Shown: positions 1 to 26,243 of the stretch, one piece after another
How the letters are laid out: each line of letters opens with the position of its first letter
How positions within the stretch are numbered: the stretch's first letter is position 1
From: a virus
Virus record (IMG/VR): IMGVR_UViG_3300022074_000327
Span: 1 to 26,243 of that record
Length of the DNA: 26,243 bases
Direction: 5' to 3' (one strand)
Translations under genes and position numbers: made by a program
Notes under the pieces: model-generated
Seen by the model: only the letters and a program-made list of their open reading frames with translations
Database searches by the model: none
Told to the model about the DNA's origin: nothing

Positions 1-148
1 TAACTCTAGTTACAGGGCTTACTCCATCTGATACAGGTACATAATTATTAACTGTAACCATATAAACTGAATCATCATCAATTCCTGTTAAAACTACAGA
101 ACTAACTGCACTTGTTACTGTATTTGTTGCTACTTGTACTAATCCCAT
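1..148 (-). CDS. Tail cassette protein A1, N-terminal part only (runs off the left end)
   Basis: The first 49 codons are visible, beginning MGLVQVATNTVTSAVSSVVL; the gene leaves the window at base 1. It is clearly paralogous to the proteins at 25091-25612 and 23392-23910, sharing the opening VQVATNTV.SAV.SV.LTGID and the following VYMV strand. The start overlaps the stop of the upstream gene as TAATG, so translation is probably coupled. The family is unnamed to me. Its place after the tail genes and its beta-rich, Ser/Thr/Asn-rich composition suggest a virion tail-tip or fibre-like protein. The function is inferred; the paralogy is seen directly. Confidence 0.8.
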   Translation of the reverse strand, partial: MGLVQVATNTVTSAVSSVVLTGIDDDSVYMVTVNNYVPVSDGVSPVTRV

Positions 149-672
149 TAGCTATCAACTCTCAATCCATAAGTTCTTATAATCATTCCACTTTCCATAT
201 TGTTACCTGCATTATTTATTATTTGATAACCTCTTTCTGCTTGTGCAACTGTATGTGCATTAATACCTTTTCTGCTGTCAAAACCACTAGCTCTATCTGT
301 TGCTGATTGAAATGTGTTAAAAGTATAACTTGAACTGTTAAAAGGATTAAAGAAATATCCACTTAAACTACTTGGGCTTTGTGAATTATTACCAAAATTT
401 ATTAAATTCATAAAAGTTTTAACAGAATTAGCTTCTTGAAAAGTGTCAAAAGCTCTCATAACAAGAATTGCCCTTAAATAATTACTACTACTAACACTTC
501 CACTTGAATTAATTAATCTTATTCCAAGTGTATCCTCATTTGTGTCTGCTGATAATATATTATTTATTGTAAAATAGTAAATATCAAAATCTGCATTAAA
601 TACATTATCAATAGTTATAGAACTAACATCAGATGAATTAGTAGTTTCATTAATTAATCTTAAGTTACTCAT
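148..672 (-). CDS. Tail cassette protein B1 (putative tail-tip/fibre-like structural protein)
   Basis: This 174-residue protein begins MSNLRLINETT and ends YGLRVDS, as does its paralogue at 25612-26148; a third, more diverged relative lies at 23914-24444. A central motif, FFNPFNSSSYTFNTF, matches VFNPYSSSSYTF and VFNPNDSSSYTF in the relatives. The protein is Ser/Asn-rich, with no signal peptide or membrane segment. The first 32 bases of the gene belong to a 127-base tract identical to the right window end. The gene follows C1 with a one-base gap (TAGTATG) and overlaps A1 as TAATG. A structural or receptor-binding role is inferred from position downstream of the tail genes. Confidence 0.85.
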   Translation of the reverse strand: MSNLRLINETTNSSDVSSITIDNVFNADFDIYYFTINNILSADTNEDTLGIRLINSSGSVSSSNYLRAILVMRAFDTFQEANSVKTFMNLINFGNNSQSPSSLSGYFFNPFNSSSYTFNTFQSATDRASGFDSRKGINAHTVAQAERGYQIINNAGNNMESGMIIRTYGLRVDS

Positions 673-767
673 ACTAAATTTGTTTCACTCCAAAAAGTTT
701 TATAGTGCCTGTCATTGTACCTGAAATTGAAGTAAATCTTATTCCATCTACTGTACTAGCTTGTGGT
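641..767. repeat. 127-base exact repeat, internal copy
   Basis: It is identical to 26117-26243. It covers the last ~94 bases of C1 and the first 32 of B1. The match stops at base 640 (A, against T at 26116), and at the other side it is limited only by the window end. Confidence 0.97.
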
Positions 768-1276
768 AAAACACCACCACCAAATCTCATTTTAAAATTA
801 GTTCCCTGTATAGCAGTACTTTGCATAGATTGAAATGAAAATTTTGAACTATCTCCTAAATTGTAAAAGTAATTGTAAGAAAATTTATTATCACCTGCAT
901 CAACAAATTGAGTTCCAAATAATCTATTATTTCCTGTGCTTTTACTTTCACCAAAAGTTCCCCCTGCATCTCCATTTTGATAAGCATATTGATAAACACT
1001 TGCAGTTTCTAAAACTCCACTTTCATAAAACTGAATACCAATACTTTCTCCTGAAGTACTTTGTCTATCTACTGAAATAGTTGCATAATGAACATCAAAT
1101 ATACTTTCTTGTATTGCAGTAAAATCTACATTTGTTGTTGTTGTGAATGATTGACTAGCAATAAGTTCTAAGCTACCACCCCAACTACCATCTTTAGTTA
1201 GTTGTAATATTTCACTAGGTGTGTATAAACCTGTATTCTTTTTTACATCATTTGGTTGTGTTCCAAAGTAAGCCAT
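674..1276 (-). CDS. Tail cassette protein C1 (putative tail-tip/fibre-like structural protein)
   Basis: This 200-residue protein begins MAYFGTQPND and has an N-terminal segment GLYTPSEILQLTKDGSWGG followed by SLELIASQ. The relative at 24444-25088 has GIFTPTDIYDLTRADKY followed by QLELIQTQ in the same place. From memory, this X-TP-x-[ED]-x-x-x-L opening occurs in fibre-like proteins of other marine phages. A central YFYNLGDSSKFSF is nearly identical in the 24444-25088 relative (YFYNLGDSSKYSF) and resembles the SS-[YF]-[TS]-F motif of the A and B families, so all three may share one beta-rich fold. Its last ~90 bases are identical to those at the right window end (partial copy C2). Confidence 0.85.
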   Translation of the reverse strand: MAYFGTQPNDVKKNTGLYTPSEILQLTKDGSWGGSLELIASQSFTTTTNVDFTAIQESIFDVHYATISVDRQSTSGESIGIQFYESGVLETASVYQYAYQNGDAGGTFGESKSTGNNRLFGTQFVDAGDNKFSYNYFYNLGDSSKFSFQSMQSTAIQGTNFKMRFGGGVLPQASTVDGIRFTSISGTMTGTIKLFGVKQI

Positions 1277-1288
1277 TCATTAGCTCCT

Positions 1289-1615
1289 TTAGGTTTGTCT
1301 TAAGAATGAAACATTATATTCTGCACTAGAAGCTGCAGAACATAGTCCTTGCAGTTTGTCTCCTGTTTCTAGTGTTACCTTTGTTTGTATTTCAATAGTT
1401 GTTCCAAAAGGTAGTGAAACATTGTTTAAAATGTGTCTTAATGTTCCACCAGATTTTGTTACTGATAGATCTATAGTTACATCAGCACTACTTCCACTAA
1501 CATTAGATACCAGAATCCCAATTACTGTTTCAGTAGTAGAGCTAGGAACTGCATCAACAATATCTCCTGCTGATGTTCCAAGAACTCCCTGAACTGAATG
1601 TAATGTATCTGCCAT
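1289..1615 (-). CDS. Small putative virion protein, beta-rich
   Basis: This 108-residue protein begins MADTLHSVQGVLGTSAGDI. It consists of alternating hydrophobic strands and Ser/Thr/Gly turns (VIGILVSNVSGSSADVTIDL; LPFGTTIEIQTKVTLETGDK) and predicts as one compact beta-sandwich domain. There is no signal peptide or transmembrane helix. It lies between the 150-residue tail protein (stop at 1630) and cassette gene C1, with gaps of only 12-14 bases and an AAGGAAT-type ribosome site. The context suggests a tail-tip or decoration component. I do not recognise a named family. Confidence 0.8.
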   Translation of the reverse strand: MADTLHSVQGVLGTSAGDIVDAVPSSTTETVIGILVSNVSGSSADVTIDLSVTKSGGTLRHILNNVSLPFGTTIEIQTKVTLETGDKLQGLCSAASSAEYNVSFLRQT

Positions 1616-1629
1616 AATTTATTCCTTTC

Positions 1630-2082
1630 TTAAGATAGAGCTAATACTAATCCTAAAGTTACTCCTGATGGTGCAAGTGCAGCAATATCTCCTGCTGTTG
1701 TCTTTTTAAGGTTATTGCTGTCATTAATATCTCCAAACAGTATTTCATCTCCTGATGCTACTGTACCTGAAGTTGCAGAGTTTGGCTTTACACTTAAGCT
1801 AGGTGTTCCTGAAGTAGCACCACCTGCCATACCAGAAGTAGAACTTGTGGTAATTCCTAAAATATCTCCTGCTTCTGCTGTTTGCCAACTACTCCCATTC
1901 CACATTTTAATTAAATTATCTGTAGTATCTACAAACACAGTCCCCTCAACTTTATTAGTTAAAGCTGTGTTAGCTGCTGACTCTGAGGCATAAATAAAGA
2001 CTATTGAGTCTTGAATGTCTTGAAATCTAGCTTCTGTTACTAGATCTCCTGTACTCCAATCAAACCAAGCTCCTGCTGCCAT
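1630..2082 (-). CDS. Putative tail fibre or tail-tip structural protein
   Basis: This 150-residue protein begins MAAGAWFDWSTGDLVTEARF. The segment WSTGDLVTEARFQDIQDSI, followed by NKVEGTVFVDTTDNLIKMWN, resembles the N-terminal parts of phage fibre proteins, in which a short helix is followed by a 'parameter-like' beta strand ending in W-[DN]-G. The remainder is Gly/Ser/Thr-rich (SGMAGGATSGTPSLSVKPNS) and looks like a short shaft. A GGAG ribosome site sits about 10 bases before the start. It follows the 415-residue distal tail protein, where fibre genes usually lie. The fibre assignment is by motif style and position. Confidence 0.75.
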   Translation of the reverse strand: MAAGAWFDWSTGDLVTEARFQDIQDSIVFIYASESAANTALTNKVEGTVFVDTTDNLIKMWNGSSWQTAEAGDILGITTSSTSGMAGGATSGTPSLSVKPNSATSGTVASGDEILFGDINDSNNLKKTTAGDIAALAPSGVTLGLVLALS

Positions 2083-2105
2083 ATATATTTCTCCTTAATT
2101 CTTTT

Positions 2106-3353
2106 TTAAGTATAACTTATGTTTGTGTCTATTCCTAACTTAGAAACTCCTAGAATCCAAGCTCCTGTTTCTGCAGGAGATAGTCCTATTTGCCAATTCC
2201 AAGTCTTGTTTCTAGCATCTACTTTATGCTTTATTCTTTCAATAAACAAATCATAAGTTTCTATGGTGCTAGATGGTGTAGTAACTTTTGCCTCAACAAA
2301 GCTACCAATGTCTAATCCTAGTGCTTTAGCCCATAAGTTTGTGTCTTGTTGTGGAGCAAAAGATAAACTTTCAACAGTTGTTTGTGGTATTGAGTTAGCT
2401 ACTACTTTTTGTTCTGCAATAGAAGCAGCATCACTATCTTGTGTGTTTAATGTTCCAGATTCAGTTAAAACATGAGTACCAAATCTCTCTACTGAATCAG
2501 AATCTATAGCAATTTGTGTATTACTACTGCCTGTTCTAGTCCTTTGTACTGTATTAACAATTTTATTATCATCATAAGATGAAACAATATCTACATATGG
2601 CAACTCTGATCCACCCTGCCCAAAAGTAGCTGCAGGTGTAGTAGTGTTAGTTAATCTAAAATTTCTATCTCTAAATGTAGCATTACCATTAGCAGCTATA
2701 AAAAATGTACCATTTTCAGCTGTTTCCACTTTTCTTAGTGCATTTAATAGATTATCTGTTGTAGATTGTGTAGTAACTTGTAATTGTCCTGTAGATATTG
2801 CCTGATTTGAATAACCAAAGCTATCAAGTATGTTTTTAACTCTTACAGAGCTTAATTCTTGTGCTTGAGTAAGTGTAAGCCTAGTAGTAGATCCTAGCTT
2901 AGAAATACCTAACTGCCACCCAATACCATCTAAAGTAGCATTAAAAAATAATTTAAAAGCATCTACAACTCTAATTTTTGTACTTGAATCATAACCCTGC
3001 CCTGCATACTGAACAGGAAAACTCTCAACAAAACCATGAAAAAGATCATAAGTTGTAGAACTATGAGTAGCCCTGATTCTTAATCTTTTTAATGGTTGTA
3101 TTTTTGTTCTCCCTGCTGATGAATCAAAGTAATGTGTTGATTGATTAGGAGAAAACCTATTATCTCTATTATCAAGCTCTACAATAGCTGTACCTGTTTG
3201 AAAATCTGATAAGTTGCTAACTCTACCTCTTGTTGTTGTAAAGCTTCTTAAGTACTGTGAAACATCAGTAAATGTTTGAGAACTATCTAAAGGATTACTA
3301 TCAAAAGCTATTTCTACAGTTATAGATACATTAGAATCAAAATTAACAGACAT
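2106..3353 (-). CDS. Minor tail / distal tail-like protein
   Basis: This 415-residue protein sits directly after the tape measure, overlapping it as TAATG. The segment around residues 30-100 (FTDVSQYLRSFTTTRGR, then GTAIVELDNRDNRFSPN, then LKRLRIRA and TYDLFHGFVES) is a familiar layout of phage minor tail proteins: an N-terminal beta domain in which 'LDNRDNRF-P' leads to a capping strand and 'LF-G-V'. In established siphoviruses the gene after the tape measure encodes the distal tail or baseplate hub component. The C-terminal half (about residues 200-415) looks like a second beta-rich hub-like domain. The exact role (Dit versus Tal) cannot be decided by eye. Confidence 0.8.
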   Translation of the reverse strand: MSVNFDSNVSITVEIAFDSNPLDSSQTFTDVSQYLRSFTTTRGRVSNLSDFQTGTAIVELDNRDNRFSPNQSTHYFDSSAGRTKIQPLKRLRIRATHSSTTYDLFHGFVESFPVQYAGQGYDSSTKIRVVDAFKLFFNATLDGIGWQLGISKLGSTTRLTLTQAQELSSVRVKNILDSFGYSNQAISTGQLQVTTQSTTDNLLNALRKVETAENGTFFIAANGNATFRDRNFRLTNTTTPAATFGQGGSELPYVDIVSSYDDNKIVNTVQRTRTGSSNTQIAIDSDSVERFGTHVLTESGTLNTQDSDAASIAEQKVVANSIPQTTVESLSFAPQQDTNLWAKALGLDIGSFVEAKVTTPSSTIETYDLFIERIKHKVDARNKTWNWQIGLSPAETGAWILGVSKLGIDTNISYT

Positions 3354-5455
3354 TAATTAACCAAAAAAGTTTTACCCTGTTGTTGCAATTTAGTATTAAA
3401 TTTTTGTATTGCTTCTCCATCAAGTTCTAAAGTTAAATTAAGATTAGTATCTCCACCAGAGTTATTGCTATTAACATTAGATTGATCTCCTAACACATCT
3501 CCATCTACTACTGCTCCATTACCATTACCTGATAAAGCATCTAATAAGCCTTTGTCAATAAAATTAGGTGGCAAAAGTTTAGATGGATCTAAAGTTGGAG
3601 GTGTAAATTTAGTAGTAGGAACATCATCAAACAAACCTGCTTGTGCTGCTGCTAATCTTTCAGCAGCTTTAGCAAAATTGTCTAGCTCTTTTGCTCTGTC
3701 ATTTAATCCTTGCAATTCTGCTAATTCACTCATTAACCCAAGTCCTATAGCTAAAAATGGATTTGCTGCATCTGCTTTATTTGCAATAGCCATGAACTCC
3801 TCATCAGCAGCTAATTCTTTAAATTCTTCAACTTTTTCATTAAGTAATATGAATTTTTCTGCTTGTGTAGCTAATGACTCTGTAGTTTCATCAATTTTTG
3901 GAACTAACTCTGCTTCTACTTCTGCTAAATCAGCTTTAGCATCTCTTAATTCCTCTGATTCTCTTGTTAATTCAAACTCTATTAATCTAAGTTTTTCTTG
4001 TGCTACTGCTAACTCCTCAGAGACATTAGCACCCTGTTGCTGAAAAAATAATAATTCTGCTATTTCTTTTGTTAGTTCTTTTTTCTGTAAGGCTTCCTCA
4101 GCAGTAGAAAGAGCTTCTTTTCTTTGTGCTTCTGTTAATCTATCTTGAGCAGAGGCAAGTTCTGCAGCTTTGTCCTCTGTAAATTCATTTTCATCATTTA
4201 AAAGATTCATAAATTTAAGATATCTTTCAAGTGTTGGTAATGTCTTTTTGTTTAATAAAGTTTGATATTTGTCTTGTGCAACTCTATTTATATTAAGAAA
4301 TGATCTATTAACTGTTATTTCTTTATTTAAAGAGGAGTATGCTTTTTCTTTCATTCTAAGTACATTTGTAAAATCTTGTGAAAAACCAACAGCATTAAAA
4401 ATATTTACAGAGTTTTCATTTAAAACTTCATTATTTTCTTTAACTGCTTTATTAAAATCCTCAATAGCTCCCTCCTCCTCTTTAATAACTCTTTGTCCTA
4501 AAATATATCTTTTAATAAAATCTGTAAATACATCAGTGCCTTTATCAGTAAGCTCTGCTGTAGTAGTAATTGCATCTCCAACTAAACCAAATGCACTAAT
4601 AACAGCAGGAGCAACAGTATCTACAAAACTATTAAAATTACCTAACAACTCTGCTGCTGCAGGTAAAAGTTCTGCACCAACTTGCTCTTTTAATTCTGCT
4701 GTAGCAGCTCTTGTTTGTAACATCTGTGCAGCAAATCCATCAGCTTCTCTTTCAGCATTACCAATCTGTACAGAGGCTTTTTGAAATAATAATTCTGTAG
4801 TGGCTAATGCTTTTTCTTGTCTAGTAAGTGCATCTGCTGATTTCTTGCCTGTCATCTCAAAAGCTTTTGTTTGTACTTCTGCTTCTGAAATAGCTATACC
4901 ATAAGTTTTAAGAGCCTCTCTTTCTCCAACTATTGCTGATTGAAATGCTCTTAGAACAGGCTCAGCACCTGCTGCAATGTTATTAAAAGATGCTATATCT
5001 CCAGACAAGCCAAATAATCTTGATGATAAATCTGAGGCTTCATTTTGTGTAAAACCCATACCCTGTGCAACAGCACCAAATACACCTATTAATTGTTGTG
5101 CTTCTGATGTAGTTAATCCAAATAATTGTGCATTTCTTTGTAATTGCTCTGTTAAATCTGCAGCTGCACCTCCAAAAGTAGTTCCAAAAGCTGCTGCAGC
5201 TTCTTGAGCAGAACTTGCTGCCATAACTGAATCTCTAGCAAAATCAGCTAAAGCTCTAGCAGCAAATATAGATGCACCTGCTACTGCTGCCTTACCTAGT
5301 CCAGACATACCTGCAGCAAATTGAGCATTTGATTTAGATGTATTATTAACATCAGTATCTAATTTTTTTGATGATTTAGATACTTTATCTAAGCCTCTGG
5401 AAGTCTTATCAGCTCCAGAAAGCTTCAAAAACATTTCTAAAGTTGCTCTAGCCAT
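3353..5455 (-). CDS. Tail tape measure protein
   Basis: This 700-residue protein is the longest tail gene, placed after the G/T chaperone pair as in other siphoviruses. The N-terminus (LEMFLKLSGADKTSRGLDKV) is typical of tape measures. It is followed by an Ala/Gly-rich hydrophobic region (about residues 45-190: GLGKAAVAGASIFAARALAD; GAVAQGMGF) and then long charged alpha-helical stretches with heptad-like repeats (about residues 430-600, many E/K/A/L). The C-terminus is Asn/Gly-rich and ends KTFLVN. By the usual 1.5 angstrom per residue rule, a tail near 100 nm would be expected. Its start overlaps the stop of the T-frame chaperone as TAATG, and its stop overlaps the next start in the same way. 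Confidence 0.95.
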   Translation of the reverse strand: MARATLEMFLKLSGADKTSRGLDKVSKSSKKLDTDVNNTSKSNAQFAAGMSGLGKAAVAGASIFAARALADFARDSVMAASSAQEAAAAFGTTFGGAAADLTEQLQRNAQLFGLTTSEAQQLIGVFGAVAQGMGFTQNEASDLSSRLFGLSGDIASFNNIAAGAEPVLRAFQSAIVGEREALKTYGIAISEAEVQTKAFEMTGKKSADALTRQEKALATTELLFQKASVQIGNAEREADGFAAQMLQTRAATAELKEQVGAELLPAAAELLGNFNSFVDTVAPAVISAFGLVGDAITTTAELTDKGTDVFTDFIKRYILGQRVIKEEEGAIEDFNKAVKENNEVLNENSVNIFNAVGFSQDFTNVLRMKEKAYSSLNKEITVNRSFLNINRVAQDKYQTLLNKKTLPTLERYLKFMNLLNDENEFTEDKAAELASAQDRLTEAQRKEALSTAEEALQKKELTKEIAELLFFQQQGANVSEELAVAQEKLRLIEFELTRESEELRDAKADLAEVEAELVPKIDETTESLATQAEKFILLNEKVEEFKELAADEEFMAIANKADAANPFLAIGLGLMSELAELQGLNDRAKELDNFAKAAERLAAAQAGLFDDVPTTKFTPPTLDPSKLLPPNFIDKGLLDALSGNGNGAVVDGDVLGDQSNVNSNNSGGDTNLNLTLELDGEAIQKFNTKLQQQGKTFLVN

Positions 5456-5641
5456 TATCTCCTCAATTTTGCTCTAGCATTAGCTTCTGTTCTAGCCTTA
5501 TGCTCTTTTTTATTTCTATCTATGTAGTATAACTTCCAAGACTCAAATTCTTGCATACTCATAGACTTTCTTAGAACATCAACTGTCATGCCTAAATCTA
5601 AAGCTAGTCTAAATTCAAAAGCCAACTCTGTACTATTCTGG
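5455..5641 (-). CDS. Tail assembly chaperone T domain, made by probable +1 frameshift from gene G
   Basis: This open frame has no usable start near its beginning and is in the +1 frame relative to the 116-residue gene upstream. It encodes about 61 residues (ELAFEFRLALDLGMTVDVL, then KSMSMQEFESWKLYY) and ends in a basic tail ARAKLRR. This is the lambda gpT-like pattern: F-x-[LA]-ALDLG-TV-x-L-x-x-MS-x-EF-x-W-x-x-Y. In long-tailed phages this domain is classically produced as a G-T fusion by programmed frameshifting. Its stop overlaps the tape measure start as TAATG. The frame is closed by a TAG a few codons upstream, so the shift must occur in the last seven codons of G. Confidence 0.85.
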
Positions 5642-5983
5642 AAACTCAGAGGCTATATTAGCCTGATCCTCCTTAGTCCAAGCCATACACCTATAAATGC
5701 CTATTAATATTTTGTCTATTATTGCAGGTGTAGCTTTACTATAGAACTCCTCAACTTGATCTAAATCATCTAGTTGTGGCTCTTTTAAGCCTTTGAGCAA
5801 AAGGTGTTTTTCAAATAAGACTTCATCTCTAACATCATCTACCTCTGAAAGTTCATTGATTTCAACAGTATCAGCTTTAGTTAAACCTGTAACTAATACA
5901 GTTGCTTTCCATTCAGGAATTTCAACTTCTTTTTCAGGTAAAGATGGTGCATTAGATATATCATCTAAAGTAAGTCTTTTCAT
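5633..5983 (-). CDS. Tail assembly chaperone (G-like)
   Basis: This 116-residue acidic protein begins MKRLTLDDISNAPSLPEKEV and contains EWKATVLVTGLTKADTVEI, a short beta segment followed by helices, as in tail assembly chaperones of siphoviruses. It lies between the tail-tube genes and the tape measure, the fixed position for gpG-type proteins, which keep the tape measure soluble while the tube polymerises. A frame encoding the T domain follows in the +1 register (5455-5641), which strongly supports the assignment. An AGAGGTAATC-type ribosome site precedes the ATG. Confidence 0.85.
   Translation of the reverse strand: MKRLTLDDISNAPSLPEKEVEIPEWKATVLVTGLTKADTVEINELSEVDDVRDEVLFEKHLLLKGLKEPQLDDLDQVEEFYSKATPAIIDKILIGIYRCMAWTKEDQANIASEFPE
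5639..5644 (-). promoter_or_regulatory. Candidate +1 ribosomal frameshift site (UUU.CCA)
   Basis: Near the end of gene G the codons read GAG TTT CCA GAA TAG. A tRNA-Phe on TTT can move one base to TTC, which pairs at least as well, and translation then continues CAG AAT AGT in the T frame. The product would read ASEF-QNSTELAFEF. The +1 direction is fixed by the two frames; the exact slip codon is inferred. Confidence 0.55.
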
Positions 5984-6021
5984 GATTACCTCTTTCTGTT
6001 GTGAATTACTTAATTTATATT

Positions 6022-6432
6022 CTAAGCAGTTCCCTCAGTTACATCTCCACTAACTTGAAAACTTGCAGAAAATGATACAGCTCCTCCAACATCTGGTGTT
6101 CTATCATAACTTGTACAAATAGCATTACCTGATGCTTTTGGATTGCCTCCTGTAGTTCCTATTGGATAGAACTCAAAAGATCCTGCTGCAGTTCCAACTA
6201 TAGCTTTGAGATAACCATCAACAGTTGCATCAAAAGATCCAGATATAGTGATAACAGCATCTTTTAGTCCTGCTACATAAGCTTTAGAACTATTAGAAAA
6301 TGCTGAAACTTCAGCTACATCAGCAGTTTTAGATATAGATACATCTGTTAAAACATTAGAAATATCTCTTAATGTTCCTCCAGAATCATCTATTTTAAAT
6401 ACTGCACTTTTTCCATGTGTAAATGTTGGCAT
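6022..6432 (-). CDS. Major tail (tube) protein, short paralogue
   Basis: This 136-residue protein begins MPTFTHGKSAVFKIDDSGG and contains TADVAEVSAFSNSSKAYVAG, a GLKDA strand turn and an ITISGSFDA strand, as in tail-tube proteins. It ends FSASFQVSGDVTEGTA. It is clearly homologous to the N-terminal ~140 residues of the 236-residue gene just upstream (6456-7166), which opens MPTFSHGKDAVILLD. Tube proteins form stacked hexamers around the tape measure. The short form may be the principal tube subunit and the longer one a decorated variant; this is inference. A GAGGATAA ribosome site precedes the ATG. Confidence 0.85.
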   Translation of the reverse strand: MPTFTHGKSAVFKIDDSGGTLRDISNVLTDVSISKTADVAEVSAFSNSSKAYVAGLKDAVITISGSFDATVDGYLKAIVGTAAGSFEFYPIGTTGGNPKASGNAICTSYDRTPDVGGAVSFSASFQVSGDVTEGTA

Positions 6433-6455
6433 TTATCCTCTCCTCTTTCCTTAAT

Positions 6456-7166
6456 TTATCCTTGTGCAAATCCTACTGCTGCTGTTATGCTACCAGATCC
6501 ACCAAAGGTAAGAACTGCTCTTGCATATCTTGCAGGATTACTTGCACTTGTTTTTAGTTCTGATGTTGTTCCTGTTGCCTGAGTAAATGTAATATAATCA
6601 GAAAAAGAAGCATTATCAGCACTTGTTTGTATTTTAACATCTAAAGTTGGGCTACCACTACTTACTGTACAATGCAGAACTCCTGCACCACCATTTGTAC
6701 CTGCAGCTGCAAAATCTACTGATGTTTGATTACTTGTACTTGATACAGCAGTTGGTGTAAGTAAAGACTTACCATTATAAGCATCTCCACTAAATTGAAA
6801 TGCTACAGCTACTGCAACTATTGATCCTACATCTGCTGATCTATCATAAGATGTTTCTAATGTAGTGCCAAAAGATACAGCATTCCCTCTAGTATATCCT
6901 ATTGGTGCAATAGAGAATGCTGCCCCAGATCCTCCCAACTGAGCTAAATACTCAGCATCTGAATCTGGAGATGAAGTTTCAAAGTAACCAGAAAGAGTAG
7001 CTGTGCCATCTTTTAATCCTGCTACATAGCTTTTACTAGAGCTAGAAAATGTAGAAGTTTCTGTTACATCTGCTGTAAGTGATAAGGAGGCATCTGTTAA
7101 TGTTGTTGAAAGATTAGTATTATCTAATAATATTACTGCATCTTTACCATGTGAAAATGTAGGCAT
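6456..7166 (-). CDS. Major tail (tube) protein, long paralogue with C-terminal beta domain
   Basis: This 236-residue protein has an N-terminal tube domain (about residues 1-135: MPTFSHGKDAV; STFSSSSKSYVAGLKDGTA; DRSADVGSIVAVAVAFQFSG) parallel to the 136-residue paralogue downstream. It also carries an extra ~100-residue beta-rich C-terminus (TLDVKIQTSADNASFSDYI; ARYARAVLTFGGSGSITAAV) that looks like a galactose-binding or Ig-like display domain. Such extensions often project from the outside of the tube in other phages. The ribosome site AGGAGGAGGAG lies inside the last codons (four Glu) of the small gene upstream, so the two are translationally linked. Confidence 0.85.
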   Translation of the reverse strand: MPTFSHGKDAVILLDNTNLSTTLTDASLSLTADVTETSTFSSSSKSYVAGLKDGTATLSGYFETSSPDSDAEYLAQLGGSGAAFSIAPIGYTRGNAVSFGTTLETSYDRSADVGSIVAVAVAFQFSGDAYNGKSLLTPTAVSSTSNQTSVDFAAAGTNGGAGVLHCTVSSGSPTLDVKIQTSADNASFSDYITFTQATGTTSELKTSASNPARYARAVLTFGGSGSITAAVGFAQG

Positions 7167-7334
7167 TTACTCCTCCTCCTCTTTCATCATTTTACTATCA
7201 AACTTAATTGCTGCATTGTTCTTAATTAATGCTTTAGCCACTTTATCAGGCAATTCTAAGACTTCTCCTGCTTCAGCTCTTACTTCTTTTTTGTTTATTG
7301 GAAAATCACTTCCAATTAATATTTTTACTTTCAT
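7167..7334 (-). CDS. Small hypothetical protein in the head-tail joining region
   Basis: This 55-residue protein begins MKVKILIGSDFPINKKEVRA, continues with AGEVLELPDKVAKALIKNNA and ends in four glutamates. Its start is four bases inside the end of the tail-terminator-like gene, and its poly-Glu tail doubles as the ribosome site of the next gene (TAA ATG, adjacent). The N-terminal beta strand, the 'G-x-x-x-x-L-P-x-x-x-A-x-x-L' segment and the location are common for tiny phage proteins between connector and tube genes. I assign no function. Tight packing on both sides supports a real gene. Confidence 0.75.
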   Translation of the reverse strand: MKVKILIGSDFPINKKEVRAEAGEVLELPDKVAKALIKNNAAIKFDSKMMKEEEE

Positions 7335-7741
7335 GCTATTACCTCTACATTGAATGTTACACCAAGATAGCTTGTACCCTGTGTAACTTCATACTCTCCA
7401 TAATCAGTTGCACTTATTACTCTAACAGACATTGCTGCCCCTCCCAAAGTTGGATCTCCCTCAATAGCAGCTTTTATTGATGTTGCTCCTGATGAAGCTA
7501 AGTAAGCATCTACCTCATCCTGTGAAGTTTGAGCATCTATTCTTGATATATAAACAACTATTGGTATTTCATAAGTATCTGCACCTCTGCCCATTGTTGA
7601 ATCATAATTTAAAGTGTTTAAAGGTGCTACAAGTGCTATTGGAGGTACTATATAATCTGGCACAAACTCACTTGCAGTAAGTCCAGATATTGTTTCTAAT
7701 CTTGTTTTTAAGCCATCTCTAATACTTGTTAATAAAGCCAT
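7331..7741 (-). CDS. Putative tail terminator / tail completion protein
   Basis: This 136-residue protein begins MALLTSIRDGLKTRLETISG and continues with a Pro-rich turn (EFVPDYIVPPIALVAP), a strand YEIPIVVYISR, a helical segment, and ends YLGVTFNVEVIA. The order 'amphipathic N-terminal helix, P-P-A strand, D-E-I-P-I-V-V strand, C-terminal strand' is typical of tail terminator proteins of HK97/lambda-like siphoviruses, which cap the tail tube and bind the connector. It lies between a gp10-like gene and the tube genes, the expected site. The start overlaps the upstream stop as TAATG. Confidence 0.7.
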   Translation of the reverse strand: MALLTSIRDGLKTRLETISGLTASEFVPDYIVPPIALVAPLNTLNYDSTMGRGADTYEIPIVVYISRIDAQTSQDEVDAYLASSGATSIKAAIEGDPTLGGAAMSVRVISATDYGEYEVTQGTSYLGVTFNVEVIA

Positions 7742-8304
7742 TACTTAACACTCCTAGCTATATCTCTTGCTATTAATCTTAACATATCCTCTGCACCCTC
7801 TTTAATCTCTTTTTGTTTCTCATAAACAACACCACCAATGAATGGCTTCATCTTTAAACCTCTCTTAGATATTGCTCTAGCAACAAGAAAAGGATTCATC
7901 TTAGGTTGTCCTCTCTTAGCCCATTTAGCTAGGCTTGATCCCTCTTGATATGGAGGAAAAAATGGCTTTGTTCTTTTTATTGGGCTAAATCCTCTATATA
8001 TTGGCTTACCATGAATAAAAGGTGCATAGTTAAGATCTGTAGCTAATTTAAAGCCCTCAGACATTCTAAGTCTATTTGTGTTCCCTAGTTTAGCTGTAAA
8101 TACTGATCTCCTAGTCTTACCTGTGTTTTTGTTTCCTCTACCTGCTTGTGATCTAGGAGATGGCTTGTTTTCTAGTGCATTTAAAGAATCTTGTTTAAGT
8201 TCTCTTGCTAAGTCATTAAAGAAGTCATTACTTCTCTTATTCCAAATAGATTGTGAATTAATAGATCTACTAAGATCTAAAGCTCCATTTAGTGTTAGTT
8301 TCAT
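7741..8304 (-). CDS. HK97 gp10-like head-tail joining / tail completion protein
   Basis: This 187-residue, very basic protein contains SPRSQAGRGNKNTGKTRRSV and NYAPFIHGKPIYRGF, with a C-terminal KPFIGGVVYEKQKEIKEGAE followed by helices ending RDIARSVK. The 'YAPF-x-x-G' motif and the Arg/Lys-rich N-terminal loop fit gp10-like minor tail or tail completion proteins, which bridge the neck and tail. It overlaps the connector gene upstream by four bases (ATGA). All arginines use AGA or AGG, as everywhere in the window. Confidence 0.7.
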   Translation of the reverse strand: MKLTLNGALDLSRSINSQSIWNKRSNDFFNDLARELKQDSLNALENKPSPRSQAGRGNKNTGKTRRSVFTAKLGNTNRLRMSEGFKLATDLNYAPFIHGKPIYRGFSPIKRTKPFFPPYQEGSSLAKWAKRGQPKMNPFLVARAISKRGLKMKPFIGGVVYEKQKEIKEGAEDMLRLIARDIARSVK

Positions 8305-8996
8305 AGATCATACTGTCTATTGGTATTTATAGCAGTAAGTCCAACATATGGTCTCCCTGATGCAAGAGTTATTGTTGTTTTCTTAAATGTTTTAACTAAG
8401 TTCTTAACATCTGGATCTAATTCTGATAAAAATACCACAGCAGGTTGTCCTGTTTCTGGATTACCAGAAAAACCCATTGGGCTATTTTTTCTCTGAAAGA
8501 ATCTTGAGGCTTGTATTAATGTTGCTTGTGCAACTGCAGCAGGAACAGCATTTGATCCCTCTTGTATTGGGCTACCAAACTTAGCTGTAATTGATAAACC
8601 CTGTCTATGTTCTGTAGGTAAAACTTTACCTGATTTCTCTATAGCCATAATTATTTTAGTAAATGGCAATATAGGATCTAATTTATCTGCATTATAAGGA
8701 GCTAAATAATAATCTGTATTTAAAGTTAATGTTTCAGCAACTGAGCCATCAGCATTAAGTGTTTTAACTATAAGCCCTGTAGTTGTTGCAATATCATCAA
8801 TATCTGCATAATCCATGAATTCACAATCATACAATCTAGTTTCTACTGCAGCAGATATAGTAAATTGCCTACCACAGTAAGCATCAATAGCAGCAGAAGC
8901 TGCATCTAGTGCATAATCTAAATTTGTATCTTGTGTTGATCCTGATAAGCCCATCCAAGTCTTTAAGGTGTTCTTATCTACATATTGATGACTCAA
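8301..8996 (-). CDS. Head-tail connector protein (gp6-like adaptor), TTG start
   Basis: This 231-residue protein begins MSHQYVDKNTLKTWMGLSGS and has helices DYALDAASAAIDAYCGRQF typical of head-tail adaptors, where 'L-x-x-A-x-x-x-I-x-x-x-C-G-R-x-F' is the hallmark. It also has a beta insertion and a C-terminal helix (VAQATLIQASRFFQRKNSP). The start is TTG, chosen because AAGGAG lies seven bases upstream and the first in-frame ATG would remove part of the first helix. The adaptor sits under the portal and links it to the tail. The protein is longer than minimal gp6 because of a Gly/Pro-rich C-terminal extension. Confidence 0.8.
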   Translation of the reverse strand: MSHQYVDKNTLKTWMGLSGSTQDTNLDYALDAASAAIDAYCGRQFTISAAVETRLYDCEFMDYADIDDIATTTGLIVKTLNADGSVAETLTLNTDYYLAPYNADKLDPILPFTKIIMAIEKSGKVLPTEHRQGLSITAKFGSPIQEGSNAVPAAVAQATLIQASRFFQRKNSPMGFSGNPETGQPAVVFLSELDPDVKNLVKTFKKTTITLASGRPYVGLTAINTNRQYDL

Positions 8997-9013
8997 TATC
9001 TAACTCCTTTTAA

Positions 9014-9211
9014 TTACTTATTTTCTGATGGTTTTACAGCTTTTGTTTTAGGTGCAGCAGCTTTTTTAGGTGCAATCTTAACATCAGGTACAGGATCTCC
9101 CATACTTGCTATTAGAACTCCACTTTGGAATGGGCAATTTTTGCCTTTACCAAACTTACCTGTGGCACTATCTTGCCAAACAAAATCTGATTCTTTTTCT
9201 ATAAACTTCAT
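9014..9211 (-). CDS. Small hypothetical head protein with Lys/Ala/Pro-rich tail
   Basis: I place the start at 9211 because GAGGAG lies nine bases before this ATG, giving 65 residues beginning MKFIEKESDFVWQDSATGKF. The frame stays open to an ATG at 9289 (26 more residues, beginning MENKQSQSF), closer to the capsid stop but without a ribosome site; either start is possible. The C-terminus is a low-complexity KKAAAPKTKAVKP tail. Lying between major capsid and connector, it could be a head decoration or accessory head protein, but no family is recognised. Confidence 0.65.
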   Translation of the reverse strand: MKFIEKESDFVWQDSATGKFGKGKNCPFQSGVLIASMGDPVPDVKIAPKKAAAPKTKAVKPSENK

Positions 9212-9301
9212 ATTTTTATTCTCCTCATGGAAAGCAGAGCCAATCACTTCATTACTCATAATAAAAGATTGACTCTGTTTATTTTCCATATTAATTATCT
9301 A

Positions 9302-10531
9302 TTATTCAATATCATTAATTCTTGTGAAAGCTTGTGGCTTATACACAGCTAAAGCATATCTTAAAGATGCTTTAACAGTTAATATATCTTTGCCAAAGTC
9401 CCCATCTGCAGCAGAATCTGAAATTTGTAATTCCATTCCTCTCCTGAAAACATGGTTAGCAGCTAAAGATCCACCAAACTTACCTACAACTACATCAATA
9501 GTAGTAGATACAGCTCCACCAATTTGTGATGATTTAACAACAGGCAATCCCCAGATAGTTGGGCTTCCTGCTTGTGCAGAAACACCTAACATAAAGTTAT
9601 TGTTGCCATCAACTTGTCCTGCTAATGCTTCATAAGCAGCAGGAGACATCAAGATAGCATCTGGAGCTAATTTTCCATTAACTTCAATATCTTTAATACC
9701 CTGTAGGATTGTTCTTAATTTACCACCTGCATTTGCAGGATATGCTCCTGCTGTGTAAGTGATTGTATTAATTCCTGTTTGTTGTGTAAGTCCTTTAATA
9801 TCTGGAGCTACACCACCACCAACTAGGAATTGTTTTTCTAACCTTTGCATTACATGATTTGCTAATCTGCCATCAAAATATGCTCTAGCTCCTGCTTGAT
9901 CCTCAAGCAACTCTGCTGTTATAGGCAAAGTTGTGATAAATTTTCTTACAGGTGCTGTAACAGCACTATAAGTAAAAGCATCCTCTGGAGCTGCAGCAGC
10001 TTCTGCTTTTTCTGCAGCATTATTTGTTGCTGATTCTTGCAAAAAGTAATAGGTTGTTTGATCAGTATTTATAGAATCTACTAGATCTAATGCAGGATTA
10101 GGATCTGGCTCTATAGCAGGTATAACCTGACTATAAACAGTATCTCTAGTCCAAACAGAAGTAGTCATAGTAGTTTTTGCCTCAAAAGGCACATTCTTTA
10201 TACCATGATCAACAAAAGAACTATAAGCTTTTGAATCTAAGAATTGTTGTCCAAGTGATTTTGGAGCTTCAACTTCTGGCTCTCCATATACAGGCATTCC
10301 AGAAACTTTTTTAGAAGCTTCCATATCATCATTGTTAGCATTCTTTACAGATTCAAGATCCTGTAATTCAGTAATCTTGTCTCCTAAAGAAGCTAATTCA
10401 TCATTTCTACTTTTGATTTCCTCTTTTTGATCTGATGAAAGTTCAGACATATCCTTAACAGAATCAAAAATTCTAGCAAGTTCCTCTGATTTAAGAGCCT
10501 TTTCAGCTCTTATTTCTTTTAATGTTGCCAT
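9302..10531 (-). CDS. HK97-type major capsid protein
   Basis: This 409-residue protein has an N-terminal charged coiled-coil delta domain (about residues 1-70: LKEIRAEKALKSEELARIF; ELASLGDKITELQDLESVKN) that acts as built-in scaffold and is normally cut off by the prohead protease. The mature part contains LDLVDSINTDQTTYYF, KFITTLPITAELLEDQAGAR, PDAILMSPAAYEALAG and ASLRYALAVYKPQAFTRI, the expected HK97-fold E-loop, P-domain and C-terminal segments. It lies immediately downstream of the protease gene. A good site (AGGAG, eight bases) precedes the ATG. Confidence 0.95.
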   Translation of the reverse strand: MATLKEIRAEKALKSEELARIFDSVKDMSELSSDQKEEIKSRNDELASLGDKITELQDLESVKNANNDDMEASKKVSGMPVYGEPEVEAPKSLGQQFLDSKAYSSFVDHGIKNVPFEAKTTMTTSVWTRDTVYSQVIPAIEPDPNPALDLVDSINTDQTTYYFLQESATNNAAEKAEAAAAPEDAFTYSAVTAPVRKFITTLPITAELLEDQAGARAYFDGRLANHVMQRLEKQFLVGGGVAPDIKGLTQQTGINTITYTAGAYPANAGGKLRTILQGIKDIEVNGKLAPDAILMSPAAYEALAGQVDGNNNFMLGVSAQAGSPTIWGLPVVKSSQIGGAVSTTIDVVVGKFGGSLAANHVFRRGMELQISDSAADGDFGKDILTVKASLRYALAVYKPQAFTRINDIE

Positions 10532-10543
10532 TATTTTCTCCTA

Positions 10544-11506
10544 TTAGTTATTTTTCATAATGTTCTTTTGAACATCAATGAATAGCTCATTATCTTTAAC
10601 AGGATCATATCCATACTGAGCAACAACATCATCCAATTTAGAATAAATTGCATTAAGTCCTGCTATGTATGTAGATACCATCTCTGTAGATTTCTGGCTA
10701 AGTGTCTTTTTTTCAGAGTTTCTTAAGGAAGCAAGATCCTCAATCCTCTCTGTGAATGCCTTTAACTCCTCAAGAGAAGCTACAGCATGTTCTCCAAGTC
10801 TCATACCCTGTTGGGATGATTTACTGATACCTGTATCAGATTCACTTGAAATCTCTAAATCTTTATTCATATCTTTGGCACATTTGCCATCTTTACCATA
10901 AGTACATTTTTTCTTGCCATATTTCTCATCTATGCACTCATCATCTTTTACTTCCTCAAACTCTGTATCTATTTCATCTATTTTTTCATCTGGATCATCA
11001 TAAGACTCTAAGCCTGATTTAAGAGCTTGTACAAAGCTATTCTGTTGTGATCCTACTAAAACAGGAGATACTTCCCAGACTTTTACATCTTGTAGCACTC
11101 TTACAGGTACTTCCTCTCCTTTAGAATCAATATGTGATCCCTTTTCAGATTTCATTACTTGAAATCCATAACTGAATTGCTGCATATCTTGCATAGCCTT
11201 TACAGTTTCATAAGCTTCTTTACCTGCTTCTGTTTCTAAAAAATATCCTTTAAACACAGCTTTTTGATTATCTGTTTCTATGATTCCTCTACCAATTACT
11301 TTACTCCAATCATGATTCCATACTAATGGCACTTTATTGCCTGAATATCCTGATCTTAAAGCATTAGCTTTAGTTACATCATTATCACTATCAATAGTCT
11401 CAAATAATGAAAAAACTGCCTCTATGTATCTTGTATCTCCATCCTCTTTTAGCTCTATAGGAGCATTTTTATAAGATAGATTCTCTGGTCTTTCTATTTC
11501 ATTCAT
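10544..11506 (-). CDS. HK97-type prohead protease with acidic, Cys-containing C-terminal extension
   Basis: This 320-residue protein has an N-terminal domain (about 1-165) that is the S78-type prohead protease: candidate catalytic His65 in PLVWNHDWSKVIGRG, Ser112 in QQFSYGFQV, and VWEVSPVLVGS at about residues 143-153. The second half is different: an acidic stretch with three cysteines (DDECIDEKYGKKKC, then TYGKDGKC) and a coiled coil (about 225-320) that could serve as scaffold. It matures the capsid by cutting the delta domain. The start lies eight bases inside the end of the portal gene (overlap). Confidence 0.9.
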   Translation of the reverse strand: MNEIERPENLSYKNAPIELKEDGDTRYIEAVFSLFETIDSDNDVTKANALRSGYSGNKVPLVWNHDWSKVIGRGIIETDNQKAVFKGYFLETEAGKEAYETVKAMQDMQQFSYGFQVMKSEKGSHIDSKGEEVPVRVLQDVKVWEVSPVLVGSQQNSFVQALKSGLESYDDPDEKIDEIDTEFEEVKDDECIDEKYGKKKCTYGKDGKCAKDMNKDLEISSESDTGISKSSQQGMRLGEHAVASLEELKAFTERIEDLASLRNSEKKTLSQKSTEMVSTYIAGLNAIYSKLDDVVAQYGYDPVKDNELFIDVQKNIMKNN

Positions 11507-14489
11507 CTATTACCTCAATATAAGCTTCTGTACATCTACAATTAGCAATCAAGCTAATTGGAGCATTAGGATCTCTAGGAGCATCCAACTTAATACCATT
11601 ATACAGATAAAAACTATTCAGAGGAACTCTTTGATTGTCTAACTCAAAATGTGCTTCTCTAACAACTCCATCTCTCCTAGATACCCACTCTTTTTCTAAA
11701 GTTTTGCCTGTAGCTTTTGCAGCTCTTTGCTGACTCCAAGAACTTATCTTACCAACCTCTGTTCTAGCTATATTCTTAGCTCTACCTAAGTTCTGTCCTC
11801 CTAAAACTACATTTATCTTTTTAGATAACTCATTAAAGAATCTATCTCCATCTGGTGTTCCTGCTACAGGATTTACTATTCCTAGATCCTCAAACTCTTT
11901 TATTGTCTTTGTTATCTGTGTAGCAATTCTTTTCTTTGTAGTTGCATTTAAGTCATTCATAACTTTCTTAGCATTATCTTGCACAAACCCTGCTGCTTGT
12001 GAATCTTGAAACAATGATCTTACTTCTGCAGGAACTTCTCTTTGTCCTCTATAAAAGCCATTATCTACAATTTTTTTAAGTGTTCTGCCCTCTGGTAGTA
12101 ATCCAGATAAAGTACCAAATACTGTTCTTATTGCTTGTTCCTCATCTACTTGCACTCCTAGATCTACAGGATCTGCAGCTTTAAAGTTTTCTTGTGCAGG
12201 AAAAAGATTATCCCAAGTTCTAACTGACATATCATCCCCAAGAGAATAAAACAATGGTAGTAACTCTTTATCAAACTTAGATTCATTTAGGAATATATCT
12301 ACATTAGTTTCTAGTGCAGCTAAGTCATGACTAGCTTTAGCAACATTAGATAAAGCTCTTTTTTGCCTATTAAGTTCTTTTGCATAGATATTAGCCATAT
12401 ACTCACTCCATGAGTTTTCTAAACCATTAATAGCTTCCCAGAGTTCTTTCTTTTCTATCTCTGATCTGTAATGCTTTACTGTAGGTAATCCTAAGATTTT
12501 TACTGTAGGCTCTTGCCATCCATATAGTGGAAAGTCAATACTTTTGTTTTCTTTAACTTTCTCAGCTTCTTTAGTTGCCCAATTAGAAGCTCTCATCTTG
12601 TTAGATTTAGATATGTCTCCACCCCATAACAACCAAGCTACTTGCCCTGCTGTTGGTCTATCACTATTTCCATTAAGATAATCATTAGCTTTATCTGAGT
12701 CTAAGTCTGCCTCATGCCTAGCAAACCAAGCTGCCATTCTTACAACTTTGTTATCACTAATCTTTCCATTAGCCATTTCTCTAGCTTCTCTTTTTGTTTT
12801 ATCTGTTAAACCTGATCCTGCATATTCAAGTAAATCTAATCCTCTTTGTGCATTCTTTTGTATATAACTAGGAACTTTATCTACTTTTGTTTCTACTTCT
12901 AAATTTATTTCTTTCTTTGTGCTTTTAGGATGATTCTCAGGTAGTAGATCTGTATCAAAAGCTCTATTTCTAAATCTGCCTGAACTTAATGCTCTAATAA
13001 AAGTATTAACTCTTGCTAATGCCCATTGATCTGAACTAGTAACATTTGGTCTTACTGATTGTGGATTGGTATTATATGCACCTACTCCTCTTTCAAATAC
13101 TTGTTTAAGCATTGAATAAGTTGCTCTATACTTTGGATCTTTGTCATTATGCTCTGTAACTTTATCTCTTAAAATCCCCTCTATCCTCTTAGAAACTGCT
13201 TTAACCTCTATCTCCTCAGAAGTTTCAGCATGATACATAACTACATCATCTCCCTCAACAGGAACTTCAGCTACCATCATATTTCTTATGAAGTAATCTC
13301 CATCATCAAGAGCAGATAACTGATTAGCTTGTCTTGCTTCATTGACTGTTACAAACCCTGCATTAAATCCTGTTACTATTCTTTGCATAGTTGCATCCTC
13401 ATCTTGTGATAAGGCTCTAACATCTGAAAGATCATATTTAAAGCAGTAATCTGTATTATCCTCAAAATCTTGTATTAATAATTGTTTTGTAAATTCATTA
13501 GCAAAGTGATTCCACATAGGAATAAGCTTTTGTTCTGTAAAGAACTCTCTAAGTTCTTTTGCATTAGAGTATGTTGCTCTCTCTAATCCAGATCCTAGTC
13601 CTGCTAATATTGCAGGAACACCTAATACAGCAGATATTCTTTCCTCATTAATGTATCTAAGTTTGCCTATCTCTAAATCTTTTGGGCTAAAGGAAAGAGT
13701 TTTTATATCTACTTCTCCACCAGATATAACTAATGGTCTCCCTCTATTCTCTCCTCCAAATCTCCTACCAAATACCTCAGCTATGTTCTCTGCTTCATCA
13801 CTTGTCATACTTAAATCATTCTTTGGAGATATAACAACACTAGGAACACCTGTATTCTTTACTAATGCTGCTCCCATCTGTGAAGCTGCAGCATCTCCTA
13901 ATACTTCTACCATTACAGATCTAAGAGGTGCTAACCCTCTCCTGTGATTTCTAGGATCTATTCTCTCTCTAAGATGTATCATATCCTCTGGCAATATTGT
14001 CATTGTGTTGCCTTTTTGCTTATATTCATACTTAGTTATTAACTGTTCTGTGTTTCCTTTTACTTCAACCATCTCTGGTAGTAAAGGTATAAGTTGTATT
14101 ACTGCTCCTGATTCATTTCTAAGTTTAAGTAAGAAAGCATCTCCAGATACAGCAACAGAAGTAACAATATAGTTATTTAGTAGTGATGCTGTCATATTAG
14201 GATTAGGATTCTCTAAAAGTATTGCAGCAGGATGCTTATCTATGTATTCATCCCCCTCTTGATTCTTTAAATATACCTTTAATGGTGGCTCACTAAAAGC
14301 TGTACCAAGTACATTTAAACAAGCAAGAGCTGCTGAATTACCCTCTGGAGACATTTGATTGACTCCACTAAAGTAACCTGCATCTGTATTAAATGGAAAG
14401 ACTACTTGTGATGTTGGATATTGCCCAGATTTCTTTTCTGTTTGTACTTCCTGAGCAAAGAAGCCTCTAATATTATCTCTAATTCCCAA
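11499..14489 (-). CDS. Portal protein fused to a MuF-like minor head domain, TTG start
   Basis: This 996-residue protein has several parts. Residues ~1-400 are an HK97-family portal (GIRDNIRGFF; NSAALACLNVLGTAFSEPPL; GLAPLRSVMVEVLG; ERISAVLGVPAILAGLGSG). Residues ~460-530 carry GVGAYNTNPQSVRPNVTSSD then WALARVNTF. Residues ~560-650 carry SYIQKNAQRGLDLLEYAGSG and VAWLLWGGD, a module I recall from portal- or capsid-linked proteins of marine phages. Residues ~890-996 are a MuF-like minor head domain (IARTEVGKISSWSQQRAA; CRCTEAYIEV). Normally two or more genes encode these parts. The start is TTG directly after the terminase TAA, with GGAG about ten bases upstream; MGIRDNIRGFF matches typical portal N-termini. 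Confidence 0.9.
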   Translation of the reverse strand: MGIRDNIRGFFAQEVQTEKKSGQYPTSQVVFPFNTDAGYFSGVNQMSPEGNSAALACLNVLGTAFSEPPLKVYLKNQEGDEYIDKHPAAILLENPNPNMTASLLNNYIVTSVAVSGDAFLLKLRNESGAVIQLIPLLPEMVEVKGNTEQLITKYEYKQKGNTMTILPEDMIHLRERIDPRNHRRGLAPLRSVMVEVLGDAAASQMGAALVKNTGVPSVVISPKNDLSMTSDEAENIAEVFGRRFGGENRGRPLVISGGEVDIKTLSFSPKDLEIGKLRYINEERISAVLGVPAILAGLGSGLERATYSNAKELREFFTEQKLIPMWNHFANEFTKQLLIQDFEDNTDYCFKYDLSDVRALSQDEDATMQRIVTGFNAGFVTVNEARQANQLSALDDGDYFIRNMMVAEVPVEGDDVVMYHAETSEEIEVKAVSKRIEGILRDKVTEHNDKDPKYRATYSMLKQVFERGVGAYNTNPQSVRPNVTSSDQWALARVNTFIRALSSGRFRNRAFDTDLLPENHPKSTKKEINLEVETKVDKVPSYIQKNAQRGLDLLEYAGSGLTDKTKREAREMANGKISDNKVVRMAAWFARHEADLDSDKANDYLNGNSDRPTAGQVAWLLWGGDISKSNKMRASNWATKEAEKVKENKSIDFPLYGWQEPTVKILGLPTVKHYRSEIEKKELWEAINGLENSWSEYMANIYAKELNRQKRALSNVAKASHDLAALETNVDIFLNESKFDKELLPLFYSLGDDMSVRTWDNLFPAQENFKAADPVDLGVQVDEEQAIRTVFGTLSGLLPEGRTLKKIVDNGFYRGQREVPAEVRSLFQDSQAAGFVQDNAKKVMNDLNATTKKRIATQITKTIKEFEDLGIVNPVAGTPDGDRFFNELSKKINVVLGGQNLGRAKNIARTEVGKISSWSQQRAAKATGKTLEKEWVSRRDGVVREAHFELDNQRVPLNSFYLYNGIKLDAPRDPNAPISLIANCRCTEAYIEVIDE

Positions 14490-15722
14490 TTAGTTTACAC
14501 TCCAATTTGTCTTTCTAACTATCCCAAACCTAGCTGCATAAGCTAAGGCATCTACCATATCATCATGAGATCCACTAGATGGAAAGCTAGTTAATTCTCT
14601 TTCAAATTCTACAAGCCATTTAGCATTTTTCAAAAACCATATTGTGCCATTTTCTACTCCTGCAGCAGCAGGTACAGCTCTAGCAGTTTTTGACTTATCT
14701 GCCTTTAAGTTCCTTATTGGCAAACCCTGCCTCCTAGCCATCTGAATAATACCAAGACCAAAACTAGAATCCTCCACTCCCAACCAAGACATATTGTATT
14801 CTACAATCTTTGATTCTATCTGTGGAAGTAACTCTGGAGCTTCTAGTCTAGCTCTGAATACATCCATTACTAATAGCTTACCACTAGGAGTAGATCCAAC
14901 TGTTATTATTACTGAATAATCAGCAGTCTCTTTAATACTTAGTGCTGTGTCCATAGTGCCAAATATACTTAGCTCACTATGCTTTACTACTTCATCTCCT
15001 AACACATACTCTGGATCATCTGCTTCAATAGTGTCATAGTACTTAAACCATTCTCTTTTAAACATGTGTCCTACTTCTGTAAATTCTGCTAAGAACTCCT
15101 GTGCATACACCATAGAGCCTAGCTCCTCTCTGGCTTGTGCTAACTCATCTTTGTTAATTCTAGGAGATTGCTCTGTTGGATAATGAAATACTTTCCAATC
15201 AGCTCTCCTTTTAGCATTGTCAAACAACTCATAAAACCAATTCATGCCATTTGGTGTAGATATAAATAAAGCTTTGCCTAAGCTATCAGATAAGATTGGT
15301 CTTACTGTGTCCCATGTTTCTTTATCTTGATAAGCAACCTCATCAAAGATTATAAGAGATATACCACCTGCACCTCTAAGAGTTTCTGGTTTGTTAGCTG
15401 ATTTTATCTGTATAGATCCACCATTAGCTAATACTATTCTTTTCTCTACTTCTCTAGTTTCTGCATAGTCCTCTGGTAACTGTCTTACTAAACTTTTAAG
15501 ATTAAGCCAAGACTCTAAAGCCTGTGGATATACAGGAAAGATAATCCAAACTTTTAAACCTTTTAATGCTTGATCTACTGCACTAACTAAACTAAGTGTA
15601 GTTTTACCCCATCTCCTGCCACATACAGCAATAATAAACCTATGTTCATCTAATGCTTTTATAACTTCTAATTGTCCAGAATGTAGATCAGGTGGAGTAG
15701 CCTCAATAATCTGGCTCATCAT
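14490..15722 (-). CDS. Terminase large subunit
   Basis: This 410-residue protein is the ATP-driven DNA packaging motor and nuclease. The ATPase motifs are clear: Walker A CGRRWGKTT (about 34-42), Walker B SLIIFDEVA (about 122-130) and coupling motif LFISTPNG (about 152-159). The nuclease domain has the three acidic sites: TMDTALS (D258), GVEDSS (about 315-320) and SHDDMVDALAYA (D387/D388). Its length is usual for the family. It overlaps the small terminase by 20 bases, and GGAGCAGG precedes ATGATG. It acts at the portal to cut and package concatemers or circles; the packaging mode (cos versus headful) cannot be read here. Confidence 0.95.
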   Translation of the reverse strand: MMSQIIEATPPDLHSGQLEVIKALDEHRFIIAVCGRRWGKTTLSLVSAVDQALKGLKVWIIFPVYPQALESWLNLKSLVRQLPEDYAETREVEKRIVLANGGSIQIKSANKPETLRGAGGISLIIFDEVAYQDKETWDTVRPILSDSLGKALFISTPNGMNWFYELFDNAKRRADWKVFHYPTEQSPRINKDELAQAREELGSMVYAQEFLAEFTEVGHMFKREWFKYYDTIEADDPEYVLGDEVVKHSELSIFGTMDTALSIKETADYSVIITVGSTPSGKLLVMDVFRARLEAPELLPQIESKIVEYNMSWLGVEDSSFGLGIIQMARRQGLPIRNLKADKSKTARAVPAAAGVENGTIWFLKNAKWLVEFERELTSFPSSGSHDDMVDALAYAARFGIVRKTNWSVN

Positions 15723-16203
15723 CCTGCTCCCAATCCCACTTAAACTTAATCTGTGGTTGTTCTATGTGATTTACTGTTACTTGAGGTGTTCCTAAACCAT
15801 AGATCTGACTAATCATCTTATAGCAAATATCTAATAATCCTTTTAATTCTGTAGGATTCATAGAAGCTAAATCCCTTTCATTTATTTCATTAATAATTCT
15901 AAATATTACAGGTTTAAGCTCATCAGCTAGATCTCTTGCAGTTTCTCCTACTTGTGCAAAAACTTCCCCAATTATCTGTTCATTTAGCATTTTATTAATA
16001 GCTTTTACTCTATCTTGCCATTGATTCTTAGAGGATATTTGATAGATTCTCCTCTCTGTCAAACTGAAGTTTTCTGAAACTTTTAGTAAAGTTCTACCTG
16101 CACCTAAAGCTAAATAGTATTGAAATCTTTTAAAATCAACATTAGATTCTCCTACTTGTTGTTGATTTGGTAAAGCTAAAGACATATCATCTATGTAATC
16201 CAT
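15703..16203 (-). CDS. Terminase small subunit
   Basis: This 166-residue protein directly precedes the large terminase. Residues ~25-60 (FQYYLALGAGRTLLKVSENF then SLTERRIYQISSKNQWQDRV) form a plausible helix-turn-helix for DNA recognition, with the 'A-x-x-x-x-x-S-x-x-x-x-R-x-W' pattern often seen in small terminases (here KNQWQDRV). Helices follow and the C-terminus is acidic (DWEQDDEPDY). It would bind the packaging site and recruit the large subunit. The ribosome site is weak. The identity rests on position plus the helix-turn-helix. Confidence 0.8.
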   Translation of the reverse strand: MDYIDDMSLALPNQQQVGESNVDFKRFQYYLALGAGRTLLKVSENFSLTERRIYQISSKNQWQDRVKAINKMLNEQIIGEVFAQVGETARDLADELKPVIFRIINEINERDLASMNPTELKGLLDICYKMISQIYGLGTPQVTVNHIEQPQIKFKWDWEQDDEPDY

Positions 16204-16217
16204 AGATTTAGTATAAC

Positions 16218-16280
16218 CTAACTTCTATTATTACAATGCAAACTACAACCACAGCAAAGATAAGTACAATTACACTTCAT
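16218..16280 (-). CDS. Possible 20-residue cysteine-rich micro-ORF
   Basis: The only sizeable gap in the early-to-late region (16204-16279) holds an ATG overlapping the upstream stop as TAATG, followed by MKCNCTYLCCGCSLHCNNRS and TAG: six cysteines in 20 residues. The same bases in another frame read a hydrophobic stretch (IVLIFAVVVVCIVIIEVRLY) but lack an ATG, GTG or TTG in the right place. Either could be a real microprotein, or the stretch may be spacer. Confidence is low. Confidence 0.2.
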   Translation of the reverse strand: MKCNCTYLCCGCSLHCNNRS

Positions 16281-16801
16281 TAGTGTCCATGCATCATAGC
16301 TTCTACATAAGCAATTCTATTTTTAAGATCATCTATTTGCCAAGTTTCAAGCTGATTTGTTTCTAAAATTGTTACTTTCTTAAGCAAATCTTGCCATTCC
16401 CACTTCATTAGCTCATAAGATTGTGAATCTTGAGATGGATTATTTAAATCAGAAATATACCTAGCCTGAAAGTCCTCAACTTTCCATTCAAGATCTCTTA
16501 CTTCTGTTTCTAAGTTCTGGTAGTTTGCTCTAAGTGTTGTTAATTCTGTTTCTAAATACTCAGCATTGTAAGCAACTTGCTCTAATTGATATATCTTTTC
16601 ATATAATATTGCAATATCATTAGATACCATTGTCTCTGATTTAAGTTGCTCAAAATCATATTCTATATCATTCATTCTGTCATCTATGTTTGTAAGTGTA
16701 TTTATTACAGCTCCTAAGCTTTGCACACCTGCACCAATAGATCCCATAAGAGTTATAGCAGTAACTACAATAGCTAAATTATCTTTTATTTTATTTAACA
16801 T
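16280..16801 (-). CDS. Membrane-anchored coiled-coil protein
   Basis: This 173-residue protein has one N-terminal hydrophobic segment (about residues 8-30: LAIVVTAITLMGSIGAGV), then a long charged helix with heptad-like spacing (LYEKIYQLEQVAYNAEYLET; LETEVRDLEWKVEDF) up to the C-terminus. It would sit in the inner membrane with its coiled coil on one side. It is the third of three consecutive small membrane proteins, linked by TAATG overlaps. No family is recognised; superinfection exclusion, spanin-like or membrane-docking roles are all possible and unproven. Confidence 0.75.
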   Translation of the reverse strand: MLNKIKDNLAIVVTAITLMGSIGAGVQSLGAVINTLTNIDDRMNDIEYDFEQLKSETMVSNDIAILYEKIYQLEQVAYNAEYLETELTTLRANYQNLETEVRDLEWKVEDFQARYISDLNNPSQDSQSYELMKWEWQDLLKKVTILETNQLETWQIDDLKNRIAYVEAMMHGH

Positions 16802-17013
16802 TAGCCACCAACTTTAAACAAGATTTCTCTAATAACTTCCTCAATAATAATTAGGTTTTGATTAAACCCAACTATTGATTCTTGATAGGCACTAACTTGT
16901 GCTTTTAGAGTTGCTACTTCTTGTTGCATATCATTTACTGTTTTAAATAACCATCCAACTAAAGCAGCTAAACCACCCTGTAAAATCTGACTTAAATTTA
17001 CTGTTGCTTTCAT
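16801..17013 (-). CDS. Small membrane protein with coiled-coil tail
   Basis: This 70-residue protein begins MKATVNLSQILQGGLAALVG, with a short hydrophobic segment (about residues 9-23, GGLAALVGWLF) followed by a helix with heptad spacing (VNDMQQEVATLKAQVSAYQE). It overlaps the genes on both sides as TAATG. The layout resembles small holin-associated or XhlA-like phage membrane proteins, but it lies before the terminase genes, not with the holin at 20609, so a lysis role is uncertain. Confidence 0.7.
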   Translation of the reverse strand: MKATVNLSQILQGGLAALVGWLFKTVNDMQQEVATLKAQVSAYQESIVGFNQNLIIIEEVIREILFKVGG

Positions 17014-17195
17014 TACATCACATTGTTAACTAATACTACTAAAGCAGATACAGCTACAATCCAACCTGAAAGCTCTGATCTTGAAATCTTTTGATTAACT
17101 TTCTCATGCACTTGATCTATTCTTACATTAATCTTTTCTTGATTAGAAAGTATTAAAATAAGCAGCTCTTTGTTGCTCATGCCATTATCTGCCAT
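17013..17195 (-). CDS. Small membrane protein with C-terminal anchor
   Basis: This 60-residue protein begins MADNGMSNKELLILILSNQE, with an N-terminal amphipathic coiled coil (EKINVRIDQVHEKVNQK) and one C-terminal transmembrane segment (SGWIVAVSALVVLVNNVM). This topology is the reverse of its 70-residue neighbour. The ribosome site is poor, and an in-frame ATG five codons in (MSNKELL) is an alternative start. It may form a complex with the two following membrane proteins; that is inferred from adjacency and shared coiled coils. Confidence 0.65.
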   Translation of the reverse strand: MADNGMSNKELLILILSNQEKINVRIDQVHEKVNQKISRSELSGWIVAVSALVVLVNNVM

Positions 17196-17199
17196 ATAA

Positions 17200-17415
17200 C
17201 TAATTTAGAGGTAAAACACAAAATAATGAAATTCTAATGTTTTCTTTTGCTCCCTTTTCTAAGATCCAAGCAGCTTTTAAATTCTTAGGAAAAAACTCTA
17301 TTGTGCCATATCTCCATCTAATACTTTTTGTTTTAGGATCTATTATTCTTTCATCAGTAGGTATAACAAATTTAACTTTTTGACTCTTTTTATATTCAAT
17401 CCCCTGATAAATCAT
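17200..17415 (-). CDS. Small hypothetical early-region protein
   Basis: This 71-residue protein begins MIYQGIEYKKSQKVKFVIPT, continues RIIDPKTKSIRWRYGTIEFF and ends FCVLPLN. The ATG at 17415 is preferred over the longer frame, which would need a TTG at 17451 without a ribosome site. It overlaps the previous gene by 20 bases. It is basic and beta-rich, with no membrane segment or known motif. I do not recognise a family. Position in the leading part of the operon suggests an early, host-directed or DNA-related role, which is inference. Confidence 0.65.
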   Translation of the reverse strand: MIYQGIEYKKSQKVKFVIPTDERIIDPKTKSIRWRYGTIEFFPKNLKAAWILEKGAKENIRISLFCVLPLN

Positions 17416-17827
17416 TTCCAAAGTTTTCCCTGTAGTGCATTCTTTTAGCAATTTTTCTGTAACTAGATTTATCTAAAGCATTCATAAGAAGTTTATCCTC
17501 ATCATCTTGCAGATTTACATAGAATACATGAAAGTAATTAATTAATGTTTCTACAGGCTCATCATGAAATGTTGTTGATCCTTTTTTAGTAAGAGTATGT
17601 ATGGCAAAATTTCCATCAAGATTCATTGTTACTTCTACAACTGTAGGCATACTTTTTAAAACACAGGTAAATTTTACTCCTCCTTTATGTGATCCATAGA
17701 TAGGATGTTCATATTGTGGATATATTTCCTGTACCTTATCTAACTTATCAATAAGAGTTCTTTCATTATTAAGCAATAAAATTATAGACATATAGCCTAT
17801 GTTTATATCATCAGCAGCATATTCCAT
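17396..17827 (-). CDS. Hypothetical early-region protein
   Basis: This 143-residue protein begins MEYAADDINIGYMSIILLLN and has strand-like segments (GVKFTCVLKSMPTVVEVTMN; GNFAIHTLTKKGS) and a C-terminal basic helix (SSYRKIAKRMHYR). AGAGGT just upstream supports this ATG. It overlaps the upstream nuclease-like gene by 17 bases and the downstream small gene by 20. It appears soluble. No catalytic motif is visible and I propose no function. Confidence 0.75.
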   Translation of the reverse strand: MEYAADDINIGYMSIILLLNNERTLIDKLDKVQEIYPQYEHPIYGSHKGGVKFTCVLKSMPTVVEVTMNLDGNFAIHTLTKKGSTTFHDEPVETLINYFHVFYVNLQDDEDKLLMNALDKSSYRKIAKRMHYRENFGNDLSGD

Positions 17828-18365
17828 TTCTACCTCTTATATTAAATTCTTTACTAGCCATTCCTATTCTGCCTTTTTGTCTTTCCATAATGTTATAATG
17901 TTTTTCTAAACAATCACATAAATTCTGATCTAATAAAACTCTTTGATTAAATTGTATCTTTTTTAATGGTATTCTGTATGATTTCTCTGCAATATTTGTT
18001 ACTAACCAATCACTTTCAATCAAGTCAATGTTTAAACCGAAAAACCTATTAGGAACACAGTTAAGAAATATTAATCCTGCTTTTTCTCCTTTTTGTTTTA
18101 AACTATCTATTTTGCTTTTAGAAATATATGCAGTACTTAGATAAGATACATCAAAATTATGCCAATAACCAATAACCTGTAGCTCCATAAAATACAATGT
18201 ATCAGATATTTTGCAAACAAAGTCCTCTGCAAAATCCTCCTCATCTTTAATTATTTCCCAATTATTAGCATTACATATTTCTTGCCAATATGGTCTAGCT
18301 TTGTATTTATCATAAAAATCATACTCATCTGGTATAAAAACTCTCCTATTGTTCTGATTTGGCAT
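17811..18365 (-). CDS. Hypothetical protein, possible PD-(D/E)XK-like nuclease fold
   Basis: I take the ATG at 18365 (MPNQNNRRVFIPDEYDFYDK), which follows GGGGTAGAT and gives 184 residues; the frame extends to 18413 but would overlap the transglycosylase more. The pattern YWQEICNANNWEIIKDEEDF, then EDFVCKI and YFMELQV, then STAYISKSKIDSL and GLIFLNC resembles small endonuclease-like folds: an acidic residue before one strand, E-x-Q in the next, and a helix bearing S/K. This is a weak, by-eye call. The C-terminus is basic with two cysteines (GRNGICC). The window's only CpG lies inside this gene, at a TTC-GGT codon junction. Confidence 0.6.
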   Translation of the reverse strand: MPNQNNRRVFIPDEYDFYDKYKARPYWQEICNANNWEIIKDEEDFAEDFVCKISDTLYFMELQVIGYWHNFDVSYLSTAYISKSKIDSLKQKGEKAGLIFLNCVPNRFFGLNIDLIESDWLVTNIAEKSYRIPLKKIQFNQRVLLDQNLCDCLEKHYNIMERQKGRIGMASKEFNIRGRNGICC

Positions 18366-18771
18366 ATCTACCCCAACAATGCTTACTGCTATTCCAATGA
18401 TGCCATCCATCATAATAAGAAAGCCACCTAGCAGCTTTTACATTAGTTTCTGGATCATACATATCTAAGTCTTTATTATATATATCATCCTCAAGCCATT
18501 TCTCAGTTCTATTATTAAATTGAAATAAACCCTGATCAAAAGATCCATCTCTGTTATATCCTGTAGCTTTATAATATCCAGAGCTTTCACAATAAATAAC
18601 AGTTAATGCAAGAGCTTCATCCTCTTTAAAGTGGATATTAACTAATGGAATCCACTCCTGCACCTGCTCTATTAACTTACATTGATAAGGAACTCTGTAT
18701 AGATCTTGATAGGTATCAATATCAAAATCTACCTTACCTAACAATGAACAAGTTAATAAAAGTTCTATCAT
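18346..18771 (-). CDS. Lytic transglycosylase / lysozyme-like cell-wall enzyme
   Basis: This 141-residue protein has the key segments of the goose-lysozyme/SLT fold: ALALTVIYCESSGYYKA with the catalytic Glu at about residue 62, FDQGLFQFNN (about 78-87, the G-L-x-Q-I/F-N motif) and DPETNVKAARWLSYYD (about 106-121). A WHHWNSSKHCW C-terminus follows. The N-terminus (MIELLLTCSLLG) is hydrophobic but short, possibly a weak export signal. The start overlaps the upstream stop as ATGA. It cleaves peptidoglycan glycan strands. Its place far from the holin and early in transcription suggests an entry or virion role as much as lysis. Confidence 0.8.
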   Translation of the reverse strand: MIELLLTCSLLGKVDFDIDTYQDLYRVPYQCKLIEQVQEWIPLVNIHFKEDEALALTVIYCESSGYYKATGYNRDGSFDQGLFQFNNRTEKWLEDDIYNKDLDMYDPETNVKAARWLSYYDGWHHWNSSKHCWGRYAKSEQ

Positions 18772-19070
18772 CTAGCCCATTCTAAGATATAAGCTTTATG
18801 CTTTCTAGGTGTCCCATTAGCATTTAACTTAGCTTTCTGCTTATTGTTACAATCACAATCCATAAGATAAATTGTAGAATTATAATCAGCTTTTAGCCTA
18901 TTTATAGCTTTTCTTAGATTGCCACTTTTAGCAAACTCAGAATCTAAAGTACAAATAAATCCCTCAAGTTCTAAAATATATCTAATTTTTCTAAATTCTG
19001 ATAAATTCTTTTCTTGAGCAATAATCTGTATATTAGGTAAAGGCTTACTCCTGCCAAACATTTTAAGCAT
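18768..19070 (-). CDS. Small basic hypothetical protein
   Basis: This 100-residue protein begins MLKMFGRSKPLPNIQIIAQE, with a helix FRKIRYILELEGFICTLDSE, a basic helix NLRKAINRLKADY, a strand STIYLMDCDCNN and a basic end (GTPRKHKAYILEWAR). The start follows AAAGGGGAATAA directly after the previous stop, and the end overlaps the transglycosylase as ATGA. The high Lys/Arg content suggests nucleic-acid contact. I do not recognise a family, and the DCDC segment is not a known catalytic motif. Confidence 0.7.
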   Translation of the reverse strand: MLKMFGRSKPLPNIQIIAQEKNLSEFRKIRYILELEGFICTLDSEFAKSGNLRKAINRLKADYNSTIYLMDCDCNNKQKAKLNANGTPRKHKAYILEWAR

Positions 19071-19679
19071 TTATTCCCCTTTATCTGCATCACTTATTGC
19101 CATAGTTGCTATATCTTGTATTTTGTTTTTAACAGATTGCAAGTTATTAATAGATACATCTGTCTTACTCATGTTCATAGCTCCTAAAGCTTGAGCAGTA
19201 TAGTTTCTAGCTAGATCAAGATCCTGTTTTGCTATATTCAAAGCAAAATCTTTTATATTATCCATTATTGCTTGTGTTTTATCAGTTATATCCTCAACCA
19301 ATCCCTCAGCTTCTAGCTCTTTAACTTTTTGATCTAAAGTTTTCTCTTTTGGTGCAGCTTCTTTACTAGGAGCTATCCCAATCATTTCCTCAGCTAAAGT
19401 AGATTCAGAGAATACAATTCTTAAGCATCTACCATTAGCTTTTGTATTAGCCATCTCAAACCAAGAATTATGGTCTTTACTTGTTTGCTTTGCATAGGCT
19501 ACAGCTTTTGGCTCTGTATCATCTTTTGTTTCATAGAATGAGCTTTTAAATATTACCCAATCATCTCCATATCCAATCATTTCTGCAATTAATCTGCATT
19601 CTGGATATTGTTTATTCATTTTGCTGATGAGTTCATCAACAGTTGTATAGTCCTCTAAGAACTTAGGCATTTGTGCCAT
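19071..19679 (-). CDS. Putative ssDNA-binding/recombination-like early protein
   Basis: I choose the ATG at 19679 (MAQMPKFLEDYTTVDELISK; 202 residues) because TGGAGG lies six bases upstream; the open frame reaches 19706 only through a TTG. The N-terminal ~105 residues are alpha/beta (CRLIAEMIGYGDDWVIFKSS; AVAYAKQTS). The segment WFEMANTKANGRCLRIVFSE resembles the 'E-x-A-x-T-x-A-x-G-R-A-L' helix of many phage early proteins thought to bind single-stranded DNA or aid recombination. The C-terminal half is acidic and helical, as in ssDNA-binding proteins with flexible tails. The function is tentative. It overlaps the previous gene by 17 bases. Confidence 0.65.
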   Translation of the reverse strand: MAQMPKFLEDYTTVDELISKMNKQYPECRLIAEMIGYGDDWVIFKSSFYETKDDTEPKAVAYAKQTSKDHNSWFEMANTKANGRCLRIVFSESTLAEEMIGIAPSKEAAPKEKTLDQKVKELEAEGLVEDITDKTQAIMDNIKDFALNIAKQDLDLARNYTAQALGAMNMSKTDVSINNLQSVKNKIQDIATMAISDADKGE

Positions 19680-19881
19680 TTTCAACCTCCATTTTAGTTT
19701 TACCAATATATTTCATATTTTTACAATTATCCCAAGTTGCATTGCCCCATGCTGCAGATTCTGCAACTTGAAAGCCCTCATCTGTTTTATAAGTATATAA
19801 ATTAATTTCAGGCTTATCTATGTTCCAATATAAAAATCTATATTCCCACTTATACTTATTTTTTCTTTTAAGTGGGTACAT
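19663..19881 (-). CDS. Small hypothetical early protein
   Basis: This 72-residue protein begins MYPLKRKNKYKWEYRFLYWN, continues KPEINLYTYKTDEGFQVAES and contains WGNATWDNCKNM. It is rich in aromatic residues and lysine and predicts as a small beta fold. It is translationally coupled to the membrane microprotein upstream (TAATG), and its end covers the ribosome site and start of the next gene (17-base overlap). It is one of the first genes after the control region, so probably expressed early. No family is recognised. Confidence 0.65.
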   Translation of the reverse strand: MYPLKRKNKYKWEYRFLYWNIDKPEINLYTYKTDEGFQVAESAAWGNATWDNCKNMKYIGKTKMEVENGTNA

Positions 19882-20054
19882 TAGAATATATTATTTTTAC
19901 TAAGGATCTCTCCTCTGTGTAGTCTTTGCTCAAAGTTAAACTTATTATGTAGAAGTTTCTCCTCTATCCATAAGCTTAAATAAGCTAAAGTCATTATTAT
20001 TGATAGCAACCCATAAGCTGCTAGTCCTAGATAGATCCATTCTTGAATCATCAT
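19881..20054 (-). CDS. 57-residue single-pass membrane microprotein, first gene after the promoter
   Basis: A perfect AGGAGGT lies six bases before the ATG at 20054 (a second ATG follows at once). The frame encodes MMIQEWIYLGLAAYGLLSII, MTLAYLSLW, then a charged tail IEEKLLHNKFNFEQRLHRGE ending KNNIF. One transmembrane helix spans about residues 6-30, with a charged C-terminal tail. The stop overlaps the next ATG as TAATG. The strong ribosome site, coupling and promoter just upstream make it likely real. The function is unknown; early phage membrane microproteins often act on host processes or exclusion, which is only analogy. Confidence 0.75.
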   Translation of the reverse strand: MMIQEWIYLGLAAYGLLSIIMTLAYLSLWIEEKLLHNKFNFEQRLHRGEILSKNNIF

Positions 20055-20064
20055 ATAGTTACCT

Positions 20065-20074
20065 CCTAATCAAC
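20065..20074 (-). repeat. CCTAATCAAC element, copy 1 of 3
   Basis: Exact 10-base element, GTTGATTAGG on the coding strand. It overlaps the ribosome site of the gene at 20054. The matches to copy 2 extend to 13 bases (20064-20076). Confidence 0.5.
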
Positions 20075-20086
20075 TAATTAATAATT

Positions 20087-20115
20087 ATTGTCTCATGTAT
20101 TTGTCATAAAGTCAA
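20087..20115 (-). promoter_or_regulatory. Putative sigma70-like promoter for the genome-length operon
   Basis: On the minus strand TTGACT (20115-20110, one mismatch to TTGACA) is followed by a 17-base spacer and GACAAT (20092-20087, four of six matches to TATAAT). A start near 20080 would leave a short leader with AGGAGG before the ATG at 20054. Position and spacing are good, but the -10 is weak. Confidence 0.45.
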
Positions 20116-20135
20116 TGACCAAATTAAAGATAATA

Positions 20136-20164
20136 AGCTCAAGCCCTGTTACTAGGCTTGAGCT
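20136..20164 (-). other. Ten-base-pair perfect hairpin upstream of the promoter
   Basis: AGCTCAAGCC (20136-20145) and GGCTTGAGCT (20155-20164) pair perfectly around a nine-base loop. On the minus strand it is followed by TTATTATCTTTAATTT, U-rich but interrupted, so it could be a weak terminator for an upstream short transcript, or an operator. It ends about 20 bases before the -35 box. Confidence 0.5.
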
Positions 20165-20192
20165 ATATTTAACAAGTGTTGTTGTTTTTGTT

Positions 20193-20285
20193 ATATGTGG
20201 AACTAACCCTGTGCCACTCCCTCCCAAAAACCAGAATACTAAATTTAGTAGCATTTAAATATGTGGAGTAATAGGCTATAACCCT
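20193..20285. repeat. Two-part direct repeat ATATGTGG ... TAACCCT
   Basis: ATATGTGG and TAACCCT occur together twice in the same order: 20193-20200 with 20204-20210 (3-base gap), and 20259-20266 with 20279-20285 (12-base gap). The repeats flank the palindrome at 20237-20250. They could be protein-binding or iteron-like sites. Confidence 0.4.
20237..20250. promoter_or_regulatory. 14-base perfect palindrome TACTAAATTTAGTA
   Basis: A perfect AT-rich inverted repeat without spacer lies in the control region between the two copies of the two-part repeat. Symmetry of this size suits a dimeric regulator or an unwinding site. It is sequence-level evidence only. Confidence 0.4.
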
Positions 20286-20322
20286 AGTTTAATGAGGTGC
20301 AGCTAATCCTCTGGTGTTAGAT

Positions 20323-20332
20323 CCTAATCAAC
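20323..20332 (-). repeat. CCTAATCAAC element, copy 2 of 3
   Basis: Exact copy within the control region, with flanking TCCTAATCAACTA (20322-20334) shared with copy 1. No start codon follows closely. Confidence 0.5.
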
Positions 20333-20361
20333 TATCTCTTTCTGTAAGCTACAGAAATAAT

Positions 20362-20490
20362 TTACTTGTGTTTAACACTATAGAGAACACTTAAGACAAA
20401 AAGAGATAAATTGATAAATTGTTCCAGATCAATGGTAATATTATTAAGAGCAGGTAGAGATTTACATATACTCCCTTTGTGTATGTTCAT
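20362..20490 (-). CDS. Doubtful 42-residue ORF in the control region
   Basis: The frame reads MNIHKGSICKSLPALNNITI, continues and ends LSLFVLSVLYSVKHK, with a short hydrophobic C-terminus. AGGG lies six bases before the ATG, within copy 3 of the CCTAATCAAC element. It starts only about 30 bases past the terminator, leaving little room for its own promoter. It could be a small early gene or chance; I keep it as low confidence. Confidence 0.25.
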   Translation of the reverse strand: MNIHKGSICKSLPALNNITIDLEQFINLSLFVLSVLYSVKHK

Positions 20491-20496
20491 TTTAGC

Positions 20497-20506
20497 CCTA
20501 ATCAAC
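20497..20506 (-). repeat. CCTAATCAAC element, copy 3 of 3
   Basis: Exact copy just upstream of the doubtful ORF at 20490, between it and the terminator. As in copy 1, the coding-strand GATTAGG sits where a ribosome site would be. Confidence 0.5.
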
Positions 20507-20521
20507 CTCCACCTGCTTAAC

Positions 20522-20550
20522 AAAAAAGAGGAGATACAAATCTCCTCTTT
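20522..20550 (-). terminator. Strong intrinsic terminator after the lysis genes
   Basis: AAAGAGGAGAT (20525-20535) and ATCTCCTCTTT (20540-20550) form a perfect 11-base-pair stem with loop ACAA. Read on the minus strand the stem runs directly into TTTTTT (20527-20522). It lies 58 bases past the holin stop, so it ends the long leftward transcript. On the plus strand a weaker T-rich tail follows, so it may be partly bidirectional. Confidence 0.9.
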
Positions 20551-20608
20551 CTTGTTTCAGTTACATAAAGGAAAGCTATTGCTAGTCCTCCTATTGTCCC
20601 CTCTTATT

Positions 20609-20794
20609 CTAACTTACTTTTTTCTTTGCATAAGTCTTTATTACAGCTAAAGCTGCACCACCACCAGAAATAGCAGCTAACTGTAAAGCATTAGCATCTA
20701 CTCCTACAAGTGGAGATATGGTTAAAGCACCAATAAATGCTTCAACAAAAGTCCAAATAGCTCTCTCAAGCATATCTTTCATATCATCTGACAT
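20609..20794 (-). CDS. Holin (r1t-like)
   Basis: This 61-residue protein begins MSDDMKDMLERAIWTFVEAF, continues with two hydrophobic helices (about residues 14-30 and 37-54: LQLAAISGGGAALAVI) and ends in a basic tail TYAKKKVS. The layout 'LERA-x-x-T-F-x-x-A-x-x-x-A-L' followed by an Ala/Gly-rich second helix and a Lys-rich end fits r1t-type holins. It would make membrane holes for lysis. AGAGGAGGAG precedes the start, supplied by the Glu codons of the upstream microprotein. It is the last gene before the terminator. Confidence 0.8.
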   Translation of the reverse strand: MSDDMKDMLERAIWTFVEAFIGALTISPLVGVDANALQLAAISGGGAALAVIKTYAKKKVS

Positions 20795-20797
20795 AAC

Positions 20798-20920
20798 TCA
20801 CTCCTCCTCTTTCATTCTTGTTTGTATTTTTTTAAATTGAACACATCTTTTTTTTATACATACAAAAGCATGGTTAATTAATTCTAATTTTTCCTTACAG
20901 GAATTACATATTATATTCAT
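20798..20920 (-). CDS. 40-residue zinc-ribbon-like microprotein
   Basis: The frame reads MNIICNSCKEKLELINHAFV, then CIKKRCVQFKKIQTRMKEEE. Four cysteines are spaced C-x2-C-x12-C-x4-C (residues 5, 8, 21, 26), a plausible zinc site, followed by a basic stretch. It fills the 144-base gap between the lysis enzyme and the holin, and its final Glu codons form the holin's ribosome site. Upstream there is no clear ribosome site, so it may be coupled. Tiny zinc-finger proteins are frequent in phages; the specific role is unknown. Confidence 0.6.
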   Translation of the reverse strand: MNIICNSCKEKLELINHAFVCIKKRCVQFKKIQTRMKEEE

Positions 20921-20938
20921 AATTGTTGATGAGTTAAA

Positions 20939-21556
20939 TTACTTAACTTGCATCCCTTTAAGTATGATTGCTTGTCTAAGAGCTTTAACTTCTGCTTTTA
21001 AATGTTTTATTTCTGTAGATAATATATCCATTATATCCTCCTGATTCTTAGAAACTTGAGATATATTTACAACATCATCTGTTGATTTATTAGATACTAT
21101 ATTTCCATCAAAGTTTTTATAAGTTACAGTTACTTCCTCTCCAGAAAGAATTGCATCTTTCACAATAGGATAAACTTGCTCATAAGCAGCTCTTGATGCT
21201 CCTCCAAACCCATCTTTCTGAGTTTTTGTTAGCAAGAGACATCCTTTAGTGTCTATTGGGCTATTGCCTACATGCCATAATATCCACTTATAATTAGGAA
21301 CATTTCTTACCCAAATCATACCTTTATGCCATTCAGCACCATACCTTTTTAAATATCTATTGTGAAAACCACCATCAGCTCTTAATTCAAGTTTATATGT
21401 ACCTGCAGGAATTCTTGTAGAGCCATGAATTTTAGTTGGATTATATTGATCCTCTATGGTGTATGCTAAAAAGGATCTTACATTATCTGTTACATCAAAT
21501 AGCAATCCAGAAGTGAAATCTTTACCACTATTAAATCTTAATACTTCAAGTTTCAT
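20939..21556 (-). CDS. DUF5675-family putative peptidoglycan-active lysis enzyme with C-terminal coiled coil
   Basis: This 205-residue protein has an N-terminal domain (about 1-145) with DUF5675 signatures: TRIPAGTYKLELR, FHNRYLKRYG, WHKGMIWVRNVPNYKWI, then LWHVGNSPIDTKGCLLL. The H-x-G-N ... D-T-x-G-C arrangement (His95, Cys106) recalls L,D-transpeptidase-type active sites, so a cell-wall role is likely though not proven. The C-terminal ~45 residues are a coiled coil (ILSTEIKHLKAEVKALRQAI). It lies two genes before the holin, which supports endolysin function. AAGGT precedes the ATG. Confidence 0.75.
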   Translation of the reverse strand: MKLEVLRFNSGKDFTSGLLFDVTDNVRSFLAYTIEDQYNPTKIHGSTRIPAGTYKLELRADGGFHNRYLKRYGAEWHKGMIWVRNVPNYKWILWHVGNSPIDTKGCLLLTKTQKDGFGGASRAAYEQVYPIVKDAILSGEEVTVTYKNFDGNIVSNKSTDDVVNISQVSKNQEDIMDILSTEIKHLKAEVKALRQAIILKGMQVK

Positions 21557-21559
21557 TAT

Positions 21560-22777
21560 TTACCTTATAACCTTAATATAGTCCCACTTAGCCTCTCCTC
21601 CAATTACAAAAGTAAGCATTCCTGCCCTAGATCTGTCCCCTTTTGTATTTTCAAACCATTCTGAGCCTGAATCTAATGTAGGAGCTTGTAATATGAGCCT
21701 ATCTGAGCTTTCATAAGCAGAAAAGTAGTGATAATGCCCATGTAGAACTATATCTGCATCAGCTGTTGCATTCCTAGAAAAAGCTTGATCTGATAGCCAT
21801 TTTCTTGCTTTAGCTTGTGAATTACCTGCACCTCTCATCTGATGCCCATGAAGTAACAGTAAAACAGTATCAGAAACCTCTATAGTCATAAATAATTCAC
21901 TATCTGGAATAATAAAATCTAATGATTTTTTATAATCTGCTGATTCTTGAAATATCTCTTGTAGTTCCTCTGCCAACATAACATCTTTATTATCTGCAAA
22001 AGTTGTATAGGCTCTACCATTCTTTCTGTTTTCTCCATGATTACCACCTATAAAACAAACTAAACCTTTACTAAACAATGGCATAATTTCTTTTATTAAG
22101 GTGTATATCATCCTCCTAGCTACCTTTTGTTGAGATCTTTCATCCATTATTGTAGTAAATTCTTGCATATTGTAATGATTTGAACAGGATTCAACTAAAT
22201 CCCCTAATCCTGCAAACAATACCTGCTCTAATGACTCTACTTTCTGGATCTGCTTAATCTGTGCCTTAATCTTAGGAATATAGTCTATAAACCTCTCTAT
22301 TGCTTCCTCAGTACCCTCTTTACCTATTTGAAAATCTGCTAGTGCAATACAGAATGTTTTTGTATCTTTTACAGGATTTTTATTTGTTTTTTTCTTTAGC
22401 TTACCTGCAGAGGATAAAAGCTTTTTAAAGTCCTGATCTGGCATATATTGCTCACTAGAAACAATCTTTGCTTTGAAGTAATAAAGCCTCTCTATATTGC
22501 CATTTCCTATGTTAGAATCCCAAAATCTTATTTCTGCTTGATTTTCTATAACTTTGTATTTATGGGCATCTTTACCAAAATATGACTCTAATTGTTCTTT
22601 CCAATCCACATCATTTTGCTTTTGTGGGCTAGATACTATTTCTCCTGATCTTGTAGCTTGGCTAAAAGATGCTGATGGCTCAAAGCCTTTGGGATGCTGT
22701 ATTTTCTTTTTAGTTTGTCTAGGATCTCTATCTTTTACAGTTTTTGCAAACTTTTTAAGATTACTTGATTCTGCCAT
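21560..22777 (-). CDS. Calcineurin-like metallophosphoesterase
   Basis: This 405-residue protein has a basic N-terminal ~60 residues, probably flexible, then the phosphoesterase motifs in order: IALADFQIGK (about 144-153), FAGLGDLVES (about 188-197), FIGGNHGENR (about 242-251), LLLLHGHQM (about 306-314) and IVLHGHYHYFS (about 343-353). The first motif has D-x-Q where many family members have D-x-H. Such enzymes hydrolyse phosphodiester or phosphomonoester bonds with two metals and may act on nucleic acid. It sits between tail and lysis genes and overlaps the upstream gene by 17 bases. A nuclease role is possible; the substrate is unknown. Confidence 0.85.
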   Translation of the reverse strand: MAESSNLKKFAKTVKDRDPRQTKKKIQHPKGFEPSASFSQATRSGEIVSSPQKQNDVDWKEQLESYFGKDAHKYKVIENQAEIRFWDSNIGNGNIERLYYFKAKIVSSEQYMPDQDFKKLLSSAGKLKKKTNKNPVKDTKTFCIALADFQIGKEGTEEAIERFIDYIPKIKAQIKQIQKVESLEQVLFAGLGDLVESCSNHYNMQEFTTIMDERSQQKVARRMIYTLIKEIMPLFSKGLVCFIGGNHGENRKNGRAYTTFADNKDVMLAEELQEIFQESADYKKSLDFIIPDSELFMTIEVSDTVLLLLHGHQMRGAGNSQAKARKWLSDQAFSRNATADADIVLHGHYHYFSAYESSDRLILQAPTLDSGSEWFENTKGDRSRAGMLTFVIGGEAKWDYIKVIR

Positions 22778-23012
22778 CTCTATAATCCCTAAAGTATCTC
22801 CTTACTGTGTTGTAATTGAGATGTGCAAATTGCTCATATTGATCTACTAAATATTGAGCTGCTGTTGTATCTGATATATATTCTGTTTCAGCTTCTTTAG
22901 CCACTTTAAGAAAGATTTTCTTAGCTTCTGGATTATCTAATATAAATCTAGTAGCTGCAAACTGCCCTGTAGGCTTCTTTCCCTGCTGTTCAGAGTATTG
23001 TAATAAAGTCAT
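22761..23012 (-). CDS. Small helical protein, possibly DNA-binding
   Basis: This 83-residue protein begins MTLLQYSEQQGKKPTGQFAA, has a helix EAKKIFLKVAKEAE and ends TAAQYLVDQYEQFAHLNYNT, then VRRYFRDYRDGRIK. The last part (helix, turn, helix with R-R-Y-F-R) looks like a helix-turn-helix, with basic and aromatic residues on the second helix. AGGAGG precedes the ATG. It overlaps the phosphoesterase, so the two are probably translated together and may cooperate on DNA. The name is uncertain; the helix-turn-helix is a by-eye judgement. Confidence 0.7.
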   Translation of the reverse strand: MTLLQYSEQQGKKPTGQFAATRFILDNPEAKKIFLKVAKEAETEYISDTTAAQYLVDQYEQFAHLNYNTVRRYFRDYRDGRIK

Positions 23013-23059
23013 TATTCAACCTCCTATAAGTCTAGGATAGTTAATTACTAAGACATATT

Positions 23060-23359
23060 TTATTCAGGTTTAGGATTATCTGCTTTAACTTGTGCTATAT
23101 GATCTGCCCATGTAGTAGTGTCATTAACACCATCCCAATATTGCATATCTAGTTGATCTTGTATTGATCCATAGGCTTCTTGTCTAGCTTCAATATAGCC
23201 AAAGTTATAATCATTAAGAATAGAGTTTTTTCTGTCCTCTATTGCTTGATTATATTCTGCATCAGTAAACTCTCTAACTTCATTATTTACTTGAGCTTTC
23301 ATAGGCTTTGCAGCTTCTACCTCTGCAGTAGCTTGTTCTAGTGCTTGTTCCTCTGTCAT
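23060..23359 (-). CDS. Small virion-associated or tail-accessory protein
   Basis: This 99-residue acidic protein begins MTEEQALEQATAEVEAAKPM and contains EARQEAYGSIQDQLDMQYWD followed by TTWADHIAQVKADNPKPE. The 'R-x-x-Y-x-S-I-x-D-Q-L-D-x-x-Y-x-D ... T-T-W-x-x-x-I-x-x-V-K-x-x-x-P-K-P' pattern recurs in small proteins beside tail fibre genes of many marine phages. Here too it follows the tail cassettes. The family has no firm function known to me; a tail or fibre accessory role is inferred. GGAGA precedes the ATG. Confidence 0.75.
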   Translation of the reverse strand: MTEEQALEQATAEVEAAKPMKAQVNNEVREFTDAEYNQAIEDRKNSILNDYNFGYIEARQEAYGSIQDQLDMQYWDGVNDTTTWADHIAQVKADNPKPE

Positions 23360-23391
23360 ATCTCTCCTATCTTACTATATATTTCTTATAC

Positions 23392-23910
23392 TTACTTCTT
23401 TAAACCATATAAAGTGAATACACCATTGTCTATGTTTCCACTATCCATAAAATATTGCAGTCCATTTACTGTACTTGTAGAAGTAAAAACTCCTCCACCT
23501 TGTTGTCCTACTAATTCTGGTGTAGAGTTTAACTCAGCAACTTCTTTTGTCATAAAAGTATATTCTGAACTGTTGTTAGCATTAAAAACATAAATAACAA
23601 AATTAGAACTTTCCCCTGTTGCTGTTCCTATATTAGTTCCCATATCCCAACTTGTTTCATTAGTTGCAGATTGGTTAGCAAAAGCATTACCTGCTCTTAA
23701 TAATTTACTTGCTCTGTCATAATTTGCAGTTGTATTTGGTGTATCACTTTCAGTAACTCTACATTTAACATCTTCTGTGTCTGTATCACATTGTAAATTA
23801 CTTACTGTAACCATATACACATCATAAGTGCTATCAATACCTGTTAAAGTTACAGAACTTACTGCTGAACTAACTGTTGTTTCTGCTATTTTTATTAAGC
23901 TACCTGCCAT
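23392..23910 (-). CDS. Tail cassette protein A3
   Basis: This 172-residue protein begins MAGSLIKIAETTVSSAVSSV and shares with A2 (25091-25612) the segments LTGID, VYMV, TTANYDRASKLLR and GQQGGGVFTSTST, plus the core NANNSSEYTF. Differences are spread through the middle and C-terminus, so it is an older copy than the A1/A2 pair. It is the last gene of the cassette array before the 99-residue accessory gene. It is Ser/Thr/Asn-rich and predicted beta. A structural or receptor-binding function is inferred. Confidence 0.85.
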   Translation of the reverse strand: MAGSLIKIAETTVSSAVSSVTLTGIDSTYDVYMVTVSNLQCDTDTEDVKCRVTESDTPNTTANYDRASKLLRAGNAFANQSATNETSWDMGTNIGTATGESSNFVIYVFNANNSSEYTFMTKEVAELNSTPELVGQQGGGVFTSTSTVNGLQYFMDSGNIDNGVFTLYGLKK

Positions 23911-23913
23911 TTT

Positions 23914-24444
23914 TTATTTCACTCCATATACTGATATTGTTACATCAAAATTAATACTTGCATTACTACTAAAAATATTCAAACCTGTAATTTGTTCTGT
24001 TACTTTATGTACACCAATTTGCTTTACACCTCTAAATCTATTATTTGAAGTATCATATCCACCTGCACCCTGTCCAAGCATAAATGTATAACTTGAACTG
24101 TCATTAGGATTAAAGACATAAACAACACTTCCTGCATTTTCATAATTTCCTAATTGCATTGTGTCATACATATAACTTAAACTTGTAAATCTATCATTAT
24201 CAAAACTTGTTTCAGCTTTCATTAATAATCTTGCACTATCATACTCATTATCACTAATAACACTTCCCCCACTATCTATCAATCTATGTCTTAAAGAAAT
24301 AACACCTGCCCCTGTTGTTCTGTAATCAGCAGTATGTCCAACAATTTTATAAACATGATATTTATCACTAAAACAATTTGTAATACTTAAAGTATTAACA
24401 TCACTTCCTGTAGCAGATTTTATAAATTGTAAATTAGTACTCAT
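23914..24444 (-). CDS. Tail cassette protein B3
   Basis: This 176-residue protein begins MSTNLQFIKSATGSDVNTLS and shares with B1 and B2 the segments F-x-D-x-[YF]-x-[VI]-Y-[KY], R-[LF]-I-[DN]-S-[SG]-G-S-V and VFNPNDSSSYTF, with the end [IV]-Y-G-[LV]. It lacks the YGLRVDS terminus and the identical 5' boundary of B1/B2. It overlaps C3 as TAATG and precedes A3 by three bases. The role is inferred as for the rest of the array. Confidence 0.85.
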   Translation of the reverse strand: MSTNLQFIKSATGSDVNTLSITNCFSDKYHVYKIVGHTADYRTTGAGVISLRHRLIDSGGSVISDNEYDSARLLMKAETSFDNDRFTSLSYMYDTMQLGNYENAGSVVYVFNPNDSSSYTFMLGQGAGGYDTSNNRFRGVKQIGVHKVTEQITGLNIFSSNASINFDVTISVYGVK

Positions 24445-25088
24445 TATGAATATTCCTTTATGCCATATAGACTTGCAATTACTGTATCTATATTTCCTGT
24501 GTTACCAACTAATCTAATTGCATTTACAGTTTGTGCAGTTGGTTGAGCACCACTACCAAACCAAAATTCTGCTTCAGGTGTTCTAGTCCAAGACATATTG
24601 TGTGATGTTACAAAACTATATTTAGAACTATCCCCTAAATTATAAAAGTATATGTAGCCATTAGAATTTTCATTACTTGCAGTTCCCTGATTACCATTTA
24701 CTCTTATTCCTGCATAACTTGTACTCCTGTTCTCAAAAAAAGAGCCTGTACTTCTACCACTTTCAAAAGCATAATGATAACCACTTGAACTAAAAGAACT
24801 TCCACCATTGGTGCTAAATTGTAGCTGTAAAATATTTCCATCTACTATTGGTTTAAATTTTGTAAAAGTCATTAAATGAGTATTGAATTTGTTTTCTTCT
24901 ATGCTTGTAAAGTCTAATGCTGATGTTGAACTTGTAACTTCTTGTGTTTGTATTAATTCTAATTGTCCATAGTTAGTATATTTATCTGCTCTTGTTAAAT
25001 CATAAATATCAGTAGGTGTAAAGATACCTTTATTATTGCCAAAACTTTGTTCAGGGCTCTCTGGTATATATCCAAATTCACTACTCAT
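24444..25088 (-). CDS. Tail cassette protein C3
   Basis: This 214-residue protein begins MSSEFGYIPESPEQSFGNNK and has GIFTPTDIYDLTRADKY then QLELIQTQEVTSSTSALDF, matching C1 after its first ~15 residues. The centre contains YIYFYNLGDSSKYSF and the end has GSGAQPTAQTVNAIRLVGNT, comparable with GGGVLPQASTVDGIRFTSIS in C1. It is slightly longer than C1 at the N-terminus. It is the first gene of the third cassette and follows A2 directly. Its 3' end does not share the identical tract of C1/C2. Confidence 0.85.
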   Translation of the reverse strand: MSSEFGYIPESPEQSFGNNKGIFTPTDIYDLTRADKYTNYGQLELIQTQEVTSSTSALDFTSIEENKFNTHLMTFTKFKPIVDGNILQLQFSTNGGSSFSSSGYHYAFESGRSTGSFFENRSTSYAGIRVNGNQGTASNENSNGYIYFYNLGDSSKYSFVTSHNMSWTRTPEAEFWFGSGAQPTAQTVNAIRLVGNTGNIDTVIASLYGIKEYS

Positions 25089-25090
25089 AA

Positions 25091-25612
25091 TTAAACCACC
25101 CTGTACAATGTAAAAGTTCCACTTGCTATGTTTCCACCACTTTCAACAAAAAAATTTATTCCATTACAAGATTGTGCAACTGTATGTACTTCTCCACCTT
25201 GTTTTCCCATATGGGTAGAACTTGCATTTAAACCTGTCTGCTCAACAGTAATAAATGAAAATTCACTACTATTATTAAAATTATATAAATATAATATACA
25301 ATGTGCAGTTTCCCCTGTTGCATTACCTGTTCCATTTGCTAATCTCATTTCTGTTTCATTAGTAGCAGATGAGTTACTAAAAGTTGTATCAGTTCTAAGT
25401 AATTTACTTGCTCTATCATAATTAGCAGTACTGTCTGCTGAACTATCACTAGCTTTTGTTACCCTTGCAAATAAATCTTTATCATCTGTTGCAGGTATAT
25501 AACCCATAACTGCAACCATATAAACATCATCACTATCTATGCCTGTTAAAGTAACACTAGCTACTGCACTTGATACTGTATTTGTTGCTACTTGTACTAG
25601 TTGTCCTGCCAT
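25091..25612 (-). CDS. Tail cassette protein A2
   Basis: This 173-residue protein begins MAGQLVQVATNTVSSAVASV. Its first ~45 codons are close to A1 at the left end, with a 25-base stretch identical (25575-25599 and 117-141). The core has YLYNFNNSSEFSF and the middle has TANYDRASKLLRT as in A3. The start overlaps the B2 stop as TAATG, inside a 30-base block (25609-25638) identical to 145-174. The function is inferred as a tail surface component. Confidence 0.85.
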   Translation of the reverse strand: MAGQLVQVATNTVSSAVASVTLTGIDSDDVYMVAVMGYIPATDDKDLFARVTKASDSSADSTANYDRASKLLRTDTTFSNSSATNETEMRLANGTGNATGETAHCILYLYNFNNSSEFSFITVEQTGLNASSTHMGKQGGEVHTVAQSCNGINFFVESGGNIASGTFTLYRVV

Positions 25613-26148
25613 TAGCTATCAACTCTCAATCCATAAGTGCTAATCTTTCCACCACTTGCAAACTCCCCTGCACTTTCATTAAGTTCTGCTTGAAAACCTG
25701 TAATACTATTTAATTGATGTAAGACACCAATTCCTTTATACATTCTATAATTTCCACTAGGTTTTGTTGATGATTGCCACAAACAAAAAGTATAAGAACT
25801 TGAACTATAAGGATTAAATACATAAGCTACATTTCCTGCTGATTGTCCACTATCATCTAAAGAGCCAAATACATTCCACAATCTAGCTTCACTTGTACTT
25901 CTGTTTTCACTAAAACTTGCTTCTGCTTTCATAGCTTGTTGTGCATAATCATAATCACTTGCACTAATAACACTTCCACTAGAATTAATAAACCTTAAAT
26001 TAAAACCTGTTGCTGTTGAATTGTTAGCTAGATTAACAGCACCTACAATTTTATATATATCAAAATCACTAGAAAACACATCAGTAATATTTACTGTTTG
26101 AACACCTGCTGTTGTTGTAGTTTCATTAATTAATCTTAAGTTACTCAT
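25612..26148 (-). CDS. Tail cassette protein B2
   Basis: This 178-residue protein begins MSNLRLINETTTTAGVQTVN and ends ISTYGLRVDS, both ends nearly the same as B1 at 148-672, while the middle differs (for example AEASFSENRSTSEARLWNV against RAFDTFQEANSVKTFMNLI). This pattern of fixed ends and a variable body suggests exchange of gene bodies by recombination. The core VFNPYSSSSYTF is kept. Its first 32 bases are part of the 127-base repeat. Confidence 0.85.
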   Translation of the reverse strand: MSNLRLINETTTTAGVQTVNITDVFSSDFDIYKIVGAVNLANNSTATGFNLRFINSSGSVISASDYDYAQQAMKAEASFSENRSTSEARLWNVFGSLDDSGQSAGNVAYVFNPYSSSSYTFCLWQSSTKPSGNYRMYKGIGVLHQLNSITGFQAELNESAGEFASGGKISTYGLRVDS

Positions 26149-26243
26149 ACTAAATTTGTTTCACTCCAAAAAGTTTTATAGTGCCTGTCATTGTACCTGA
26201 AATTGAAGTAAATCTTATTCCATCTACTGTACTAGCTTGTGGT
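26117..26243. repeat. 127-base exact repeat, copy at the window end
   Basis: It is identical to 641-767 and ends at the last base of the window, so its true extent is unknown. A length of exactly 127 up to a sequence end is what a k=127 de Bruijn assembly leaves at an unresolved branch. Confidence 0.97.
26150..26243 (-). CDS. Tail cassette protein C2, C-terminal end only (runs off the right end)
   Basis: The visible 94 bases encode about the last 30 residues of a C-family protein and its TAG stop, identical at base level to the end of C1 (674-767). They may be a true second gene or the same locus as C1 reached from the other side of a circular molecule. The sequence alone does not decide this. 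Confidence 0.6.
   Translation of the reverse strand, partial: PQASTVDGIRFTSISGTMTGTIKLFGVKQI

Follow-up and report, generated by a model that had tools for sequence, protein, structure and literature searches.

How many copies of one gene trio does this virus carry beside its tail genes, and why would it carry more than one? The question is raised by an IMG/VR record analyzed here over its full length of 26,243 nt (the window), in which nearly all genes lie on the minus strand. Read along that strand, they encode a terminase, a fusion of portal and head-morphogenesis domains, a protease, the major head protein, tail proteins, the tape measure, and then g415, g150 and g108; these neighbors, like g99, are named for their protein length, and the letters C, B and A of the cassette genes are those of a first-pass annotation. 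After g108 come C1-B1-A1, running off the left end of the contig, and at the right end stand the end of a C gene, B2-A2, C3-B3-A3 and g99 (Table 1). When the DNA of the window was compared with 50,697 phage records, no close genome was matched. The first-pass annotation had read the order C-B-A three times and proposed that the triplet is a unit, duplicated to present variants of a receptor-binding tail tip or fiber set. We consider it probable that this locus serves a small marine siphophage-like virus in host recognition and that the proteins of each C-B-A set make up one hetero-oligomeric, lectin-like receptor-binding assembly, although the number of sets and their history turn out differently.

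Table 1. Features of the C-B-A locus in the window (positions count from its first letter; names in brackets are those of the first-pass annotation).
Feature	Coordinates	Strand	Remarks
A1 fragment, strain-variant allele of A in cassette 1	1..147	-	truncated where the contig stops
B1, strain-variant allele of B in cassette 1	148..672	-	39% identical to the other allele (B2)
127-nt exact overlap, left copy	641..767		fork between two alleles behind C1
C1, C gene of cassette 1	674..1276	-	~38-aa position-specific N-terminus and predicted lectin-like beta-sandwich
g108	1289..1615	-	small, highly conserved; only beside the two-cassette layout
g150, short form (150 aa)	1630..2082	-	form of two-cassette phages
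g415, tail protein, left landmark of the locus	2106..3353	-	directly behind the tape measure
g99, right landmark	23060..23359	-	immediately follows the last A in almost all relatives
A of cassette 2 (A3)	23392..23910	-	model pLDDT 93
B of cassette 2 (B3)	23914..24444	-	
C of cassette 2 (C3)	24444..25088	-	own N-terminus MSSEFGYIPESPEQSFGNNKGIFTP...; model pLDDT 85
A of cassette 1 (A2)	25091..25612	-	found in contig L007
B of cassette 1 (B2)	25612..26148	-	contiguous with C1 in contig L007
127-nt exact overlap, right copy	26117..26243		at the contig end; identical to 641-767

The count of cassettes is decided at the ends of the contig. The window holds a single long exact repeat, of exactly 127 nt, whose right copy reaches the last base. 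Since 127 is the usual largest k in common assemblers, an end repeat like this one is what a de Bruijn-graph overlap leaves behind, and the right end is a graph node inside C1/B that was met again; because its 127 nt are the same as those of the left copy, the "partial C2" read there (26150-26243) is the end of C1. The assembly resolves into a 25,476-nt circle, with B1 and the A1 fragment as a side branch of 640 nt. An independent contig (L007), 99.6-99.95% identical to the window, is colinear with it through g415, g150, g108 and C1 (6146 nt, 3 mismatches) and continues unbroken into B2-A2-C3-B3 and part of A3 (2602 nt, 11 mismatches). As it spans C1 to B2 directly, the true arrangement is (C1 B2 A2)(C3 B3 A3), and B1 with the A1 fragment is an alternative allele assembled behind the same C1. 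Over its stretch, the A1 fragment shows 92-97% nucleotide identity to the A genes of L099, L161 and L237, phages which carry a different B gene, and the B1 allele was found in none of the other contigs. Genes of the same letter are homologous within the window (identity: A2/A3 51%, B2/B3 37%, B1/B2 39%, C1/C3 36%).

The open reading frames, their order and their strand thus stand as first annotated, but the left and right cassettes belong to a single locus, with two tandem copies in place of three. Three homologous sets can indeed be read in the contig, as they would be if the triplet had been duplicated into three cassettes of one genome. This is nevertheless a scarcely credible explanation in view of the exact overlap and of the contig that joins C1 to B2; moreover, no relative has three cassettes, and the two true ones occupy old positions. 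A contig-end repeat, in other words, can pass for an extra gene copy.

How is the locus built in other phages? Relatives of g415 are found in viral contigs (63 in all), and the non-redundant complete loci that carry the family show two layouts, g108-CBA-CBA-g99 (41/62) and g150-CBA-g99 (21/62); one further non-redundant complete locus is without a family gene. All 62 hold whole C-B-A triplets in the same order, and neither a partial triplet nor a third cassette occurs among them. Neighboring cassette genes mostly overlap by 1-4 nt at their start and stop codons, which suggests coupled translation. In single-cassette phages, g150 has a long form, mostly of 192-224 aa. The loci collected by g415 only, a sample unbiased towards cassettes, comprise 20 single-cassette loci, 3 doubles, among them L036 with its divergent second C, and 4 loci that lack cassettes. 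A search of 16 whole records gave mostly exactly six or three family members and none elsewhere; the exceptions are the window itself, with eight on account of its variant branch, one record with four, and an end-cut record of the two-cassette type with three. Most of these loci are metagenomic contigs; chimeras may be among them, and assembly is prone to break off at this locus.

The three letters turn out to be a single family. C3 matches A3 (4.5e-16), A2 (1.7e-10), B2 (5e-7) and B3 (7e-5); A, B and C are mutually homologous, and what repeats is accordingly a single gene family, arrayed in tandem with a period of three. A tree built from 337 proteins of this and related loci divides one all-beta family of ~170 aa into the three clades A, B and C, with 118/118 C proteins (support 0.93), 114/114 B proteins (0.91) and 103/105 A proteins (0.74) in their own clades. 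The family has few named kin. The profile of PHROG 14820, a family without assigned function, matches C3 (8.3e-10) and A3 (2.2e-11) along almost their entire length and gave no match to B1, B2, B3, A2 or C1. In tblastn searches of phages, A3 found weak matches to pelagiphages only, and C3 nothing at 1e-3; no Pfam family exceeded its cut-off for A, B or C, and sequence-profile searches of the PDB returned nothing credible for the cassette proteins.

The same comparisons bear on the age of the array. Genes of cassette 2 resemble those of single-cassette relatives (C 40%, B 37%, A 47%) more than they resemble cassette 1 (C 34%, B 33%, A 40%), which suggests that the second set is the counterpart of an ancestral single set and that g108 together with the first set was added or replaced. 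A recent duplication made to display variants is not supported: the cassettes are old and distinct positions, each with its own conserved ends, and the second lies nearer to the single cassettes of relatives.

These ends are specific to position. C proteins of the first cassette (C1) have ~38 N-terminal residues in common (YLGTQPNDVKKNTGLYTPSEILQLTKDGSWGGSLELI), those of the second (C2) a different N-terminus of ~42 residues, and C proteins of single sets a third type. The C-terminal ends also vary by position: KLYGVKQI, SLYGIKEYS and SLYGIAES in C, RTYGLRVDS and SVYGVK in B, and TLYKVV and TLYGLKK in A. In both C1 and C2, conservation is ~0.9 in the first fifth and 0.37-0.65 in the core. Nearly identical cores are nonetheless found at different positions with the local ends kept, as when the interiors of C1 from L135 and C2 from L085 match and each protein retains its own N- and C-termini. 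Such sharing stays within a letter: among pairs of cores of the same letter at other positions, 19 of 8,892 are at least 60% identical, vs. 0 of 27,648 pairs across letters, where the maximum is 41.7%.

A conserved frame around a hypervariable interior is also what would be expected of a diversity-generating retroelement, or of some other dedicated machinery for hypermutation or inversion directed at the cores. This origin is highly improbable here. The RVT_1 reverse transcriptase is absent from 16/16 records (the window and 15 related, possibly incomplete ones) in a search whose controls were positive, and the window has no inverted repeats of at least 18 nt, so that retroelement and inversion switching were both rejected. 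Furthermore, the variants differ across the whole core and are common to several phages as alleles, which fits exchange and not targeted mutation.

Gene identities point to exchange between phages. Across 38 non-redundant two-cassette loci, g108 averages 88% amino acid identity vs. 45% for g415, and it is still shared at ~83% by phages whose g415 proteins are only ~30% alike. Single cassette genes are likewise common to phages with g415 proteins 26-50% identical: A1 is 94% identical between L137 and L169 (g415 26%) and 88% between L115 and L137, and C2 is 87% identical between L073 and L191. The pair L080/L094 is alike in g108 (100%), B1 (94%) and B2 (98%) and unlike in C1 (46%), A1 (43%), C2 (48%) and A2 (52%). 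Single genes have been exchanged alone, and the C-B-A unit is therefore not strictly inherited en bloc; such swaps imply subunits that tolerate new partners, so a tight obligate complex becomes less likely.

The genes of a cassette nevertheless vary together. When pairwise identities were correlated over the same 38 loci, g415 predicted no cassette gene (r -0.03 to 0.04), gene pairs within a cassette reached r 0.34-0.67, and cross-cassette pairs at equal gene distance only 0.06-0.14, the adjacent A1-C2 pair giving 0.14. The bootstrapped difference between within- and cross-cassette values is 0.42 (95% CI 0.24-0.58); higher values from a sample that included near-duplicate loci (0.67-0.81 within, 0.37-0.51 across) are superseded by these. 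Proximity alone does not explain within-cassette covariation; part of it could, however, stem from a hot spot of recombination between the cassettes and not from contact between the proteins. The proposal that C, B and A form a unit is accordingly borne out by the 62/62 whole ordered triplets and by their covariation, with the amendment that the genes are also swapped singly.

Might A, B and C instead be independent receptor-binding proteins, each with its own homotrimer or fiber tip, held in order by operon inheritance? Phage fibers are usually homotrimers, and the passage of lone genes between distant phages would suit such adhesins well. We regard this as unlikely, since whole triplets occur in every one of the 62 loci and never one or two of the three, since genes covary more within a cassette than across cassettes even where the genes compared across cassettes are adjacent, and since cores never cross letters. 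A joint assembly of the three proteins thus remains the preferred reading.

What such an assembly would do is suggested by its place and its predicted fold. C-B-A is encoded after the tape measure and g415, on one strand and within the virion-structure operon, and g415 is itself 26% identical to a "putative tail fiber" of Pontimonas phage phiPsal1. The AlphaFold2 models of C3 (214 aa, pLDDT 85) and A3 (172 aa, pLDDT 93) are single all-beta sandwiches; in C3 the sandwich is preceded by a poorly predicted N-terminus that contains short helices. Their best structural matches are C-terminal domains of GH32 enzymes, for C3 with Z 8.3 (rmsd 3.9, 124 aligned) and for A3 with Z 8.1 (rmsd 3.4, 112 aligned); galectins follow at Z ~7, legume-type lectins are also among the nearest solved folds, and these folds together span Z 6-8, a level that is no more than suggestive. 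Foldseek found no match below 1e-3 in the PDB for either model, and among predicted viral structures many phage proteins match strongly. Position, modeled fold and variability together suggest a glycan-binding role at the tail tip as the best inference, and the receptor-binding role first proposed fits all three: a place after the tape measure and g415, a lectin-like predicted fold, and hypervariability. A Z-score of ~8 against lectin folds is a level that common beta-sandwiches also attain.

The genes could also encode enzymes acting on the host envelope, by removal of sialic acid, and not binding proteins. This is how one published note words the variable part of a phage whose contig has the module (Lopez-Perez et al., 2020; PMC7771536). 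Here, however, the 172- and 214-aa models are single beta-sandwiches, where a sialidase would have a catalytic six-bladed beta-propeller, no Pfam enzyme family exceeds its cut-off, and sialidase is absent from the Pfam matches, an absence from a hit list that does not amount to proof. An enzymatic function is therefore improbable, and binding is the reading retained.

How would the module work? A physical complex is what we infer from the genetics; its stoichiometry, its location at the tail tip, glycan binding and exchange by homologous recombination are likewise proposed. Three paralogous, lectin-like beta-sandwich proteins would join at the tail tip, most simply as a C:B:A heterotrimer or as multiples of that unit, with the position-specific N- and C-termini setting the seat of each subunit and the variable middle binding the host surface, probably a glycan. 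The two C-B-A sets of the window's phage would then make two assemblies of different kinds, and the module would probably be a modular means of recognizing bacterial surfaces that change. Recombination between homologous, conserved gene ends would swap whole sets, single genes or cores between phages, swaps being limited to proteins of the same letter, and the window may have captured one of them in the alleles B1-A1 and B2-A2 behind one C1. A works-like analogy is offered by complement C1q, in which three related chains, A, B and C, build one heterotrimeric recognition head. The likeness stops at three chains per head: C1q has homologous jelly-roll heads and collagen stalks, neither a sequence match nor a strong fold match between it and the cassette proteins was found, and C1q/TNF jelly-roll domains are not among the structural matches listed, an absence that is no proof against such a fold.

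A stronger version, put forward here tentatively and with less confidence than the module itself, is an obligate heterotrimer of paralogous lectin domains in which the termini are assembly addresses and the cores, exchangeable within a letter, amount to a combinatorial recognition code. If true, there would be three cores per head and two heads per virion, recombining across phages whose tail genes are otherwise unrelated. The recognition islands of marine phages have so far been seen mainly as poorly recruiting stretches; the island described here follows a readable grammar, in which three letters keep one order, come as a single or a double set, and have exchangeable cores between constant ends. 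Should the sets prove to be heterotrimers, host range in the open ocean would depend on combinations of interchangeable subunits and not on a single adhesin, and alleles could be catalogued and matched to the variable envelope-sugar islands of hosts.

Hypervariable recognition islands are already known, and it is the fixed, position-addressed layout of three families that appears undescribed in the portions of the open-access literature searched. Metaviromic islands of marine phages were described via read recruitment as variable genes or domains (Mizuno et al., 2014; PMC3909814), and the parts of that work consulted report hypervariable lectin-like, C1q-like and tail-fiber recognition genes in otherwise similar phages, and proteins with a conserved N-terminus and a variable recognition domain. 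Unlike the present locus, they describe no ordered three-family set, no one- or two-cassette layouts and no letter-restricted sharing of cores. Variability of the same kind is found here: over 20 non-redundant single-cassette loci, mean identity is 74% for g415 and 47, 39 and 45% for C, B and A.

Closer still is the 29-kb phage of the Ca. Actinomarina single-cell genome AG-919-G14, which has a variable island (Lopez-Perez et al., 2020) and whose contig (L146) contains the full g150-g108-CBA-CBA-g99 module; the sections of the paper that were available read the island as sialic-acid removal and describe neither paralogy nor the cassette layout. Its g415 is only ~32% identical to that of the window, and the window's TerL was not found in it. 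Because the module moves between phages, sharing it with an Actinomarina phage does not fix the host of the window. The family also extends to the Pelagibacter phages HTVC010P and HTVC019P, which are cultured and differ in tail architecture. Both have three tandem genes (~202-217 aa) of the same beta-sandwich family, annotated as hypothetical proteins only, with g99-like and g108-like genes nearby; that the three resist a clean assignment to the letters C, B and A speaks against the joint assembly proposed here.

Between the window and L007, an independent contig in which C1 leads directly into B2-A2-C3-B3-A3, 10 of the 11 differences in the right-hand stretch fall within about 90 nt of the N-terminal region of C3 (window 24972-25059), a cluster that resembles a small gene-conversion tract. 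The C gene of the second cassette in the related locus L036 was missed by the first family search, its core being too diverged, and was found only with a C-specific profile. The 40,735-nt record L205 holds four family members as against the usual three or six, possibly reflecting a diverged or disrupted cassette.

The gene following the neighbour gene g405 (L051, L060, L035) comes in two versions with unrelated N-termini, MKLE..RFNS and MNKISR..WGAYPPKKNYSHNID, and similar C-termini, apparently another module swap. A third layout, lacking the C-B-A genes, occupies the same locus in L020, L058, L062 and L065, where a protein like that of the left-hand neighbour g150 (230 aa or about 354-363 aa) immediately precedes g99, the right-hand landmark, or g83; this is apparently an alternative recognition module. 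Elsewhere in the window, two neighbouring genes probably encode duplicated tail-tube-type proteins.

Coordinates of the diverged C gene and of the neighbouring homologous pair
Feature	Location	Description
L036 second-cassette C	L036, 4402-5028	N-terminus typical of C2 (C of the second cassette), core diverged
Homologous neighbour 1	window 6022-6432	common stretches with neighbour 2 at about 72-73% nt identity
Homologous neighbour 2	window 6456-7166
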